IMG/VR virus record: IMGVR_UViG_3300044972_001012
Location: 1 to 64,000 of that record
DNA: 64,000 nt
Source: a virus
Reading direction: 5' to 3' (one strand)
Below the pieces are notes generated by a model. That model saw only the letters and a program-made list of their open reading frames with translations. It searched no databases and was not told where the DNA came from. Each line of letters starts with the position of its first letter. The stretch's first letter is position 1. Of this stretch, positions 1 through 64,000 are shown piece after piece. The position numbers were made by a program, and so were the translations under genes.

Positions 1-1
1 G

Positions 2-493
2 CCTCTTCCAACAGATGTACAATGGCAAGACCTCTATGCGAAAGCCCAACAAGCATTAGCCGCAGGAAGTCTTACAATGGATCAATATGCCTACTTGCAA
101 ATCATAGACAATATGAAGCAAGCTTGGGGCTACCTTTCTGTGCAGCAGAAAAAGAATGACATCAAGAAGATGCAAGGTCAACAAATGGCTGACCAAGCGA
201 ACACAGAAAGGCAGATGATGTCTAACCAACAAGCGCAACAAGGGAAGGAAAAATTAGAGCAATTGAAAATATTTGGCAATGTAATTCAGGAGTATGCGAA
301 GGCTGCCTTTGCAAATCCTATGAATAGTGCCAATCCTGAAGTAATTTTGCAAAGAATACAATTAGAAATAGATAAAATGTATGGAAACACAGGAGGTACA
401 AGCGGAGGTGCAGAACCAGCAGGAGTCCCTGGCTTACCAGCCGGAGAACCAACAGGAGACCCCGCAATTAGCGGAGAACCCGTTCAAGGTTAG
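2..493 (+). CDS. Truncated virion-region protein, 5' end outside window
   Basis: The frame is open from the first bases of the window, so the gene begins upstream and an internal ATG at 77 is probably not its start. The visible 163 codons give a Gln/Lys-rich helical segment followed by a flexible Gly/Pro/Glu tail (GGTSGG, PAGVPGLPAGEPTGDP). It lies directly before the scaffold-like and capsid genes, where portal or head-assembly genes are normally found, so a head-assembly role is inferred from position. The last 113 nt are also coding in another frame for the next gene. I do not recognise a family. Confidence 0.7.
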   Translation, partial: PLPTDVQWQDLYAKAQQALAAGSLTMDQYAYLQIIDNMKQAWGYLSVQQKKNDIKKMQGQQMADQANTERQMMSNQQAQQGKEKLEQLKIFGNVIQEYAKAAFANPMNSANPEVILQRIQLEIDKMYGNTGGTSGGAEPAGVPGLPAGEPTGDPAISGEPVQG

Positions 494-1436
494 GTCTATT
501 AGTATTCCCGATTACGACAATCCTCCACAAGAGGGTGAGCCGCAGGAGGAATATGTAGAACCCGTAGCCCAAGAGGATGCCCCTCAAGTAGATGATATAG
601 AATCACTGAGGGCAAAGTTGGCTGAAATGGAGCAGAAGCTACAAGCTAGTTCTTCACAACAGCCTACAATTCAATATCGTTTACCTGATGAGGTGAATGA
701 GATATTGGACAACCCTGCTATTTTGCAGATGTTGAATGAGAACTTTGAGAGCAAGACAGTTCTTGACCTCATCAAAGAAGCCGTCAAGGAGGCTAACCCT
801 TGGGCGAAGACAGACCGCCACATTGAATCACACTTGAGAAGGCAATATCCCGATATTGACTTTGATATACCTGAAAATCTTGGACTCGCCGAAGAGGACT
901 ACGATGCAATTGCTTGGCAAGCCGAAGGCATTCGCCAAAATCTCATCGCTCAACAGCAGGAGGTTAGAGGGAAACTTGAAGCCGCTAGGAATCCCCAAAC
1001 GGCTGATTTTGACATTGACGGATACCAACAACAGTATGAGTCAATCGTTGAAGGCAGCTTAAAGGATTTTAAGCCTATGGAAATGTCCCTGAATATTCCG
1101 GGGTACAATCTTCCACAGGTGGATGCTAGCAAGATTCGGGATATTGTTTACAGTGATGCTGTGCCGTTGTCGCTTGACACAAATGGCAATGTGTGGCCGA
1201 ATGTTAAGGCTGCCACTGCTATGGCCGAATTAGAGATGCTGAAGAGTCAGATTCCAGCGATGTTGGAAGCAGCTCGTAGAGCAGCCCCTAAGGAGGCAGT
1301 AGAAGCGATGAATCGTACGCTGAACAATCAAGTGCCGCAAAATAATGTCGCTCCCATAGACCCGAAACAAGTGATGGCTGCTAAAGGCCCATCAGTTGGA
1401 GGTTTAAGGATAGTAGGCGTTCAAAGTAATTTTTAA
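381..1436 (+). CDS. Putative capsid scaffolding/head assembly protein
   Basis: This 351-residue protein is encoded immediately upstream of the capsid gene. Residues 1-75 are very rich in Gln, Glu and Pro; residues 75-95 form a short coiled-coil-like stretch (SLRAKLAEMEQKLQ); the rest is mostly helical and acidic. Size, acidity, coiled coil and position fit a phage scaffolding protein. The start is uncertain: ATG 381 lies 113 nt inside the preceding gene, and a GTG at 408 is an alternative. A +1 ribosomal frameshift joining it to the upstream gene is also possible. No protease motif is evident. Confidence 0.6.
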   Translation: METQEVQAEVQNQQESLAYQPENQQETPQLAENPFKVRSISIPDYDNPPQEGEPQEEYVEPVAQEDAPQVDDIESLRAKLAEMEQKLQASSSQQPTIQYRLPDEVNEILDNPAILQMLNENFESKTVLDLIKEAVKEANPWAKTDRHIESHLRRQYPDIDFDIPENLGLAEEDYDAIAWQAEGIRQNLIAQQQEVRGKLEAARNPQTADFDIDGYQQQYESIVEGSLKDFKPMEMSLNIPGYNLPQVDASKIRDIVYSDAVPLSLDTNGNVWPNVKAATAMAELEMLKSQIPAMLEAARRAAPKEAVEAMNRTLNNQVPQNNVAPIDPKQVMAAKGPSVGGLRIVGVQSNF

Positions 1437-1456
1437 TCTTTTAAACTCGCAAAAAA

Positions 1457-2923
1457 ATGGCTTTACCTAATCAAACCTCTTTTGGAGGATTTAGTGGCGC
1501 ATCAGCCACTAGCCCCGGAGGAAATGTTGCAGACGCAGCTACTCTATCCGGACTTGCCGACAGCACCTCATTCGTGAGGGATTTTTGGCCTACACTTCTT
1601 GATCGCTATCCTGATCGTCAACTTATTGAGAACGGCCTTATGGCTCACCTCGTTGACAATAGGGCTTTTGTAGGAGTTCAGTCTAACACTACACAAGTGT
1701 TTCACGCAGAACAGGATTCAGTATTGAACACCTTGACAGTTGTTTCCTTCACAGGAGGTGCTTCTGCTGGTGCTTCTGCTGTCATCACTGTTAATTCAAT
1801 CTCTTATAACGGAAGTAATTACAACTACGCTTCTGTAGGACAGAACTTTCAGATTGCTCAAGACCCATCTGTTATCTTGAATGTTACTGCTGTTAGTACG
1901 CCTGCAAATGCAGCTACATTTACCATCACAGTAAATCCATCTTCCGATATACAAATTGACACCTTCCTTGCTGCTAGTGATATTCTTCTTCCACAAGATG
2001 CCGTTTCAGACCCTAACGCAGCTTTCGCTGATGGATCTGTTCGTGGCTGGTCTCGTTATGGCGTGAACTTCCAATATATGTCTACACCTTCTGCTAAAGT
2101 TGGTCAGAGTACATATAACCAGTCGTTCATGTTCCAACTTGAAGGTGGACAAACTGTACTTGCTCCTCGTATCTTCGCTGATGCTCTTATGACTGCTATG
2201 CTTCGTAAGTCTGCTGCCATCACTCGTGGTCGTGGAGAAACTTACGGAACTGCTGCTGGCTCTCCTTCTACTACCGTTGGTTTCGTATCTGCTGCTCAGG
2301 CTTTCGGATTGACAGATGACTATGCTGCTGGTGGTGTTCAAATGTCAAACCTTGAGGACATCGGTATCCGTCTTCAGAATCGTGGTGCTGGTACAGAACT
2401 AGACCTTTGGGGTGGATACAACTTCGTTCAAAGCATTCAGCGTAACGCTCTTGCTCCTCTTCAGGGTGGTGCTGTTCAGTACATCTCTGGTGAAATGAAC
2501 GATGGTGCTGGTCGTCCGGGCTTGAAGAGGTCTCTTGGTCACTTCATCCTTGGTAAATTTAAGGTGAACTTGAACGAGGCTTCTGAGTGGGCGCACAAGG
2601 CGATGTATTCTCCTCTCATTAGTGGTGATAATACTTCTCTTACTAGTGGTTATTGGGCTAATGCTTTCGTAATCATCCCGAAAGAAGATGTTGCTGTTCC
2701 TCGTGAACTTACCAACACCTCTTACACTGTAACTGCTCCAATGTTCCGTGTTCTTCAATTGAAGGCTCCGGTAACTACAGGCGGTACTCCAGTGATGAAT
2801 CAAATTGTTAAGCGTGATCCTGCTCACTTTGGTGCGATGAACTATCAAATCATCAACAACGAGTACTTCGCTGCACAGACAATGCTTGCCTCTAAGCTTT
2901 ACTTCGGAGGAACCATCATGTAA
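1457..2923 (+). CDS. Major capsid protein
   Basis: This 488-residue protein begins after an A-run (gcaaaaaaATG) with no Shine-Dalgarno sequence. It is called capsid from its length, its place after a scaffold-like gene, its strong terminator immediately downstream, and its codon use: Ala and Ser codons are dominated by GCT and TCT, as expected for a very highly expressed protein. It has a flexible Ser/Gly-rich N-terminus (about residues 1-35), a beta-rich insertion around 90-165 (repeated VTVNSIS, VTAVSTP, ITVNPSS) and a long mixed core. The HK97 fold is expected for this class but cannot be read from sequence alone. A tail-tube protein is a less likely alternative. Confidence 0.75.
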   Translation: MALPNQTSFGGFSGASATSPGGNVADAATLSGLADSTSFVRDFWPTLLDRYPDRQLIENGLMAHLVDNRAFVGVQSNTTQVFHAEQDSVLNTLTVVSFTGGASAGASAVITVNSISYNGSNYNYASVGQNFQIAQDPSVILNVTAVSTPANAATFTITVNPSSDIQIDTFLAASDILLPQDAVSDPNAAFADGSVRGWSRYGVNFQYMSTPSAKVGQSTYNQSFMFQLEGGQTVLAPRIFADALMTAMLRKSAAITRGRGETYGTAAGSPSTTVGFVSAAQAFGLTDDYAAGGVQMSNLEDIGIRLQNRGAGTELDLWGGYNFVQSIQRNALAPLQGGAVQYISGEMNDGAGRPGLKRSLGHFILGKFKVNLNEASEWAHKAMYSPLISGDNTSLTSGYWANAFVIIPKEDVAVPRELTNTSYTVTAPMFRVLQLKAPVTTGGTPVMNQIVKRDPAHFGAMNYQIINNEYFAAQTMLASKLYFGGTIM

Positions 2924-2936
2924 AAAATGATGTGAC

Positions 2937-2971
2937 AAAAAGGGGCCTTCTGAAAAGTTGGCCCTTTTTTT
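2937..2971 (+). terminator. Intrinsic terminator after capsid gene
   Basis: A hairpin pairs AAAAAGGGGCC with GGCCCTTTTTTT across a loop of about 12 nt. It starts 14 nt after the capsid stop. The stem merges into a seven-T tract, the form of a strong Rho-independent terminator. It separates the capsid transcript from the following gene. Confidence 0.85.
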
Positions 2972-3006
2972 GTTTATTTGCGTTTGTAATTTAAAACAAT
3001 GTATAT

Positions 3007-3975
3007 ATGATAGTATCAACCGAAAGGGGTGGAATCCACGAAATCAACTCTTGGCCTGTAGAAATCGAAGAAAAACTCATTAGCCTTGAACCTGGGGATG
3101 TTATAAAAGTAAGACTTAATCCCAATCTTTGGTTCACCGTGCTTGAGCAAAAAGGAACTAGTCAAGACTACAATCGTCCAACATCAAGCGGGATGGTTAA
3201 GAAAATCGGACAGCATGGCATACCTTCCCCTTGGACAATCCGTTGGGAGAGGCAGCCATATCAAATCGGCTTCCTTGAGGGATACAATGCTCAAGGTACG
3301 CCTTCGTTCTTCCATCCTGTATTCTCTGAAGGAGGGGAGTTGGTGTTTAAGGGTGATCGTGTGGGAGACCGTGAAAGGTTTTTCGTTATGCAACTTCACC
3401 CTCAAATGAGGCAAGACCCTTTGACAGGGCTTACAAGAAAGTCTTGGAAGTTTGAGGTAGTGGATGCTGAGAGAGAAAGTACCGGCATCACTCAGAACTT
3501 TGAGGCGAAACTTGCTATGCTTAACAAGATAAAGGACTTGGATGATTCTTCCTTGAACACTCTTACGAAGGCATCAATGCACGATAGGATTTTCCTAAAT
3601 CGTCCAGACCTCACAGGTAAGATTAAAGCTTCTAGAGCCATTCTTATTAAGATGGTGGAAGAGGGGCGCATCAAAGAAGTGGTGGATATGCTCAAGTCTT
3701 TGGATGAGGTGAACAAGATTGAACTCATTTACGATTCCTTGATTTCAAAGAAACTTCTTGTAACTGAGAAAGAATTGATGAGGTATGACGGAAGGAAAAT
3801 TATTACCTTTGCAGAGGACATCTCCATCCCGAATATGGAAGTGGCGGCTGTGAATATCTATAAGTATTCTGCCCATTCTCCTGAGTTCCAGGAACACGCC
3901 ATTGAGTTTCTTCGTGAGGGATATGAAGCCGCTAAAACAACGACTCACAAAGCCCGCAGGGGAACTAAGGAATAA
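3007..3975 (+). CDS. Hypothetical protein of the head module
   Basis: This 322-residue soluble protein is not recognised. The first 150 residues look beta-rich (GDVIKVRLNP, NLWFTVLEQKG, ERFFVMQLHP). The second half is helical and charged (KIKDLDDSSLNTLTKASM, RAILIKMVEEGRIKEVVDMLKSL). The nearby ATG at 2999 stops after three codons, so ATG 3007 is the start. Its last codon overlaps the ATG of the next gene (TAATGATGG), suggesting coupled translation. Position after the capsid gene suggests a structural or connector protein, which is inference. Confidence 0.65.
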   Translation: MIVSTERGGIHEINSWPVEIEEKLISLEPGDVIKVRLNPNLWFTVLEQKGTSQDYNRPTSSGMVKKIGQHGIPSPWTIRWERQPYQIGFLEGYNAQGTPSFFHPVFSEGGELVFKGDRVGDRERFFVMQLHPQMRQDPLTGLTRKSWKFEVVDAERESTGITQNFEAKLAMLNKIKDLDDSSLNTLTKASMHDRIFLNRPDLTGKIKASRAILIKMVEEGRIKEVVDMLKSLDEVNKIELIYDSLISKKLLVTEKELMRYDGRKIITFAEDISIPNMEVAAVNIYKYSAHSPEFQEHAIEFLREGYEAAKTTTHKARRGTKE

Positions 3976-4178
3976 TGATGGACACACTTGAAACTCTGAA
4001 CCAAAAGTACTTAACCTCCCTCGGATTCGACATTCAGGGAGGATGTACTACAGCTTCTCAACAGACGCAAATATTGCTTGCGTTTATCCAAGAGGTTGTA
4101 TATAGACAGAGTGCAGCTGTGAACGATCAGGTGACGGCAAATCAATTGCTGACATTCACCTATCAAAACTATCAATAA
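3975..4178 (+). CDS. Small hypothetical protein
   Basis: A 67-residue protein whose start overlaps the stop of the upstream gene. It is helical, polar and Gln/Thr-rich (TTASQQTQILLAFIQEVVYRQ), with no Cys pair beyond a single Cys and no membrane segment. A terminator follows within 30 nt, so it ends the short transcript that starts after the capsid gene. Function unknown. Confidence 0.6.
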   Translation: MMDTLETLNQKYLTSLGFDIQGGCTTASQQTQILLAFIQEVVYRQSAAVNDQVTANQLLTFTYQNYQ

Positions 4179-4207
4179 GAATGTTTCATTTTGCTTAATG
4201 AGAATGA

Positions 4208-4234
4208 GGGGGACAATGTTCCCCTTTTTCTTTT
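4208..4234 (+). terminator. Intrinsic terminator
   Basis: GGGGAC pairs with GTTCCCC (one bulge) around a very short loop, followed by TTTTTCTTTTATTTTT. It begins about 30 nt after the stop at 4178. It also argues that the in-frame ATG at 4198 is not the start of the following gene. Confidence 0.7.
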
Positions 4235-4275
4235 ATTTTTACCTCGTGAAAAATAGACTTGGTGTTCACATAGGC

Positions 4276-4701
4276 ATGGAATATATGATGCCTTTGACAA
4301 GGGAGCAACTAATTTGTATGCTCAGGAGTAGCTTGCTTTGGCAGGAATATAATGGCCCTATGGTGATATTTGTTGATGAGCCTTTTTACGAGTTCTTGTA
4401 TGAGAACAATTTGGAGGAACTTTATCAAGATATTATTGCCATAGATCCTTTGCTCACAAACTACGAGGAGGTAGTAAATAGAATCAAAAGCAATGTCCCA
4501 ATAGATGGGGTGGACATTATCAGTATCTATGACATTGCCATAGAGGGAGGGGATGGCAAAACTTTCTCAATAAGAGAGGAAATGGAGCAAAAAGATTTTG
4601 TAGATTTGCAATTAGAACTTTTACCTAACGAATACAAGAAGTTATGCCTCAATACTCAGCCCCCGGCATTATATTCGCAAGAGCCACGGTACAAAACCTA
4701 A
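4276..4701 (+). CDS. Hypothetical acidic protein
   Basis: The frame is open from 4198, but the 26 residues before ATG 4276 are encoded by a terminator hairpin and T-tract (giving MFPFFFYFYL), so translation more likely starts at 4276 or 4285. The resulting protein is about 141 residues, acidic and helical (EQLICMLRSSLLWQEY, LYENNLEELYQDIIAIDP). Its final 58 nt overlap the start of the next gene in another frame. No family recognised; a tail or adaptor role is inferred only from position. Confidence 0.6.
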   Translation: MEYMMPLTREQLICMLRSSLLWQEYNGPMVIFVDEPFYEFLYENNLEELYQDIIAIDPLLTNYEEVVNRIKSNVPIDGVDIISIYDIAIEGGDGKTFSIREEMEQKDFVDLQLELLPNEYKKLCLNTQPPALYSQEPRYKT

Positions 4702-5750
4702 TAGTGGCTCAATCCGCATCTGGAGGTGTTGATACAGATATTACGGATAGAATCAACCCCGTTTCTTTAGCAACTGGTTTTATTACGGCTATTCCAAACA
4801 ATATAGCAGGACTTTTTGATTCACTATCGGATGGCGATACTGTAGTGGTTGGAGATGGAACTCTTTTTGAGACTACTGTTGATGTTGGCGATAAGTTGTA
4901 TTATGATGATGCGGGTGATTATGTCCTTATTGGAACTGTCGCTTCCATTGAAAGTGATGAAAGCCTCACTCTAACAGAGGCAGCAGCAGCTATTCCAACA
5001 ATTGGAGATACACTAGCCGTAAATACAAATATCATCTCAGGTACTGAAACCTCATTCACTACAGACTTTGCCGCAGGAGATTATTTATTTTGGTTTGATG
5101 CAGGAGGAAATCCTTCTTTATTGGGCAGAGTTTCTATAACACCAACAAGTTCAGCCCAAATAACACTTGTGAATAAATGGACTACAGCTATCACAAATAA
5201 ATATTGCGGAGGGATTAAATTGGTGTTAAACGGATCGGAGTCTTTTCTCATTCGTATTCCCGCCATTCCAAATGGAGCAATTGTAAGTGGTTATCCAACG
5301 AGGGTGTTTCTCCCAAATTGGGATTCATTTAGATTAACGCCTGGAGAGTTCACGAGTTACAACAATACGAGTGTTTCAAGCATTGCGACATATAGCTTGG
5401 TTGGAAGCCCATCAGAGGTGGGGCCTGTATCTGAAGTTCCTTATTCCATCACTCCAACAAATGTTTTTAACACTACCCCTAGACCTACAACGGCCAATCC
5501 TCAAAACAGGGTATTGTTTCCTCCATTGTCAACTTTGAATAATGCTGCTTTCCCTAATTTTGTTTTTGCTTTATTTAATCCATACGGCAGAAACCAAGGG
5601 GAGAATATGGCTCAAAACACAATGTTTAAGTTTTTGTGTGCGGGGACATTGCAAGGATTTCTTGCGTCCGCAAACACGACAGCAGATACAATGTTAGCTA
5701 ATGGATATAGTGTTGGGCAAGTGGGGCTTGGAGAAATTGAAATAGAGTAG
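4644..5750 (+). CDS. Tail/fibre-associated protein with repeated beta modules
   Basis: A 368-residue protein starting MPQYSAPGII. Its start is supported by the similar N-terminus of the next gene, which also has an AQS motif about 22 residues in. It has two copies of a module of the form GDGTxF...VGDKLYY.D..G.Y.LIG.V.SI.SD.SLTL, roughly residues 65-115 and 130-180. The same module occurs in the two following genes. The C-terminal half (NVFNTTPRPTT, MFKFLCAGTLQGF) is also shared with the next gene, so the two are paralogues. Similar GTGTxFxTxxxVGD modules are known in phage tail and baseplate proteins. Exact role unknown. Confidence 0.65.
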   Translation: MPQYSAPGIIFARATVQNLIVAQSASGGVDTDITDRINPVSLATGFITAIPNNIAGLFDSLSDGDTVVVGDGTLFETTVDVGDKLYYDDAGDYVLIGTVASIESDESLTLTEAAAAIPTIGDTLAVNTNIISGTETSFTTDFAAGDYLFWFDAGGNPSLLGRVSITPTSSAQITLVNKWTTAITNKYCGGIKLVLNGSESFLIRIPAIPNGAIVSGYPTRVFLPNWDSFRLTPGEFTSYNNTSVSSIATYSLVGSPSEVGPVSEVPYSITPTNVFNTTPRPTTANPQNRVLFPPLSTLNNAAFPNFVFALFNPYGRNQGENMAQNTMFKFLCAGTLQGFLASANTTADTMLANGYSVGQVGLGEIEIE

Positions 5751-5785
5751 AAGACAATTAATCACAAAGATAAATTCATCACAAA

Positions 5786-6613
5786 ATGCCATACATCACT
5801 CCGACAGACATAAAGTATTATCGTGTTAACGCAAACAACACGGCAATCGCTCAAAGCCCAATAGGCAATAGTGCTGCTCCAACAGAAGAAATAGCAGCTC
5901 CTCTTGAATCGCCAGGGACATTTTCAGTTCTTGCTAGTGTTACTGTTACAGGCTCTGCTACAACTTTTATAGACACCTTTGATGTGGGTCAATATTTATA
6001 TTTTATTGACAACACTGGTAACTTTCAACTTGTAGGGCAAATTGCAACAATCCCAACAAACACAAGCCTTACAATTACAGCCACTGCTGTAAACGAGCCT
6101 GAAGCTTCTAGTAAATTAGCAGCAGCTTATGCGCTTATTACAAATAATGAAAGCATATATGTTCGCATCCCAACTCTTAGTGGCGGTACAAATCAATTGA
6201 GTATGCCAAACTTTGGGCTGAATGGATGGAGACTTGGAAGCGGCCTCAATAACACATCGGTTTCTAGACTAGAGCAAATAAGTATTTCTGGCACTCCATT
6301 GAGCGAAGTATCTCCTGTTATAAACATACCATTTACATTCATCACAATGAATGTGTTTAATACTTCTGGTCAATCCGGTGGGGTAACCACTTATTTCAGA
6401 ACAAGCGACGATTTCCCTGTTTTTGTTTGGATTAGAGTAACGCCAAGTATTGGGGCAAGTTCAACGCTTTCAAGCCAAACTCTATATAGATTCAACACAA
6501 ACGAGAGTCAGCCGAATATTACTGTAGGGTTGAGTGTTTTACAAACAACACTATCTGCTGCTGGATACAATGTAGATACTAATCCTACTGGAGGTCAACA
6601 ACCAACACAATAA
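5786..6613 (+). CDS. Tail/fibre-associated protein, paralogue of the preceding gene
   Basis: A 275-residue protein starting MPYITPTDIKYYRVN. It has one copy of the beta module (VTGSATTFIDTFDVGQYLYF, then GNFQLVGQIATIPTNTSLTI) at about residues 45-95. The C-terminal region matches the preceding gene in outline (PFTFITMNVFNTSG, TLYRFN, LSAAGYNV). It is transcribed with its neighbours with no terminator between them. Probably a virion appendage protein produced by gene duplication. Confidence 0.65.
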   Translation: MPYITPTDIKYYRVNANNTAIAQSPIGNSAAPTEEIAAPLESPGTFSVLASVTVTGSATTFIDTFDVGQYLYFIDNTGNFQLVGQIATIPTNTSLTITATAVNEPEASSKLAAAYALITNNESIYVRIPTLSGGTNQLSMPNFGLNGWRLGSGLNNTSVSRLEQISISGTPLSEVSPVINIPFTFITMNVFNTSGQSGGVTTYFRTSDDFPVFVWIRVTPSIGASSTLSSQTLYRFNTNESQPNITVGLSVLQTTLSAAGYNVDTNPTGGQQPTQ

Positions 6614-6619
6614 AAGTGT

Positions 6620-8806
6620 ATGCCTACAGCAAGCATAGTTTTCCGCACGGCAGGGTACTCAACAAGAGTGGTTTCCACCATTAATGGTAACCCTTTTGTC
6701 GTAACATCAAGATTAGCTGCATCGTATTTTGCTACGGTGGCTAATTCTGGGTATGCTATAACAAGCGGAAGTGCTGCTGCTTTTTTTTCAACTATCAGTG
6801 GGGCTTCGTTCTTATCAACAAGCAAAATTGATACGGCATTTTTTGAGACAGCCAATCCCAATATCCCAAGGGAGTTAAAGTTAAAAATTGGGCCATTAAC
6901 AATAAACTCCGACTACACATTTGTAGATGTTCCTGATGATACGGGGGAGTATAATGCAATCACCAATACTGGAGGTTACAACATTATCCCTGGCCCATAT
7001 AATCCTTACAGACCATACAGAACTAATGTCCATCTATGGACTGTCTACAGGGTGTGGAATGTATATGGTAGCGATACTCAGAGTCCTTCTGACCAAAATG
7101 AGCAGGACGATGATCCATACACCTATCAACTCACCTTCCCCACCACCACAAATGCTGATGGTACTACGGATATCATAAGAGGGATTTATGAGGTGATATT
7201 GATTGCAGCTCCGTTCTTTAATGAGAGTGCCTCTGGGGGAAAGTATGAAGATGATAGCGCAGGCACATATCACATTGTAGATGGATCTGCTGATTCCGTT
7301 TTTACTGATTTGGAAGAGGGAGACTATCTTTATTTTGTATCGGCTTCAACAGGGGAGCTTTTAGAAATAAATCAAGTTGACAAGGTATTTAGCGATACAA
7401 AACTAAACCTTGAAGGAGGGCCTTTAAATTCAGCTAATCCAGACGAAAAGTTATACGGAAGTGCTACGGCTATTTCGGGAATGGAAACTGCTGGAGGAGT
7501 GGTGGAAAGTTATGAAAGTCTGCCCTACTACACTGTTACCTGTGATTTAACTGATTTTAGCGTAGGCTTTGATTATAGCAACTACCTGTACTATCTTGAT
7601 GCTGTCACAGGAGACTATAGAAGGCTTGGGCAGATTTTAGAAGCTCCAACGGCAGAAACTATAAACATCTACAATAGGTCTGAAAACACCCCGACTGGGT
7701 ATGAAATACTATGTGCTGCTGATATTAACCTAGATGATGTAGTTAAAAATTCCAATGGAACATTTGACACTATCGCTGGGCTTACAATAACCGGAACAGG
7801 TACTTCGTTCACCACTTTTGAGGTGGGGCAAACTTTATACTATCAGCTTTTCCTCGGAGAGTTGATGGAGATAGGGGTTATTGATGGTATTATAAGCGAC
7901 ACCGAACTCACCATTTCTGCTACTGCTATAAACATCCCGACATTGGGGGATAGGCTGTTTGCTTCTACAACTCCGGGGATTGTTATAAACCCTTCTAACG
8001 GAGTTTATCTTAGCATCTCTGCGGAAGAAACTTGCTACTTGCTTACTGGGGATGGGTCTTTGTTTCAAACAAACTTTGCTGTTGACGATTACATATACAT
8101 TGTCAACCCATCTGGAGAGTATAACCTTTTAGGTCAGGCAGGAGGATTCCCTATAGAGAGTATAATTGTATTCTACACACCTAATTCGATTGAAGTTAGT
8201 CCTGGTGATTGGGTGTGGGCAAATGTTGCTCCTATATCTTTAATTGACCTTGTTGGCACTTTTGTTGAATATACTACAGGAGCATACTTTAGTGTTGAAG
8301 GAGATGGAACAACATTCCTTTCTGCCTTTGAGCCGGAGCAGTACCTGTTCTATCTTGATGCCATCACAGGAAATTATTTCCCAATGGGGGAAATCTTCCA
8401 AGTGTATGATGACACTCATGTATGGCTTTACGAAGCTCCTACAGGTAGTTTTACAACAGATGACTTCCTATATTCATCTTGGTCTTTAAACACCGATACT
8501 GCGGACTACAGCACTTATAGGGGCGCAATAAATCTCTATGAGATAGCCGAGCAGTTTCCGGGATGGTATTTAGACTCTGTGGGAATTCTTGTGGATGATG
8601 ATCTTATAAATTGCATCATAAGAATGCGCTATGAGTTTTTACAACAAGTAATGTGTGGTAAATGCCCAGATGAATATCTTGAGACTTATGGCATCTATGT
8701 TTCTATGATGAATGCTATAGACATTCAAGAATGGGCATCAGCAGTAACTCTTTACAACAAACTAAAAGAAATGTGTGCTACTATAGATTGTAGCTGCGGG
8801 TGTTAA
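6620..8806 (+). CDS. Multi-repeat tail/fibre protein
   Basis: This 728-residue protein is built mainly from five degenerate copies of the module seen in the two upstream genes, at about residues 222-285, 305-370, 385-445, 470-530 and 550-610. Diagnostic pieces are VFTDLEEGDYLYFVSASTGE, SFTTFEVGQTLYYQ, LFQTNFAVDDYIYIVNPSGE and FLSAFEPEQYLFYLDAITGN. The C-terminus is different: helical and Cys-rich (VMCGKCPDEYLETYGIYV, MCATIDCSCGC), which could bind metal or form disulfides. An appendage or adaptor connecting to the long fibre encoded next is inferred. Confidence 0.65.
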   Translation: MPTASIVFRTAGYSTRVVSTINGNPFVVTSRLAASYFATVANSGYAITSGSAAAFFSTISGASFLSTSKIDTAFFETANPNIPRELKLKIGPLTINSDYTFVDVPDDTGEYNAITNTGGYNIIPGPYNPYRPYRTNVHLWTVYRVWNVYGSDTQSPSDQNEQDDDPYTYQLTFPTTTNADGTTDIIRGIYEVILIAAPFFNESASGGKYEDDSAGTYHIVDGSADSVFTDLEEGDYLYFVSASTGELLEINQVDKVFSDTKLNLEGGPLNSANPDEKLYGSATAISGMETAGGVVESYESLPYYTVTCDLTDFSVGFDYSNYLYYLDAVTGDYRRLGQILEAPTAETINIYNRSENTPTGYEILCAADINLDDVVKNSNGTFDTIAGLTITGTGTSFTTFEVGQTLYYQLFLGELMEIGVIDGIISDTELTISATAINIPTLGDRLFASTTPGIVINPSNGVYLSISAEETCYLLTGDGSLFQTNFAVDDYIYIVNPSGEYNLLGQAGGFPIESIIVFYTPNSIEVSPGDWVWANVAPISLIDLVGTFVEYTTGAYFSVEGDGTTFLSAFEPEQYLFYLDAITGNYFPMGEIFQVYDDTHVWLYEAPTGSFTTDDFLYSSWSLNTDTADYSTYRGAINLYEIAEQFPGWYLDSVGILVDDDLINCIIRMRYEFLQQVMCGKCPDEYLETYGIYVSMMNAIDIQEWASAVTLYNKLKEMCATIDCSCGC

Positions 8807-8810
8807 AATT

Positions 8811-11800
8811 ATGGCAACATTCCTTGATGACTTATCAATTTATAACGCAAAGGCATCGTTAGCAATAACGCAAGCTGGCCTTGATGGCAACACAGGCAAA
8901 GCCAATCTAATGTCTTCTCTGAAGACTACGGCTAATGACCTAACGCTGTCAAGTGCTATAAGGCTCAATGCTCTTACGGCATTAATAAATGTTGGTAATC
9001 TTCTTGAGATTGCACTCCCGCCATATTTTCCAATATCTATTACATATGCTGACACTGTTACATATGTTGGCATTCACAACAACCTCTCTGGACTTCAGGG
9101 AGGCGGCCCAGGGGATTACTATCACCTAACGGCAGCAGAGAAGTCTGAAATTATTGGGAAGGTTAGTCCTTCTCAGTTAAGGTTTGCCAATTTGGTGGAC
9201 AGCCCATTTGACAATGCCCAACTTGGTTCCGTTCTAAATGGCAAGCAAAATGCTTTGAGCGGAACAGGGTTTGTTAGAATAAATGGGACAACGATATCTT
9301 ATGACAACTCCACATATTTAACAACTGTAAGCGGAGCTGCTGGAGGAGACCTTTCGGGGACATACCCAAATCCATCTATTCCCTCTGCGGTTGTGATGGC
9401 TAAAACAATGGCGGGATGGAATACATCCTATCCATCCGGGACAGGGGCAATTTCTTCTTCGGATACGCTTTTAGTTGCGATTCAAAAATTAAATGTTTCG
9501 CTGAATGGTTTTATAGCAAGCCCGTCTGGGGTGTCAACTGTGGCATTGAATATGTTGCCAAACACCATATTTGATAGTTCAATTACCCCACAATCAGGAG
9601 CTGTAACATTGAGTTCATCCCTCAAGTCACAAACGGCTAATAAATTCTTAGCAGCTCCTAACGGCACAAACGGGATACCTTCATTTAGGGTGATGGTTCC
9701 TGATGATGTTCCTAATTTAGGAACTAGCCCAGCAGGCACATACGGAGGTGGATCTCCTTTGCAAATCCCTGTCATTACGGTGGATGCTAAAGGTCGTGTG
9801 ACTACTGTCTCATTAGCAGCGGCTACGGGATCGGGAACAGTAACAAGTGTTGGTATTGACCCTCCAGCCTACATAGATGCTGGTGCAGATGTTACAACAT
9901 CGGGCAACATTAGCTTGGCTTGGCAGAACACAATATCTCCCAATTATGTTTTTGCAGGGGCAGATGATGGAGAAACTTTAGGAGCTCCTGTTTTCCGTTC
10001 TCTTGTTGCTCTTGACATTCCAAGCATTACCCAAGATCAAGTGGATAACTTGTCGGGTGATTTGGCTAGTAAACTAAGCGGTGTTCTGAACACGAGTTTA
10101 ATTTACATGGGGAATGGTAGTGGTGTAGCGGCTCAATCAGTAGTAGGTGGTGATTTAACGGCACTATACTCTGAGCCATTAAATGTAAACACCGCAACCT
10201 TCACTATTAAAAACCAAGCTGTCACTTACAATAAGTTTGCGTTTATTCCTGATAGCCCTGAAAATCTTATAAGGCCAATTCTTCTTGGGCGGTTTAGCGA
10301 AAACCAAGGAGTTATGCAACAATTAACTCTTAGTGGTGACTTTACGCTTAACGATGAAACGGGAGAAATAGGACTATTAACGCCAAATCCTCCTGCGCTT
10401 ACGGATGCTGGAGACTTGCTTACATCAAGTGGAGCAAATGTACTTGAGCGACTTTCTCTTCCTGTAGACTACGACACAAAAGGCTATTTGCTTGTGCCGT
10501 ATGTTGGCACTACTGCTCCTGATATTAAACTAATTTGGGGGGAAGTAGACGGAGATATAACATATGAGATTAATACAGTTGGTGCGCCTTTCCCAGAGTT
10601 TACTATTGGCGATGGCAAGGTTACGCTTGCCAAGATGGCCAATCTTGGTGTTGATACAATTATAGGAAACAATGTAGCCCTGGGTGTCCCAAAAGCATTG
10701 AGTGTTACAGAGGTGACGGCAATGTTAGAGCAGTTCACTTCTGACACCACAGGAGCAAGTCTTGGGAAAAAAGGTCTTGTTCCCCCAGCCAACATTACGC
10801 TTGCTGTAGGTGAGTTTATTACTGATTACTATCTAAACGCAAACGGTGGATGGTCTGTCCCTGCTGGAGGCGGAGGTTCTGGAACAGTGACATCCGTTTC
10901 TGTAGTATCTGCAAACGGCTTTGCTGGCACTGTGGCCACGCCCACAGTTGCTGCTGCAATTACACTTAGCACAACAATTACAGGACTTCTTAAAGGAAAT
11001 AGCACGGCTATTTCTGCTGCAACAGCAGGAACGGATTATGTTGCTCCTGGTGCAGCCACTAGTTCAGGACTTACAATGGCAACCTCAAGATTGCTTGGAA
11101 GGACAACCGCATCAACAGGAGCAATTGAAGAGATAACCTTAACTACTACAGGAACAAGCGGAGCAGCAACTTTAACAGCAGGAAATCTTAACATTCCACA
11201 ATATAGTGGAGGAGGCGGTAGTGGAACGGTAAATCCGGGAGACCAATACGCATTGGCATTTTATCCTAATGCAAGTGGTGGTACGGTTGTAGATGATGTC
11301 ACTATTTCAACCACTAATGGAACGAACTTTTTAACACAAGTTATTTCAGGTGGTTCTGCTTCTGCTATGCCAGCATGGGTGGTAGCGCAAACAGCAATGA
11401 ATACACTTGCTGGTGCTGTAACAACAGGTCAATATTTGCGTGGTAACAGCACAAATGTGATTATGTCCGCAATCCAAGTTGGGGATGTACCTACGCTTAA
11501 TCAGAACACAACAGGAAGTGCGGCATCCTTAACAACGGCAAGAACAATATTAACAGACCTTGCTTCTACGACAGCGGGTTCCTTTAACGGAACAGCAGAT
11601 ATAAATGTTGGCGTAACAGGGGTGCTTCCAATCGCACGAGGTGGCACTGCTGTAAATACAGTTCCTGCAAATGGACAACTTTTGATTGGTAATGGAACGG
11701 GATATACGGTTGCTGCACTTACAGCGGGAGCGGGTATTACCATAACAAATGGAGCGGGGACAATTACATTGGGTTCGTCTGCTGCTTCCCCCGCTCTAAA

Positions 11801-13151
11801 CAATATAGTTGCCTCTACAGGTTCAAACACTCCAATTAATAATGTACTCAGCACTATACAATGGAATTGGAATAGCAATTTAACAACGAATGCGTTTGTT
11901 CTAAATTCCACTTCTATGACAACAGGAGCGTTGCTTGCTGTAACACATACAACAAGTGCGTTTACGGGGACAGGTATTGTTTCATTTACTTCTACGGCTG
12001 TTACATCTGGAAATATCTTATCAGTGGCGCATAGTTCAAGTTCTTTGTCGGGAAATGTTGCTTCGTTTACATCCACTACGGTGACCTCTGGAAGTATTTT
12101 AAATCTTGGCATAACTGGAACAGGAGCCTCTGCAAAAAATCTTGTTATTACCAACGCATCAACCGGAAACACTTCTGGGCGTGGAATTGATGTATTAATA
12201 AGTGGAACAACAGCATCGGCCACCACTTATGGTGCGTATATATCTAACACAAAAATCACGGGTACGGCTGCTTATGCGTTGTATCTAAATACCTCTGCTA
12301 CTGCTACAACCAATTATGGATTACAGATTAATGCTTCTGGAGGAACCACCAATTATGCAATTGATGTTGTGGCTGGTATTTCTCGGTTTGGAGTAGGAAC
12401 GGCAAGTGTTCCTCAATTAATTCTTACGCCTTCAACAGCGGCAGGAGGAACAACATTTTCAGGGACAGTGAATGGCTCATTGTGGTATGACACCAATAGC
12501 ACAATAACCAATTCAAGCCTTACGCTTTACAAAGATTCTGCACCTACAAAAATCCTCACCAAAGACCGCAATCCAGACTTTATTACAAGCGCACAAGGCG
12601 TTGTTGTGGCAGATGCAAGCGGTAATTTCACAAAGTCTGCCGACCTGACGGCTTTGGGGATATTTACTCAGACAAATACAATACCGGTAGCCAATACAGC
12701 AACCTCTACAACACTACTTGGAACATTAATTGGAAGCTCCACATTACCTGCTAATTTCTTTGCAGTAGGTAAAACGATTAAAATATTTGTATCAGGAACT
12801 TATAACCAAGACGCAGGGAGTGAAGTTTGTGCATTAAAATTGACCATCGGTGGTGTAGCAGTTGGAACAATTACCTTTACTCATAGTGGAGGTTTGACAA
12901 CTGTTTATTATGATGCAGAGTTTACATTAACTTGCAGAACAATCGGAGCATCTGGAACTCTTCAATTTTTGGGTATAGGAAGGTTAAATCATACTGGAAG
13001 TAGTTTATTAAACTTTTTTCAGGTAAGCAGTACATCTGCATCAATCAATACCACAGGAACACTTGCCATTGATTTGCAAGCCGATTGGGTGAACGCAAAT
13101 GCTGATAATTCTATTACTGCTTCAATTGTTACCGCTACCTACCTAAACTAA
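8811..13151 (+). CDS. Long tail fibre protein
   Basis: At 1446 residues with Ser/Thr/Gly/Ala-rich beta repeats throughout, this is a typical fibre. Near residue 180 it has the motif GGDLSGTYPNPSIPSAVV, common in fibre-like proteins of Bacteroidota phages. It repeats GSGTVTSVxV blocks (about 340, 690) and has PIARGGTAVNTVPANGQLLI near 940. A run of near-identical TSGxILSxxHxxSxxxG repeats lies near 1035-1100. The C-terminal 130 residues form a distinct beta domain (IKIFVSGTYN to SITASIVTATYLN), probably a trimerisation or tip domain. It ends one base before the next gene. Host recognition is the expected role. Confidence 0.85.
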   Translation: MATFLDDLSIYNAKASLAITQAGLDGNTGKANLMSSLKTTANDLTLSSAIRLNALTALINVGNLLEIALPPYFPISITYADTVTYVGIHNNLSGLQGGGPGDYYHLTAAEKSEIIGKVSPSQLRFANLVDSPFDNAQLGSVLNGKQNALSGTGFVRINGTTISYDNSTYLTTVSGAAGGDLSGTYPNPSIPSAVVMAKTMAGWNTSYPSGTGAISSSDTLLVAIQKLNVSLNGFIASPSGVSTVALNMLPNTIFDSSITPQSGAVTLSSSLKSQTANKFLAAPNGTNGIPSFRVMVPDDVPNLGTSPAGTYGGGSPLQIPVITVDAKGRVTTVSLAAATGSGTVTSVGIDPPAYIDAGADVTTSGNISLAWQNTISPNYVFAGADDGETLGAPVFRSLVALDIPSITQDQVDNLSGDLASKLSGVLNTSLIYMGNGSGVAAQSVVGGDLTALYSEPLNVNTATFTIKNQAVTYNKFAFIPDSPENLIRPILLGRFSENQGVMQQLTLSGDFTLNDETGEIGLLTPNPPALTDAGDLLTSSGANVLERLSLPVDYDTKGYLLVPYVGTTAPDIKLIWGEVDGDITYEINTVGAPFPEFTIGDGKVTLAKMANLGVDTIIGNNVALGVPKALSVTEVTAMLEQFTSDTTGASLGKKGLVPPANITLAVGEFITDYYLNANGGWSVPAGGGGSGTVTSVSVVSANGFAGTVATPTVAAAITLSTTITGLLKGNSTAISAATAGTDYVAPGAATSSGLTMATSRLLGRTTASTGAIEEITLTTTGTSGAATLTAGNLNIPQYSGGGGSGTVNPGDQYALAFYPNASGGTVVDDVTISTTNGTNFLTQVISGGSASAMPAWVVAQTAMNTLAGAVTTGQYLRGNSTNVIMSAIQVGDVPTLNQNTTGSAASLTTARTILTDLASTTAGSFNGTADINVGVTGVLPIARGGTAVNTVPANGQLLIGNGTGYTVAALTAGAGITITNGAGTITLGSSAASPALNNIVASTGSNTPINNVLSTIQWNWNSNLTTNAFVLNSTSMTTGALLAVTHTTSAFTGTGIVSFTSTAVTSGNILSVAHSSSSLSGNVASFTSTTVTSGSILNLGITGTGASAKNLVITNASTGNTSGRGIDVLISGTTASATTYGAYISNTKITGTAAYALYLNTSATATTNYGLQINASGGTTNYAIDVVAGISRFGVGTASVPQLILTPSTAAGGTTFSGTVNGSLWYDTNSTITNSSLTLYKDSAPTKILTKDRNPDFITSAQGVVVADASGNFTKSADLTALGIFTQTNTIPVANTATSTTLLGTLIGSSTLPANFFAVGKTIKIFVSGTYNQDAGSEVCALKLTIGGVAVGTITFTHSGGLTTVYYDAEFTLTCRTIGASGTLQFLGIGRLNHTGSSLLNFFQVSSTSASINTTGTLAIDLQADWVNANADNSITASIVTATYLN

Positions 13152-13152
13152 T

Positions 13153-14007
13153 ATGCCACTAACAGCCCTCGGAGGAGACGCAGGAACTGTCGTAATTGGG
13201 GACACCACCACAGCGGTGTTTCCACAAACGCTACATCCAAATGTCGTGGCTTACATTGCTGCTCAGGCAAGTATTGGGTATGCAATGACACGCACAGAAA
13301 TTGATGCTGTAAATAATTTAGTATGGAATATGGTTGGCATGGACTTGTGGGACAAGATGCAAATAATATATCCGTGCATCGGAAACAACGCAGCCTCGTT
13401 TAAATGGAACCTAAAAGACACCACAACATTTAATATAACTTTTGCAGGAAGTTGGGTGTACGCATCCACGGGAATGCAAGTTGCTGCTGCAAACACTGCT
13501 AATAGAGGATTAACTGGATACACGCCTTCTGTTAATCAAACATTAGGGGATGCTCATATAAGCGTTTATGTACGAAATTTTTATACGGCAGGAACAAATG
13601 GGTCTATTTTTGGAAGTTATGTTTCAATATTGGGCGGCGGTACAATGATAGGAATAAGTTCTCAAGTGGCTGGTTCTACGGATGGTTGGTGTATAAATAT
13701 AGGAGGTTCATCTGGCAGAATTTCTATGTCTGGATATACTGGCGGTATGTTTACCACATCAAGACTTACAGCAAGTAGTTATGCTTCTAATGTGCTTAAT
13801 AATAATGCAAGAAGTACAGTACTTCCGGCAACATCTGGAACAAGAGTTACAGCAGAAATTTGGATAGGTACAGCTAACGGTGCTATTGCTTGCCAACCTC
13901 AAGAAATTGCTTTTGCAACCATTGGACTTGGGCTTAATCAAAGAAACATAATTAACCTATACAATATTGTTCAATCTTTCCAAACAGCATTAGGAAGACA
14001 AGTTTAA
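13153..14007 (+). CDS. Fibre tip/receptor-binding-like protein
   Basis: A 284-residue protein directly after the long fibre. The segment DLWDKMQIIYPCIGNNAASFKWNL followed by a lectin-like beta region (residues about 95-230: ISVYVRNFYTAGTNGSIFGS, GWCINIGGSSGRISM) resembles a class of distal fibre or appendage proteins frequent in Bacteroidota phages that carry a LamG-like sandwich. The C-terminus (EIAFATIGLGLNQRNIINLY) is typical of that class. Carbohydrate binding is inferred from the fold-like pattern and position, not from catalytic residues. Confidence 0.6.
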   Translation: MPLTALGGDAGTVVIGDTTTAVFPQTLHPNVVAYIAAQASIGYAMTRTEIDAVNNLVWNMVGMDLWDKMQIIYPCIGNNAASFKWNLKDTTTFNITFAGSWVYASTGMQVAAANTANRGLTGYTPSVNQTLGDAHISVYVRNFYTAGTNGSIFGSYVSILGGGTMIGISSQVAGSTDGWCINIGGSSGRISMSGYTGGMFTTSRLTASSYASNVLNNNARSTVLPATSGTRVTAEIWIGTANGAIACQPQEIAFATIGLGLNQRNIINLYNIVQSFQTALGRQV

Positions 14008-14011
14008 AATT

Positions 14012-14401
14012 ATGCCTACAAAACAATACCAAGGGTTCACCCTTTATCAAATCAGTAATCAGCCCACCATCCCTGATATGGAGCGTTGGGTAAGTTGGTC
14101 TGGACTTGACATTGAATGCGACCCAGAGTATGGGTTTTACATCAAGATGAAGTACCGCCTTTGGGCATTCATTAATGATGTGGAGATTCCAATTGCTCCC
14201 GGTGCAGTGTATGTTAGCCTCATTGCCGACAACAGCACTTGCGTAGATTCTAACGGGGATATAGTCCCTTGCGGAACTCCGGGCAGTGTAGGTGAATACG
14301 ACTTCTACATGGGGATGTGGGACACACCTGTTATCATTGAAGATTTCGTGGTGAGTAAGTTATATTGGGCAGATTCTCAAGGCCGTTTTAACACTTTCTA
14401 A
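14012..14401 (+). CDS. Small virion-associated hypothetical protein
   Basis: A 129-residue beta-rich protein beginning MPTKQYQGFTLYQI. Trp and Tyr are abundant (ERWVSWSGLDIECDPEYGFYI) and two Cys flank a short acidic loop (CVDSNGDIVPC). It follows the fibre genes without a break and its stop lies one base before the next ATG. A small fibre-associated or structural protein is likely; no family recognised. Confidence 0.55.
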   Translation: MPTKQYQGFTLYQISNQPTIPDMERWVSWSGLDIECDPEYGFYIKMKYRLWAFINDVEIPIAPGAVYVSLIADNSTCVDSNGDIVPCGTPGSVGEYDFYMGMWDTPVIIEDFVVSKLYWADSQGRFNTF

Positions 14402-14854
14402 ATGCAAGACTGGAGCATCATACTTGTCAGGAATGAGAAGGGAACATGGCTCCAGCGTCTGTATTGGCAAGCCATCAGATGGGCTACAAAGAGTCAATAC
14501 AACCATTGCCAACTTGTACGCAGCTTCAACGGCAAGCTATACATCTGCGAGAGCGATGTGTCCGGCTTCCGTGTAACTAAGACATTACAGAAGTGGCAGG
14601 AGGAGCAGATAGTGCTACAGCGCAAGTTTGTTGTCATTAACATATTCGGCTACACAGAGCATAGGTTTAACAGCTTGCTTGGCAACAAGTATGATGCTGG
14701 CTATTGGACATACCTCACAAAGCGGTATAGTAGCATGGCTTCCACAAATTGCTTTCAAAGTGTGGCATACATTTTTAAGTTTCCACAGCCTTGGCTCGCT
14801 ACGGCAAACACCTTTTTAAATCATGGCAGAAAAAAAGTTCACAGCAACGATTAA
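14402..14854 (+). CDS. NlpC/P60-like (permuted papain fold) protein
   Basis: A 150-residue protein with the order of active-site residues seen in circularly permuted YiiX/YaeF-like papain-fold enzymes. His35 lies in YNHCQLV near the N-terminus, an acidic residue follows (Glu50 in CESD), and Cys117 lies in STNCFQSVAYIF near the C-terminus. These families cleave amide bonds in peptidoglycan or lipids. It sits between the fibre and lysis genes, so it could be a virion-associated wall-degrading enzyme or part of lysis. The catalytic assignment comes from motif spacing only. Confidence 0.5.
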   Translation: MQDWSIILVRNEKGTWLQRLYWQAIRWATKSQYNHCQLVRSFNGKLYICESDVSGFRVTKTLQKWQEEQIVLQRKFVVINIFGYTEHRFNSLLGNKYDAGYWTYLTKRYSSMASTNCFQSVAYIFKFPQPWLATANTFLNHGRKKVHSND

Positions 14855-15053
14855 TGGCAAAACTCGTTCCTTCGGGGCGAAGGGCTATTCCATTTCCCCA
14901 GGAACACCAAAGGGCGATAATTATTGCGCTCGTTCGAGCGGGATTAAAACCTGCAAGAACCCTCCTTGTGCCAATGCCCTTTCTCGTAAAGCCTGGGGAT
15001 GTGTTGGAAAGAAGAGCGTAGCATCGAAGGCCGTTAAATACACGAGGAAATGA
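14823..15053 (+). CDS. Small basic Cys-containing protein
   Basis: A 76-residue, strongly basic protein whose start overlaps the previous gene by 32 nt. It has four Cys (YCARSSGIKTC, NPPCANALSRKAWGC), suggesting a small metal-binding or disulfide-stabilised fold, and a Lys-rich tail (ASKAVKYTRK). No recognised family; DNA or RNA binding would fit the charge but is only an idea. Confidence 0.6.
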   Translation: MAEKKFTATINGKTRSFGAKGYSISPGTPKGDNYCARSSGIKTCKNPPCANALSRKAWGCVGKKSVASKAVKYTRK

Positions 15054-15262
15054 AAGGGATAATAGAGAAGGACGATTTGTTTTTAGCTTTCATTATGCTT
15101 GGCTTTATGTCGTGGCTAACATTTGAAGTGTATACATTCAGGAGGCAGGCCGTAGAACGCCTAGATAAGATAGAAGACAGGATGCTGTTGATGGCTATAG
15201 GACAAAAGCATATTGTTCATACACAAGATACTATTTTGAGTAGAATAGAAACCATCCGTTGA
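15050..15262 (+). CDS. Small single-pass membrane protein
   Basis: A 70-residue protein with one membrane segment (about residues 10-28, LFLAFIMLGFMSWLTFEVY) and a charged helical tail (RRQAVERLDKIEDRMLLMAIGQ). Its start overlaps the stop of the upstream gene (ATGA). It may be a holin, antiholin or spanin accessory, given the lysis genes that follow, but membrane topology is the only direct evidence. Confidence 0.6.
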   Translation: MKGIIEKDDLFLAFIMLGFMSWLTFEVYTFRRQAVERLDKIEDRMLLMAIGQKHIVHTQDTILSRIETIR

Positions 15263-15263
15263 T

Positions 15264-15271
15264 TATATTTG
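15264..15271 (+). promoter_or_regulatory. Bacteroidota-type -7 promoter box
   Basis: TATATTTG matches the Bacteroidota -7 consensus TAnnTTTG exactly and lies 20 nt before the ATG at 15292. The -33 TTTG candidate is about 25 nt upstream, slightly far. It supports ATG 15292 over the earlier in-frame codon at 15259. Confidence 0.6.
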
Positions 15272-15291
15272 CGAAACAATTAAATATAATT

Positions 15292-15702
15292 ATGTCTGTT
15301 ACAAACAAAAATTTGTTGACGCTTCGCTCATTCAGCGAGATGCTGTCCAAAACTCCAGATGCGGCTGACCTTATGCCCATCACACACCTCTCCCGTTTAA
15401 CAAAGAAGTTCTCTTCTCTTTATGAAGCCTACGATGAGGCTCTAGAAGACCTTCGCCTTGATCATTGCTACAAGGAGGGAAACAAGATTGTCCGTGATGA
15501 GAAAGGAAACTTCCAATGGACTGCAGAGGGGGAGAAAGCATTCCGCAAAGAGTTCAAGGATCTATTGAACAAGGAGGTGGAACTTCCTGAACATTCTCCA
15601 TTAAGCTATGATGCTTTGTGTGATGTAATGGGAGATGGCTTTGCCAAGAACAATCCTTGGGAAGTGATGTCCGAAGCATTGGCTCCGTTCTACACGAACT
15701 AA
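15292..15702 (+). CDS. Hypothetical helical protein
   Basis: A 136-residue soluble protein (MSVTNKNLLTLRSFSEML). The open frame begins at 15259, but the first 11 codons cover the promoter box, so ATG 15292 is preferred. The content is helical and charged (FSSLYEAYDEALEDLRLDH, EGEKAFRKEFKDLLNKEVEL). Its stop overlaps the next ATG. Function unknown. Confidence 0.6.
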   Translation: MSVTNKNLLTLRSFSEMLSKTPDAADLMPITHLSRLTKKFSSLYEAYDEALEDLRLDHCYKEGNKIVRDEKGNFQWTAEGEKAFRKEFKDLLNKEVELPEHSPLSYDALCDVMGDGFAKNNPWEVMSEALAPFYTN

Positions 15703-15929
15703 TGAAGATATTCAACAGCGAAGTACACGATACAGCCTTGGTGTTCATTTGTTTGAACATCTTCCTTTGCTCTGTCTATTCCTTTATAACAATGGAATTA
15801 GAATTGCCAGCAATAGGACGCAAGGATGTTTTTATGATTGTGTGGTTCGCTGTTGTCTTCTCTTTTGTTTATTGGCTTGCCAATTACGCCAGCAATCACT
15901 TTAAAAAATACGATGAGAATGAAGACTAA
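15702..15929 (+). CDS. Small two-pass membrane protein (holin-like)
   Basis: A 75-residue protein starting at the TAATG overlap with the previous stop. It has two hydrophobic segments (about residues 10-30, TALVFICLNIFLCSVYSFI; and 42-62, VFMIVWFAVVFSFVYWLAN) and a charged C-terminus (HFKKYDENED). Class II holins have this layout, and it sits in a row of lysis genes, so a holin or antiholin role is plausible but unproven. Confidence 0.55.
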   Translation: MKIFNSEVHDTALVFICLNIFLCSVYSFITMELELPAIGRKDVFMIVWFAVVFSFVYWLANYASNHFKKYDENED

Positions 15930-16170
15930 TGTGGAGCTAATTCTACAAGTTAAGCTGTCTTTTATTGAGCTAGTGAAGGATAGCCCCGTTCTAATCTATG
16001 TGGCTTTCTACGAACCACTTCACGATTGGCTCATAAACATAGCAGAAGGATGGAATCCCGTTCTACAATTAGCCCTTAATATCATGGCGTTCATATACGG
16101 GGTGGCCCGGCTTCTTCCGGTGTTTAACAATTGGTTTGGGAAGGGCCAGCAACCAAACGAAGAGGCATGA
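15913..16170 (+). CDS. Small membrane protein, possible holin
   Basis: About 85 residues from ATG 15913 (or 15919), overlapping the previous gene by 17 nt. The open frame reaches back to 15838, but that part merely shadows the upstream gene. Two moderately hydrophobic stretches are present (VLIYVAFYEPLHDWL; VLQLALNIMAFIYGVARLL), then a polar tail. The ATGA overlap with the next, spanin-like gene suggests a lysis role. Confidence 0.5.
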   Translation: MRMKTNVELILQVKLSFIELVKDSPVLIYVAFYEPLHDWLINIAEGWNPVLQLALNIMAFIYGVARLLPVFNNWFGKGQQPNEEA

Positions 16171-16754
16171 ACATCAGGGCAATCCTTTCCATCGTTGTCA
16201 CTTTAATTTTTATGTATTTGGCGTACATCCATTACGCTATACGCAAGGAGAACCAAGTGCTAAAGTCGGACATGAAAGGATTGGACTTAGCCATCCACAG
16301 CGTTCTTGATACATCCCGCAACAGGCTAGGACAGATGAACGCACAAGTGTCCACTGTCGTGCTATCACAGAACACAGCAAAGGATTTAATTCGTGAAGAC
16401 ATCCAGAAGATTCGCAAGGACTTTGATGTCAAGATAAAAGATGTGAAGGCTTACACGCAGATAGGTACGCTATACACCGTTCCTATTATTGTCCAAGGCA
16501 AGGACACCATCATTCGGGAACACACTGAAAAGATATATCACTTTGTGGGGAGATACTCCGGGCAGCTAGTGACAAAAGGAGATTCCCTGATGGGGGAGAT
16601 TCAATTGGCTGACACATTGAGGATAGCTGTAAGCAGAGGAAAGAGAAAGAGTTGGTGGAAGTTATGGGAGAAGCGTCCTTTAAAGACAAATGCTTTCCTA
16701 TCTAACCCAGACGGCACTATCACAGAGTTAAAAAGCATCATCACAAATGACTAA
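16167..16754 (+). CDS. Spanin-like membrane-anchored coiled-coil protein
   Basis: From ATG 16167 (ATGA overlap with the previous stop) the protein has 195 residues. It has an N-terminal membrane anchor (about residues 4-24, RAILSIVVTLIFMYLAYIHY), a long charged helical periplasmic region (ENQVLKSDMKGLDLAIHSVL onward) and a C-terminal beta part (YTVPIIVQGKDTIIREHTEK). An anchor plus coiled coil next to an endolysin is the layout of inner-membrane spanins and similar accessory proteins in Bacteroidota phages. Earlier Met codons overlap the upstream gene and are unlikely starts. Confidence 0.5.
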   Translation: MNIRAILSIVVTLIFMYLAYIHYAIRKENQVLKSDMKGLDLAIHSVLDTSRNRLGQMNAQVSTVVLSQNTAKDLIREDIQKIRKDFDVKIKDVKAYTQIGTLYTVPIIVQGKDTIIREHTEKIYHFVGRYSGQLVTKGDSLMGEIQLADTLRIAVSRGKRKSWWKLWEKRPLKTNAFLSNPDGTITELKSIITND

Positions 16755-16875
16755 ATCAAGTAAGGGGACATCAGCCGCAAAGATTACTTTCGGTGTGAGA
16801 AGAAGAGGCAAGGCTCAGAAGAACTTTGGCCCAAAAGCTAGTAAACCAAAAAAATATAGAGGACAAGGGAAATGA
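16747..16875 (+). CDS. 42-aa basic small protein
   Basis: ATG 16747 opens a 42-codon frame (MTKSSKGTSAAKITFGVRRR... ending KKYRGQGK) that overlaps the previous stop by 8 nt and ends at ATGA with the next gene. About a third of the residues are Lys or Arg. Very similar short Lys/Gly-rich proteins ending in KKYRGQGR-like tails are common beside lysis genes in Bacteroidota phages, as far as I recall. The tight coupling on both sides argues that it is a real gene. Confidence 0.6.
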   Translation: MTKSSKGTSAAKITFGVRRRGKAQKNFGPKASKPKKYRGQGK

Positions 16876-17240
16876 GCAAACTAAAAGACTTTTTGGTAGA
16901 ATGGCACGAGGGACTTCTTGCCCCTATTTATTTTTTAGCCTTCATCCTCCTGTACAATTACATAAGCATATGGCTTCACGATGAAGCTGCTGCCCTCTAT
17001 CCCATTGGAAGGTATGTTGATGTTCTGTCTGTTCCATCCCGGTACTACATTGTTGTTGTATTAGGAACGCTAGGCTTCAGGATCAACACGCCCTCCCTGT
17101 TCAAGGCTATATTCGGGGACAGAGCCAACGGAAAACTCCGTGACAATATTGTTAAGGACAATCATTTCCAAACGCTATGGCTCGCATTATTCTCCTATGG
17201 ATTGCACTTACTTATAGCGGCCTTGGTGTCGCTCAAATAG
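16872..17240 (+). CDS. Membrane protein, holin candidate
   Basis: A 122-residue protein with three hydrophobic segments (about 15-35 LLAPIYFLAFILLYNYISIW; 58-70 YYIVVVLGTLGF; 103-120 LWLALFSYGLHLLIAALVSL) and short charged loops. It directly precedes, and overlaps by 64 nt, the endolysin gene. That position makes it the best holin candidate of the several small membrane proteins here. No holin family motif can be cited with certainty. Confidence 0.6.
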   Translation: MSKLKDFLVEWHEGLLAPIYFLAFILLYNYISIWLHDEAAALYPIGRYVDVLSVPSRYYIVVVLGTLGFRINTPSLFKAIFGDRANGKLRDNIVKDNHFQTLWLALFSYGLHLLIAALVSLK

Positions 17241-17686
17241 AATGTGTTAGGAAGCAAGCTTCCTCCCTAATTGGCACTCGTGAAGGGCCAATAAACAATC
17301 GTGGCCCTCGTGTTGATAGCATCATCCGTTACGCAGGAGGAATCCCTAGTCAGCCTTGGTGTAGCTACGCAATGATTTACATTTTCAAGAAGTGTGGCTC
17401 TGTTTTCAAGGGTGTAAACGGAGCAGCTAAGTCATGGGCAAGGAAGGAGAAGGCTGTTGTCATGATACCCATTCGTGCTACAGATGTGTTCACTGTCTAC
17501 AACAAGGCTCTTGGAAGGATAGGTCATGTCGGCCTTGTCTATCAAGTGTATCCTGAGGAGAGGTTCTTCCAATCCTTTGAGGGGAATGTGAATGCCAGAG
17601 GGGATAGGGAAAGTCACAGGTCTATGGCAGGATGCTTGATAAGGGAGTACGCTGTATCGAATGGCTTCTACAGGTGGGCAAAATAA
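17177..17686 (+). CDS. CHAP-type endolysin with signal peptide
   Basis: A 169-residue protein with a signal-peptide-like start (MARIILLWIALTYSGLGVAQ) and a CHAP/NlpC-like cysteine peptidase or amidase domain. The catalytic Cys62 is in QPWCSYAM, His117 in GRIGHVGLV and Asn137 in FEGNVN, the usual order and spacing of the family. It would cut peptide bonds in host peptidoglycan. A signal peptide means export could be holin-independent, with activation at lysis. It is the last gene of the rightward block. Confidence 0.8.
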   Translation: MARIILLWIALTYSGLGVAQIECVRKQASSLIGTREGPINNRGPRVDSIIRYAGGIPSQPWCSYAMIYIFKKCGSVFKGVNGAAKSWARKEKAVVMIPIRATDVFTVYNKALGRIGHVGLVYQVYPEERFFQSFEGNVNARGDRESHRSMAGCLIREYAVSNGFYRWAK

Positions 17687-17714
17687 AAAAGGGAAGCAAT
17701 GCCTCCCCTCTTTA
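17684..17714. terminator. Bidirectional terminator between convergent blocks
   Basis: GGGAAGC (17691-17697) pairs with GCCTCCC (17701-17707) with one mismatch and a 3-nt loop. Seven A residues precede it, forming a U-tract for leftward transcripts, and CTCTTT follows for rightward ones. It lies between the endolysin stop and the end of the leftward methyltransferase gene, where two convergent transcripts must stop. Confidence 0.65.
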
Positions 17715-17744
17715 AATAACCCTAAATTACAATATTCAAAACTA

Positions 17745-19679
17745 TTAACTTTTTGGTGGATTTAAAATATTGTCCACCATTTGTATCCTCTGGCCAATCC
17801 ATCTCATTACCGGAACTGCCATTGAGTTCCCACAAGCCTTGTACCTTGGCCCATCAGGGCATTGGTCGGCAGGCTTGTTTCTGTATGGAATCTTTGTCCA
17901 TCCACGAGGGAATCCCTGTAAAATTTCCGTCTCAAATGGGGTTAATCTTCGGATTGCACAAGAGGTCTGTGTTGATTTACTTTCACCAACAAAGGATTCC
18001 CATGTGTTTTGAACCTTTGATAATGCTTGTCGCAATAACCCAAACCTTTCATCGGCTTCCCACAAATCGTGCATGAACCTTTTGTTCTGTGGCTTTTCAT
18101 GTGGCAACTCCGACAAATACGCTCTAAGTTCTCCAATGTATTGTTCAGATAGTTTCCATCCTTGTGATGTACATCCTTCGCATCCAGCTTCCCGCAATGA
18201 CTGCATGATCCAAGCGGAATCATTTTCCTTGCATGATAATGAGCCGTAGATGAACCTACTATCGGAGAATGTCGCTGGTCGAACATCAATCCCATGCAAA
18301 TCTGATTGCAATATTTGCGTCGATTGAAGTGTATTAAATACTCCAAGTCCCCATTGGGCAAACGCTTTCGTTCCAATTTTTTCTCGCAGTATTGACAATG
18401 TTTTAACGGAGTCTCTTTCTTGTGTGCGCCCATGATTTATACCTTTATACGCAAAGGTATCATTAAAGGGGTTAGCCTCCAAAACATTTTTATATGCAAC
18501 TCCGTGTGGCCCTTTTGCAACAAGCGATGGCATTGTTTCCCCTTGCGTTATCTTGATGTCATATTGAGCATTTGCTCCCTGATTGAAAGCTGCTCTGTCA
18601 ATGATTGTCGGTTGAACAATTGCCTGTGTAGTTCTTACATCTCCAACATCAAATGTGTTTATGGTGTTAGCCTTATCATCCTCCACCCAGGTTTCGTGAT
18701 CATCCTTGCTCTGCGCCCTCTTGGTTTTCCGATATGGGACAGGTTGTGCTATCTGTTGATCTTGTGTAGTGCCAATGGTAAATACCTTTTCATCCTGACC
18801 AAGGTATCCCTTGCCTGCTTTCTTCCCCGGAGTACCACCTTGCTCACCGGTTTCAGTTTCAGAACCTCCTCTCACTTTGAATGCGTGGGCGGGGTGAGAA
18901 ACAAATAGCCCACACTCACTCCCCGCAGGGCCACCGCTTCCTTTGTGCCATTTACTTGTTACCGTGTCTGAGCATTCGGGGTTACTTCCCCAGTATTGGC
19001 TACCGCCTCCAACGCCTCCTTGAGCATCTGCGGAAGTTGCTTTCCTCTTTTCTCTGCTCTTCGTAGTATCCCCCTGCAAGCGGTTGCGCTCAAATAATAC
19101 CGCTGCGGGAGGTCTCCAATCTCCAAGGTATCCGATAACAAAGATTCGCTTGCGTCGCTGTGCAACCCCGAAATCTTGAGCATCAAGCATTGTCCACGCA
19201 ACTCCGTAGGCTGAGGAGATTCCTTCGATGCATCCTGAGTTAGTCCAACCTCCGACAGGGGCTTGAATGTCCCTGCCTGTGAGCAGTCCCAAAAAGCTTG
19301 CAAAGTCTCCTCCCTTATTACTGGATAGGACACCGGGGACATTTTCCCAAACCACCCACCTTGGACGCTTTCTTGCAGCAAGTTCAACAAAGGTGAGCAT
19401 GAGTTGACCACGAGAGTCGTCCAATCCCTTTCGGAGACCGGCAACGGAGAAGGATTGGCAGGGGGTTCCCCCCACGAGAAGGTTAATTGTTGTCCCATTG
19501 AAATGTTCTGTATTATGTATTTGTGTCATATCTCCCAAGTTTGGCACAGTTGGGAATCTGTGGGCTAACACTGCCGAAGGGAAGTGTTCTATTTCTGAAT
19601 ACCATTGGGCTTGCCATCCCAAGGACTCCCAGGCTACAGAAGCTGCTTCTATGCCCGAACATACTGATCCATACTTCAT
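17745..19679 (-). CDS. DNA cytosine-C5 methyltransferase carrying a large insertion
   Basis: A 644-residue protein with the ordered C5-methyltransferase motifs: motif I at 4-21 (GSVCSGIEAASVAWESLG), PCQ with catalytic Cys74, ENV at 112-114, QRRKRIF at about 174-180, then near the C-terminus RRLTPFE and GNSMAVPVMRWIG. It adds a methyl group to cytosine C5 from S-adenosylmethionine, probably protecting phage DNA from restriction. Residues about 416-580, between the target-recognition region and motif IX, are not conserved-looking and coincide with an HNH gene in another frame. Without them it would have a usual length near 480. Whether the fused product is active is unknown. Confidence 0.85.
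   Translation of the reverse strand: MKYGSVCSGIEAASVAWESLGWQAQWYSEIEHFPSAVLAHRFPTVPNLGDMTQIHNTEHFNGTTINLLVGGTPCQSFSVAGLRKGLDDSRGQLMLTFVELAARKRPRWVVWENVPGVLSSNKGGDFASFLGLLTGRDIQAPVGGWTNSGCIEGISSAYGVAWTMLDAQDFGVAQRRKRIFVIGYLGDWRPPAAVLFERNRLQGDTTKSREKRKATSADAQGGVGGGSQYWGSNPECSDTVTSKWHKGSGGPAGSECGLFVSHPAHAFKVRGGSETETGEQGGTPGKKAGKGYLGQDEKVFTIGTTQDQQIAQPVPYRKTKRAQSKDDHETWVEDDKANTINTFDVGDVRTTQAIVQPTIIDRAAFNQGANAQYDIKITQGETMPSLVAKGPHGVAYKNVLEANPFNDTFAYKGINHGRTQERDSVKTLSILREKIGTKAFAQWGLGVFNTLQSTQILQSDLHGIDVRPATFSDSRFIYGSLSCKENDSAWIMQSLREAGCEGCTSQGWKLSEQYIGELRAYLSELPHEKPQNKRFMHDLWEADERFGLLRQALSKVQNTWESFVGESKSTQTSCAIRRLTPFETEILQGFPRGWTKIPYRNKPADQCPDGPRYKACGNSMAVPVMRWIGQRIQMVDNILNPPKS
17942..18433 (-). 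CDS. HNH endonuclease nested out of frame inside the methyltransferase
   Basis: A 163-residue protein lies on the same strand as, but in a different frame from, the methyltransferase. It has a Cys pair (HCQYCEKKL), then the HNH core: CSHCGKLDAKDVHHKDGNYL, N in NNTLENL, and CRSCHMKSH, followed by CTICGKPM...YCDKHYQR. This is the pattern of zinc-stabilised phage HNH homing endonucleases. ATG 18433 is preceded by a full promoter (18452-18484). Its stop codon falls within the methyltransferase motif IX codons. It looks like a selfish gene that landed in the methyltransferase while leaving the host frame open. Confidence 0.85.
   Translation of the reverse strand: MGAHKKETPLKHCQYCEKKLERKRLPNGDLEYLIHFNRRKYCNQICMGLMFDQRHSPIVGSSTAHYHARKMIPLGSCSHCGKLDAKDVHHKDGNYLNNTLENLERICRSCHMKSHRTKGSCTICGKPMKGLGYCDKHYQRFKTHGNPLLVKVNQHRPLVQSED
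18452..18484 (-). promoter_or_regulatory. Promoter of the nested HNH gene
   Basis: Read leftward, TTTTG (18484-18480), a 20-nt spacer and TACCTTTG (18459-18452) form a complete Bacteroidota-type promoter 18 nt before the HNH start. It lies inside the methyltransferase frame, so the nuclease can be expressed separately. Confidence 0.7.
18959..19498 (-). CDS. Overprinted ORF inside the methyltransferase
   Basis: A 179-codon frame (MGQQLTFSWGEPPANPSPLP) runs antiphase to the methyltransferase over its PCQ to TRD region. Its C-terminal half (LSDTLEIGDLPQRYYLSATA, then CRGILRRAEKRGKQLPQMLK) looks protein-like and, from memory, resembles annotated hypothetical proteins that overlap similar phage methyltransferase genes. 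It may be a genuine overprinted gene or a by-product of conserved methyltransferase codons. No promoter of its own is evident. No function can be assigned. Confidence 0.35.
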   Translation of the reverse strand: MGQQLTFSWGEPPANPSPLPVSERDWTTLVVNSCSPLLNLLQESVQGGWFGKMSPVSYPVIREETLQAFWDCSQAGTFKPLSEVGLTQDASKESPQPTELRGQCLMLKISGLHSDASESLLSDTLEIGDLPQRYYLSATACRGILRRAEKRGKQLPQMLKEALEAVANTGEVTPNAQTR

Positions 19680-19984
19680 TCTTTTATTGGTTCAAATTCG
19701 TTCATGTGATCAATGAATCTTTCCCTCTCCTCAGCAGGGAGGTCATACAAGTTCCACACCATATTGACAATGGCTGAATTGATTTCATCCTCAGCTTGTG
19801 CCATCTCTGGGCCAAGTCCTTTGTGTAAATACTTCTCAAATTCTGTAGCGTGATGCATCAGTCTATTGAAATGCATCTTGGCTTCCATCTTGAGAGACTT
19901 GTCTCCGTAGTGGATGACAGTTCCCGATTCTATTACGCCTCTGACAAAGCAGAAGAACTTAGAAAAATCATTTTTCATTTTCAA
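19676..19984 (-). CDS. Hypothetical helical protein
   Basis: A 102-residue protein (MKMKNDFSKFFCFVRGVIES) with acidic helices (GLGPEMAQAEDEINSAIVNM, LPAEERERFIDHMNEF). It overlaps the LytTR gene upstream by 17 nt and the methyltransferase start downstream by 4 nt (ATGA), so the three are translationally coupled. No family recognised. Confidence 0.6.
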   Translation of the reverse strand: MKMKNDFSKFFCFVRGVIESGTVIHYGDKSLKMEAKMHFNRLMHHATEFEKYLHKGLGPEMAQAEDEINSAIVNMVWNLYDLPAEERERFIDHMNEFEPIKE

Positions 19985-20309
19985 ACTTGGCTATGAATGG
20001 TTGATACAATTCTCTGCTCTTGGTGAATAAAAGGCTCATGCCATTTCGGAACACCACCTTTGCTGTAGTGTTGTCAGCATTGGCTACACAATACACTTGG
20101 TTAAGGTTAACCAAATAAGACTTGTGTGGCTTAATCAAAGAAGGGAATGCCTGCATAGCAGATGCCAATGTCCCGTGCGCCCTTATAGGCTCCTCAGAAT
20201 TCAGGGTGTAGATGAGGTGATAGTCCTTATCCTGCTCCACGAATGTAACATCCTTTTCTGTGATGTTGTAAAGGGCATTCAGCCCCTCGTACTTTCCTCT
20301 TATTGCCAT
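19968..20309 (-). CDS. LytTR-domain DNA-binding protein
   Basis: At 113 residues it is essentially a single LytTR domain: VTFVEQDKDYHLIYTLN, then GTLASAMQAF, IKPHKSYLVNLNQVYCV and VVFRNGMSLLFTKSR. LytTR domains bind DNA direct repeats with a beta-strand fold and usually sit behind a response-regulator receiver domain; here there is none. Probably a phage transcription regulator. Its start overlaps the stop of a second LytTR-like gene (ATG at 20309), so the two are made together and could act as a pair. Confidence 0.75.
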   Translation of the reverse strand: MAIRGKYEGLNALYNITEKDVTFVEQDKDYHLIYTLNSEEPIRAHGTLASAMQAFPSLIKPHKSYLVNLNQVYCVANADNTTAKVVFRNGMSLLFTKSRELYQPFIAKFENEK

Positions 20310-20818
20310 TACATTTCGCTCTTTAGTTCTCTGTATCTCCTGACGATGTATCTCCTGTTCACCACCTCTCCTGTAGCCTCCCTAATCTCAGCAATGATGC
20401 TATTGACATCAGAGTTCTCCTTGATGATGATGGCATCCTTGGCATCGCTATCCATAGGAGGATTTCTCTTCTCATCCTTGTACCGGTTGTGCTGAATGAA
20501 GTAGGCATATTCATGTCCATTGCGAAGCACTGCGGTTTTGTTGTCCGTGAGGATGAGCTTAATATTATCTGGCAATAGTTCTGCTGACACGATGTGATTG
20601 GTGTTCACAATGTAATTAGTAGATGCACGAATGAACGACTTGTTCTTTCGGAAGAATAGATCGTACACAGTTTCTATTGTACCATCTACAAACAAATAGG
20701 GTTTGCCTGCAAGGTGAATCGCCAAGCCGTTAACCCAAATACTAACCATCACCACATCTTCAAAGTATACCCTTTGTAAGGTGTGCTTGTCTCCTTTTTT
20801 TCTTATGTAAAATTCCAT
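20309..20818 (-). CDS. Second LytTR-like regulator with C-terminal extension
   Basis: From ATG 20818 the protein has 169 residues. Residues 1-105 follow the LytTR pattern (VYFEDVVMVSIWVNGLAIHL, SFIRASTNYIVNTNHIVSAE, IKLILTDNKTAVLRNGHEYAYF). A charged helical tail follows (IIAEIREATGEVVNRRYIVRRY). The open frame starts at 20878, but that stretch encodes a terminator hairpin and gives an artificial hydrophobic leader, so 20818 is preferred. A near-consensus -7 box (TTCATTTG) lies just upstream of it. Confidence 0.6.
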   Translation of the reverse strand: MEFYIRKKGDKHTLQRVYFEDVVMVSIWVNGLAIHLAGKPYLFVDGTIETVYDLFFRKNKSFIRASTNYIVNTNHIVSAELLPDNIKLILTDNKTAVLRNGHEYAYFIQHNRYKDEKRNPPMDSDAKDAIIIKENSDVNSIIAEIREATGEVVNRRYIVRRYRELKSEM

Positions 20819-20851
20819 AGCGCAAATGAAATAATAGTTTTCTATTAAAAC

Positions 20852-20879
20852 AAAAAAAAGTGCGACTAAAAGCCACACT
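20852..20879 (-). terminator. Intrinsic terminator (leftward)
   Basis: On the minus strand AGTGTGGC pairs with GTCGCACT (8 bp, two wobbles) around TTTTA and is followed by TTTTTTT. It terminates transcripts from the small genes to its right and precedes the LytTR pair. Confidence 0.8.
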
Positions 20880-20910
20880 CTTTATATGAAAAACTTAGAA
20901 AGAAAATTCC

Positions 20911-21075
20911 CTATTTATTTTTGGCTGTCTTTGCAGACTCCTTGAAAGCTTTGGCTGTGGGCGCACCCTTTGTGCCGGGCTTCCTCATTGTTTCTCCTGA
21001 GCCAGCAGCAATGCGGGCTTTCTTGGCAGCGATGTTGGCGTATAGCCCTGGGTCTCCTGGCTTCTTCATTGGCAT
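20911..21075 (-). CDS. 54-aa basic small protein
   Basis: From ATG 21075 the frame encodes MPMKKPGDPGLYANIAAKKA followed by a stretch with GSGETMRKPGTKGAP and a Lys-rich end, stop TAG. Short proteins with the pattern KKPGDPGLYANI..KR.RI..GSGE.MR.PG.KG.PT are, from memory, widespread in phage genomes of several groups. Its function is not established. It sits just before a strong terminator, consistent with being the last gene of its transcript. Confidence 0.65.
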   Translation of the reverse strand: MPMKKPGDPGLYANIAAKKARIAAGSGETMRKPGTKGAPTAKAFKESAKTAKNK

Positions 21076-21110
21076 GACTTTATTATTTAAGGATGTGAAA
21101 ACAAATATAA

Positions 21111-21305
21111 CTATTTCTCTTTGTGTTCGCTTGCCTGGTGAATGAGAGACATTATCCTCTGCTCAATTCCCAGCAGCTCCACTATCCCTGAGAGGTGGTA
21201 GTCTTGCCCATCTCCATCGGGGCGTTTCTCTAGCATCTCATTGTGATAGGCTTTGCGCTGATCAATGTAGTCCATCACAATCAACGCTAAATCTGATGCT
21301 CTCAT
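21111..21305 (-). CDS. Small helical hypothetical protein
   Basis: A 64-residue helical protein (MRASDLALIVMDYIDQRKAY, then GIVELLGIEQRIMSLIHQAS). Its ATG overlaps the stop of the upstream gene. No family recognised. Confidence 0.55.
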   Translation of the reverse strand: MRASDLALIVMDYIDQRKAYHNEMLEKRPDGDGQDYHLSGIVELLGIEQRIMSLIHQASEHKEK

Positions 21306-21490
21306 ATGGAATCCTTGGCTTCAGAAATAACCACATCAGCATTGGACATGATGAAGTCAGGGTCTTCCTTGAGCATCTGCACAAGGTCTTCCTTTACGCC
21401 TTCATCTGAAAGTTTTCTACCATCCAGAACATCGGAGATATTCCAATCGTCCTCGTGGGCGTAGTAGGTAATCACCACTTTAACTGTCAT
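21302..21490 (-). CDS. Small acidic hypothetical protein
   Basis: From ATG 21490 this is a 62-residue acidic protein (MTVKVVITYYAHEDDWNISD). The frame is open back to 21550, but those codons cover a terminator and an AT-rich leader and would add an artificial membrane segment. Overlaps the next gene by 4 nt. Confidence 0.55.
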   Translation of the reverse strand: MTVKVVITYYAHEDDWNISDVLDGRKLSDEGVKEDLVQMLKEDPDFIMSNADVVISEAKDSI

Positions 21491-21533
21491 GTGTTTATGA
21501 ATTAGTGTAACAAATAAAATAAGAAAGAGTGAA

Positions 21534-21564
21534 ATAAAAAAGACCACCAAGATCCCCGGTGGCC
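21534..21564 (-). terminator. Intrinsic terminator (leftward)
   Basis: On the minus strand GGCCACC (21564-21558) pairs with GGTGGTC (21548-21542) across a 9-nt loop, followed by TTTTTTAT. It closes the transcript of the SSB and Gp157-like genes. Confidence 0.85.
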
Positions 21565-21610
21565 TTTCTCTGTTTAAACCAAACTAACATTAATAAACCA
21601 AAAAAGTATT

Positions 21611-22117
21611 TTACTTGATTTGCAAAGATATGTTTTCTTTCATTGACGCTCCATCTAGATGCTCTCCTGCTTCTAGGAGATTCTTAATGGCTGTCTTACT
21701 CACCTCCTTCTTAAATACGAAGGCTTCATCTGGAAGCGTAGCCTCATCTGTGATCTCCACAGAATACGACTTCCTTGTGGATAGTTTAACAAGAGGCGTT
21801 TCAAATTTCTTAGCCCCTGTCTTCATGTCCTCATGTCCGAAGACTAGGAGTGCAGCTTTGAGTGTGTCCTTCATGCGGGCAACGCTGTTCTCCTTGGTCT
21901 TCTTTATGGCTTTGATTCGCTTTTCCTCCGCAGAGGCAGCTTCTATCTCCGACTCCCATTTCAAGATGAGCCTTGCGTAGTTCTCAGCCTTGTGGCTGAA
22001 GTTCTCCCGGCTAATAGCTAGTTCCTCTAGCACTTCATCCGTAGCCTCACCCCCTGCCTCCTCAATGAGGGAGGCGAGGGAAAGGAATTCTTGTGTTATA
22101 TTCCAGAGCGTATTCAT
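21611..22117 (-). CDS. Siphovirus Gp157-like protein
   Basis: From ATG 22117, one base after the SSB stop, the protein has 168 residues. It has the family outline: EEAGGEATDEVLEEL near residue 20, a long helix with HKAENYARLILKWESEIEAA and EEKRIKAIKKTKENSVARMK, then a beta part (METPL-like KFETPLVKLSTRKSYSVEIT) and LPDEAFVFKKEVSKTAIKNLLEAGE. Gp157 proteins (PF05565) are common in phage early regions and have been linked to phage resistance or DNA metabolism; the mechanism is unclear. The pairing with an SSB gene is typical. Confidence 0.75.
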   Translation of the reverse strand: MNTLWNITQEFLSLASLIEEAGGEATDEVLEELAISRENFSHKAENYARLILKWESEIEAASAEEKRIKAIKKTKENSVARMKDTLKAALLVFGHEDMKTGAKKFETPLVKLSTRKSYSVEITDEATLPDEAFVFKKEVSKTAIKNLLEAGEHLDGASMKENISLQIK

Positions 22118-22118
22118 A

Positions 22119-22859
22119 TTAGAAAGGGAGTTCGAATTCATCGTTATCATCTATCTGCGTAGCAGGGGCTTTCTTTGCAGGCTCTACATGGGCAGCCTTG
22201 TTAGGGATTGTCTCCTCAGCCTCCAACAATTCATCAGCCGAAGGGGCTTCCTCTACCTTGCGAGCCATGTAGTCCTTGAAGTATTCTGACAGAACATCGT
22301 AAGCCTGGTCGGCCTTGATGCCATCAGCCTCTGTCAACGACCCCTTGAACTCAAATACTGGGACACTGTACTTAACAGAGCCGTTCTTCTGATCCTCTGC
22401 ACCCATCACGGCCACCCACTCATCAGCAAGCCTAGCAGATGTCTTCTTTGTGAAGTCTCCCCACATAGCACACGATGCACCTTTGAGGGCAATGTTGGCG
22501 ATGCTTCCATCACCAAGCATAATGTAAATACTCTTGAAGTACACACCTCCCTGAAGCTTCTCCTTGATCTCCCGGTAGATGCCAGAGATGATGTGACCAC
22601 CCTTGAATGATTTGACATTGAGCATCTCATTCATGTTGTTAATCTCGTTAGAGTAGATGCCACTCTCCGATTTACTATGCCATCCTTTCACGGTGTGAAG
22701 GGACTTCAGGACTAAGAACTTGAAAGGAACTTTCACAGGGATGTTCTCCTTCTTTTCCTTGTCATAAAACTTAAAACCTTTCGCATTGCTGTCCCATTCC
22801 AGGAACCTCGTTGCCGGGTTGGTTGACCCGCTCTTGAACTCGTCTCTACGATTGCTCAT
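22119..22859 (-). CDS. Phage single-stranded DNA-binding protein
   Basis: A 246-residue protein (MSNRRDEFKSGSTNPATRFL) with a compact N-terminal core (VKVPFKFLVLKSLHTVKGWH, GGHIISGIYREIKEKLQGG, NIALKGASCAMWGDFTKKTS) and a disordered Ala/Glu-rich linker. It ends in the acidic tip DDNDEFELPF, the hallmark of SSB proteins, which recruits replication partners. It should coat ssDNA during phage replication. The gene has its own promoter at 22909-22940 and is followed one base later by the Gp157-like gene. Confidence 0.75.
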   Translation of the reverse strand: MSNRRDEFKSGSTNPATRFLEWDSNAKGFKFYDKEKKENIPVKVPFKFLVLKSLHTVKGWHSKSESGIYSNEINNMNEMLNVKSFKGGHIISGIYREIKEKLQGGVYFKSIYIMLGDGSIANIALKGASCAMWGDFTKKTSARLADEWVAVMGAEDQKNGSVKYSVPVFEFKGSLTEADGIKADQAYDVLSEYFKDYMARKVEEAPSADELLEAEETIPNKAAHVEPAKKAPATQIDDNDEFELPF

Positions 22860-22908
22860 AACTTTTTACTTGTGAAATAAATTGTGTAATCATTTGCTTT
22901 GGATGGGG

Positions 22909-22940
22909 CAAATGTAACCCACTTGATTTACAATTACAAA
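22909..22940 (-). promoter_or_regulatory. Promoter of the SSB operon
   Basis: Leftward TTTG (22940-22937), a 20-nt spacer and TACATTTG (22916-22909) match the Bacteroidota promoter consensus fully. The box ends about 50 nt before the SSB start, leaving a short A/T-rich leader. Confidence 0.8.
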
Positions 22941-23018
22941 CGAACTTTTGTGCAGGGCAATAAGCCCCTGAAAACACACCCAAATGGGACAACGAAAAAC
23001 TGTATACCATTTGTCGTG

Positions 23019-23174
23019 TCAAGCGAAGAGTACAAAGATGGTGGCGATGATAAAAACTATCATTGTTACGCTCCACTTGGCAACGCCTTCGTGGTTCTCG
23101 TGGTCAAGATGGAATATAAGATTCCGGTAGGAGGCAAAGGATGCCAAGACTAAAAACAATATTGTAAACTTCAT
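23019..23174 (-). CDS. 51-aa membrane protein
   Basis: ATG 23174 (MKFTILFLVLASFASYRNLI) overlaps the stop of the upstream membrane protein gene. Two hydrophobic segments (residues about 2-16 and 34-50) flank a His/Asp/Glu-rich loop (FHLDHENHEGVAKW). The longer open frame reaching 23579 is a shadow of the 143-aa gene. Function unknown. Confidence 0.5.
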   Translation of the reverse strand: MKFTILFLVLASFASYRNLIFHLDHENHEGVAKWSVTMIVFIIATIFVLFA

Positions 23175-23356
23175 GGGATTAATGTAGAAAAATGATGTGA
23201 TAGGCAGCCGGTGATGAGGACGATTGCCATCCACACATAGGCTCTTTGCTTGCGGTCGTGTTCCAGGTTGTAGAGGATTCTTGCCACCCCTATTACAAAG
23301 CATATCATTGAGGCGATCATGCTTATGTAGGCTATAAAAATGGGATGCCACTTCAT
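23171..23356 (-). CDS. Small two-pass membrane protein
   Basis: A 61-residue protein with two hydrophobic segments (IAYISMIASMICFVIGVARI and YVWMAIVLITGCL) and a charged loop (EHDRKQR). Starts at an ATGA overlap with the upstream gene. Early-region membrane proteins of this kind sometimes block superinfection, but nothing in the sequence shows that here. Confidence 0.55.
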   Translation of the reverse strand: MKWHPIFIAYISMIASMICFVIGVARILYNLEHDRKQRAYVWMAIVLITGCLSHHFSTLIP

Positions 23357-23784
23357 ACAAACTTCTCAGGGTTTCTTGTTGCGTACTCATCCATCCCATG
23401 CACCCATTCCTGATGCCATATGCGATGTTGCACCTCTTTGACAAACTCATCAACGCTTGTGAGCTTTGCCCACTTGCCTTCATACCGTTCTGCTGAGTCC
23501 ACTTCTGGGATGTAGGCGTAGAGACATCCGAATGCCCACCAATAGAAAGCCGTATACGATCCGTATGGCACTGCTCCATCTGCCGTGAGTACTAACTCAT
23601 CGGAGAGTGTACGGAGCGTTTTAATGAACTCCTGAGCATCGGGAATGCCATTGGCGAGAGGCAAATGCTCTGCCATATTTTTCTCACTCCTGAGATGGCG
23701 AAGAATCACCTCATCCAAAGAAAGGGAGGATCTCCATTTGGAGACCCCTTTCCCTTCGTTGTTTGTCCTATGCCAACTACTCAT
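23353..23784 (-). CDS. Hypothetical protein
   Basis: A 143-residue soluble protein. An N-terminal basic segment (RTNNEGKGVSKWRSSL) is followed by helices (SLDEVILRHLRSEKNMAEHL, IKTLRTLSDEL) and an aromatic region (YTAFYWWAFGCLYAYIPEV). Overlaps both neighbours by 4 nt. No family recognised. Confidence 0.55.
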   Translation of the reverse strand: MSSWHRTNNEGKGVSKWRSSLSLDEVILRHLRSEKNMAEHLPLANGIPDAQEFIKTLRTLSDELVLTADGAVPYGSYTAFYWWAFGCLYAYIPEVDSAERYEGKWAKLTSVDEFVKEVQHRIWHQEWVHGMDEYATRNPEKFV

Positions 23785-23984
23785 GACCTTGTGGTTTGAT
23801 GGTAAATGATGGACATCTCTAGCATTGCTCTGAGTTCTGCATACCCCGGCTTTCTTTTCAGAGCTTCATTCTTTCTGTACTTATTGCGTACACCTTCGAT
23901 GCCAATGGTGGCTTCGTTGCCCTCCAGGCAAAGGGCAATCACTCTCCGGTGTTGCTCCTCCAATTGCTTTAGTTCTTTAGTCAT
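23781..23984 (-). CDS. Small charged helical protein
   Basis: A 67-residue, highly charged helical protein (MTKELKQLEEQHRRVIALCL, then RNKYRKNEALKRKPGYAELR). Start overlaps the upstream gene by 8 nt and its stop overlaps the next by 4. No recognised family. Confidence 0.55.
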   Translation of the reverse strand: MTKELKQLEEQHRRVIALCLEGNEATIGIEGVRNKYRKNEALKRKPGYAELRAMLEMSIIYHQTTRS

Positions 23985-24282
23985 CGCTTGCGTTTTCTGA
24001 AATGTAATCTAGCCAATGTTCAACCAGCATTTTGTTTGTTGGGTCTTTGAGATCAACCGGTATCTCTGTCTGTGTAGCCTCGTCCCAGAGGGATGCAGAT
24101 TCGAGGATTACATCCTCAAGCTCTGTTGTCCAATCGTGATGGACACCTTTGCTACCCCAGTATTCGTAATCTCCGATGCCCTGGTCTACGGCCACCCAAA
24201 TACAGGTGGCCTTTACAAGTGCTTCTCCTTCGTAATTCAGAAGGCCCAGGGACTCATGCCCTTCGATATTCCACTCTTCCAT
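23977..24282 (-). CDS. Acidic hypothetical protein
   Basis: A 101-residue acidic protein with a distinctive Trp/Gly/Tyr core (WVAVDQGIGDYEYWGSKGVH) and an acidic C-terminus (WLDYISENASDD). The charge and size would suit a DNA-mimic or inhibitor protein, but no such family is recognised and the idea is weak. Confidence 0.55.
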   Translation of the reverse strand: MEEWNIEGHESLGLLNYEGEALVKATCIWVAVDQGIGDYEYWGSKGVHHDWTTELEDVILESASLWDEATQTEIPVDLKDPTNKMLVEHWLDYISENASDD

Positions 24283-24284
24283 AA

Positions 24285-24596
24285 TCAGAATAGGGTGATG
24301 TGTGTACTGCCGGATTCATAGAGCGTTACAGACGCTCCATTTGTCTGAATATCAACCCATCGGAACAGATGCCCTTCTTTCAGGGACACCGAATTAATGT
24401 TGTCCACTTTTGTGCCAACATAATTGCCGTTCGTTTTCCACGACATCCCTACATAATCGCCATCTATTCCCTCTAGGTGATTGATTTTGAAGTCAAACAT
24501 GGTGCGTAAGTCCTCTGGGATTTGCTGAAGGAAAGACTCCGCTTTCCGTAACTTGCTGTAAACCGTTTCCATTTTTGCTGGTGTTAAATTTTCCAT
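24285..24596 (-). CDS. Hypothetical protein
   Basis: A 103-residue protein: an N-terminal helix (AKMETVYSKLRKAESFLQQI) and a beta-rich C-terminal half (YVGMSWKTNGNYVGTKVDNI, ASVTLYESGSTHITLF). It shares the A-rich start leader of other early genes. Function unknown. Confidence 0.55.
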   Translation of the reverse strand: MENLTPAKMETVYSKLRKAESFLQQIPEDLRTMFDFKINHLEGIDGDYVGMSWKTNGNYVGTKVDNINSVSLKEGHLFRWVDIQTNGASVTLYESGSTHITLF

Positions 24597-24601
24597 TTTG
24601 C

Positions 24602-24874
24602 TTATTTATTAATAAAGTTTTCAATTTCTGTTCTAATCGTTAACCAACTGACCCCTTGATCAGCGTCGTGGTTTTCTATCACCTCTGCGAGGATGCCTTC
24701 TGCCTCTGCCTGGGATAGGTTGTAGCCCATTTCATCTGATGCGTAGATGTGGACATCCTCCCAAGTCCAAAGGATGCCACCGGCTCTCCATTGTTTGAGG
24801 GTTTCCTGATTTTGCAGGAAGGTTTTGAAAAGCAATTCGTATTGCTCTTTCCAATATTGCTCTGATGTTTTCAT
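24602..24874 (-). CDS. Small early protein
   Basis: A 90-residue acidic helical protein. Its core (ILWTWEDVHIYASDEMGYNL, then EAEGILAEVIENHDADQGVS) resembles a widespread class of small phage and plasmid proteins with the pattern DV...A...g..Ls..ea..IL..+...hDa..Gi.W. Those are uncharacterised. The leader has TTTAAACC then AAACAAAATG. Confidence 0.55.
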   Translation of the reverse strand: MKTSEQYWKEQYELLFKTFLQNQETLKQWRAGGILWTWEDVHIYASDEMGYNLSQAEAEGILAEVIENHDADQGVSWLTIRTEIENFINK

Positions 24875-24914
24875 TTTGTTTGGTTTAAATTTTCTGCGAA
24901 GTAATTGTTTGCCC

Positions 24915-25217
24915 TTATGCCGGCATAGCGTTTTGTGATGGGCGGTTGTCCTGAGTGATGAGAGGCAACACCACCTTCCACTTCAAAAGTTCTAGCATCA
25001 CCTTGGCTTCTTTGCCCGATATTATTTCCACCTTCAGTCCTCCATAGGATATTTCCTTTGTGCCTCGCTTGATCAAGATGCCGTGACTCTCTGCGATGTC
25101 TCTGAGCTTCAGTTCTGCCTCCACTTTGCGTGGAAATATCTCCCAAAAGCATGGCCCTGGGGAGGCAATGCCTCCTTCGATTCCTTCCAAGGGCGTGGTC
25201 AATAGTATGGTTTTCAT
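24915..25217 (-). CDS. Hypothetical protein
   Basis: A 100-residue protein (MKTILLTTPLEGIEGGIASP) with alternating beta and helix (KVEAELKLRDIAESHGILIK, GLKVEIISGKEAKVMLELL). The competing frame at 24871-25152 is Arg/Gly/His-rich and looks like a shadow. Overlaps the upstream gene by 4 nt. Confidence 0.5.
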   Translation of the reverse strand: MKTILLTTPLEGIEGGIASPGPCFWEIFPRKVEAELKLRDIAESHGILIKRGTKEISYGGLKVEIISGKEAKVMLELLKWKVVLPLITQDNRPSQNAMPA

Positions 25218-25732
25218 GCTTCGTATTTTGGGAAATCTACACTATGATTGGCGCAAAAGTTTTCTTGTTGCTGAGGTGTCACAGAAATAGTAACTGGATA
25301 CTGCATCAAGCCCCTCAAGGTGATGGCATCAAACTCTGTGAAGTGAAGGTTGTTTTCCCTTGCGTGTCTCTCAAGAAATTGCAGAGCGTGTACAATATGT
25401 GTCACTTGTGCCTTCGGTAATGTGATTTGTTCAGGGGTGTTTTGGTGATCAATATAGCCCCATATTGCCATGTCAATATTTTCAATCAACTCATCATAAT
25501 CGGGGCAAATGATACTCCAATTAACCCACTCTTCGTTAGCCAGGGCGAGCCTCTTCAGCACCCAATCTGTGAGGTCTTGATCGGGCTGAAGGTAGTCCTT
25601 CATTGGGCTATCTTTACCTAGGTCTTGCCAGAAGTTAACCCCTTTTAAGATGTTGTGTTCTGCCGTACTGAATAGAACGATGTTTCTGTCTGACTCTTGC
25701 ACCCTTACGATGCTGATGTTGTAATTTTCCAT
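25214..25732 (-). CDS. Hypothetical protein
   Basis: A 172-residue protein (MENYNISIVRVQESDRNIVL). Three regions: a beta N-terminus, an acidic middle (WSIICPDYDELIENIDMAIW) and a helical C-terminus (VTHIVHALQFLERHARENNL). The start has the shared leader AAACATCAAACAAAATG. No family recognised. Confidence 0.55.
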   Translation of the reverse strand: MENYNISIVRVQESDRNIVLFSTAEHNILKGVNFWQDLGKDSPMKDYLQPDQDLTDWVLKRLALANEEWVNWSIICPDYDELIENIDMAIWGYIDHQNTPEQITLPKAQVTHIVHALQFLERHARENNLHFTEFDAITLRGLMQYPVTISVTPQQQENFCANHSVDFPKYEA

Positions 25733-25744
25733 TTTGTTTGATGT

Positions 25745-25933
25745 TTAAAGTGACCAATTATTTTTTTGCTTTTCCGTGATATCCTGAGCATCCAACCAAT
25801 CGCAGAATGTTACCCGAATGTCTACCGGTTGTGCGTTCTGTCTTTTGCTCCTTCTGCCATCTTTGTACAGTAAAGGGTTAACTTCTTTTAACCACTGCCA
25901 AAAGGCTTTCCGCATTTCTTTTTGTGTTTCCAT
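25745..25933 (-). CDS. Small early protein
   Basis: A 62-residue basic protein (METQKEMRKAFWQWLKEVNP) with the pattern R.aFW......K.GRRSKRQNAQPVDIRVTFCDWLDA. Small phage proteins with a similar FW...R+K+QN..p.D+R..F pattern are common, but I know of no function. Shared A-rich leader before the ATG. Confidence 0.55.
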   Translation of the reverse strand: METQKEMRKAFWQWLKEVNPLLYKDGRRSKRQNAQPVDIRVTFCDWLDAQDITEKQKNNWSL

Positions 25934-26006
25934 TTTGTTTGATGTTTAATTTTTCGTGAAATAAGATGTTGATGATGTCTTTTAAAACTGAATTCGTACG
26001 AGCGGT

Positions 26007-26162
26007 TTAATTTAATGGTAAACGGCTTACAAGTTCTTTGACGGCAAACCCGACAAGGTAATGCCCGGTAAAACAGAAGGCTATCAATGTTGCCTGGTCT
26101 GCTTTCTTGATGTCTGCAAGGCTGATCAAGCCGGCATTATTGAGGATGTTTTTTGGCTTCAT
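26007..26162 (-). CDS. 51-aa hypothetical protein
   Basis: ATG 26162 overlaps the stop of the upstream gene. The protein (MKPKNILNNAGLISLADIKK) has a moderately hydrophobic middle (ATLIAFCFTGHYLVGFAVKE). It may be a small membrane-associated protein. Too short to classify. Confidence 0.45.
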   Translation of the reverse strand: MKPKNILNNAGLISLADIKKADQATLIAFCFTGHYLVGFAVKELVSRLPLN

Positions 26163-26437
26163 ATTTCTTCAAAGGTGATGGTTTCGTTGTTGTCTTCTTG
26201 ATACCACCAAAGGAGGTAATTTGCAAGGCTTACAGAGTCTGCCGGAATACCGTTTCCAATTGCCTCCTCTATAGGGTCTGCGAAGTGTTGCTCTGTCTGT
26301 TGAGGCAACCATGTGCGGAATTCTTCCGCTTCTGCCAAGGCTTCAGGATTCAAGCCTAAAAGCTCATACTTTTCTAGGTTTCTGAATACCTCTTTTACAG
26401 AGGCAATCAGAAGGCGGGTTTCTTTGGATGTTTTCAT
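26159..26437 (-). CDS. Hypothetical acidic helical protein
   Basis: From ATG 26437 it has 92 residues (MKTSKETRLLIASVKEVFRN). The frame extends to 26476, but that part overlaps a tiny upstream ORF and lacks a good leader. Mostly helical and acidic (NPEALAEAEEFRTWLPQQTE), ending YQEDNNETITFEEI. No family recognised. Confidence 0.5.
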   Translation of the reverse strand: MKTSKETRLLIASVKEVFRNLEKYELLGLNPEALAEAEEFRTWLPQQTEQHFADPIEEAIGNGIPADSVSLANYLLWWYQEDNNETITFEEI

Positions 26438-26441
26438 GTTT

Positions 26442-26522
26442 CTAAATTGCTTTAATGATGTAAGTGAAAAGGACAATTAAAAAGAGTTTTGCCAAAAGAA
26501 TGATTTGATCTTTCAAGGGCAT
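26442..26522 (-). CDS. Possible 26-aa membrane peptide
   Basis: ATG 26522 opens a 26-codon frame made almost entirely of a membrane helix (LILLAKLFLIVLFTY flanked by Lys), stopping 5 nt before the next gene. It fills an otherwise empty gap and has the make-up of phage micro-membrane proteins, but such short frames occur by chance. Confidence 0.25.
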   Translation of the reverse strand: MPLKDQIILLAKLFLIVLFTYIIKAI

Positions 26523-26576
26523 CTGCGGGAAATTTTCCATGTTGCTCATTTGTCTATATTTTTTGAAGGATGGAGA

Positions 26577-26831
26577 TTATTTTGAGATCAATACCACTGA
26601 TACAAATTTTGTGTGGTTTGGATGAGGCCATGCAAATTCGTGTTTTGCCATTTGATTGAATGTGATTCGAATCGTGTCACCTACTGAAAACATATTTTTA
26701 TGAATGATTTCAGCGTAATATTTTTCAGAAACTCCAACCGGTTGAACGATCACGGAGGGCGTTACAATTTCTTCCTTTGCACATGATGCCAAAATCGAAA
26801 TTGTGCTGATTGCTAGAATTAACTTTTTCAT
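26577..26831 (-). CDS. Small lipoprotein
   Basis: An 84-residue protein with a classical lipoprotein signal (MKKLILAISTISILASCAKE; lipobox LASC, lipidated Cys17), then a beta-rich mature part (DTIRITFNQMAKHEFAWPHP). It should be anchored in the host envelope. Phage-encoded lipoproteins often exclude superinfecting phages, which is a plausible but unproven role. Leader AATCAAGAAAATG. Confidence 0.6.
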   Translation of the reverse strand: MKKLILAISTISILASCAKEEIVTPSVIVQPVGVSEKYYAEIIHKNMFSVGDTIRITFNQMAKHEFAWPHPNHTKFVSVVLISK

Positions 26832-26855
26832 TTTCTTGATTGGTTTAAATTAGTT

Positions 26856-26906
26856 CCCGCAAGTGCTTTCGATGCATACAGTCTACTTTCGTTACCGCCT
26901 TGCGGG
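26856..26906 (-). terminator. Inverted repeat after the first leftward gene
   Basis: CCCGCAAG (26856-26863) and CTTGCGGG (26899-26906) form an 8-bp perfect stem with a 35-nt loop, 8 nt past the stop of the 240-aa gene. No U-tract follows, so it may be an RNA-stabilising structure or attenuator rather than a terminator. Confidence 0.35.
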
Positions 26907-26914
26907 CTTGTTTG

Positions 26915-27637
26915 TTAGTGCTGTAATATCCAAACAGACTTTTGTCCTTTGCCTTGCAATCCTGAGCAAAGCCCGCACTTTGAGCATGTTGACTTAAAGC
27001 CGGCCTCTTCTGATGCGGGACAATTTACAAGCCCTGGAATACCTTGCTTTGTGGCAACAAATGACCTCCAACCTTGCTTTTTAGCAAATTCCGCTTGTGA
27101 TTCATTATGTACAGATGCCATCAAAAAGGCTGAATATTCGGGCTTGCGAAGCCATTGGTGAGTATAGCCTGTCCAATTTTTGGCTTGCAAAGTAATGGAA
27201 GACATCAATTCCAATGGAATTAAGGAAGGTTCGCCATATGTGCCAAATCTGACATAAAGCCCATTGCAAGCGGAAACTATTTGCTGAATGATTTCTGAAT
27301 TCAATTCGGGGATTTCATCCCATGTTGCGCTTAATCTGACAGAACGCAAAGAGGACAAAAAGCCTGAATACTGCATCATTTTATGAGTATAGCAAGCCGA
27401 TAACTTTGCGCCATTAGAAACGGCAAAAGGACAATCGAAACAGACAGAACCATCTAAGGCAAAAAACGCTTGCATGGTTATTTTTTCGCCCGAATTGGCT
27501 AGGTCAAATTGTTCCTTGCTGAAATGATATGTTTGAACAATCTTTTCGTTTTTGCTAGCAATTTTTTCATTACTAGTGCTGTCAATACGGAAAAGATGCA
27601 ATACATTTCCACTTTTGTAAATAATGCGCTTTTTCAT
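26915..27637 (-). CDS. Cys-rich phage protein (DUF7227-like)
   Basis: A 240-residue protein that is first in the leftward block. Conserved-looking marks appear in order: CFDCPF and CYTHK around residues 68-86, RFGTYGEPSLIP near 130, WTGYTHQW near 155, MASV near 172, and a C-terminal cluster NCPASEEAGFKSTCSKCGLC. The same order occurs in a family I recall from many phages and plasmids, annotated DUF7227. The Cys clusters suggest bound zinc or an iron-sulfur centre. Function is not known to me. Confidence 0.6.
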   Translation of the reverse strand: MKKRIIYKSGNVLHLFRIDSTSNEKIASKNEKIVQTYHFSKEQFDLANSGEKITMQAFFALDGSVCFDCPFAVSNGAKLSACYTHKMMQYSGFLSSLRSVRLSATWDEIPELNSEIIQQIVSACNGLYVRFGTYGEPSLIPLELMSSITLQAKNWTGYTHQWLRKPEYSAFLMASVHNESQAEFAKKQGWRSFVATKQGIPGLVNCPASEEAGFKSTCSKCGLCSGLQGKGQKSVWILQH

Positions 27638-27952
27638 TTTGTTGTTTGGTTTGTTGTAACTGATGCAATGATAAAAGGTATTAATTTCATGGAAAGCGTT
27701 TTTTAGACAGATGGCAGAAATACCGGTATGAATGGAATTATTTAAACGATGAATGGAAAAGGAAAAGGTGGAAAAAGCTTCGTGCGTATGTGCGTATATG
27801 AGAAACCTTGCATCCAGGGTGAATGATAAGCGGAAAAAATCGGGATGGGAAAACCTCTTATAACTTGACTCCGTTACGCAAGTGTTTCAGGTTTCAGGTT
27901 TGCCTTTTGAATGTTAACCATCCAACACAAACAACACAAAGGATAAGCGTAA

Positions 27953-28034
27953 AAGGTTTCTGCTTTGCGCCTTTCTTAGAAAGGTTTCTGTTTAGTGGTT
28001 AACCTTGAAGGGATCAATCCTTTTAAGGTTTCTG
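27953..28034 (+). repeat. Three copies of AAGGTTTCTG
   Basis: The 10-mer AAGGTTTCTG starts at 27953, 27981 and 28025, each followed by a T/C then TT. Spacing is 28 and 44 nt. Such direct repeats could be regulator or initiator binding sites. Confidence 0.6.
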
Positions 28035-28193
28035 TTTGCCGTTTCCGTTTTTCGGTTTGTGTTGGTAGGTATGGCACTTATAAGGCAATGCATCAACAGA
28101 ACCACGAAACAGAGCCACGGGTTCAAATGGTTTCGGTTTCGGGATGATCGTGATACCGGGGCCTGGGTAGGGGGTAGTCCTCATTTCGTTCAT
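28023..28193 (-). CDS. Possible 56-aa Pro-rich protein
   Basis: ATG 28193 opens MNEMRTTPYPGPGITIIPKP, continuing with FEPVALFRGSVDALPYKC and a Lys-rich end. It is read from within the control region, and its start codon lies in one of two tandem repeat copies. The composition is not that of a random frame, but there is no promoter box and it overlaps the repeat array. It may be a genuine first leftward gene or a chance ORF. Confidence 0.3.
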   Translation of the reverse strand: MNEMRTTPYPGPGITIIPKPKPFEPVALFRGSVDALPYKCHTYQHKPKNGNGKQKP

Positions 28194-28234
28194 TCGTATT
28201 GACAATTCCTCATTTCGTTCATTCGTGTTAACAA
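28178..28234. repeat. 29-bp tandem duplication
   Basis: TCCTCATTTCGTTCATTCGT occurs at 28178 and again at 28207, each followed by rTTrACAA, so 26 of 28 bases match. On the minus strand each copy contains ATGAACGAAATGAGGA, a potential start. Two adjacent copies suggest slippage duplication or a paired binding site. Confidence 0.75.
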
Positions 28235-28598
28235 CATCCCTCCCTCCTCTTCATCTTGTCAGCATTCCGTTGGGGCGGGGATGTTGTAGATGTTCTTTGG
28301 AACAGAATACTTAGGGGGGGGGTGTGTTTAACGATATTTCCGTTTAAAGTGTGTCAATTGGGACGGGGGGGTGTTAAAATGGAAACACCAAAAAAGGGGG
28401 CTGAAAAAGAGGGACTAAAAACGGCCATCAAAACAGCGTATTGTATTATTGTATATATATGGGAGCATTTGGTGTGTTTGTTTTTGTGTTGTAAGTGTGT
28501 GTGTTTTAGTGTTGTGTGAGTGTTTATGTTGTAATTCTTATGTAAAGTATTTTATACATTTATATGTGTGAGAGTGCTTAGTAATGTAAATTCTTTTT

Positions 28599-28606
28599 TA
28601 CATTTG
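28599..28606 (+). promoter_or_regulatory. Promoter box before the RepL-like gene
   Basis: TACATTTG fits TAnnTTTG and ends 4 nt before the ATG at 28611. With transcription starting a few bases after the box, the mRNA would be leaderless. Confidence 0.6.
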
Positions 28607-28610
28607 CTTT

Positions 28611-29066
28611 ATGAAGCGGAAGGGGAAGAAAGATGTGTTTGGGGGCAGTCCATTTTTGTCCAAGATGGAGTATAGGTATGTTGAGATGGGGGAGGGGGTG
28701 TTTTATGAGCGTGTTTCCAATGTTCGTGTGTTTCTGGATTCCTTTTTGAATGAGGTTCGTGATGGGATGCCTTTGCGGAGCAAGGAGATGTTTATATGGC
28801 TTTTGGGGAGGGTGCGTAGTGGGGATGATTTGGTGGTGATAAACAGAAGGAAGTACATGGAGAAGATGGGCATAAAGAGTTTGCCCACAGTGAATGTTGC
28901 TATTAATGGGCTTTTGTGGGCAGATGTCCTTGGGAAGTCAAATGTGAGGGGTGTGTATTTCATTAATCCTGTCCATTTATTTCGTGGGAGCAGGGTGAGG
29001 AAGTGGCCTAAGCAGAGTGCTAAATGGGAGAGCGTAAACAATTCAAATAATGACAGACATATTTAA
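28611..29066 (+). CDS. RepL-like winged-helix replication initiator
   Basis: A 151-residue protein. The central helical part (MPLRSKEMFIWLLGRVRSGD) leads into a winged-helix pattern (INRRKYMEKMGIKSLPTVNV, then AINGLLWADVLGKSNVRGVYFINP) and a basic tail (FRGSRVRKW). The gvYfINPv..F+G signature is the one seen in RepL-type plasmid initiators. It is the first rightward gene and adjoins a repeat-bearing non-coding region, so binding there to start or regulate replication is a sensible inference. Confidence 0.55.
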   Translation: MKRKGKKDVFGGSPFLSKMEYRYVEMGEGVFYERVSNVRVFLDSFLNEVRDGMPLRSKEMFIWLLGRVRSGDDLVVINRRKYMEKMGIKSLPTVNVAINGLLWADVLGKSNVRGVYFINPVHLFRGSRVRKWPKQSAKWESVNNSNNDRHI

Positions 29067-29295
29067 AGTGAGTGTAATTAGTGGCTGGGTGTTTTGCCGT
29101 GGGTTTGTGGCAACGACAACAAGCGAAGTGAGGTTTAAGATCAATGATGTTATGGCATATTCCAATGCTGGGAACGGAAGGACGCTTTTGCTGTTGAAAG
29201 GAGCTTGCCAGGAATTGTATGTTAACATTCCCATTGAGCAGTTTGATGAATTGATGGGAGTTTCCGTCAATATTGACAATAAGGAGGGGGTGTGA
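29050..29295 (+). CDS. Small beta-rich hypothetical protein
   Basis: An 81-residue protein starting within the end of the RepL-like gene (17-nt overlap). Beta-strand rich (FKVSVISGWVFCRGFVATTT, RTLLLLKGACQELYVNIPIE). Its outline recalls short FlbD-like or translation-associated beta proteins in phages, but the likeness is weak. No function assigned. Confidence 0.5.
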   Translation: MTDIFKVSVISGWVFCRGFVATTTSEVRFKINDVMAYSNAGNGRTLLLLKGACQELYVNIPIEQFDELMGVSVNIDNKEGV

Positions 29296-29308
29296 TGGAA
29301 TAAAACAA

Positions 29309-29397
29309 CACAGGTTGGTGTAAGTGCGAATGAATAGCACCAAGGGGAACAGCCGGGATATAGCCTGGAGATGGGGGTTCGAGTCCCCCACCTGTGA
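29309..29397 (+). tRNA. tRNA-like gene, anticodon not assignable
   Basis: CACAGGT (29309-29315) and ACCTGTG (29390-29396) form a perfect 7-bp acceptor stem. GGGGG/CCCCC with loop TTCGAGT is a canonical T-arm. At 89 nt it has class II length, and CCGGG/CCTGG could be a variable arm. However, the D-loop (between GTGT and GCAC) is about 15 nt without the usual GG, and no 7-nt anticodon loop with U33 can be drawn. It is either degenerate, interrupted or a tRNA mimic. CCA is not encoded. Confidence 0.4.
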
Positions 29398-29412
29398 CTA
29401 AACAAAAAAAAC

Positions 29413-29658
29413 ATGAATAGCGACATAACAAAATGTGATGGTGAGGGGTGTCCCGCTAAGGATCATTGTGTGAGATATTTAACGCCTGCTGACGAAAACC
29501 TCCAGGCTTATTTCTTCAAGCCTCCCGGCAAGAGGGGCGAGGAAGGCAAATGGGAATGCGAGATGTTCTGGGGACAGACAAATGAAAATGTAATGAAACA
29601 ATTAAACGACATATTGAACAATGATTTACCAATGGAACGAGCAAACACACGCCTTTAG
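29413..29658 (+). CDS. Small Cys-rich (zinc-binding-like) protein
   Basis: An 81-residue protein with CDGEGCPAKDHCVRYLTPAD and a later Cys in KWECEMFW. The pattern CxxxxCxxxxxCxRx...P...QxY and a final C recurs in a second gene at 31246, so the two are paralogues. Such small proteins are common in Bacteroidota phages. Zinc binding is inferred from the Cys spacing. Confidence 0.6.
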   Translation: MNSDITKCDGEGCPAKDHCVRYLTPADENLQAYFFKPPGKRGEEGKWECEMFWGQTNENVMKQLNDILNNDLPMERANTRL

Positions 29659-29953
29659 TAAGAAATACGGGGCGTTGTACGAGATACAGAGGGATACGGG
29701 ATTTCTTATGGATGATGTCCTGAAGGCTATGAAGGACAAGCGTCCTATTGGTGGGTTCTATTACACAAGAACGCCTATGATAGACATTGACGCTCCACAG
29801 AGAGGTGCAAAACAAAAGATGGATATAAAGACTACTCTTATGATGACACAGGAAATGGCTGATGAATTTATTTCCATTGTTGGGCAACGGAATAAGCAGG
29901 ACATTATTCGTGGGCTAATTGGAGACTGGATTAAGAAAGAGAAGAAGAAATAG
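29621..29953 (+). CDS. Possible ribbon-helix-helix regulator
   Basis: A 110-residue protein overlapping the previous gene by 38 nt. The C-terminal 45 residues (MDIKTTLMMTQEMADEFISI, then KQDIIRGLIGDWIKKEKKK) have the strand-helix-helix layout of ribbon-helix-helix DNA-binding proteins. The N-terminal part (YGALYEIQRDTGFLMDDVLK) is unassigned. A transcription regulator is possible. Confidence 0.5.
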   Translation: MIYQWNEQTHAFSKKYGALYEIQRDTGFLMDDVLKAMKDKRPIGGFYYTRTPMIDIDAPQRGAKQKMDIKTTLMMTQEMADEFISIVGQRNKQDIIRGLIGDWIKKEKKK

Positions 29954-29957
29954 CCGT

Positions 29958-29965
29958 TATATTTG
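29958..29965 (+). promoter_or_regulatory. Promoter box with leaderless start
   Basis: TATATTTG matches the -7 consensus, ending 4 nt before ATG 29970, the same spacing as at 28611, 32560, 34634 and 62602. Confidence 0.55.
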
Positions 29966-29969
29966 TTAA

Positions 29970-30209
29970 ATGAAATGGCTCTTGATTGCTCTTCTATTTG
30001 TTTCCTGCAAGAAGGACGAGTGCCAAACTTGCACACAAATGTTGTCCGAGGACTACTATCCCGCAAGGGATGGCTTTCCAAAGACAACATCTAGCAGCTA
30101 TTATTCCTGTGGCCCAAACAATTCTTGGATGGGCAACCAAGTAAGCGTACAGAGATTCATTTTAAAGGACACGCTTGTGACAAAGGTGCTGTCTGTGGAT
30201 TGCCAATAA
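29970..30209 (+). CDS. Small lipoprotein with Cys residues
   Basis: A 79-residue protein with a short lipoprotein signal (MKWLLIALLFVSCKKDECQT; lipobox FVSC, Cys13) and further Cys in the mature part (CQTCTQ, SYYSCGPN, DCQ), probably forming disulfides in the periplasm. It is expressed from its own promoter box. A superinfection-exclusion lipoprotein would fit, without direct evidence. Confidence 0.55.
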   Translation: MKWLLIALLFVSCKKDECQTCTQMLSEDYYPARDGFPKTTSSSYYSCGPNNSWMGNQVSVQRFILKDTLVTKVLSVDCQ

Positions 30210-30310
30210 CGCTTATGTTTTGTAGTAAAATTGTAAGGTTTAATCTGACAATAATGATACGAAACATAGTTACTTATAATAAGCATTAGAGGCTTTGATT
30301 GTAAATAAAT

Positions 30311-30389
30311 GGTGGGGTAATGCGTAATGTGGAAATGGCATCACATCCTAAAGGTGGCATCGTTACGGGTTCGATTCCCGTCCTCACCC
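30311..30389 (+). tRNA. tRNA-like gene, anticodon uncertain
   Basis: GGTGGGG (30311-30317) pairs with CCTCACC (30382-30388) with one G-U. ACGGG/CCCGT with loop TTCGATT is a canonical T-arm. The D-stem ATGC/GCAT encloses a 14-nt loop with the GG pair, longer than normal. The anticodon region (around 30341-30357) gives only a weak stem CAC/GTG around ATCCTAAAG. CCT has U33 but no stem, and CTA has a partial stem but C33. So it is tRNA-derived but not confidently decodable. Confidence 0.5.
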
Positions 30390-30402
30390 CAAATAAAAAA
30401 TT

Positions 30403-30945
30403 ATGCCTAAACACGCCCCTCTTCCGTTTCACTTCTATGTGAATGTCCACAATTCGTTCCTCGGCCCCGATATGCCAGAGGGCGTTACAAAGGCTATTTG
30501 GCACGGAATATATTGCCGGGAGTATCAAACACTCTCCTGCCATGTATTCCTTGAATCTGGGGCGCATTGGAGTGGATTGCCTTTGCACAGTTTGTCGGCA
30601 AATGATAACTTTTGCCGTGAAAGTGAGCAGTTAATGCCTTGGTCAGGGATGGGAGAAGAAATAGAATCTGTATATATGCCTTTTCTTGAAGGGCTTGAGG
30701 CAAAAATTATAAAGCCTTTTGAGGGAACAGGAAGGCACACAGGAATTATAATTGATTGGAAGGATGGTTATAGCCGCTATCCGGCAGAGCATAAGCCTCT
30801 CAATCTTATTCAAACGGAATCTGGTCAATTTGCACTTTTGCCTAATAATTATGTTATTTACAAAGAGAAGCACTTTGTTAATGAATTGGCAAAGGATAAT
30901 CTTAAGCATTACAAAAGAGGAGAAGAAATTTATTGGGAAAAATGA
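30403..30945 (+). CDS. Hypothetical protein with conserved-looking His/Trp motifs
   Basis: A 180-residue protein with the blocks LSCHVFLESGAHWSGLPLHS, MPWSGMG, GTGRHTGIIIDWKDGYSRYP, EHKPLNLI, GQFALLPNNYVIY and a C-terminal YKRGEEIYWE. The density of His, Trp, Gly and Pro suggests an enzyme or metal-binding protein, and from memory similar blocks occur in uncharacterised phage and plasmid proteins. Starts 13 nt after the tRNA-like gene. Function unknown. Confidence 0.6.
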   Translation: MPKHAPLPFHFYVNVHNSFLGPDMPEGVTKAIWHGIYCREYQTLSCHVFLESGAHWSGLPLHSLSANDNFCRESEQLMPWSGMGEEIESVYMPFLEGLEAKIIKPFEGTGRHTGIIIDWKDGYSRYPAEHKPLNLIQTESGQFALLPNNYVIYKEKHFVNELAKDNLKHYKRGEEIYWEK

Positions 30946-31244
30946 AAAAGACGCTATCATTTGACATGGATGCCGTAATGGGGCTTAATAGGGAGCAACT
31001 TGAGGGATTTCTTCGTGTAAACGAGCAAGAAATAATAGAATTGCTTGATGAGAACACAATTCTTCATAGAAAAGTAAAGGATTTGGAAAAGGACATTCAT
31101 ATTTACAAGGAGCATATTAAAGCCATAGAATCAATAAAAGTGGATGCTAAGGCTTCTAAGTCCGTCTGGAAGACAATTGCTATATCAATTGGTGCTTTTT
31201 TTGCGTTATTTTTGGCTATTTTTAAGGGAGAAAACAACAAATAA
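30942..31244 (+). CDS. Coiled-coil membrane-anchored small protein
   Basis: A 100-residue protein from ATG 30942 (ATGA overlap). A long charged coiled coil (LLDENTILHRKVKDLEKDIH) is followed by a C-terminal membrane segment (TIAISIGAFFALFLAIF). Tail-anchored topology. Unknown role. Confidence 0.55.
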   Translation: MKKTLSFDMDAVMGLNREQLEGFLRVNEQEIIELLDENTILHRKVKDLEKDIHIYKEHIKAIESIKVDAKASKSVWKTIAISIGAFFALFLAIFKGENNK

Positions 31245-31245
31245 T

Positions 31246-31431
31246 ATGCCTGATTTTGCAATGTGTGAAAACAAAGAGTGTAGCCTAGCTGACGGATGTT
31301 ATAGGTTTAATGCTCCCCCTGATAGGCTTTCACAAGTGTATAAGGACTTTCAGCAAGATGATGAGGGGAATTGCGAGCATTATATGGATATATACGAAGA
31401 TGGAGGTTTTGATTTACAAAGAGATGAATAA
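31246..31431 (+). CDS. Small Cys-rich protein, paralogue of the 29413 gene
   Basis: A 61-residue acidic protein from ATG 31246, one base after the previous stop. MCENKECSLADGCYRFNAPP then SQVYKDFQQDDEGNCEHY reproduce the Cys pattern of the protein at 29413-29658. The open frame reaching back to 31144 is a shadow. Ends a transcript before the terminator at 31471. Confidence 0.6.
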   Translation: MPDFAMCENKECSLADGCYRFNAPPDRLSQVYKDFQQDDEGNCEHYMDIYEDGGFDLQRDE

Positions 31432-31470
31432 AATATTGTTTAATGTGTTTTTTGTTTTGCTATGAAATAA

Positions 31471-31497
31471 GGGGGCTTTTAGTTCCCTTTTTTCTTT
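31471..31497 (+). terminator. Intrinsic terminator
   Basis: GGGGGC pairs with GTTCCC (two G-U) around TTTTA, followed by TTTTTTCTTTT. It ends the rightward early transcript. A promoter box starts 4 nt later. Confidence 0.75.
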
Positions 31498-31500
31498 TAG

Positions 31501-31508
31501 TATATTTG
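31501..31508 (+). promoter_or_regulatory. Promoter box before the metallophosphatase
   Basis: TATATTTG matches the -7 consensus, 22 nt before ATG 31531 and directly after a terminator, so it should start a new transcript. Confidence 0.65.
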
Positions 31509-31530
31509 TAGAATCATTTTCTCCCATACA

Positions 31531-32550
31531 ATGAACAAATCCAAGTTATCAAGAGAGTATAGGAAGAAGTATGGCATGGATATGCCTACAAAATCCCTTG
31601 CCAAAGTAATGTACAAAGAGCATCCTTTGCTATTTATAAATCTTGAAGACGCAAGGGCCGCTTTACGAAGAATAGAGGGGAAGTCCGGAGTAAAAAATAG
31701 AGATGAAACCCTTAATAAGGAGTTCTTTCTTGAAGGCGAAAGACCTAAAAATCCTTATGCCCTTCCAAAAAGCGAAGAAAAGGAGTATCTTCCGTACATC
31801 ATTGAGGGGTCACAGCGAATTGCGGCCCTTTTTGATGTCCACGCTCCCTATCACAGCATTGAGGCTCTCACAGCGGCTTTAAACTTCCTTTCAGACAAGG
31901 ACATTACGACATTGCTTATAGGAGGGGATTTCTTTGACTTCTACGGGATGAGCCGGTATGCCAAGGATCCTGATAAGCGCAACACGGCTGAGGAGATAAA
32001 GGTGGGCGTGGAGCTATTGCAAACAATATTTAATGAGCTTAGTCCTGAGAAGGTGGTGTTCAAATACGGCAATCACGATGAGCGTTTTGAGCATTACATT
32101 TGGCAGAAGTTCGCAGAAATTCCTCAATTGACAGACTTTGAGGAGATGAAGCAAATATCTCTTGAGACAATTCTGCGTAACAGGCTTGGCAAGGATTTCC
32201 CAATTGACTTCGTTACGGACAAAAGGATAATAAGGGCAGGCAATTTGAGTATAGTTCATGGGCATGAGTTCCCTTCTGGCATCACTTCGCCTGTAAACAT
32301 TGCTAGGGGGTTATACCTACGAGCCAAAGCGAACACAATTTGTGGACATTCGCACAAAAGCAGCGAGCATTCCGAAACAGACATTAATGGGCAAATGATT
32401 ACAACATGGTCAGTTGGCTCATTGTGTGAACTTCACCCTCTTTATATGCCAATTAATTCCTGGAATCATGGAGTGGCGTTAATAACGCTTGACGAGAGTG
32501 GTGTAGTAGATGTCCAGAACAAGAGGATTAAAAACGGGAGAATTGTTTAA
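31531..32550 (+). CDS. Calcineurin-like metallophosphoesterase
   Basis: A 339-residue protein with the five metallophosphoesterase motifs in order: FDVHAP (about 101), GGDFFD (about 133), GNHDER (about 180), HGHE (about 246) and GHSHKS (about 273). These bind two metal ions. The first 85 residues are a charged N-terminal extension. Phage members of this fold include phosphatases and nucleases; the target here is unknown. Its TAA stop forms part of the next gene's promoter-like box. Confidence 0.8.
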   Translation: MNKSKLSREYRKKYGMDMPTKSLAKVMYKEHPLLFINLEDARAALRRIEGKSGVKNRDETLNKEFFLEGERPKNPYALPKSEEKEYLPYIIEGSQRIAALFDVHAPYHSIEALTAALNFLSDKDITTLLIGGDFFDFYGMSRYAKDPDKRNTAEEIKVGVELLQTIFNELSPEKVVFKYGNHDERFEHYIWQKFAEIPQLTDFEEMKQISLETILRNRLGKDFPIDFVTDKRIIRAGNLSIVHGHEFPSGITSPVNIARGLYLRAKANTICGHSHKSSEHSETDINGQMITTWSVGSLCELHPLYMPINSWNHGVALITLDESGVVDVQNKRIKNGRIV

Positions 32551-32559
32551 ATTTGCGTT

Positions 32560-33885
32560 ATGGCACAATATACAGATTTTGGGTTTATGAGGCCGGAAGA
32601 AACGGAAGGAGGGGACGGCCCTATTAAGCAATTCTTCCAAAATCTATTTAATAGAAGGCAGGGAGGACTTGTGGGCGATGCCCCCGCAAGGCTTGTTAAG
32701 AAAGAGGAAGCTGCTTATGTATCACCTCCTTCAGAAAGTAACAGGGTTTATCCAGGAGATTTGTGGAAAAGACCTCCTATTGTTCCTAAAATAGACCCAA
32801 ATAGAAGAGCCACTCCTGGTGCAATAACGGATGGTGAAAAAGAAGCTATTGAGCAAAACGAAAAAGAAAAGATGCTTGAATACATGAGGCATCCTTCTTA
32901 CAAGGAAAGGCTTAAAAAAGAAATATTCTACGACAGCTTTAAGCCAAACGATAAAAGTCATAATAAAACAGTTGATGACGAGTATGAAAGAAGAATAAAT
33001 GAAATAACAGGCATCCCTATTTCAACGGGCAAGTTTAGTGAGGTGAAAGATTCTGAAATGCCTTATGCCCAATATTATCCAATGACTTCGCATCCAAGTT
33101 GGCTTCCTGGAGGATACAGAGGTGATTTAATGAAAAGGGGATTTCCTCAAATTGTAATGAGCGAGGATAATGCTTATAACAATGAGATTAACACTAACCC
33201 AAACCTATATCGTCAGGTTCTTGGACACGAGCTTGGTCATGCTTCTCATGCTGGGACAATGGGCGGCCATGCGTATCATCCAAAAAGCAACGAAATCCCT
33301 TGGCCGAGCAAAGTGGAAGAAGAGCTTCAGAAACACGCAGAAAGCCCTTTGATGAACCAAAAGTATGCCATCAAAAGTATGTCCGACCAATATTTTAAAA
33401 ACTCTCCAAACAAATGGAAGAACAGACAAATAGAACTTGCCACTCAAAAGTTAGGTCCAGAAAAAGTTCAAAAAATTCTTGAGACCCAAAATAAATTAAT
33501 GACCGAATACGAGGCGGTAAAAAAAGAAAAGGGCAGAAAATTTGCTGATTTGCAAGGGCCAAATTTTAATAGCAACCCTGAACTTCGTGATGTGCAAAAC
33601 AATTACATTATGGATAGTTTAAACCAAAACGACACAGAGGTCGCTACACGAATGATTGGACTTCGTAGGCTTGCCGCTGAGAAGTTTGGGCACGACATGA
33701 ACGAGGACTTTGACATCAAGAAGTACAAGGACCAAATTCAGGACTACTTCAAAAAGAACGGGATGTTAGACGAGTACAAGCAAATATCTAAAGACCTTGA
33801 ACTCTCTGACGACCAAATCAACGAGATGATGAAGTACATCGCTCGCAATCCATCACAAAAACAAACAGGCCTTTACACAGGCTAA
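32560..33885 (+). CDS. Zincin-like protein (HELGH motif)
   Basis: A 441-residue protein. The N-terminal part is Pro/basic and probably disordered (ARLVKKEEAAYVSPPSESNR). HELGHASHAG at 223-232 is a zinc-peptidase HExxH motif within YRQVLGHELGHA. The C-terminal half is helical and charged. The DAPARLVKKEE..YVS stretch resembles GGRLKKEEEKNTLYVS in the gene at 34634. A role as maturation protease or virion/host-directed peptidase is possible. The third zinc ligand is not identified. Confidence 0.6.
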   Translation: MAQYTDFGFMRPEETEGGDGPIKQFFQNLFNRRQGGLVGDAPARLVKKEEAAYVSPPSESNRVYPGDLWKRPPIVPKIDPNRRATPGAITDGEKEAIEQNEKEKMLEYMRHPSYKERLKKEIFYDSFKPNDKSHNKTVDDEYERRINEITGIPISTGKFSEVKDSEMPYAQYYPMTSHPSWLPGGYRGDLMKRGFPQIVMSEDNAYNNEINTNPNLYRQVLGHELGHASHAGTMGGHAYHPKSNEIPWPSKVEEELQKHAESPLMNQKYAIKSMSDQYFKNSPNKWKNRQIELATQKLGPEKVQKILETQNKLMTEYEAVKKEKGRKFADLQGPNFNSNPELRDVQNNYIMDSLNQNDTEVATRMIGLRRLAAEKFGHDMNEDFDIKKYKDQIQDYFKKNGMLDEYKQISKDLELSDDQINEMMKYIARNPSQKQTGLYTG

Positions 33886-33889
33886 TCCT

Positions 33890-34624
33890 ATGGCATACAG
33901 AATAGAAGGAACAGACCCTCCCGTTAGCTTTACGCCCATCAAGGGACTTACGGCTCCTACAAGGCAGGACACAGCAGATGTCGTGGCTCGAAGCGAGGCT
34001 ACAAGGCTTGCTATTGAAAACGCTGTTGATGCAAGGGGAAGGCGAATGTACGAGCCTGACAAAACCAAGTCCAGAAAGAATAGTATGCCTGTAGATGCTG
34101 CTTTTGCAAAATTACAGAACGCTCGTAATTCCATAGCGGATAGAGAGGGAAGGAATTTTGTCACAATTCTTGATTCTGATCAAGGGAGGACTAAAAGTAT
34201 TTTACCTTTTGGAGACTACGCACGGCAAGTAAGTCCTGAGAAGTTTGAACAAAAGGAAATTGAGGCACAAATTGTCAATCCCACAACACCTATGTCTCTA
34301 TACGATGCAAGGATTCAGCCTGACACGGTGTATTTGTACAGGCAACGGACAAAGAATGGCCTCACTCCAGACCTTGTAAGCGTTCCGGGATACACGCCTA
34401 GAATGCTTCAGCCTAAAGCCGCTCCTGAAATTGTTCAGCCCGTTCAAAGGCCAATGCAAAGAGTTCCAAAAAGAGAAAGCACGACAAGGGTTTCTTTTGG
34501 GACAGGCAACAACAGGCCTAACAATGATCCTGGCCAGGCAGGAAGAGGAAGGATGAGTAATAGGCTCCAAGGCCAGGGAGCTGTTTCATCTGTTTGGGAT
34601 TCAATTAAAGGCATATTTGATTAA
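33890..34624 (+). CDS. Hypothetical basic protein with Pro-rich tail
   Basis: A 244-residue basic protein (MAYRIEGTDPPVSFTPIKGL). It looks disordered at both ends, with a Pro/Gln/Arg-rich stretch (PEIVQPVQRPMQRVPKRES) that recurs in the next gene (PQIIRPVVRPVERN), so the two may be related. Its stop TAA is the first part of the following TAATTTTG box. Function unknown. Confidence 0.55.
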   Translation: MAYRIEGTDPPVSFTPIKGLTAPTRQDTADVVARSEATRLAIENAVDARGRRMYEPDKTKSRKNSMPVDAAFAKLQNARNSIADREGRNFVTILDSDQGRTKSILPFGDYARQVSPEKFEQKEIEAQIVNPTTPMSLYDARIQPDTVYLYRQRTKNGLTPDLVSVPGYTPRMLQPKAAPEIVQPVQRPMQRVPKRESTTRVSFGTGNNRPNNDPGQAGRGRMSNRLQGQGAVSSVWDSIKGIFD

Positions 34625-34633
34625 TTTTGTAAA

Positions 34634-35470
34634 ATGGCAGACAATAATTTCAAAGGAGGCCCAGGAGGGCGGCTGAAAAAGGAAGAGGAGAAGAACACTC
34701 TTTATGTGTCCAATCCTAATGATAAAAGATTGCAAGCATATAAAGACAGTTCTGCTCTTTATAATTATAGTGAACTGCAATCCAAAATTGAAGGAAAAAC
34801 TCCAGCTCCACAATATTGGGGACCTAATAGCCGAAGTGGAAATTATTCTAAAATTACTCCAAGTTTAGAAGATAGGATAAAAAACTATAAATCTGATTGG
34901 GAAGATGCAGAAAGAACTGGACATTCTCTTATTCCAAGGTATAAAAATTTGTCTAATTATACACAAAAACAGGAAGAACTATTCAAAACAACAAAAAAAC
35001 TTGTTGATACAAATAAAAATATAGGATATAATAATAATTTAAGTAGTCCAGATATTAGCCACAAGAAAATAAAACCTGTTGGTTATTATACTGGCACTGG
35101 CATAAACGACATTTACAAAAAACCCGAACGGGAAGTAGTTTATCGGGAGCCTCCTCCAAAGCCTAAGCCACAAATAATTAGGCCAGTTGTTCGCCCTGTT
35201 GAACGCAATGCTCCCGAAAATATTGAACCCATTCAGCCTCGTCAAGCTACTTTTCCAGAAATAACCCAACCAGAAATAATTGCTCCTATAATGCGTCCTG
35301 TAAGCGTTCCAGAATCAACGCCTATGGAAGAGCCAATGATGGAAGAGGAGGTCGTTACAGAGCGTCCTGTGGTTCGTAAGCCACCAAGAGCCGTTATGCC
35401 TACAAGGCAAGGAGGCTGGGGTAATCAGCCGTTGCTAATGAAACTCTTTCCAAAAATTTACGAGAGATAA
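34634..35470 (+). CDS. Hypothetical protein with Pro-rich C-terminus
   Basis: A 278-residue protein (MADNNFKGGPGGRLKKEEEK) with a Tyr/Asn/Lys-rich middle and a Pro-rich C-terminal third (PPPKPKPQIIRPVVRPVERN, PIMRPVSVPESTPMEEPMME). It shares short motifs with the two upstream genes. Ends 27 nt before a promoter that drives a structured RNA. Function unknown. Confidence 0.55.
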   Translation: MADNNFKGGPGGRLKKEEEKNTLYVSNPNDKRLQAYKDSSALYNYSELQSKIEGKTPAPQYWGPNSRSGNYSKITPSLEDRIKNYKSDWEDAERTGHSLIPRYKNLSNYTQKQEELFKTTKKLVDTNKNIGYNNNLSSPDISHKKIKPVGYYTGTGINDIYKKPEREVVYREPPPKPKPQIIRPVVRPVERNAPENIEPIQPRQATFPEITQPEIIAPIMRPVSVPESTPMEEPMMEEEVVTERPVVRKPPRAVMPTRQGGWGNQPLLMKLFPKIYER

Positions 35471-35471
35471 T

Positions 35472-35504
35472 TTTGGAATTGTGAAATAACTTAGCCTATC
35501 TTTG
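35472..35504 (+). promoter_or_regulatory. Promoter of structured RNA 1
   Basis: TTTG (35472-35475), a 21-nt spacer and TATCTTTG (35497-35504) match the Bacteroidota consensus. The predicted start falls at the base of the GCC-GAAA-GGC hairpin. Confidence 0.75.
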
Positions 35505-35508
35505 CAGA

Positions 35509-35614
35509 GCCGAAAGGCCGCTGGGTAGGAGCAGCGTTGTTTAAAACATTTCTTGTCCTTTGTCCGCTTAGTAAGGTCTCCTACCCTGAACGGCGAACAA
35601 AGGACATTTTTTTT
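35509..35614 (+). ncRNA. Pseudoknotted RNA with built-in terminator, copy 1
   Basis: Directly after a promoter there is a GCC-GAAA-GGC hairpin (35509-35518). Four pairing segments follow in the order A-B-A'-B': A GGGTAGGAG (35523-35531) with A' CTCCTACCC (35578-35586), 9 bp perfect; B 35554-35567 with B' 35593-35606, TGTCCTTTGT pairing ACAAAGGACA and extended to 14 positions with one mismatch. B' runs into eight T. So the terminator hairpin has a loop that can pair with upstream RNA, forming a pseudoknot. No ORF crosses it. An approximately 105-nt RNA is predicted. Confidence 0.6.
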
Positions 35615-35625
35615 AACAAAATTTT

Positions 35626-35841
35626 ATGAAGAATAATAACATCACAACAAAAATGTCTCACAACATTCACGATGAAAATGGAGAGTTAACTTATGAGATT
35701 GAAATGAGTAAAGAACATAAATCCATGTTTATTGAAGTTAAAATGCAGGATTGTTTTACTGGGCAGACAATGGTTGTAAAAATTCCATATTGGCCTATAA
35801 AAATGTTTATGAAGGCGGTGAACAAAATTCATTCAGCTTGA
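35626..35841 (+). CDS. Small hypothetical protein between two structured RNAs
   Basis: A 71-residue protein (MKNNNITTKMSHNIHDENGE) that is beta-rich (LTYEIEMSKEHKSMFIEVKM, TGQTMVVKIPYWPI) with a helical end. It starts 12 nt after the T-tract of structured RNA 1, so its expression may depend on terminator read-through. Another possible start is ATG 35653. No family recognised. Confidence 0.5.
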   Translation: MKNNNITTKMSHNIHDENGELTYEIEMSKEHKSMFIEVKMQDCFTGQTMVVKIPYWPIKMFMKAVNKIHSA

Positions 35842-35869
35842 TTTTTATTAAAAAAGTATAGTAAATTTG
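35838..35869 (+). promoter_or_regulatory. Promoter of structured RNA 2
   Basis: TTG (35838-35840), a 21-nt spacer and TAAATTTG (35862-35869), placed relative to the following GAAA hairpin as at copy 1. Confidence 0.7.
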
Positions 35870-35873
35870 TATT

Positions 35874-36001
35874 GGCGAAAGCCCCCGCTTGGAACCGGGA
35901 AAAAATTATTATGGAAAATCTTAAACAAGCCCCTCTCGGCGTACCTGTGCAGTTTGTAATTTCTGCGTTCCAAACAGGGAAACCGAGAGGGGTTTTTGTT
36001 T
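35874..36001 (+). ncRNA. Pseudoknotted RNA with built-in terminator, copy 2
   Basis: The layout matches copy 1: a GGC-GAAA-GCC hairpin (35874-35883, base pairs inverted relative to copy 1), A TTGGAAC (35889-35895) with A' GTTCCAA (35967-35973), and B CCCCTCTCGG (35930-35939) with B' CCGAGAGGGG (35983-35992) followed by TTTTT. Extra nested stems lie in the loop (CCTGT/ACAGG, GCAG/CTGC). The order is again A-B-A'-B'. It precedes the DUF6291-like replication gene by one base, so it may be a cis-acting leader as well as a small RNA. Confidence 0.6.
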
Positions 36002-36006
36002 TATGA
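35911..36006 (+). CDS. Possible 31-aa ORF within structured RNA 2
   Basis: ATG 35911 opens MENLKQAPLGVPVQFVISAF and ends at a TGA overlapping the next gene's ATG (ATGA). The coupling is suggestive of a leader peptide whose translation would unfold the pseudoknot. It may equally be accidental, since copy 1 has no counterpart. Confidence 0.3.
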   Translation: MENLKQAPLGVPVQFVISAFQTGKPRGVFVL

Positions 36007-36791
36007 AAGAGCGTGATTCTATGATCTTGTACAGAAGTTTTTATGAGGCAATTATTGAATTGCCAGAAGCTAATCAGCTTGAAATTATGAAGGCCATATT
36101 TGAATATGGATTCGATGGGGTTGAGCCAAAATTGTCTGGAATATCAAAAACAATATGGATTTTGATAAAGCCAAATATGGAAGCAAATCGAAGAAAGTGG
36201 GAGAACGGATGCAAACCAAAACAGAAGCAAGTTGGAAGCAAAACAGAAGCAAACTTGGAGCAAGTTGAAAGCAAACCCGAAGGCAATGTATATGTAGATG
36301 TAGATGTAGAAGAAGATGTAGAAGAATACATTGGTAAAAAACCAAGCAAAAAGAAAGAAAGTAAAACATTTGTTGCTCCATCTTACGAAGAAGTGTTAGC
36401 CTACTTTGTTCAAAATGGTCAGCCGGAGGCTCAAGCCCGAAAGGCATTTGCTCATTACAACAATCACGATTGGATAGATAGCAAAGGTAACAAGGTGAAG
36501 AATTGGAAACAGAAGGTTCAGACTAATTGGTTTAAGGATGCTGATACCCCAGAGTTCAATCGTTCCATCAAAATGTCCAAGGAACAGGGTGATGCTCAAA
36601 TGAACCGCTTTATTCAAAAAGGGTTCGATACACTTTCTGGAGAAGAGATTGAGTGGATTTATAATTGGCAACACAGAGATAGTTCGGCTTATATGCAATA
36701 TCCAAACGATATTCTACTAGCCGGAAGAACATCAAGGAAAACAAAGGGGCAGTGTGAAGCGGAAGATAGGAAAGCAGGATATGGATATTAA
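36003..36791 (+). CDS. DUF6291-like replication organiser
   Basis: A 262-residue protein. The N-terminus has the DUF6291 pattern (MILYRSFYEAIIELPEANQL, IMKAIFEYGFDGVEPKLSGI, IWILIKPNMEANRRKWENG). A low-complexity linker with repeated (S)K(T)EAN(L)EQV and VDVDVEEDVEE follows. The C-terminal domain (EVLAYFVQNGQPEAQARKAF, NNHDWIDSKGNKVKNWKQKV) is typical of phage replication-initiation or helicase-loader-like proteins. It precedes the primase-helicase gene, so a role in loading it is reasonable. Confidence 0.65.
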   Translation: MKERDSMILYRSFYEAIIELPEANQLEIMKAIFEYGFDGVEPKLSGISKTIWILIKPNMEANRRKWENGCKPKQKQVGSKTEANLEQVESKPEGNVYVDVDVEEDVEEYIGKKPSKKKESKTFVAPSYEEVLAYFVQNGQPEAQARKAFAHYNNHDWIDSKGNKVKNWKQKVQTNWFKDADTPEFNRSIKMSKEQGDAQMNRFIQKGFDTLSGEEIEWIYNWQHRDSSAYMQYPNDILLAGRTSRKTKGQCEAEDRKAGYGY

Positions 36792-38733
36792 GAAGTTTTC
36801 CGAAGTTCAGGCTATAGAGGGATTGCAGATAATTCCTGTTGATGGCAACAAAGTGCCAATTGCCAAAGATTGGCAGAAAGTAAAAACGCTATACGATTTT
36901 TCAAGGTTTCCAAGATTTGGCGGTATTGGTCTTGCTACCGGAAGCATCAGCGGAAATATTGAGGTAATAGACATTGACCAAAAGTATAGTCTTGATGGGA
37001 AACTTTTTGAAGAGTACAAAACTCTAATTGCAAAATCAAACAAGTCGCTTTTGTCAAAACTTGTTGTTAGTCGCACTCGTAGCGGTGGCTATCATTTTAT
37101 TTACAAATGTTCCGTGATTGAAGGGAATATTAAACTAGCAAGGCGTTTTACAACAGAAGAAGAAAGAGCCTCAAATTCTCACGATAAGGTGAGAGTTTTG
37201 ATTGAGACTCGTGGGGAAGGTGGTCAAATCGTGATTCCTCCAACGGAGGGTTATGAGATAATTTATGGATCTCTGTCTGATATTAAAACAATTTCTGTCG
37301 AAGAAAGGGATTTGTTATTTTTTTGTGCAAGGCAGTTAAACCAATATTTCCTTGTTGAACCGTCATTACCTCGGAGTCCAAAACCTCTGCCTTCCGCAGG
37401 GAGTGGCTTGTCTCCTGGGGATGACTATAACAACCGGGGAGATGTCTTGCAGTTGCTAGAATCTCATGGGTGGACTATTGTTGGCCAAAGCGGAAGTAAA
37501 ATAAATCTTAAAAGACCGGGCGATACCAATGCTGCAACTTCTGGGAACTACGATGAAGAGAAAGGTTGGTTTAGTGTATTTACTACATCAACAATATTTG
37601 AGCCTGAGAAAGCATACAGACCTTGGCATATTTTTACTTGGCTTGAATGCGATGGAGATTATGTTGAAGCTGCAAGAAAGCTAGGCGCAATGGGATATGG
37701 GGAGAAAAAGCCTGAGCCATCTGAGCAAATAATTAAACCATCATTTACTCACTCTGAGGGGAGAAAGCCGATTGATACGGAAACACTTTCGTTTCTTTCC
37801 AAAGAGGAAGATATTGATAATTATTTTCGCTCTGTTGTGGATGGGAGTTTTAAGATGGGTCTTCCAACTGGGTTTCCCGAATTGGATAAATACTTCCTTT
37901 TCAAACAAGGCAATCTTGTGATTGTAAATGGCCATGCGAATGTTGGAAAAACCGTAGTTCTTTGGTATTTGTCTATGCTCACTGCTATTCAGCACAAATG
38001 GAAGTGGGTAATGCTTTGTTCAGAAAACTCGGCTGGAGGTATGAGAACAAAAATGGTTGAATATTATTGGAGCAGACCAATTCGTTTTCAATCTCCTGAA
38101 CAACGGAAGGAAGCATACGAGTTTGTCAAAAACCATTTTTTCATCATTGACAATACCGAAAGCTATAATTACACTCAAGTTTTGGAAATGTTTTCTGCCG
38201 TTCATGCCAAGCACAATGTTCAAGGAGTTTTAATTGACACTTACAATAGTCTTGATGTTCCCGCCAAAGATGCTTACCAATACCATTATAGCACACTTAA
38301 TGCTTTGCGTTATTGGGCAAAAGCAAACAAGGTAAGTGTTTATGTAAATGCCCACCCAGGAACAGGAGCAATGCGAATGAAAGATGCAGATGGATTTCCA
38401 CTAGCTCCATTGATGGCTGATACGGAGCAGGGGAGTATGTTTGCTGCAAAAGCTGATGACTTTATTACCATCCATCGCAGACCTAATCATCCTGAAAAAT
38501 GGAAAGAAACGGAAATTCATATCAGAAAAATTAAAGAAACCGAAACCGGTGGAAGACCTTCTCCATTTGAAGAGCCGTTTGTATTTCAGATGCATGATGG
38601 GTGTGGATTTGCAACACTTCAAGGATTTAATCCTATTGCGAAATTGCGTAATACATCTCCCATTCCACAAGAAGAGCCAAAAAGTATAATAAATACAAAG
38701 TCTGGATTTAATTTTGATGAAGCTCCATTCTGA
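36781..38733 (+). CDS. Bifunctional primase-helicase
   Basis: About 650 residues from ATG 36781 (the frame opens at 36754). Residues 1-190 resemble the prim-pol (AEP) fold: GIGLATGSISGNIEVIDIDQ, SRTRSGGYHFIYK, ETRGEGGQIVIPP. Residues about 365-620 are a RecA-type DnaB/RepA helicase with Walker A GHANVGKTV (about 384), Walker B GVLIDTYNSLD, VYVNAHPGTG, and a DnaB-like end with DTEQGSMFAAKADDFITIHR. It should prime and unwind phage DNA. It overlaps the upstream gene by 11 nt and the next by 20 nt. Confidence 0.8.
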   Translation: MDIKKFSEVQAIEGLQIIPVDGNKVPIAKDWQKVKTLYDFSRFPRFGGIGLATGSISGNIEVIDIDQKYSLDGKLFEEYKTLIAKSNKSLLSKLVVSRTRSGGYHFIYKCSVIEGNIKLARRFTTEEERASNSHDKVRVLIETRGEGGQIVIPPTEGYEIIYGSLSDIKTISVEERDLLFFCARQLNQYFLVEPSLPRSPKPLPSAGSGLSPGDDYNNRGDVLQLLESHGWTIVGQSGSKINLKRPGDTNAATSGNYDEEKGWFSVFTTSTIFEPEKAYRPWHIFTWLECDGDYVEAARKLGAMGYGEKKPEPSEQIIKPSFTHSEGRKPIDTETLSFLSKEEDIDNYFRSVVDGSFKMGLPTGFPELDKYFLFKQGNLVIVNGHANVGKTVVLWYLSMLTAIQHKWKWVMLCSENSAGGMRTKMVEYYWSRPIRFQSPEQRKEAYEFVKNHFFIIDNTESYNYTQVLEMFSAVHAKHNVQGVLIDTYNSLDVPAKDAYQYHYSTLNALRYWAKANKVSVYVNAHPGTGAMRMKDADGFPLAPLMADTEQGSMFAAKADDFITIHRRPNHPEKWKETEIHIRKIKETETGGRPSPFEEPFVFQMHDGCGFATLQGFNPIAKLRNTSPIPQEEPKSIINTKSGFNFDEAPF

Positions 38734-39151
38734 CCCCATCCAGCGGAAGTGGGACATCCTTCACACTTTCTGCTATTCGTACATCTGCCAACCTCCCCAG
38801 GAATACTGGGAGGACGAAGAGTTTATGAAAGAGCGCAACGAATTGTTGGAATTAGTGGAAAATGATGTGCATAGAACAAACTGGAAACAACTCCTAAGTG
38901 CTAATTCGCAAACAAGGGTTATAACATTGAGCATAAGACACGCAAAAGATTTTTACGACTCTGAAGTCATTGGACAGGAAACGAAGCCTTACAGAGCGAT
39001 TAAAGAGTATTTTAAAAGAGTGGATTGGGAGAGGGAAATGCTAAGAAGTGAAACACCGCCCCCGATTCAACATTTGATTTACTACATGAGCATTGGGGAT
39101 GTGTATCGTCCCTACACAGTAACAGAGAAGAAAGTAAAGAGAAAGAAATGA
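38714..39151 (+). CDS. Hypothetical replication-region protein
   Basis: A 145-residue charged helical protein (QRKWDILHTFCYSYICQPPQ, EEFMKERNELLELVENDVHR) ending in a Lys-rich tail (TEKKVKRKK). Overlaps the primase-helicase by 20 nt and the next gene by 4 nt. Unknown function, presumably in DNA metabolism because of its neighbours. Confidence 0.6.
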   Translation: MMKLHSDPIQRKWDILHTFCYSYICQPPQEYWEDEEFMKERNELLELVENDVHRTNWKQLLSANSQTRVITLSIRHAKDFYDSEVIGQETKPYRAIKEYFKRVDWEREMLRSETPPPIQHLIYYMSIGDVYRPYTVTEKKVKRKK

Positions 39152-39540
39152 TAGACTTACTAATCAATTTTGACAAAAATGAGGACAAGAATAAGTTGTT
39201 CTCCATCCTCAAGCAGCTAAAAGGTAGCAATGCCATCAGCATCAAAAAGAACCGGGCAACAAGGTCTATGGCGCAATCAAGATTTTACTGGGGCGTAGTG
39301 ATAGCATATATCAGCGATGAGACAGGATACACCAAGGATGAGGCGCATCAGCTAATGCAGAGGCAGTTTCTCAAATACCCTAAACAAGTATCTGACGGAA
39401 TAGAGGAGATGTTCGTACGATCCACCACTTCTCTCAACACTGCTGAGATGGAAGAATATGTTGAAAATATTCGCAGATTTGCCATATCAGAACTCGGCTG
39501 TTACATCCCAGAGCCGAATGAAATAGTCTATGAAAAATAG
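39148..39540 (+). CDS. NinB-like recombination protein
   Basis: A 130-residue protein with the NinB-type pattern: KKNRATRSMAQSRFYWGVVI, then YISDETGYTKDEAHQLMQRQ, RSTTSLNTAEMEEYVENIRR and a C-terminal P.PNEI. NinB proteins bind ssDNA and act in phage recombination with RecF-pathway-like functions. ATG starts at an overlap with the previous gene, and the end overlaps the HNH gene by 11 nt. Confidence 0.65.
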   Translation: MIDLLINFDKNEDKNKLFSILKQLKGSNAISIKKNRATRSMAQSRFYWGVVIAYISDETGYTKDEAHQLMQRQFLKYPKQVSDGIEEMFVRSTTSLNTAEMEEYVENIRRFAISELGCYIPEPNEIVYEK

Positions 39541-39925
39541 CAGAAAGCCATCTCCAAAGCCTCGTGTGGCAAGGACTCGCAACTCAGGAAGCGAAACACA
39601 AAGTATGCATATGGGCAAAATCAGAAGTGCCTTGCGAAACATTTCCCGTTGGTGGAAGCCTTTCTCTGTTGCTTTAAAAGAAGCCTCGCACACGACATTC
39701 TCAGGAAAGGCGAAAAGGGTGTTATACCAATGTGCTGTGTGCAATAAGTTACACGGCAGAAAGAATGTGGAAGTGAATCACATTATTCCTGTTGGAAGTC
39801 TTAAAACATATTCAGACCTACCAGGCTTCTGTGAGAGGTTGTTCGTTGAAGATGTTGCTCTTCTTGAGGTGGTTTGCAAGGACTGCCACGCAGTAATAAC
39901 AAGCGAGCAGAGAAAGAAAATTTGA
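39530..39925 (+). CDS. HNH endonuclease
   Basis: A 131-residue protein. A basic N-terminus is followed by the HNH fold: YQCAVCNKLHGRKNVEVNHI (first zinc Cys pair and catalytic His), IPVGSL, RLF, and CKDCHAVITSEQRKKI (second Cys pair and final H). HNH nucleases in this arrangement often assist DNA packaging with the terminase, or act as homing enzymes. Its location between replication and terminase genes favours a packaging role. Confidence 0.75.
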   Translation: MKNSRKPSPKPRVARTRNSGSETQSMHMGKIRSALRNISRWWKPFSVALKEASHTTFSGKAKRVLYQCAVCNKLHGRKNVEVNHIIPVGSLKTYSDLPGFCERLFVEDVALLEVVCKDCHAVITSEQRKKI

Positions 39926-39951
39926 CTTGTGAAATAATTGCAGTAGTTTTG
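39921..39951 (+). promoter_or_regulatory. Promoter of the GroES/terminase block
   Basis: TTTG (39921-39924), 19-nt spacer, TAGTTTTG (39944-39951): a full consensus match overlapping the stop of the HNH gene. It shares TTGTGAAATAA in its spacer with the promoter at 35472, which hints at a common regulator. Confidence 0.8.
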
Positions 39952-39957
39952 TGCGCT

Positions 39958-39990
39958 ATGCCGTATTACGAAATAGCAAATAAAATTTAG
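39958..39990 (+). CDS. Possible 10-aa leader peptide
   Basis: ATG 39958 lies 6 nt after the promoter box and encodes MPYYEIANKI, stopping 5 nt before the GroES ATG. GCTAT and ATAGC within it can pair. It could be a leader ORF in an attenuator or a chance reading frame. Confidence 0.25.
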   Translation: MPYYEIANKI

Positions 39991-39995
39991 ATAAT

Positions 39996-40268
39996 ATGCA
40001 ATACCCACAAGTAACGATGATTGAAACGAGGGTTCTCGTTTTGCCTGAGAAGGCGGCTGACTTTTACGATGAGAACAACCTTCTTGTCATTCCTGATTCA
40101 GCAAAGGAGTCTCCTCCACAAGGAGAAGTTATTGCCATTGGCGATAAAGTGGAAGTTGTCCAAAAGGGCAACAAGGTTCTTTACACCAAAGGAGCTGGCA
40201 TCCGTGCTGAGTTCAACAAGGTGGAATATCTCATTATGAGGGAACACGACATTCACTGTATTCTTTAA
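39996..40268 (+). CDS. GroES-like co-chaperonin
   Basis: A 90-residue protein with the GroES outline: an N-terminal strand (RVLVLPEKAADFYDENNLLV), IPDSAKESPPQGEVIAIGD as the mobile-loop and G-V-A-I-G region, KGNKVLYTKGAGIRAEF and EYLIMREHDIHCIL at the end. Phage GroES analogues (like T4 gp31) cap host GroEL to fold phage capsid protein. Its stop is adjacent to the next gene's ATG. Confidence 0.8.
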   Translation: MQYPQVTMIETRVLVLPEKAADFYDENNLLVIPDSAKESPPQGEVIAIGDKVEVVQKGNKVLYTKGAGIRAEFNKVEYLIMREHDIHCIL

Positions 40269-40909
40269 TGGCATTTGTAGCGAAATACACGGAAAGTCTT
40301 AGCCCGATAAGGGAGTACCTTGTAGAAATTGCCGGTATTTACAAGGACACAATTGAATTTGGGACACTCCTATTGCACAGCCCAAGCAATATTTATAATG
40401 AAACGAATGGCTTGTGTGAGGAGGGGACCATTGTCAAGGCTCCCTTATTGGGTGAACATAATGAGACAATAATTGGCAAGAAAGCCACCTTTTGGTTTTC
40501 TGAAGCTCACTCTGTGTACAAGGGACATACGCCAAAGATTGATGGGCATTTGCTTGTTCTTCCTGATTCCATCATCTCCGTAGATGGGGAGATGGCAGGG
40601 GAATACATTTATTGCAAGCCTATTGAGACAGCCAGGTCTGCATCAGGAATCATCATCCCCAATATTGAACTGGTAAGTATAGACACTCTACAGAAGCCTC
40701 GGCAGAATGTAAGAGAGTTCTACACAGACAGAGGTGTTGTATCCGGGAAGAATAAACACTATCCCGAAGGCACTATTCTATTCTGGGGACATGAGGCTAA
40801 TGTAAGGCTTGGATGGAAAGAGGGATTCCTTGTGAGAAAGCGAATGGTGTTGTGTCACGGAGAGGATGCCAAGAGGATGACATTCGTGAAGAACAAACCT
40901 GTAAGATGA
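40268..40909 (+). CDS. Second GroES-like protein, possibly two domains
   Basis: A 213-residue protein. The C-terminal half (EYIYCKPIETARSASGIIIP, then RGVVSGKNKHYPEGTILFWG and GFLVRKRMVLCH) follows the GroES beta-barrel pattern. The N-terminal half (IEFGTLLLHSPSNIYNETNG, EGTIVKAPL) looks like a degenerate second copy. A tandem GroES-like protein next to a single-domain one suggests division of labour or heteromeric lids; this is inference. Confidence 0.5.
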   Translation: MAFVAKYTESLSPIREYLVEIAGIYKDTIEFGTLLLHSPSNIYNETNGLCEEGTIVKAPLLGEHNETIIGKKATFWFSEAHSVYKGHTPKIDGHLLVLPDSIISVDGEMAGEYIYCKPIETARSASGIIIPNIELVSIDTLQKPRQNVREFYTDRGVVSGKNKHYPEGTILFWGHEANVRLGWKEGFLVRKRMVLCHGEDAKRMTFVKNKPVR

Positions 40910-41169
40910 AAACCCGCAATGTTCCGTTATTTAAAGAACATAAAAGAATGGGTCGTCCTATCAAGTATGACTTCACGCCTTTCTTCAAAAAATCTACTAA
41001 ATACATTGTATTCCCGAACCTCACGCTTAAAAACTACGACTCACTACGAAGCACCTTTGCTAGATGGAGAAGAAGGGAAGGGGTTGAAGGCCGTTTTGAG
41101 TACGATATACTTGATGCAACAGAAAAAGACCCCTGTGGAATAGCTGTATGGAGGTCGGGAGAAAGTTAA
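40906..41169 (+). CDS. Hypothetical basic protein
   Basis: An 87-residue basic protein from ATG 40906 (ATGA overlap). It contains KRMGRPIKYDFTPFFKKSTK, which looks like an AT-hook-like GRP(I)K followed by a helical domain (YDSLRSTFARWRRREGVEGR). A DNA-binding or terminase-accessory role is possible. Overlaps the next gene by 22 nt. Confidence 0.5.
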   Translation: MKTRNVPLFKEHKRMGRPIKYDFTPFFKKSTKYIVFPNLTLKNYDSLRSTFARWRRREGVEGRFEYDILDATEKDPCGIAVWRSGES

Positions 41170-41474
41170 GCGAAAGTGTATGGCTCTCCTACAATCAAAA
41201 TAGAGTGGGAAGGTTTAAGTTTTATCAGTTTGATGAATTCTTAAACAACGGCATACAGTTCTTCCCTTATGCGACAATTAACGAATTGAAACGATCATGG
41301 AGGATTACAAAGAAGCTGCTAAAAACAAGGTCGAAGCCAAAGGCAAGGCTAGGAATGTTGGGAAGCAGAGAGGGGATATTCATCTACCGGAATGCAAGGA
41401 TAGTTGGAGAAGAGTCTTTAACGAGACAATTAAATGCTACGAGGTTTATGTCAGAAAAAGTAATGTCCTTGTAG
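41148..41474 (+). CDS. Hypothetical basic protein, overlapping frames
   Basis: A 108-residue frame (MEVGRKLSESVWLSYNQNRV) whose second half overlaps the next ORF by 178 nt. The first 50 codons are covered by no other ORF in this list, while the rest (RITKKLLKTRSKPKARLGML) competes with the next frame. It may be a shorter true gene, or its N-terminus may be joined to the next frame by a frameshift. Confidence 0.4.
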   Translation: MEVGRKLSESVWLSYNQNRVGRFKFYQFDEFLNNGIQFFPYATINELKRSWRITKKLLKTRSKPKARLGMLGSREGIFIYRNARIVGEESLTRQLNATRFMSEKVMSL

Positions 41475-41746
41475 CAACAGGAATAGGCAGTCCTGGGGAT
41501 AGTTTCCTCATCGGAGCATTGCCTGTAGTAATTACATTGTATGAACAACTACTTAGAGAAATAGAAAATGGCGAAGTCAAAGAAGATACATTCAGAGGAG
41601 CAAGATATATCCTTACCAAGTACAAAGAAAATATCAGAAAAGGCGAGGCAATGGACGGAACTAATCTACTCCGACTTGATTCCCCTGAGTTTAACTTGGG
41701 AGGGCAGGGTGGCGGAAGCTACACGGAGAATGAACTTTTCGATTAG
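41297..41746 (+). CDS. Hypothetical protein with long overlaps
   Basis: A 149-residue protein (MEDYKEAAKNKVEAKGKARN). The middle (CYEVYVRKSNVLVATGIGSP, DSFLIGALPVVITLYEQLLR) is convincing protein sequence. The last 35 codons overlap the next gene in another frame and read as a Gly-rich tail (LGGQGGGSYTENELFD). No family recognised. Confidence 0.5.
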   Translation: MEDYKEAAKNKVEAKGKARNVGKQRGDIHLPECKDSWRRVFNETIKCYEVYVRKSNVLVATGIGSPGDSFLIGALPVVITLYEQLLREIENGEVKEDTFRGARYILTKYKENIRKGEAMDGTNLLRLDSPEFNLGGQGGGSYTENELFD

Positions 41747-42131
41747 CAATGAAGCGTTAAGAGAGGCAAGTAAAGAGTTCTTTCTATACAACACTAAGGC
41801 AGAAGCATATTGGAGTTTGGTGGTGATGTACCACAATGTTTGTGATTCCATCAGGACTCCTGAGATGCAAACAGAAGGCAAGACATCAAACGAGAATTCC
41901 TCTTACAAGGTCAAAATTGAGAATAGTCTCAAGTTGAAGCCTGTGATGGATGAGATAAAAAGATTGGCAGAGGATTTGTTTAAGAAGAATGAGGTGGCAG
42001 AGGCTGACTTCAACGCTGGTAAGATTGCTAGTGATTTTGGAGAAGGTGCTTTGGAAGCTGCATTAAGAGAGGTGAACAATGAAAGTGGTTCTAGCAAAAG
42101 CAGAAAAAGAAAAGAAGAGGAGGAAGCCTAG
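41568..42131 (+). CDS. Hypothetical protein, possible small terminase
   Basis: A 187-residue helical protein. A Lys/Ser-rich N-terminus is followed by helices (ISEKARQWTELIYSDLIPLS, NEALREASKEFFLYNTKAEA) and a coiled C-terminal half (LKPVMDEIKRLAEDLFKKNE) ending in a very charged tail (SRKRKEEEEA). Position shortly upstream of the large terminase, helical make-up and size would suit a small terminase subunit, but no HTH is clear. Confidence 0.45.
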   Translation: MAKSKKIHSEEQDISLPSTKKISEKARQWTELIYSDLIPLSLTWEGRVAEATRRMNFSISNEALREASKEFFLYNTKAEAYWSLVVMYHNVCDSIRTPEMQTEGKTSNENSSYKVKIENSLKLKPVMDEIKRLAEDLFKKNEVAEADFNAGKIASDFGEGALEAALREVNNESGSSKSRKRKEEEEA

Positions 42132-42429
42132 AAGAGAGCAGTTCATAATACTTAGCCGGGTGTTATGGGATGTCCCTGTTGGACATATTGTGTCCATAAG
42201 CAAGTCCCGATTTGTAGCCAACACCCACATTGAGTTTCGGAAGTACATTAAGCATATGTATCGTGGATGCTTTGTCCTAATAAAAGAGGGTAAAAGATTG
42301 TGGATAATAAAACGCATTAAGGATGAATCGCAGAGAGCAGAAGAAAATCAAGCAAATCGCAGAAGGAGATTTTATCTTCCTAAGAGGGCAACACATCTCC
42401 GCAAAATGGCAAGTAACCCAGATTCTTGA
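42079..42429 (+). CDS. Hypothetical basic protein
   Basis: A 116-residue very basic protein (MKVVLAKAEKEKKRRKPRRE) with a hydrophobic middle (FIILSRVLWDVPVGHIVSIS). Its last 107 nt overlap the next gene, and its Arg-rich C-terminus (NRRRRFYLPKRATHLRKM) may reflect that. Likely nucleic-acid-associated; unrecognised. Confidence 0.45.
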   Translation: MKVVLAKAEKEKKRRKPRREQFIILSRVLWDVPVGHIVSISKSRFVANTHIEFRKYIKHMYRGCFVLIKEGKRLWIIKRIKDESQRAEENQANRRRRFYLPKRATHLRKMASNPDS

Positions 42430-42763
42430 TGGAAAGTGTCATATGAAGATGGTGGGGGAGACAAAGGAATATATACACCCCGAAACTTGGTATGAGGTGG
42501 GGAAGCCTTTGTTCAAGAAAGGACTTAGGGCATTCCCTTATAGTTCCATATTGGACAGAGACTGGCAAGCATTCCAATCAAGGAAAGAGATGCTTCGTTT
42601 GTTTGGCGATATTTCTCGGCTTAGTGGCAGATTGCCTAAGTTGACAAACGCATCCAAAGTGTTATATTGCAAGAAGATAATAGAAACCTTTATTGCTGAA
42701 ATGAAGGAGGCTTTGAAAAAAAGCAACGATGCTTGGAGAGAATCAAAAAATCAAGAACAATAG
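42323..42763 (+). CDS. Hypothetical protein preceding terminase
   Basis: A 146-residue protein: a beta-like N-terminal half (IAEGDFIFLRGQHISAKWQV, CHMKMVGETKEYIHPETWYE) and a helical C-terminal half (SRKEMLRLFGDISRLSGRLP, IIETFIAEMKEALKKSNDAW). It overlaps the large terminase gene by 35 nt. A packaging accessory is plausible by position. Confidence 0.5.
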   Translation: MNRREQKKIKQIAEGDFIFLRGQHISAKWQVTQILDGKCHMKMVGETKEYIHPETWYEVGKPLFKKGLRAFPYSSILDRDWQAFQSRKEMLRLFGDISRLSGRLPKLTNASKVLYCKKIIETFIAEMKEALKKSNDAWRESKNQEQ

Positions 42764-44951
42764 AATCGTTGAGACCATTTGGAGTTTGGACTGCATAACG
42801 CCTCCAATTCCAACGGATCTTACGACAGTTCCTGGGTACGGAGACCCGAAGGCAAAGTTCAAGCGAACTCCGATTCCTGATTATATGAATATTGAGAAGA
42901 GCCAAATCCAAGTGGACGGCTCTATTCACTATACACCTCTTCAGCAACAATTCATCAAGGAGGAGATTAAAAAGATATTCCACTTTGGGCAGTGGATATA
43001 CATACGAGGCGCACTCACTTGGCTAAACCCTTGGATGTACCTTGGCCTGAATTATTGGAGACCAGCCGTAGAAACAAACGATGGATTCCTTGAATACCGG
43101 GACAGACAAAGAAAGATTCTCCACTATTGCTGGAACATCCACGAACATCACAAAGAGCTTGGTGTCATTTATCTAAAGGGTAGGCAGGAAGGTTTGTCAA
43201 CTTGGGGTCACCTTATTATGTTTTGGCTTTCCATCCGTGCAGAGAGGCAGAACATTGGTTTGTCATCTTCTGACCAAAAGTTAGCTGATGAGAACTTTGA
43301 TGAACTTATTGCAAAGCCTGTAAACGCTCTTCCTATTTGGCTGATTCCTGTACACAGGATGAACAAGAACGAATTGCTTCTTGTGGAGCCACCAGAGAGG
43401 CAGTCGAAAACTAAGAAAACTGCCAGCGTTTCCAAGTCACTCGGAGGTTCCATAAGACTTCGTGCCTTGACCAAGCGAGGATGGGATGGTAAGCGTTTGA
43501 ACGGACTATTTGCCGATGAAGGCGGTAAGTGGGTGCAAGTGCAAATCACTAAGTGGTGGGCAAAGCAAGTGCGAGCCTTGATGGTGAATGGCCGAAAGAG
43601 GGGATTTGCTTTCTTCCCTACAACAACGGAAGAGGGAGATCAAGGGGGAGCAGAGTTTCAGAAGTTCTACGACCAAGCAAACATTGAAACCCGGCAGAAC
43701 GGAAAGTACCCCACCACCACTAATAAACTTGTCAGCCTTTTCCTTCCTGCCTATATGGGACTTCCAGGGTGGACAGATGAATACGGCAATGATATAGTTT
43801 ACTATCCAGACGAGGAGCAATGGGAGTGGATGCAGGAACATGGTCACGATGAACGCATAGGAGCAAAGGATAAGTTGATGCGTGATAGGCAACAGCTTCT
43901 TGAGGCGGGCTTGGATGACCTATATGCTGAAGAGATGAGGCAGAACCCGTTCAATCCATCGGATGCCTTCAACAGCCTTAATGAGCATTGCCCATTTGAT
44001 GTCACCATCCTTCAGGCTTTAAAAAGAACTGCCGACACCAAGGAGATACAAGACCAAATCCGTACAGGATATTTCTATTGGCTTGATGTTAAAGAGCGTT
44101 CTATTGTCGGATGGAGGGATGATGCTAAAGGGCCAATTCAAAGAACCTGGGAGCCACAAGCAAACCTTATAAACAAGACAACATCACGGAGAGGTGTTAA
44201 AGCCCCTACGAATGTTAAACTTGGCTCGTTTGGTGTTGACCCCTATCTAAAGGCAAGCACAAAGACTAAGGGGTCTAGGATGGCTATCACCGGCAAGTTG
44301 TATTACAATAGATATTACGAGGAGCAGAACCGCAAGGAGAAGTTGAATACGGGCAGGAATCTTCCGGGATACTTTCCTACGCCATCTGTGTTTATGTCCT
44401 TCCTTCATAGATCAGCAGATATGAACTCTGACCTTGACCAATTGCTTATGGCTGCGGTGTATTATTCAATGCCTGTGATTGTGGAGAACAACACTTCCAT
44501 TTCTGTTGAGAACTTCTTCCATACAAGAGGCTATGGAGGGTTTCTTTTAAGGGAGGCAGAGATATTAAATGAGCAATCGCCATCACAAAGCCAATGGGAA
44601 ACTATAGGCATACATACTGGTGGAGAAGGCCAGGGTAGTGATGTCGTTAGGCGTGGGGCTACTTATTTCAATGACTTCCTGCGTGGGGATGCCCTGTACT
44701 TAGGAGACCACATTTACAACATCATTGAAGAGCCTATCCGTTATCCGTTTATGGCTAACATCAATGACAATATGCAGTTTGACATTACGGACAGAACCAA
44801 GAGTGATGCTACGATGTCCACGATAATGGTTCACTTTTACGAATACAATGTGAACGATTACAGCAATCCTTTTTTGTTTGTAGAACGCCCTACAAGCAAT
44901 GCTTCAAGACTTTTTCCAAAAGGGACATTCCTGAGAAGGAGGACTGTTTAA
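42729..44951 (+). CDS. Terminase large subunit
   Basis: A 740-residue DNA-packaging motor. The Walker A-like motif LKGRQEGLST is at about 149-158; Walker B with catalytic Glu is LNGLFADEGG at about 256-265, followed by a coupling-like region (KRGFAFFPTTTEEGDQGG). The nuclease domain starts near 495 with FGVDPYLKAST (first metal Asp) and includes PVIVENNTSISVENFF near 580. It translocates DNA into procapsids and cuts concatemers. It is rather long for the family, with an N-terminal extension of about 120 residues. Confidence 0.85.
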   Translation: MLGENQKIKNNRIVETIWSLDCITPPIPTDLTTVPGYGDPKAKFKRTPIPDYMNIEKSQIQVDGSIHYTPLQQQFIKEEIKKIFHFGQWIYIRGALTWLNPWMYLGLNYWRPAVETNDGFLEYRDRQRKILHYCWNIHEHHKELGVIYLKGRQEGLSTWGHLIMFWLSIRAERQNIGLSSSDQKLADENFDELIAKPVNALPIWLIPVHRMNKNELLLVEPPERQSKTKKTASVSKSLGGSIRLRALTKRGWDGKRLNGLFADEGGKWVQVQITKWWAKQVRALMVNGRKRGFAFFPTTTEEGDQGGAEFQKFYDQANIETRQNGKYPTTTNKLVSLFLPAYMGLPGWTDEYGNDIVYYPDEEQWEWMQEHGHDERIGAKDKLMRDRQQLLEAGLDDLYAEEMRQNPFNPSDAFNSLNEHCPFDVTILQALKRTADTKEIQDQIRTGYFYWLDVKERSIVGWRDDAKGPIQRTWEPQANLINKTTSRRGVKAPTNVKLGSFGVDPYLKASTKTKGSRMAITGKLYYNRYYEEQNRKEKLNTGRNLPGYFPTPSVFMSFLHRSADMNSDLDQLLMAAVYYSMPVIVENNTSISVENFFHTRGYGGFLLREAEILNEQSPSQSQWETIGIHTGGEGQGSDVVRRGATYFNDFLRGDALYLGDHIYNIIEEPIRYPFMANINDNMQFDITDRTKSDATMSTIMVHFYEYNVNDYSNPFLFVERPTSNASRLFPKGTFLRRRTV

Positions 44952-44979
44952 AATTTTTTTAAGCTTGTTCTTGAAATTT

Positions 44980-44987
44980 TGTATTTT
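44980..44987 (+). promoter_or_regulatory. Promoter box before small post-terminase gene
   Basis: TATTTTTG fits TAnnTTTG, with TTG repeats upstream. It lies 27 nt before ATG 45015, giving this gene its own transcript. Confidence 0.6.
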
Positions 44988-45014
44988 TGGGCTTCACTAA
45001 AAGCATTTACCTCA

Positions 45015-45263
45015 ATGGCATTACTTAAAATTATGACTACTGTGAACCCGTCTACAGCTGCATCTGTTGCTGGTGGTTCTGCGTATTTCGTTTATAACAC
45101 AGATCAAATTAATTTTCTTACTCTTGCTTCTAAGACAGGTTCTGGAGGCTCTGCGTTTTCAACTTTCAATTATGAGTTGAATGGCGGTGGAATCGGTAAA
45201 GCTACCGTTAAAGCTTCTACTGGAGCTGTTCTTGCCCCTCTTTCAGCATCTGTAGTAGGCTAA
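45015..45263 (+). CDS. Small, separately transcribed protein (decoration-like)
   Basis: From ATG 45015 it has 82 residues (MALLKIMTTVNPSTAASVAG): small, neutral, Ala/Gly/Ser/Thr-rich and beta-like, with GCT/TCT codon bias like the capsid gene. It is flanked by its own promoter and a strong terminator. These features suggest an abundant small virion protein such as a capsid decoration protein; that is inference. Confidence 0.55.
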   Translation: MALLKIMTTVNPSTAASVAGGSAYFVYNTDQINFLTLASKTGSGGSAFSTFNYELNGGGIGKATVKASTGAVLAPLSASVVG

Positions 45264-45288
45264 TTAATTTAATCTCCATTGAGTTTAA

Positions 45289-45313
45289 AGCCGCCCTTCA
45301 CAAGAGGGCGGCT
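45289..45313. terminator. Bidirectional terminator between convergent genes
   Basis: AGCCGCCC (45289-45296) pairs perfectly with GGGCGGCT (45306-45313) over a 9-nt loop. ATATTTGTTTT follows on the right and TTTAAAC on the other strand. It separates the rightward post-terminase gene from the end of the leftward cassette. Confidence 0.8.
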
Positions 45314-45322
45314 ATATTTGTT

Positions 45323-46363
45323 TTATACCAAAGAAGCAAAGTATTCGTGGTATCTCTCTATGCTAAGATCATTTGCGGTTGAATGTTTCTCAACCTGTAA
45401 AAGGTTAAATTTATTACCGCTTTTAAAGCCTTCTGTTTCCCACTCTGCTGTATGGGGGAGGTGATAGCAAACATTATAAGGTAACTTGTTCTTTATTCTG
45501 TACGCCCAAAAGCTATCATAAAGCGGCCTTCCAAGTTCAAAATCAACATCCAATAAAGTTGGCAGAACCTTTGAATCTTTCCTGAAGGCAAACAAATCAA
45601 TACCAGGGTAATGCTTTTTGTCGGCTAGGTCTTTATGCAATAAAATTCCACCTGTGTTAATGTCTATCCTTTGGGCAAAGCATTCTGAGATGTTATGCGT
45701 GTCAATGTGATTCCTGATGATTGTTGTAGCCTCTGGGACAAGGCAAATGTCCCGATTCATAAATAGTAAAATATCATCAGGATGGGAGAATAGTTCCATT
45801 CCCTCCTTTAATATTTTGTTAGACATAGGCCACTCATCAGAAGTTTGAAGTACGATTTCTGTATGGATATCGTTCTCAATTAGTTTTGCCCAACTAAATG
45901 CGGCAAAGCCATTCCTTCCTATTGCTCCAGTTTCTCTTGGAGTATATTCATTAGCAAGAATGTATGTCCGTGGGCTTGATGCATTGGCTGCTCTACGCAT
46001 AGGTTGGTTCCGAGCAACACAAGCAATGATTTCAGGGATTGAACTTGGAACTACCTCTTGAATGAATGTGCCTATTGTTGTCTCCTTTGGTACGGCCTGA
46101 ACCCATAAAGGCCAACGAGTAATTAGGATGTTTGGCTTGTCGCACAAATGATAGGTGGTGCTGTCGTTTAGAATATAAAGAACACCATCCTGATTCATGT
46201 CTTCCCGAAGCTTTTTAAATCCATCCGTGTGGGATTCGTAAACTTCTAATGGGATATGAAGAGATGCAAGTGCGTACCGGATTGCTTGTATAATCTCATT
46301 GCTGTTGTCAATCTTGGCACTAACACCTTCTGTTGAAATAATGGCTTTTTTAAAATTGTGCAT
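45323..46363 (-). CDS. Glycosyltransferase-like protein
   Basis: A 346-residue protein. The central part reads like a GT-A nucleotide-sugar transferase: a central strand with acidic motif (DDILLFMNRDICLVPEATTI), then GGILLHKDLADKKHYPGIDL, FAFRKD, GRPLYDSFWAYRIKN and two His near the end (CYHLPHTAEWE). The N-terminal 120 residues are less clear. It likely modifies a glycan. It overlaps the upstream methyltransferase fusion by 14 nt, and the pair is on the opposite strand to the surrounding structural genes. Confidence 0.5.
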   Translation of the reverse strand: MHNFKKAIISTEGVSAKIDNSNEIIQAIRYALASLHIPLEVYESHTDGFKKLREDMNQDGVLYILNDSTTYHLCDKPNILITRWPLWVQAVPKETTIGTFIQEVVPSSIPEIIACVARNQPMRRAANASSPRTYILANEYTPRETGAIGRNGFAAFSWAKLIENDIHTEIVLQTSDEWPMSNKILKEGMELFSHPDDILLFMNRDICLVPEATTIIRNHIDTHNISECFAQRIDINTGGILLHKDLADKKHYPGIDLFAFRKDSKVLPTLLDVDFELGRPLYDSFWAYRIKNKLPYNVCYHLPHTAEWETEGFKSGNKFNLLQVEKHSTANDLSIERYHEYFASLV

Positions 46364-48014
46364 AGTATTCTTGAAATGTTTGGAAACTTCTAAAATCAGT
46401 CATCAACTGTCTGTCCTGCCCATCCTGTTGGCAAATAACGATTCTTTTGCTTGGGAACTTGAGTTCGCAAATTTTGGCAGCGGCAACTGGGTTTTCGCAG
46501 TACCTCGGATGAATCTCAAATATTTCGTGTTGCGGGAACAACTCTTTGGCTATTTGAGAGAACCTTGTAGAGCAGCACAGGATTGATGGTTGCTTGAGAT
46601 TTTTACCCACCATGTAAATATCCCCAAAACGACCAAGTACTACATACACGGGCTTTGCAAAATCAAGAACACGAGGTGCTTTCTCTTTGTAAGCAGATTC
46701 GTAATTTTCAATAAGTGTGGCTGTTTTTTCTTTCGGGATAAGCAAAAGATCATATTGATATCCTTGCCAATTGTATGTCTCTATAGCATCGTAATCTTCA
46801 AAATGCTTTAGTATATCATTCGGCCAAAATCCATACTTATTAAGCCCAGGGATGTTGATTTCAATGGCAACAATTGGCCTCTGACTTAAAAGATTTTTCG
46901 CACCCTGTAAGATGTATGGCTCAAATCCTTCTGCATCAATTTTTACAAATTCTGCCTTAATGTCAAAATCATCAATTTTCTTTGCCTTCAGAGATCCTCC
47001 TAAATCTAAACTTCTTCCTCCAAGGTTTCCTGTATCAATATCGGCCAAAGATATTGACTGCCCACTACCAAGTGCATCGTTATAGAAAAAAGACTTAGTC
47101 CCGCTTAGATTTAATTCTAAACAGTCAAAAGCATCTTTTTGTGGTTCAAAAACATGGCAAGTCCAGCCTGTATCTAAAAACCACTTTGCGCTGTCTCCTA
47201 TGTATGCACCAATGTCAATCATTACCTTTCCATTTCCATCACCAAGAAACTTTGAGATAAAGTCAAATGGCTTATCCCATTTAAGAGTCCCGGTTTTGCG
47301 GACATATTCCGTAATATCGGTATCTCCGGGAAGGCAGTAAATGTCATTAATGACTATTGCATCTTTGTGTTTATCAGGTAGGTTTTCCATATTTATTTCA
47401 ATTATGAATGTGCCTCTAATAGAGTCTATAAAATATGCGTTTTTTATGTGGGGCTTATTTGCTATCACCCAATCATTTACTGCCTTTCTAACATCTGGTA
47501 GATGTTTGTAGTCATCAACAATAATTACCCTTGAATGCAGCGAAGCCAAATGTAAATCATGCAGCTTACCGAAATAACTATGGTCTCCGTCTATGTGGAT
47601 AATGTCATACACTTCATCAAGGCTACTTATCTTTTGTGAGTCTTTAAGTTCAAGCCTATACTCAACATCAATACTTGATAAATGCTTTTTTATGTTACTC
47701 TCAGCAATAGACAGAGATTTTTTTTCATATTGGTCAATATCATATCCCACAACCTTTTTTATACTTGTGGCTCCCCCGCACATCATACTTGCCAAGCTAT
47801 AACCATATCTAACACCTATCTCTAAAATAGATTTGGGGGCGTAATATTTAGCTATGGCATAGTAAACCTCATAATAGTTTCCGCACTTTAGGTATTCGTC
47901 ATGCAATGTTCCAAGTTCAAAAAAGAAGGACTTGTCAATTATGTCAAATATTGAATTTGGCTTTAATTTTAATATTCTGTTTTCTATGTCTTTGTTATTG
48001 CTCAAATTACCCAT
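46350..48014 (-). CDS. Methyltransf_24 + FkbM methyltransferase + GT9-like fusion
   Basis: From ATG 48014 the protein has 554 residues; the frame's TTG at 48053 lies in the promoter. Domain 1 (about 1-210) is a SAM methyltransferase: KSILEIGVRYGYSLASMMCG, VVGYDIDQ, YDIIHIDGDHSYFG, VIIVDDYKH. Domain 2 (about 255-430) is FkbM-type: VMIDIGAYIGDSAKWFLDTG, HVFEPQKDAF, EFVKIDAEGFEPYILQGAKN. The C-terminal about 110 residues (PVYVVLGRFGDIYMVGKNLK, ILCCSTRFSQIAKELFPQHE) resemble the N-terminal half of ADP-heptose-type glycosyltransferases. Probably acts on sugars. Confidence 0.65.
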   Translation of the reverse strand: MGNLSNNKDIENRILKLKPNSIFDIIDKSFFFELGTLHDEYLKCGNYYEVYYAIAKYYAPKSILEIGVRYGYSLASMMCGGATSIKKVVGYDIDQYEKKSLSIAESNIKKHLSSIDVEYRLELKDSQKISSLDEVYDIIHIDGDHSYFGKLHDLHLASLHSRVIIVDDYKHLPDVRKAVNDWVIANKPHIKNAYFIDSIRGTFIIEINMENLPDKHKDAIVINDIYCLPGDTDITEYVRKTGTLKWDKPFDFISKFLGDGNGKVMIDIGAYIGDSAKWFLDTGWTCHVFEPQKDAFDCLELNLSGTKSFFYNDALGSGQSISLADIDTGNLGGRSLDLGGSLKAKKIDDFDIKAEFVKIDAEGFEPYILQGAKNLLSQRPIVAIEINIPGLNKYGFWPNDILKHFEDYDAIETYNWQGYQYDLLLIPKEKTATLIENYESAYKEKAPRVLDFAKPVYVVLGRFGDIYMVGKNLKQPSILCCSTRFSQIAKELFPQHEIFEIHPRYCENPVAAAKICELKFPSKRIVICQQDGQDRQLMTDFRSFQTFQEYYAQF

Positions 48015-48050
48015 TTGGTTTTTTGTTAAACGATGAGAGTTTTTATGCCT

Positions 48051-48058
48051 CAAATGTA
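48051..48058 (-). promoter_or_regulatory. Promoter box of the reversed cassette
   Basis: Leftward TACATTTG fits the -7 consensus and lies about 37 nt before ATG 48014. It faces away from a second, weaker box (TATCTTGC, near 48122) that could serve the rightward connector genes. Confidence 0.6.
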
Positions 48059-48137
48059 AAACAACTATTTGGTAAAACTGCTCTGCAATATTTTTTGAGT
48101 TCTTTGTTAGTGCGAAAAATTGTATCTTGCACCCACT

Positions 48138-48836
48138 ATGCTTGAGCAGCTAATCACCACCGTACTAACCTACTTGAATGCCGGAGGCTACTACAAAAGT
48201 GCCGAGGAAATCAAGAACGCAATTAATGTTGCCCAGCTTGATTTGTACAAGCGGCTAAGAGGCAACTTGGTGCAATATGCGCCTGGAAGATCATCATCAT
48301 CCATCACTCCCGAAGAAACAAATGTCACGGCAGATGCTATTTCTGAGCTTTACAATGTTGTTGACAGGCCCATCCAAGGAGATGATAGAATAGCGGATTT
48401 ATCATCTGCCTCTTTAGGGCTAGAAATTGATTTGATACTTGCTCTTGAAGTTTCCTATTTGGACAACCCTAGCGAGTTCTATCCCGTAAACATTGTACCC
48501 GACAATCAGTTTTTGATGATGAAGCACAACCCCATCATTCCTCCAATTAAAACACGACCACTTGGAAGAATGCTTGCATCGTCAGTGTATGAGGTTTACC
48601 CATTCCAAGGCGTTGATTTTTACAGAGGAAGAGTGTTAGTGCTTCCAAGCCAAGTAGATTTTACATTTTCAGATAATGGGGGGCCGATTCCAAATATTAA
48701 TGTTATTCAAAATATTAGTTGGTCGGCTGATAAGCTGGACAATATGGTGTATGGAACAGTTGCCAATCTTGGCTTCAATCTTTCAAATGGTGTTCTTGTT
48801 CAGTCTGGCAATGCTATGAATGACAAAATTCTGTAA
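48138..48836 (+). CDS. Connector/ring-like virion protein
   Basis: From ATG 48138 (the upstream TTG is in a promoter-like stretch) the protein has 232 residues. Its start (LEQLITTVLTYLNAGGYYKS, EEIKNAINVAQLDLYKRLRG) resembles the N-terminus of connector/ring proteins in crAss-like phages. The rest is beta-rich (VYEVYPFQGVDFYRGRVLVL). It opens the rightward structural block after the reversed cassette. Confidence 0.55.
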   Translation: MLEQLITTVLTYLNAGGYYKSAEEIKNAINVAQLDLYKRLRGNLVQYAPGRSSSSITPEETNVTADAISELYNVVDRPIQGDDRIADLSSASLGLEIDLILALEVSYLDNPSEFYPVNIVPDNQFLMMKHNPIIPPIKTRPLGRMLASSVYEVYPFQGVDFYRGRVLVLPSQVDFTFSDNGGPIPNINVIQNISWSADKLDNMVYGTVANLGFNLSNGVLVQSGNAMNDKIL

Positions 48837-48839
48837 GAC

Positions 48840-49463
48840 ATGGGAATTGATTACAACTACATAGCCAACCAAATTGTCCTGATATTCACGGCAGGAAGAC
48901 CCACTACGGAGGGTATAGATGTTCGTGAGGTGGAAGCATTGGTGAGACAAGCCGCTGCATCTGTTGGCCGTCAGGAATACTTTGAGAACTACAAAGCCGA
49001 GAACCAATCCACTGTCAACGGGCAATGGCTTGTAACATACCAATTGCCATTAGCAACAGATGCCATCACCGGCTACAAGTACGCTGCTCTTTCTGAGAAC
49101 TACTTGCCTCTTCCAAAGAACAGAGGTGTTGTTCGTGTTGCTATAGCAGACAGCACCTACAAGGGAAAGAAGCAGATTGCCTTCATAAACTTTGAGAACT
49201 ACGAGAACCTTCGTGGAGGATCTACAATAAAGTTTGCTGGGAGTTATTTCTATTCCTTAGCAGCTAAGAAAGTATATGTGCTTCCTGCTTGTGAAGCCGT
49301 TATTAAATTCCAAAACATCAATGTCACACAAGCTGTGGCAAACGATGCTACATTGAACGAAGCCCAGGCGTTGCTCATCATCCAACAAGTGATGCCGATA
49401 ATGATTCAGAGATATTCAAGGAGGGCAGATATGGATACGGATGCAAATCCAAACGCTCTATAA
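48840..49463 (+). CDS. Putative connector protein
   Basis: A 207-residue protein starting three bases after the previous stop. An N-terminal helical part (EVEALVRQAAASVGRQEYFE) leads to a beta-rich core (TYQLPLATDAITGYKYAALS, FAGSYFYSLAAKKVYVLP) and a helical end (ALLIIQQVMPIMIQRYSRRA). The pattern is like small head-tail connector proteins. Family not identified. Confidence 0.5.
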   Translation: MGIDYNYIANQIVLIFTAGRPTTEGIDVREVEALVRQAAASVGRQEYFENYKAENQSTVNGQWLVTYQLPLATDAITGYKYAALSENYLPLPKNRGVVRVAIADSTYKGKKQIAFINFENYENLRGGSTIKFAGSYFYSLAAKKVYVLPACEAVIKFQNINVTQAVANDATLNEAQALLIIQQVMPIMIQRYSRRADMDTDANPNAL

Positions 49464-49476
49464 TTAAAACGAGGTT

Positions 49477-50217
49477 ATGCTTACACAAACTGTAGATGAA
49501 ATAGTTGGGGTTGTAATTGAGGAGATGGAAATCCCCTCTAATCAAGCATTCCGTTTACAATCCTTTGCTCTTGATTTCATAAGGTCAATGCAGAAGGATG
49601 TTAAGACACTTATCCCCGATCGTGACAAGGAGATGTTCTATGAACTTCCTTCCGCAGGGTATAACATTGTCCGTCTACCAAATGATTACTACGACTACAT
49701 TAGTGTTGGTGTCCAAGTGGGGCATTACATAAAAGGTCTTGCTATAAACAACAGACTTACAAACCACAAAGAACAGCCTGAAATCGCCCCTCTGATACAG
49801 AGTAATTATAACAATATTTGGTATATGGGGGGCTTGTATGGCTATGGAATGGGATGGGGAACTAGTGGTGCTATTGATGCTTACGGAAACGGAGGCGATT
49901 ATGGCGATGTTACAATTGACATTGACAAGAGGATTCTCATCACGGCTCCTACATTTAGGTTCAGGAATATAACGCTAAGGTATTACACAAATTGCTTGTC
50001 TCCATCTGGGGAAACTTGTGTACATCCTTGGTTCATTTCTGCTTTGAAGAACTGGATTTACTACAGATATTATTTCTTGAAAGGTGATGCTAGATGGCAG
50101 CCTGCCAAGATTGAGTATGAGAACGAGTATTTGTTTGCTGTTCAGAGCAAGTACAGAACTAAGATTCCTACGATTGTTAAGACAATGGAGCGTATTAGGG
50201 GCTATAGACACGGATAA
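49477..50217 (+). CDS. Putative connector/ring protein
   Basis: A 246-residue protein: N-terminal helices (VDEIVGVVIEEMEIPSNQAF), a beta core with LPNDYYDYISVGVQVG, a Gly/Tyr-rich loop (YMGGLYGYGMGWGTSGAIDA) and DIDKRILITAPTFRFRNITL. The C-terminus is helical. The IxP-DYxDYI..G and later ITxPxFR pattern occurs in ring or stopper-type proteins of Bacteroidota podoviruses, as far as I recall. A tail-connector role is likely. Confidence 0.55.
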   Translation: MLTQTVDEIVGVVIEEMEIPSNQAFRLQSFALDFIRSMQKDVKTLIPDRDKEMFYELPSAGYNIVRLPNDYYDYISVGVQVGHYIKGLAINNRLTNHKEQPEIAPLIQSNYNNIWYMGGLYGYGMGWGTSGAIDAYGNGGDYGDVTIDIDKRILITAPTFRFRNITLRYYTNCLSPSGETCVHPWFISALKNWIYYRYYFLKGDARWQPAKIEYENEYLFAVQSKYRTKIPTIVKTMERIRGYRHG

Positions 50218-50221
50218 ATAA

Positions 50222-51811
50222 ATGGCACAAGAAACATCGGGAACTATATCCAAAACCATTCTCAAAAATGAGATGCTCCCAATGCTCCTTAACGAGCAGA
50301 AGAGGGCTGATAGGGCATATGCTTATGACCAGCAAGCGAAGAGGAGGGCTGCTGAATTAGCGGCCAAGCAGGCGGCTGAAGATGCTAAGTTTAAGCCAGA
50401 GATTGGCTCTACGGAAGGAGGGTTGTTTATGCCTCAATTGCAGGAATTAAATAAAGCTGATATTGACAAAACTGTTGCAATATTTTCAGACCCAAAGTCC
50501 CCTCTTCAAATGAAGTATCAAGCAAAGACGGACTTAGATAGAACAATAAATGAGAAAAACTCTTGGCAGAAATACACCGAAGGTAATATAAAGAATCAAT
50601 TGCCTGAGTTGCAGAAATACTATAATGTAAGCGAAGCGGATATTCCCACTTATTCTCAAAAGTATAAAGCAGACCCGTCTTTGTTTACCGTTAATCACGC
50701 ATCAGAGTTTAGTAAATCAATAAAGCAAGACCCAAACAGGGTGAAGTGGAGAGAAATAGGAACTAATTTGTTTAAGACAATTGGTTCTGATAAATACTCT
50801 TTTACAAATAGTCTTGGTCAACAGGAGGTTATTGAGGGTAGTAATTTGTTTATTCCTGAAGAAACTACAAATCCTGTTACTGGGAAAAACATTACTTCAA
50901 GAAGAATCAATGGTCAAATAGCTTCTGAGGTAGTAATGGGTAACCCCGAAGTGTCGGCAATAGTTACAAACTACACCGATTTAAGAGTTCCTGAGTTGGT
51001 TAAAGACCCAGCTACTGTACAAGCAGCAACGGCTAAGGGAGTTGAATTAAAAGATTATGCTTCCGATGTTGCTACATCAGAAGCTATGAATAGGTTGTTT
51101 GCCAATATGGGTGGAGTGAATTACACTCAAAATGTTCAGACAGAAGAGGCTAAAGCAGCAGCAAAAGCTTCTGGTGAGAAGCAGGCTCAATTTACTTCAG
51201 GGAATGCTCCATCAACATCTATTGTTTATGCGGGCAGAAGTGAGCCTAAACCTGGGCTTCCTAAAGGGCAAGTTCTTTACGATGAAATTTCTTGGGGTAA
51301 TGTTCCTACATTTTCATTTCCTAAAACATCTATTCCAGGGGGTGGTAATAAAAAGGTTTATCCTCTATCTAACCCACAAGAATTTTTATCAATACTTAAA
51401 CAGGGTCCTGGGGGTGAAGGTACATATGTTCTTAAACAAGGGTTTGATATTAATAGCGCACAACTAGTTACAGCGTATGAGGCTAAGGAAGATATCCCAT
51501 TAACATCTGGAGGAGTTAAAAAGAAAGGAACTCTTCTTAGCCCTGACTTTATTAAGACACTATCTCCCGCCCAGCAAGAAAAATTTGTTAGGGACTTTGA
51601 AGCATACAAGGTAACCCCTGAAGTAAAAACATATAAGTACGACCCAGATAGCGAAACATCTGATTACACATCTGCTGTAATTAAGCCTTTGGAAGTGCTT
51701 ATACCTAAAGATTACGCAGGAGAATTAACTATTGCTATTGGCAATAAAAACCAAGCAGGCAATATTAACAAGCCCAGAAAACCAAGGATTTCAAATTATA
51801 AGAAAAAATAA
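50222..51811 (+). CDS. Coiled-coil virion protein
   Basis: A 529-residue protein with an N-terminal Ala/Lys/Glu coiled coil (KRADRAYAYDQQAKRRAAEL) and a long mixed body. The C-terminal basic end includes KNQAGNINKPRKPRISNYKK. Its last base is the first of the next gene's ATG. Position before the two giant proteins suggests an internal or cargo virion protein. No recognised domain. Confidence 0.5.
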   Translation: MAQETSGTISKTILKNEMLPMLLNEQKRADRAYAYDQQAKRRAAELAAKQAAEDAKFKPEIGSTEGGLFMPQLQELNKADIDKTVAIFSDPKSPLQMKYQAKTDLDRTINEKNSWQKYTEGNIKNQLPELQKYYNVSEADIPTYSQKYKADPSLFTVNHASEFSKSIKQDPNRVKWREIGTNLFKTIGSDKYSFTNSLGQQEVIEGSNLFIPEETTNPVTGKNITSRRINGQIASEVVMGNPEVSAIVTNYTDLRVPELVKDPATVQAATAKGVELKDYASDVATSEAMNRLFANMGGVNYTQNVQTEEAKAAAKASGEKQAQFTSGNAPSTSIVYAGRSEPKPGLPKGQVLYDEISWGNVPTFSFPKTSIPGGGNKKVYPLSNPQEFLSILKQGPGGEGTYVLKQGFDINSAQLVTAYEAKEDIPLTSGGVKKKGTLLSPDFIKTLSPAQQEKFVRDFEAYKVTPEVKTYKYDPDSETSDYTSAVIKPLEVLIPKDYAGELTIAIGNKNQAGNINKPRKPRISNYKKK

Positions 51812-54800
51812 TGGCAGAACCATTGGTAGATGGGCTTGACCCAAGGAAAAAATTATACTCAGCCTTGGTGGGTGGTTCTGATAAAGAACTTGCCAATCAG
51901 GTAAAGCAGTTTTCATATAACAAGTTCAACGGCTTGTTGGACAACAATGACTTTGTTCGGGATTTATTTATGGATATTTCGGAAAGGGGAATTGTTCTTG
52001 ATCCTAAAAATCCAAATGCTTCAAAAGACCCTGTTGAGTTTGCAAACGCATTCATTTACAGAGAGCCTGTTGCCAAGCCTCAACCACAAGTACAGGCGGC
52101 TCCTGCTATGCAAGTAGCCGCCCCTATGGAGGAAGAGGAAACATACACACCTCCTCCAGACCCGTTGATAGGCTCTTCTAAATACAACAATATAGTAAGA
52201 GAATTAAATCCTTTCCCTACTCCTACATTAGGAGAAACATTTGGAGGTGCTCCTGCGGTCTTTGAAACGAGAGAGCAGAGGCGGCAGGAGGAAATGAGTC
52301 CTGTCTTTAAGGCTCATAATTTAGCTTTTGTGGATAATCCTTTTTCCGATAACCCATACAATGCTCCTGTTGCTGAGGAGCAAAGGAAGGCGCAGAGACA
52401 ATTTGCTAAAGCGACAAAGCAAGAAAAGGAAGCTGCTTTGAGGGGAGGCACAGGATTTGAATTGCAGCAGAAGCAAGCCAATGAAAAAAGGGAGACTACC
52501 AAGTTTCTGAAGGATTTCGGTTCTTCTATAGGGGCTACTTTTGACAATATGATTAATAAGGTCAAAGCCGCTGAGGCGATGTTTGGTGCTAAACAAAGAA
52601 GCCTATTAACATTTGGAGAGAAAGGTAAGAAAGCAGAGGAGCAAGAGAAGAAAATCAAGCAACAAGTTTTAGGCTATCTTGACCAAGTAGACCAAGACTT
52701 TGCTGCAAAACAAGCGGAGTACAACATCGAAGGCAATATTTTTGATGTGATAAGTAAAGGGCAACTAGATAGACTTCCTGAAGCCTTTGCTTACAATTTG
52801 GCTCAAATAGGAATCAATGCTCTTGGCGCAGGAACAACAGGAGGTTATTCCACTTTCGCTCAAGTAGTCCCGGATATGTATAAAGCTGGGGTGGAGGAGA
52901 TAGCAAGAAAGACTAATACAACTCCTGAAGAAGTTATTGCAAGCGGAAAGGACAAAGAGATTATTACTTATACCGCAGGTGTTGTAAGCGGAGGAATTGA
53001 TTACTATTCAAGTGGACTCCTTGGTAAAGCCATGAAGTCTAAAGGGGCATACAAGTACCTTCGTGATTTGGCTCTTGATAAAATAGGCAAGACCAAGTGG
53101 AAGCAAGCTGCTGCCTCTGCCGCTGCTCTTGGAGGTGTAGCAAATATTGAGGGGCTAACAGAAGGAGCGCAAGGATTAATAGAAGTAGCTGCTCCACAAA
53201 TTGCATCAGCCGAATCATTCAAGGAGGCAAGGGAGAATATTTATGGCGAACTACAGAAGCCGAGTACACAGAGAAGACTTGCAAGCGATATTGTTGGTGG
53301 TGCTGCTGGCGGTGGTGGATTAGTCGCATTAGGTCGTGGGGCCGAAAGAGTTCTTCAAGGCGATTTCACTTATGGCGATGTCCGTAAATCCCCTGCTTCT
53401 CAAAGAGCCGATATGGATATTGTTCAAACGGACAATAAAATCCAGGAGCGCAATAAAATTGCTCAGGCAATGGAGGAAGCCGTTAAGGGCAACCCCGAAG
53501 CGGAAGGGCAAATTAGGGAGCAGTATCAGAAACGAGTGAATGAGGCTGCCCCTACAGATGATGAAGTATTAGCTGCTTATGAAGGGCTTGCTCTTCTTCC
53601 TGAAACGGAGGAGAAGAATACTATTCGTGAGAACCTTGAAGCCTATATGGCTGAGAAAGGCATTCAGCCAGAAGCCGCAGGAATGGATGCAGGACTTGGA
53701 GAGGGAATGCGTGTAACAGCCCCTTCTGAAGAAACAATGCCTCCTGCCCCACCCGTTGAACCCGTTGCTCCTGAAGTAACGCCTGAATCAATTGCCCCTG
53801 CTGAAGAGGTGGTTCAAGAAGATGAAGACCTTGCCTCATTGGGGCAAGCAATTTCAGGGCTTGAGCAAACTCCTACAACAGGAATGTTTGAAGGGATTGA
53901 AGGCCCAACACAAGAAGCAGCTCCTGTTGCTCCTGTGGAGGAGGTAGTTCCTGAAGTAACTCCTGAAGTAGTTCCTGAAGTAGTTCCTGCTCCGAAGGGC
54001 AAAAAGAAAGCCGCTCCCGTAACACCTGCCGCTCCGAATGTTGAAGAGCCTCTTGTTGTGCAAAAAACTAAAAGAGAGGACTTTCCTGATTACCAGCCAA
54101 CTACAAGAACGCCAATAACTCAAAAACTATTAGACTTTTTTGCAGAGGTAAATAGTATTCCAAAGTTTACAGAAGATTTAAACAAAGGCACTTATATAAA
54201 ATGGCTACAAAATGAAAACAATTTAGGAGCAGAAGTAGCAACATTACTTAATGCCCCAAAAAAAGCTTTTGATGCCATTGTTAAGTATCAAGCAGATAAA
54301 ATGGCTTTTGAGAAATCAAAGCCCACTCCCGTAACACCTCCCGCTCCGAAAGTGGAGAAACCTAAGCCTAAGAAGGAGGAAACTCCTAAACCTCAAGCCA
54401 AAGCAGAATCCAAGCCTACAAAGGATAGGATTTTTAATGAGGAAGAATTTGTTAGGGATATTGATAGATTAGAAAAAGAAAAAGCAGAAGGCAGTAAAAA
54501 TATAGGATTATACTCTTTTAAGGACAAGTTCGTAAAAGTAGTAAAGAGCGCAAGAAAAATGTCTAAAAAGGCTTTGGCCGAATTGAGGGATAGGGTTAGC
54601 GGGATGGATAATGTATTTTCTGCCCAAGAAATAATTGATTTGCCAAACGGAAGTCAAGCCATTGTAATGGACAAGGCAACGGGCAAGATTGGCAATGAAT
54701 TAACCGAAGACGAAATCAATAACATACCTCAAAAACATTGGAATAAATTTGAACAAACGATACGAGAGTTATCTAAACGAGGTATTCAAACAGATTTAAC

Positions 54801-55836
54801 CAAGCGCAGTAATGTTCTTTATGATAATAATAAAGGCTTTCAATTTATTGATTTAGAAGGAGCATCTATTGAGGGCGATGCAACGAATAAATTTTTTAAA
54901 AAAGATGGTAAAGAGTATTACTATAGCTTTGAAAAATATCCATTTTTTCCTAAAGAGTATAAATCGGCAAAAGAAATATTTACAAGTATTAAATCTGCTG
55001 AGGCTAAAGCCGCCCCTGTAAAGCCTACCCCTGCCGCTCCTAAAAAGGAGGAAGCCCCAAAGCCTCAGCCTAAGAAAGAGGAACCTAAAAAGGAGAAACC
55101 TAAAGAAAAGAAATATCCTATTGAGGATAAAGGCAAGTGGTACGCTGATGAGGACTATGAAAAAAGAGGAGGCGAACTCATTACAATGACTCCTGATGAA
55201 TTTCTTGCTCAATCAAAACCACTTGAGATTGACGAGGAGGCGAGGGATAACATTAATACCCTTAAAGAACAAATTCAAAACGGAGGTAAGTTAGATCCAT
55301 TGGCAATCTATTCTGCCGACAAAACAAAGTCATTAAGTACGGATGGAAGGCATAGGGCAATTGCTGCAAAAGAATTAGGGATAAAAGAAGTTCCCGTATT
55401 GAATTTTGTCAAAGCAGAAGCCAAGCCTACAACAGGAACACCACAAGAAGGAGATGCCGTAGAAATAGCCCCTCAAAGAGAGGGAGGTTCTCCTAGAAAG
55501 ATGGTGTTTAAGGATGGGGAATGGAAGCAGAATGTCGGAGGGGATATTGTTAAAGTGGGGCCTTCTGTTCAGGGGCAAGCCCAAGAAATGTTTGCCGGAA
55601 AGACGGAGACAAAGGCAGAGCCTGCCGAAACAACCGCCCAAGCCGAGTTTACCTCCAAGCAAGAATCTTCTGCTTCCACAGAATTTGACAGCACAAAGAA
55701 GCCATCAAAAATCAAGACAAAGTCTTTTGACGGCAAGCACGGCAAAGGAGCGTTTGAAAGGATGAAGAATATCACAGATAACTTTGAAGACATAATGGAC
55801 GGCCTGTCCGGGAAAATAAAACAAGATTGTCTATAA
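51811..55836 (+). CDS. Large polyvalent protein with kinase-like and ParB-like modules
   Basis: 1341 residues. Residues 1-200 are adaptor-like; about 320-520 contain Gly/Ala-rich amphipathic helices (WKQAAASAAALGGVANIEGL, GAAGGGGLVALGRGAERVLQ) like DNA-ejection proteins. A Pro/Glu linker with VVPEVTPEVVPEVVP repeats follows (about 640-740). About 880-1060 is kinase-like (RGIQTDLTKRSNVLYDNNKG then FQFIDLEGAS). Residues about 1140-1200 have a ParB/Srx-like motif (PLAIYSADKTKSLSTDGRHR followed by AIAAKELGIKEVPV). Multi-enzyme proteins of this form are injected with DNA in many phages. Confidence 0.65.
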   Translation: MAEPLVDGLDPRKKLYSALVGGSDKELANQVKQFSYNKFNGLLDNNDFVRDLFMDISERGIVLDPKNPNASKDPVEFANAFIYREPVAKPQPQVQAAPAMQVAAPMEEEETYTPPPDPLIGSSKYNNIVRELNPFPTPTLGETFGGAPAVFETREQRRQEEMSPVFKAHNLAFVDNPFSDNPYNAPVAEEQRKAQRQFAKATKQEKEAALRGGTGFELQQKQANEKRETTKFLKDFGSSIGATFDNMINKVKAAEAMFGAKQRSLLTFGEKGKKAEEQEKKIKQQVLGYLDQVDQDFAAKQAEYNIEGNIFDVISKGQLDRLPEAFAYNLAQIGINALGAGTTGGYSTFAQVVPDMYKAGVEEIARKTNTTPEEVIASGKDKEIITYTAGVVSGGIDYYSSGLLGKAMKSKGAYKYLRDLALDKIGKTKWKQAAASAAALGGVANIEGLTEGAQGLIEVAAPQIASAESFKEARENIYGELQKPSTQRRLASDIVGGAAGGGGLVALGRGAERVLQGDFTYGDVRKSPASQRADMDIVQTDNKIQERNKIAQAMEEAVKGNPEAEGQIREQYQKRVNEAAPTDDEVLAAYEGLALLPETEEKNTIRENLEAYMAEKGIQPEAAGMDAGLGEGMRVTAPSEETMPPAPPVEPVAPEVTPESIAPAEEVVQEDEDLASLGQAISGLEQTPTTGMFEGIEGPTQEAAPVAPVEEVVPEVTPEVVPEVVPAPKGKKKAAPVTPAAPNVEEPLVVQKTKREDFPDYQPTTRTPITQKLLDFFAEVNSIPKFTEDLNKGTYIKWLQNENNLGAEVATLLNAPKKAFDAIVKYQADKMAFEKSKPTPVTPPAPKVEKPKPKKEETPKPQAKAESKPTKDRIFNEEEFVRDIDRLEKEKAEGSKNIGLYSFKDKFVKVVKSARKMSKKALAELRDRVSGMDNVFSAQEIIDLPNGSQAIVMDKATGKIGNELTEDEINNIPQKHWNKFEQTIRELSKRGIQTDLTKRSNVLYDNNKGFQFIDLEGASIEGDATNKFFKKDGKEYYYSFEKYPFFPKEYKSAKEIFTSIKSAEAKAAPVKPTPAAPKKEEAPKPQPKKEEPKKEKPKEKKYPIEDKGKWYADEDYEKRGGELITMTPDEFLAQSKPLEIDEEARDNINTLKEQIQNGGKLDPLAIYSADKTKSLSTDGRHRAIAAKELGIKEVPVLNFVKAEAKPTTGTPQEGDAVEIAPQREGGSPRKMVFKDGEWKQNVGGDIVKVGPSVQGQAQEMFAGKTETKAEPAETTAQAEFTSKQESSASTEFDSTKKPSKIKTKSFDGKHGKGAFERMKNITDNFEDIMDGLSGKIKQDCL

Positions 55837-55837
55837 C

Positions 55838-56329
55838 ATGAAAGAATCACTATTAAAAGCCAGCGACAAGAAGCTGCTTAACGAAGCCGTAGGACACGAA
55901 CTCTACGCTTCCAACTTTTACAAGTATGCCGCCTCCTGCTGTCAGAAGTATGGCCTATTCGGAGCGCAGAAGTTCTTCGAGAAAGAATCTGCTGATGAAC
56001 TCACACACTATTACAAGCTGCGTGATTTCTTCAACGACAGAGGGGATGAGGCTGATATGCCTCAAGTGGATGAGGTGGACTTCAAGGAAGGCATTGACTT
56101 GATGGGAATCCTTGACGCTGCTTACAATCTTGAAAAGGACTTGGGAGAGTTCTACAATGACTTCTATTTCTCCACAAAAGACGCTACAGTGCAAGTGGAA
56201 CTTCACGATTTTGTGGGATTCCAAACTAAGGCGGTGGGGGAATACGGAGACCTCATTGCGAGGCTTTCTCTTGTTAGTGAATGTCCTGGAGGACTTCTTA
56301 TCTTTGACCAAGAATTAGGTAATAAATAG
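55838..56329 (+). CDS. Ferritin-like protein
   Basis: A 163-residue all-helical protein with ferritin signatures: NEAVGHELYASNFYKYAASC (first-helix Glu and Tyr), FFEKESADELTHYYKLRDFF (ExxH ligand pair in helix B), then helices C and D with DAAYNLEKDLGEFYNDFYFS and LHDFVGFQTKAVGEYGDLIA carrying further acidic residues. Length and motif order match non-haem bacterial ferritins. It begins one base after the 1341-aa gene stop and ends two bases before the 2086-aa gene, so it is co-expressed with virion cargo genes. Confidence 0.75.
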   Translation: MKESLLKASDKKLLNEAVGHELYASNFYKYAASCCQKYGLFGAQKFFEKESADELTHYYKLRDFFNDRGDEADMPQVDEVDFKEGIDLMGILDAAYNLEKDLGEFYNDFYFSTKDATVQVELHDFVGFQTKAVGEYGDLIARLSLVSECPGGLLIFDQELGNK

Positions 56330-56331
56330 AA

Positions 56332-59300
56332 ATGGCTAAACTTCCTTGCGTTCCTCAGTCCCGGATATTCACTTTTAAGGCAACCGGTGAAACAATGTCT
56401 TATGATCAGGTGCGCCAGTATCTGATGGAGAACCCCGACATTTGGATAAAGGGGGCAAAGGAGGGCAAGGAAGTGGCTATGCCGAAGGCAGAGAAGCCTA
56501 CAGCAATGCCAAGCAACACGAATGCAGACATAGCCAACAGAATACGCAACAAGAAGCAAAGGGGAGCTTTATCAGCTATTGACTTTGGAATATCCGTCAC
56601 CATTTACAATGGGGCGTTGGATTTTATGGCATCACAAGTGGACAAAGGAACAAAACTTGGGAATGCCATTGCCAACACGATAAAGTGGATAGATGAGAAA
56701 ATGGCAGGCGCAAAGTGGAACAAAGGGGCGTTTGGTAAGTACATGAACGACACTTATTCCGTTACGCTTCCAAATGGTCGTGAAATAGAAGTGGTGAGGG
56801 ATGATAGCAAGGAAACTGCTGAAGTTATTAACGGATGGTATTCCGACCTTGAGCAGAAAATCCTTGATAGCAAGGAGGAAAGACTTCCTGCCGCCACATG
56901 GGCGAAGCGTTTGAAGAGTAAGGAGGATGAGGACTTATGGACAGGTTTGAGGGACTTTTTGGAAAGAAAGAAGCCAAGCGAGCAAGTGTCTAAGAAGGAA
57001 CTCCGTGATTGGATGAAGGACAATCGTGTGGAGATTTCTGAGGTAATAAAAACCGACAAAACTACAAAAGAACAATACAGAGAGGATGCAATTGAAAGAG
57101 GTAAGGCAGTTGGATTGGAGGTTGAGTTTGGTGATGAAAATGAAATACGAATATCAGTACCATCGCAGGGGTCTATACAAGATTTTCAAGTAGACACAAA
57201 AACAAACAGAGGATATACCGCAGAAAATTACGAAGTAGATGTTTCAGTATTAGAAGTTGCCAATGATTTGTTTAATGAAAACAGATCAAAAATATATGGG
57301 GATAGTAACCAAGAGCAAGTGTTTAACACTAAATTCTCCAAATACCAACTTGAAGGCGATAAGGAAAACTACAAGGAGTTATTAGTGACATTGCCAAGTA
57401 AAAACAATCTTGACATTATATCTAATGAAATATATCAAAAGCAATACTCTCAATTAAACCCAGAAGAAAGAGTTGCGGTAAAAAGAAAAGCAAGAGAAAG
57501 AGGGGAAACTGTTGATGAATCTAATTTATTTAAATCCTCTCATTATGATGAACCAAACATCCTTGTTCACCTTCGGATGAACACCCGCACGGATGCCAAT
57601 GGCAACAAGGTGTTGTTCTTGGAGGAAGTGCAGAGCGATTGGGGGCAGAAAGGGAAGAAGGAAGGGTTTGGATTAACGGAACAAGAAATTACAAGATTAA
57701 GAGAACTTGGATATGAATATAAAGATGGTAAAGTAGGCATGATGTTTGGCGATGATTTTATCCCAAGAAATCATAATGATTTAGTTGGAGAAGCAGCTAA
57801 AATAGCAAGAAAAGCACAAGTTGGCGTTCCCACCGCTCCATTCGTAATGGACACAAACGCTTGGACGAAACTTGGCTTGAAGATGGCATTGAAAGAAGCC
57901 GTTAAGCAAGGGGCTGATAAGATAGCGTGGACAACAGGAGAGCAACAGAACGATAGGTATGATTTGAGTAAGCAGGTTAAGTTTATAGACTATTCAAAAA
58001 ACAATGATGGCACTTATAATATAGGTTCTGATGTTGAAGGTACTTCGTACAATGATATATCCATTTCTCGTATTGAAGAGATATTTGGAAAAGAAATAGC
58101 TGAAAAAGTACAATCAGAAACGGGAGTAAAATCTCCAATTAATTCTACACAAAAAAGATTAGAAGGACTTGATTTAAAGGTAGGCGGCAAAGGAATGAAA
58201 GGCTTCTACGGAAGTCCTTCCGAAGGCAACTTAGGCATTGTAGGCAATGTAGCCAAGAGCCTATTTAAGCAAGAGCTGGGGACGGTGGAGATTGGTGTAG
58301 GAAAGGAAACGATTAGGAACTGGGAAAGTGCAAAAGGCCAAGGATATAAAGTAATTAGGAAATCAGAATACAAGGGTGCAGATGAATGGACTAAAGAATA
58401 TGTTGTTGTTAATAGCGATGGAATTGCTGCATACTCCGACAATACAGAGCAAAGTGCCATCAATGGCTTTTTAAAATATTTTTCTGGCGCAGATTTAGTA
58501 CAACCAAAAATCACCACCCAAGCCTCCATAGACATCACTCCCGAAATGCGGGAGAGCGCAGAGAAAGGACTTTCTTTGTTTGGGACAAAACTCTCTCCTG
58601 AACAGGAACTAAAACAAGCCTTTGATAAATGGAAGGCTGAGAATAATAAAGTTGGCATTGTCCCCAATTGGGAGAGACAAGCTAAGGCAGACATTGAATT
58701 GTTTAAAGCCGTTGGGACATACCTTGCAAAGAAATTACAGCAAGGAGCTTATTCCTTTGAGAAGTTTATCGGGGATCTTGGTAAGATTAATATTGAGAAA
58801 ATTGATGAGCAAAGGGTTAAGTGGAAAGGATTCTACGATGAGGCTGTCGCTAAGGGAAAGGCTCAACAGCCTCCTGTAACGCCTCCTCCTGTAACCCCAA
58901 CAGAAGAAGGTAAAATAAAAGAGAGGAAAACTATTACTTCTATCAAAGACGCAACAGATATTTCTGATTCCGTCAAGGAGGCTCTTGGAGGCGATAGAAC
59001 AAAGTATGAGGTTCTTCCTAACCAAGTGAGCGTAAAAGAGGCCACTGCTATTTTGGATGCTATTGGAGCAGACAAGGCAAAAGAGATGGTATTGACTAAC
59101 AGTAAAGAAATGCCATCTGCTTTCAGAACCACCCTTGCACAAGTATTGATTAAACAATACAACAAGGAAGGTAAGTTCCAGGATGCCGTTGATGTTGCTG
59201 AAGGTATTGCGGAAATAGCAACAGATTGGGGACAAGGTATCCAAGCCTTGTCAATGTTTGAATACCTCACCCCCGAAGGACAACTATTAGCGGCTCAAAG

Positions 59301-62300
59301 AGAAATTGATAGACAGAGAAATAAAAGGTTTGTAGCAGATAAAGGTAAAATAGACAAACTCAAAACAGCTTTGAAGAAGGCTGATGATGAGGCCGTTGCT
59401 GCTGCCGTTGAATCTGTAGTGGCTGATACCACTCCTGCTCCTGAAGCTACACGACCCAAGACCTGGGGAGAGAAGAATAAGATTGTAACGAAGTCTATTT
59501 ACGAAGCCGCTAAAAAGGCTCTCAAGAAAATAAAACTATTCTCTACACCACTTCCTGAAGAACTCATTACCATTGCTGCCTATCACATTGAAGCGGGAGC
59601 AAGAAGTTTTGCTGATTTCAGTAAGGAGATGATTAAGGATTTCGGAAGGAAGGTTAAACCGTATCTGAAAGCTGCTTACAAAAATGCTCAGGCAAAAGTG
59701 GGAGGTACAGGGTATTCCTCAGACACGGAGATAGCCAAACATCTTGCAACAGATTTAGAAAAGGATATTCAAAACATCCTGAAAGAATCTGGCGTTAAGA
59801 TTCGTGATGTTATAAAGCAACACTATTCAGAGGGAGAGCGCACAAAGGAAGCCCTTACAAAAGCATTAGTTGAAAAGCTTGGCCTAGATGAAGGAGATGC
59901 TTCCGTCATAGCAGAAAAGGTAAACGAAGTTTTTACTAAGATTGCCAATGAAAAGAAGCAACAGGCATTAAAGTCAATTGAAAAGCGCAACCAAAGAAAA
60001 ACTCCTGTACGCAAAACTGCCGAACAAAAACTCATAGAACTTTCCAATCTTGGTGCGCTTGATGAAAAAGCATTTAAGGAGGAATACGCAAGGGCTATGG
60101 GCTTCCCGGAACTCACCGCAGAGAATGCAGCCGCTATAAAAGAACTTGCAGAGAAGGTTCAGCAAGCAGCAGAAGGAAGGCCAAAGCAAAAGGCTATTGT
60201 TGACCTTTTGAACTATCAAGCAAACATCAAGGGAATAGATGCAATTGATGTAGGAACGGCTATTTGGATGGCTTCCATTCTATCGGGTCCAGTTACACAG
60301 GCTAAAAACATATTTGGTAATGTGTTCAATATGTCAACCTTGTTGTTTGATATGGCCTTAACAAATCCAAAAGACCTTCCATTTATTTTGAAAGGACTTT
60401 CTGTAGGGCTAGGCAATGGTGTTGCAGAAGGAGGTACAACTCTTGTTACGGGGTATCCACCAATGAAACTTCGTAACGAAGCAATGGGCATTTTGGAAAG
60501 AACCAATTTTGGTAAACTTAATCCATACCAATCATTGAAATATGTAACTCGTTTTATGTTGGCTTCCGATGCTTTAACATATGGAGGGTTGCGTGAAATG
60601 AGGGCTTATCAAAAGGCTCTGTCAGAAGCAAGAGATAAGTATCCATCTGTTGATGCCGTCCAAAAAGCGATAGAAATATTGGGGCAAACCGATGAGCAAT
60701 ACCAAGCTGCAAGAGAAACGGCTAAATTAGAATACGATGAGGAAGTAGCAAGAATAGAAGCAGACAACACCCTGTCAAAAAAGCAGAGAGCAATAAAGAA
60801 AAGAGTTGCAACTTTTGAGAAATTTAGGCGTGTTTATGACCTCATCGAACAGAACCGTCCTGAATCTTTGGTTGCTGATGCTCACGACTTTGCAGCAAAA
60901 GGAACATTTACCAATACTCCAACAGGCACTTTAGGTGTAGGAGCAAGGTTCTTGAATGGTGTAAAGCATAATATTAAACTAGCAAGTCTTGCCGTTCCTT
61001 TCACAAACACGATTGCCAATGTTGCCAACAATGTCATAAACTACACACCATTAGGATATGTCAGAGCCGCAAGAGGTGGATCTATTTTAATGGGTAGACA
61101 GAAAGAGTTTACGGATGAGGATAAGGCAAGGATGGTGAGGAGTGCCACATTGGGACTCACAGCCGCTGTAGCTACATATATATTAAGCGCAGTGGGTGGT
61201 GATGACGAGGATGAGGAGAAGAATTGGTTCAGAATTACCGCAGAAGGCTACGGAGACTACAAGAAGAATAAGGAACTTGAAGCTACCGGCTGGAAGCCAT
61301 ATAGTATTAAAATAGGTGACACCTGGTGGAGTTATCAACTCACTCCGTTAATGGGAATCTTGTCTGCTGTGGGCGCAATTCGTGATTACGAAAAGTATCA
61401 CAACAAAAAGATAAACGAATCGGATATGAATAAGTTGGTAATACCAATTCAGGTGATGCTATCAACTATTGCCGAGTCTTCATATCTATCTTCTGTAGAA
61501 GGGCTTCTGTCTGCACTATTAGGTGGGGCTAGGGGAAAAGACCCGGTTCAAGAGTTAACGGATTGGATAACGAAGACAGGAGCAGCCGTTGTGCCTATTG
61601 TTGGAACAAACTTCTATCAGCAGAACGCTCAAATGATTCAAAGGTTCTTGGATATGCCTGATAAGGAATATAGAGGTACATACTTCGGCAAAATGCTTCG
61701 TAATATTCCATATGCAAGAGACCAATACTTTAACACGGTTAACGGGCTTGGCGAAGAGATGCTACCACCAAGATTGAATATTCTTTATTCAAATTCAGAT
61801 GGCGGTGAGTATGCGAAACTTTGGCAGCTTATGGCTGATAAGAACCAGGTTACAAGTAAACCTGAAAGAAATGGAGCTTCTTACATTGACATTAATAGCG
61901 ATGAAAAAGCTATGACCGATGAGCAGTTCTATATGTTTTCCAAGATACGAGGTGAATACATCCGTAACCTTATGATGGTCAATTATGACAACCTCAAGGA
62001 GATGGATGAAGAAGAGTTCACTAAATGGATGCAGTCCACAAAAAGTAAGGCGAATAGCTGGGCTAATGGTGAACTTGCTTTACAATATGAAAAAGGAATC
62101 TATGAAAAAAACATTCAGCCATTTAAAGCAGAAGCCTCTCACGAAAGGGACAGAATGGTTTACGCTATTGAAAAAGGTGACACAGAGGAGGCTAAAACGG
62201 CTTTTAGTAATTACGAGAAGTTGTCTCCGCAAAGTGCATTTAAAGATAGAAAGGCTCTTTTTACAGAAATAGTTGATGACAAGGTTGCCCCTGCTGGAAT

Positions 62301-62592
62301 AAAACCAGCGGATCGTATTGACTTTTATAAAGGCGTATTGCTTGGAGATAATCGTAACATCAAGATTGAGCAAAAGCAACCTGATGGTAAGGTGAAAATG
62401 GTTCAAAAGCCATTCAATGAAATCTTCACAGAAGAGGAGAGGGCAGATTTTAAAAGACAATACTTTGAGCAAGAAGAAACTGTTGCTAAAAAGTTAAAGG
62501 TGTTGGATGATGTCCTTGAAAGAAAATACTCTGAAAAAACAGGAGGAGAGGCTTTGTGGAGAAGGTATGTAAAGAGGGCAAATAAGAAGTAA
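56332..62592 (+). CDS. Giant polyvalent virion protein
   Basis: 2086 residues. An N-terminal hook (RIFTFKATGETMSYDQVRQY) is followed at about 400-560 by a conserved polyvalent-protein domain: HYDEPNILVHLRMNTRTDAN, VLFLEEVQSDWGQKG, APFVMDTNAWTKLGLKMALK and IAWTTGEQQNDRYDLSKQV. Pro-rich linkers and helical arrays follow. A domain at about 1500-1640 with PTGTLGVGARFLNG, AVPFTNTIANVANNVINYTP and a hydrophobic helix (AVATYILSAVGG) resembles large polyvalent protein-associated domain 38. It is likely an internal protein ejected into the host. The enzymatic activity of the first domain is not established. Confidence 0.7.
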   Translation: MAKLPCVPQSRIFTFKATGETMSYDQVRQYLMENPDIWIKGAKEGKEVAMPKAEKPTAMPSNTNADIANRIRNKKQRGALSAIDFGISVTIYNGALDFMASQVDKGTKLGNAIANTIKWIDEKMAGAKWNKGAFGKYMNDTYSVTLPNGREIEVVRDDSKETAEVINGWYSDLEQKILDSKEERLPAATWAKRLKSKEDEDLWTGLRDFLERKKPSEQVSKKELRDWMKDNRVEISEVIKTDKTTKEQYREDAIERGKAVGLEVEFGDENEIRISVPSQGSIQDFQVDTKTNRGYTAENYEVDVSVLEVANDLFNENRSKIYGDSNQEQVFNTKFSKYQLEGDKENYKELLVTLPSKNNLDIISNEIYQKQYSQLNPEERVAVKRKARERGETVDESNLFKSSHYDEPNILVHLRMNTRTDANGNKVLFLEEVQSDWGQKGKKEGFGLTEQEITRLRELGYEYKDGKVGMMFGDDFIPRNHNDLVGEAAKIARKAQVGVPTAPFVMDTNAWTKLGLKMALKEAVKQGADKIAWTTGEQQNDRYDLSKQVKFIDYSKNNDGTYNIGSDVEGTSYNDISISRIEEIFGKEIAEKVQSETGVKSPINSTQKRLEGLDLKVGGKGMKGFYGSPSEGNLGIVGNVAKSLFKQELGTVEIGVGKETIRNWESAKGQGYKVIRKSEYKGADEWTKEYVVVNSDGIAAYSDNTEQSAINGFLKYFSGADLVQPKITTQASIDITPEMRESAEKGLSLFGTKLSPEQELKQAFDKWKAENNKVGIVPNWERQAKADIELFKAVGTYLAKKLQQGAYSFEKFIGDLGKINIEKIDEQRVKWKGFYDEAVAKGKAQQPPVTPPPVTPTEEGKIKERKTITSIKDATDISDSVKEALGGDRTKYEVLPNQVSVKEATAILDAIGADKAKEMVLTNSKEMPSAFRTTLAQVLIKQYNKEGKFQDAVDVAEGIAEIATDWGQGIQALSMFEYLTPEGQLLAAQREIDRQRNKRFVADKGKIDKLKTALKKADDEAVAAAVESVVADTTPAPEATRPKTWGEKNKIVTKSIYEAAKKALKKIKLFSTPLPEELITIAAYHIEAGARSFADFSKEMIKDFGRKVKPYLKAAYKNAQAKVGGTGYSSDTEIAKHLATDLEKDIQNILKESGVKIRDVIKQHYSEGERTKEALTKALVEKLGLDEGDASVIAEKVNEVFTKIANEKKQQALKSIEKRNQRKTPVRKTAEQKLIELSNLGALDEKAFKEEYARAMGFPELTAENAAAIKELAEKVQQAAEGRPKQKAIVDLLNYQANIKGIDAIDVGTAIWMASILSGPVTQAKNIFGNVFNMSTLLFDMALTNPKDLPFILKGLSVGLGNGVAEGGTTLVTGYPPMKLRNEAMGILERTNFGKLNPYQSLKYVTRFMLASDALTYGGLREMRAYQKALSEARDKYPSVDAVQKAIEILGQTDEQYQAARETAKLEYDEEVARIEADNTLSKKQRAIKKRVATFEKFRRVYDLIEQNRPESLVADAHDFAAKGTFTNTPTGTLGVGARFLNGVKHNIKLASLAVPFTNTIANVANNVINYTPLGYVRAARGGSILMGRQKEFTDEDKARMVRSATLGLTAAVATYILSAVGGDDEDEEKNWFRITAEGYGDYKKNKELEATGWKPYSIKIGDTWWSYQLTPLMGILSAVGAIRDYEKYHNKKINESDMNKLVIPIQVMLSTIAESSYLSSVEGLLSALLGGARGKDPVQELTDWITKTGAAVVPIVGTNFYQQNAQMIQRFLDMPDKEYRGTYFGKMLRNIPYARDQYFNTVNGLGEEMLPPRLNILYSNSDGGEYAKLWQLMADKNQVTSKPERNGASYIDINSDEKAMTDEQFYMFSKIRGEYIRNLMMVNYDNLKEMDEEEFTKWMQSTKSKANSWANGELALQYEKGIYEKNIQPFKAEASHERDRMVYAIEKGDTEEAKTAFSNYEKLSPQSAFKDRKALFTEIVDDKVAPAGIKPADRIDFYKGVLLGDNRNIKIEQKQPDGKVKMVQKPFNEIFTEEERADFKRQYFEQEETVAKKLKVLDDVLERKYSEKTGGEALWRRYVKRANKK

Positions 62593-62597
62593 CTTTG
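62590..62597 (+). promoter_or_regulatory. TAnnTTTG box before the last gene
   Basis: TAACTTTG, whose TAA is the stop codon of the 2086-aa gene, ends 4 nt before ATG 62602. The same layout occurs at 32548 and 34622. It may be a promoter giving a leaderless mRNA, or a translational signal. Confidence 0.45.
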
Positions 62598-62601
62598 TAA
62601 T

Positions 62602-64000
62602 ATGATACATAGGATTGACAGGGTTAACCCAGACATTGATGACAGGGTGATAAAGCCAAACGAGGCGAGGGCTGCAAAAAACCTTCGCTTTGGTGCATCC
62701 GTGGAAAATACGAACCTCTCTGGGGGTATTCTTCTCAATGGAAATGAGCAATTACAATATGCCATTCCTGCTGGAGACAATCTTGTTGTCGGTGTGATGG
62801 ATGACTTTGAGGCGCAAGTTGTTTACTTCGCCTTGTACAACAGCCAAGGTAATCACGCTATTTATTTGGTGAGAGGAAGTAACAATTCTATAGAAAGGAT
62901 TGTCAGAGGGTCGTGGTTGAATTTCAATACAACAATGAATGTCTCTATGGCTGCCATTGATGGTAAGCTATATTGGACAGACAATGTGAATCAGCCGAGG
63001 ATGGTGAATGTTGCAAAGGGCATTCGCACACAGAAGTTGGAAGATGGAGATGGCACACAAGTGGACACCTATCCACTTCCTGCTGAAGAATGGTATTACA
63101 CGCAGATAAAGAGACAACCAGGAGTTGCTTTAGATGTATATACTATGATTCGTTGGTTTGATAGTTTATGGTATATCCTAAACACAAGTTGGACTCCAAA
63201 AGAGGCTAGTAAGGATTATGCCACAGAGCCAGAAACATACAACATCACTGGCTTTGGAAATGATTCTGCCTATCAATTTTCCTACTATTATGTATATGAC
63301 AATGATGAGGAAAGTAGGCTTGCCCCTTGGTCTGAGCCAATATTTTGGAAAACAGATATTGTTATTCAAGTTCCTGCTTATGAGTTTCAGAATTACATAC
63401 AAGGCAAAAATCTAATAAAGAGAATTGTATTTGTATACAGGCAGAACAATGATGGAATAGAGTATATAGCATCAATAAAGGATAATGATGTCAATAACTA
63501 TATATCTCCAACATCGCTTCCGGGCTACTTCCCAAGTTTTAATACAAGGCCAGGATCTGCAATACCAGAAGCCCAAGTTTTAGTGGATTTTGAAAATGTT
63601 CCATCAATAAGTTTTGTCAGTGCAGATTTGCAAAATTTACAAAGGACTCCCGTATCAACAAACATCACCAACGCAAGATTTGATGCAGTTCCTTTTCAAT
63701 CTCAAGCAAACGAAATTGCTCAGAATAGGCTTAATCATGGAAACTACCTTTCCGACTATCCTCAGTTTAATGATATTCAATTAGATGTAACCCCCGAAAA
63801 TGTTACGGATTTCCCACCTCCTGTTAATGCCGCACTTAATTCTGTTGTAAATGTCAGGTCTTTTAGACCATCATCAACATACAGTTTTGGTATTGAGCTC
63901 TTGGATGAATATGGGCGAACTATAGGAGTTGTTTCTAATAAGACAATAACCATCCCACGCCCTAAAGTGTCAGTAACGCAAGTAACAGGAGTTCCTCAAA
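62602..64000 (+). CDS. Large beta-rich virion protein, 3' end outside window
   Basis: ATG 62602 opens a frame with no stop to the window edge (466 codons seen). The start (MIHRIDRVNPDIDDRVIKPN, then EARAAKNLRFGASVENTNLS and LLNGNEQL) resembles the N-termini of large tail-needle, muzzle or stabiliser proteins of Bacteroidota podoviruses, which begin with a ..D.D.R.l.pnE.R.A.N.r.. pattern. The remainder is beta-propeller-like (IDGKLYWTDNVNQPRMVNVA; YYYVYDNDEESRLAPWSEPI). A tail component is likely. The full length is unknown. Confidence 0.65.
   Translation, partial: MIHRIDRVNPDIDDRVIKPNEARAAKNLRFGASVENTNLSGGILLNGNEQLQYAIPAGDNLVVGVMDDFEAQVVYFALYNSQGNHAIYLVRGSNNSIERIVRGSWLNFNTTMNVSMAAIDGKLYWTDNVNQPRMVNVAKGIRTQKLEDGDGTQVDTYPLPAEEWYYTQIKRQPGVALDVYTMIRWFDSLWYILNTSWTPKEASKDYATEPETYNITGFGNDSAYQFSYYYVYDNDEESRLAPWSEPIFWKTDIVIQVPAYEFQNYIQGKNLIKRIVFVYRQNNDGIEYIASIKDNDVNNYISPTSLPGYFPSFNTRPGSAIPEAQVLVDFENVPSISFVSADLQNLQRTPVSTNITNARFDAVPFQSQANEIAQNRLNHGNYLSDYPQFNDIQLDVTPENVTDFPPPVNAALNSVVNVRSFRPSSTYSFGIELLDEYGRTIGVVSNKTITIPRPKVSVTQVTGVPQ

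Follow-up and report, generated by a model that had tools for sequence, protein, structure and literature searches.

Comparison of phage genomes indicates that a real, widespread and uncatalogued promoter-driven RNA is located upstream of replication genes in many viruses of Bacteroidota, where it may act as a switch or brake. Its docking sequence changes only in matched pairs, which argues that the RNA is real. Two versions of it, hereafter element 1 and element 2, are found in the window, i.e., positions 1–64,000 and most of the 68.6-kb uncultured phage record IMGVR_UViG_3300044972_001012. The helices, the loop–loop kiss, the promoter-like box, the T-tract and the position of the elements are supported by comparison with related sequences.

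Architecture of the two elements in the window

Both elements occupy a gap flanked on one side by consecutive genes for proteins of unknown function and on the other by the replication operon (Table 1), the genes from this gap onwards being, in order, a 71-aa ORF, a DUF6291 protein, a Prim-Pol/DnaB-like primase-helicase and a NinB-like recombination protein. A first-pass annotation had described two copies of one architecture, each with a promoter, a GAAA-capped hairpin (P1), pairing segments in the interleaved order A-B-A'-B' and an intrinsic terminator, and all these segments and P1 hairpins are present in both copies at the positions it assigned to them. Each copy is preceded by TTTG/TTG, 21 nt and TAnnTTTG, which we take to be the Bacteroidota promoter type, and ends in an intrinsic terminator, the RNAs expected from sequence measuring about 108 and 126 nt, near the proposed 105 and 125 nt. 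The elements also precede replication genes as described, with the DUF6291 protein and the primase-helicase directly downstream, and they bracket a small gene, the 71-aa ORF, for which protein-family comparison gave no family match. The identity of this gene is particular to the window, different genes occupying its place in relatives, also in L002 and L003, which retain both elements. As a separate observation, the primase-helicase contains between its Prim-Pol and DnaB-like domains a HicA-like stretch (residues 220–248; PF07927, 23 bits, below the cut-off of 27).

Table 1. Features of the two elements and of the adjoining genes in the window.
Feature	Position	Strand	Details
Element 1 promoter (predicted from sequence)	35472–35504	+	TTTG 35472–35475, 21-nt spacer, TATCTTTG 35497–35504; presumed Bacteroidota −33/−7 type
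Element 1 P1	35509–35518	+	GCC-GAAA-GGC hairpin, predicted 5' end; lineage-specific
Element 1 P2	35519–35536	+	CGCUG-[G GUAGGAG]-CAGCG; kissing strand A, loop nt 35525–35531
Element 1 terminator hairpin	35554–35606	+	P3 35554–35563/35597–35606; P4 35565–35568/35592–35595
Element 1 terminator internal loop	35569–35573/35588–35591	+	UAGUA/GAAC, sarcin-ricin-like
Element 1 terminator inner part		+	P5 35574–35576/35585–35587; kissing strand A' 35578–35584
Element 1 T-tract (from sequence)	35607–35614	+	
Small ORF between the elements	35626–35841	+	71 aa
Element 2 promoter (predicted from sequence)	35838–35869	+	TTG 35838–35840, 21-nt spacer, TAAATTTG 35862–35869
Element 2 P1	35874–35883	+	GGC-GAAA-GCC
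Element 2 P2	35884–35899	+	CCCG-[C UUGGAAC]-CGGG; kissing strand 35889–35895
Element 2 terminator	35929–36000	+	P3 35929–35939/35983–35993; internal loop CGUA/GAAA; T-tract to 36000
Element 2 terminator inner part		+	P4 35944–35948/35974–35978; P5 35949–35952/35963–35966; A' 35967–35973
DUF6291 replication-operon protein	36003–36791	+	ATG 3 nt past element 2 T-tract
Prim-Pol/DnaB-like primase-helicase	36784–38733	+	second in operon

RNA folding recovers P1, P2 and the terminator hairpin in both elements, the terminator hairpins folding 4.8 SD (element 1) and 6.4 SD (element 2) below shuffled sequences. The P2 loop consists in both of 8 nt, one unpaired and the following seven complementary to a stretch inside the terminator hairpin, which points to a loop–loop kiss of 7 bp that is compatible with the terminator. 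The two copies thus agree in P1, P2, terminator hairpin and 1+7 kiss, as expected for one architecture. The pairing of the proposed interleaved pseudoknot is retained, but, the kiss being compatible with the terminator, a simple ligand switch between mutually exclusive folds is not indicated, and the minimum-free-energy structures contain no competing (antiterminator) fold. The B/B' helix of copy 1 includes one C·A mismatch (35564/35596). Its internal loop carries a sarcin-ricin (bulged-G) pattern, U-AGUA-N / N-GAA-C, recognised by sequence only and present in the element-1 family; the CGUA/GAAA loop of element 2 resembles it. Over 469 kb of fetched DNA, a strict descriptor matched both elements and their relatives only.

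Relatives and covariation

Element 1 constitutes a conserved family carried by 24 uncultured phage records. The first three relatives were reached via neighbouring proteins and more via DNA patterns with which the collections were scanned; model calibration was short, and many records are fragments. Searched against 28 records, a covariance model built on the terminator hairpin detects element 1 in 24, these being all the element-1 records. G–U pairs, together with a model score of 83 bits vs 22 bits for the opposite strand, place the RNA on the + strand.

Selection for RNA structure had been proposed from the fold shared by the two copies; the decisive evidence for it is the covariation of the helices and the kiss in relatives, homologues of element 1 having been found that do covary. 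The sequences compared are related and hence not independent: across 16 of these, the element 1 hairpin is 91.3% paired, with changes on both sides in 14 of 18 pairs, a value matched by none of 500 shuffles, and pairing falls to about half when the partner columns are slid; in the 14 full-length members, covarying pairs occur in each of P1, P2, the kiss, P3–P4 and P5, and the kiss, paired in 100% of cells, includes two covarying pairs and exists in four versions (GUAGGAG, GUAGAGG, GUAGCGG and GUAGCAG). In L004 both sides of the kiss are altered, from GUAGGAG/CUCCUAC to GUAGAGG/CCUCUAC, as are both sides of its P2 stem; compensation in the P2 stem of the family is seen as CGCUG/CAGCG to CGGAG/CUCCG, and in P1 as GCC/GGC to GTC/GAC (L053, L060 and L064). 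It is within this family that true P1 compensation occurs, the GCC/GGC versus GGC/GCC swap between the two copies, to which the first-pass annotation had appealed, being weak evidence alone. Nor is the GAAA hairpin a core part of the architecture, but rather a lineage trait, absent in the cultured phages described below and in the distant members L048, L050, L067 and L068. These four, of which L048 and L050 came from a DNA-pattern scan of viral records, keep P2, the kiss, a P5 of three pairs (one of which is mismatched in L067), P3 and a promoter-like box without P1. TAnnTTTG or a close variant is located upstream of most listed members, and a T-tract is found in nearly all, being poor in L048. 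No variation is seen in the UAGUA/GAAC core among element-1 relatives, an invariance partly fixed by the search patterns and not to be over-read, and other loops replace it in cultured phages.

Element 2 is carried by the window, L002, L003 and L015, four phages in total, and is about 95% identical throughout them. Its standing as a selected structure is accordingly narrower than first proposed, the support being conservation and one covarying stem pair, in P3, which varies as U-A / U-G / C-G across relatives. Variation in its P2 loop (L002, L003 and L015) is limited to the unpaired first nucleotide, and its kiss is supported by conservation and the shared 1+7 geometry, not by covariation of its own. 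A pattern search for further copies gave 15 stretches, none of them new, and the CM R2 search found no new members. A 30-codon ORF within element 2 (ATG 35912) was considered as a leader peptide and discarded: its compared-codon differences to L015 are all non-synonymous and its reading-frame end is shifted, so that coding is not supported. The start of the L003 contig (1–13) nearly matches the 13-mer at 834–846 (ACAAGCCCCTCTC) with which the terminator of element 2 begins, and a repeat may have broken the assembly here.

In agreement with the view that no known RNA family fits, Rfam 15 (4227 families) gave no matches in the window at the gathering threshold, only sub-threshold chance matches on the elements at a permissive E-value, and only two tRNAs on the loci of ten relatives. 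CM R1 found nothing convincing in 396 Bacteroidota genomes, one chance terminator apart, and the element-1 type therefore appears to be borne by phages that are not resident there. An element 1 pattern scan of bacterial genome contigs returned 20 stretches, none with the 5' part of the element; a match in DAC15 was rejected, only its promoter matching. The literature search found no description of the element.

Cultured phages and genomic placement

The same architecture, unrecognisable by sequence, opens the replication operon of cultured Flavobacterium phages (Lillamy-, Mumin- and Elemovirus), of Cellulophaga phi19:1, phi10:1 and phi18:3 and of Polaribacter Danklef, as it does in most element-1 phages; in Riemerella phage GRAP2 the leader lies upstream of an uncharacterised gene. 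In Flavobacterium phage elemoF, the element 1 model gave a weak match (E 9e-4) that falls precisely in the gap separating a tRNA from the small gene ahead of the replication initiator, and the equivalent position in elemoA, when read, held another version of the leader. A homology-free descriptor run on both strands of 1.24 Mb of phage DNA produced 62 raw matches vs 18 in shuffled DNA; when a perfect −7 box (TAnnTTTG) was also required, every real match was a family member, and such a box was absent from all 15 best shuffled matches. The descriptor brought in Lillamyvirus morran9-1 and GRAP2; further Flavobacterium phages and the three Cellulophaga ones then followed from resemblance to the morran leader, and the Polaribacter Danklef_1 leader was identified by eye at the syntenic place. 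Considering that the architecture is detected where sequence similarity fails, other such leaders have probably been overlooked.

The kiss covaries independently in Lillamy/Muminvirus, where it exists in three versions (GUGAGAAG, GUGAGACG and GUGGAACG), which differ at three pairs, all compensated. Each of 22 representatives (20 distinct sequences) has a kissing loop that fits its own terminator loop, whereas swapped loops of different sequence fit in 4 of 458 cases, a table that describes the family and is not a blind test, since the representatives were hand-chosen, and the kiss was in view for some that were picked by eye. The blind tests are (i) hairpin covariation with shuffles, (ii) the homology-free descriptor, (iii) full-length covariation of element 1, and (iv) the Lillamy/Muminvirus kiss.

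Some further features were observed around these leaders. A short 5' UTR motif, GGTAATCTTAAAACC, follows the terminator just upstream of the start codon (L145:14303–14340, L202:1207–1245 and L204:1215–1252); it is common to Flavobacterium and Cellulophaga phages that are otherwise different and may be a translation signal. Annotated small hypothetical genes that overlap or abut the leader in morran9-1 (gp042, L145:14157–14300), snusmum6-1 (gp42, L200:1197–1292) and elemoA_13-1A (L197:1452–1571) are probably misannotations of the RNA region. The GRAP2 leader (L143, strand −, 2338–2190), whose complementarity extends much further, over about 14 nt (TTAATCCAAGTGC region), and whose terminator hairpin has a longer inner part, may be a separate subtype.

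Among element-1 relatives the RNA is retained where the following gene is replaced, which speaks for a modular cis element, and the T-tract of several relatives stops within a few nucleotides of the start codon. Same-strand genes lie close upstream of the elements, and operon transcription could also originate further upstream. L048, L068 and a second copy in one genome (G023, the phage of L067) lie upstream of HNH-type or HNH-like genes, not replication initiators; the element may therefore also travel with, or regulate, homing endonucleases. Leaders before HNH or HNH-like endonuclease genes were noted in three large uncultured phages, at L048:2487–3173, on L102 (the leader of L068) and on L100 (strand −, about 3171), the Pfam HNH match being shown for L048 only.

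Possible function and known systems

We give about an even chance to the elements being cis-acting attenuator leaders that set terminator read-through into the replication operon. Judged from sequence, each would be an operon 5' leader with a promoter of its own and a single compact fold, made in the order P2 hairpin, A/U-rich linker and terminator hairpin, whose inner loop would kiss the P2 loop over 7–8 bp. If the promoters are used and the terminators function, many transcripts would stop at the T-tract, leaving a stable RNA of about 80–145 nt, and the operon would be reached via read-through, yielding its mRNA, since the T-tract and the start codon are too close together to leave much space for another promoter. 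Transcription of P2 and A' precedes that of the terminator's last strand, so that docking could speed, delay or gate terminator formation; the docked fold, complete by then, would set the termination frequency of RNA polymerase, and the attenuator would limit or time the expression of the replication genes, with some factor of the host or the phage probably adjusting it. The layout of an intrinsic-terminator attenuator is indeed present, with promoter, leader and stable hairpin plus T-tract ahead of the first gene; against it, the kiss is compatible with the terminator, and regulation by competing folds is not evident. The poor T-tract of L048, the members ahead of HNH-type genes or, in GRAP2, of a gene without assigned function, and the nearby same-strand upstream genes also speak against it. 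More tentatively, the kiss on the terminator's own loop might itself gate replication-operon transcription across Bacteroidota phages, either through direct action on RNA polymerase or through sensing of a host or phage factor, a mode previously undescribed in these phages.

A stable stand-alone small RNA, acting in trans as decoy or regulator, with the terminator as its 3' end only and operon expression as leakage, appears unlikely. Its own promoter, compact fold and terminator, the finding of just one copy per genome in almost every element-1 record and the constancy of the fold while neighbouring genes change would all suit such an RNA, but the two kissing loops, which are freely variable, are engaged with one another, and the linker is variable too, which leaves no conserved antisense seed exposed; a fixed position before operon starts would moreover be unnecessary. 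Of the small RNA and the sensing terminator offered as options in the first-pass annotation, it is placement rather than sequence that favours the cis leader. It is quite unlikely, by analogy with coliphage HK022, that a put-like RNA binds elongating RNA polymerase and confers resistance to termination. As in HK022, structured RNA lies directly behind promoters, twice in this phage, and the two-stem layout (P2 plus terminator hairpin) behind a promoter-like box is present, that box being presumably an early promoter; yet the account of put used here describes no terminator in it, while the second hairpin is here an intrinsic terminator, and polymerase-contact nucleotides are not demonstrable, the invariant core of element 1 being partly imposed by search patterns.

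There is a slim chance that the docked fold is a constitutive double-ended stabiliser and partial terminator, protecting the 5' end and fixing a constant read-through. The structure starts within about 15 nt of the −7 box in most members, leaving almost no free 5' tail, and the kissing sequence drifts freely; for this role, however, a plain 5' hairpin plus terminator would suffice, and that compensatory changes have recurred in a long-range kiss implies a role for the docking itself. A short transcript priming or opening a phage origin is very improbable: many phages have the element directly ahead of replication initiator genes, but no iterons surround the elements, GC skew has no turning point at 35 kb, some members precede HNH genes, and one genome has two copies.

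To our knowledge, early-transcription control in Bacteroidota phages is little studied, and a recurrent unannotated leader at the replication-operon head in many phage genera offers a handle on it. The cultured Flavobacterium, Cellulophaga and Polaribacter carriers allow the ends of the transcripts, their termination and the contribution of the kiss to be tested, and infection transcriptomes exist for Cellulophaga phages. Should the kiss gate operon transcription, it would represent an RNA-based antitermination or attenuation system new to these phages.

Some transcription-attenuating leaders and riboswitches, e.g., the purine riboswitch, likewise combine a 5' UTR position, kissing loops and a terminator; here, the kiss involves the terminator hairpin itself, the loop sequence is unconserved and no competing fold was found. 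In the lambda pR'-tR' leader (6S RNA), a promoter and short leader are followed by an intrinsic terminator, and the operon stays blocked until Q antitermination permits read-through. The present elements share with it a phage promoter, short leader and intrinsic terminator ahead of an operon; it differs in its late operon, its DNA-loaded Q protein, the subject of a structural paper (PMC6606751), and in having no kissing fold. STAXI (RF01728; PMC2864571) also consists of tandem pseudoknots near genes for DNA-handling proteins, but these are repeated simple pseudoknots of Enterobacteriales (PMC2864571), and its Rfam model matched neither the window nor the elements. HK022 has two put elements of about 70 nt behind early promoters, each with two stem-loops and requiring no phage proteins (PMC9378689). 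A put RNA would also be expected to bind the beta-prime zinc-binding domain of RNA polymerase and to suppress downstream terminators. The present elements differ from put, as described there, in having a terminator, kissing loops being unreported for put, and in their hosts, without sequence match; they resemble putL/putR in being phage structured RNAs at an operon head, with two copies per genome and two stem-loops (PMC9378689).
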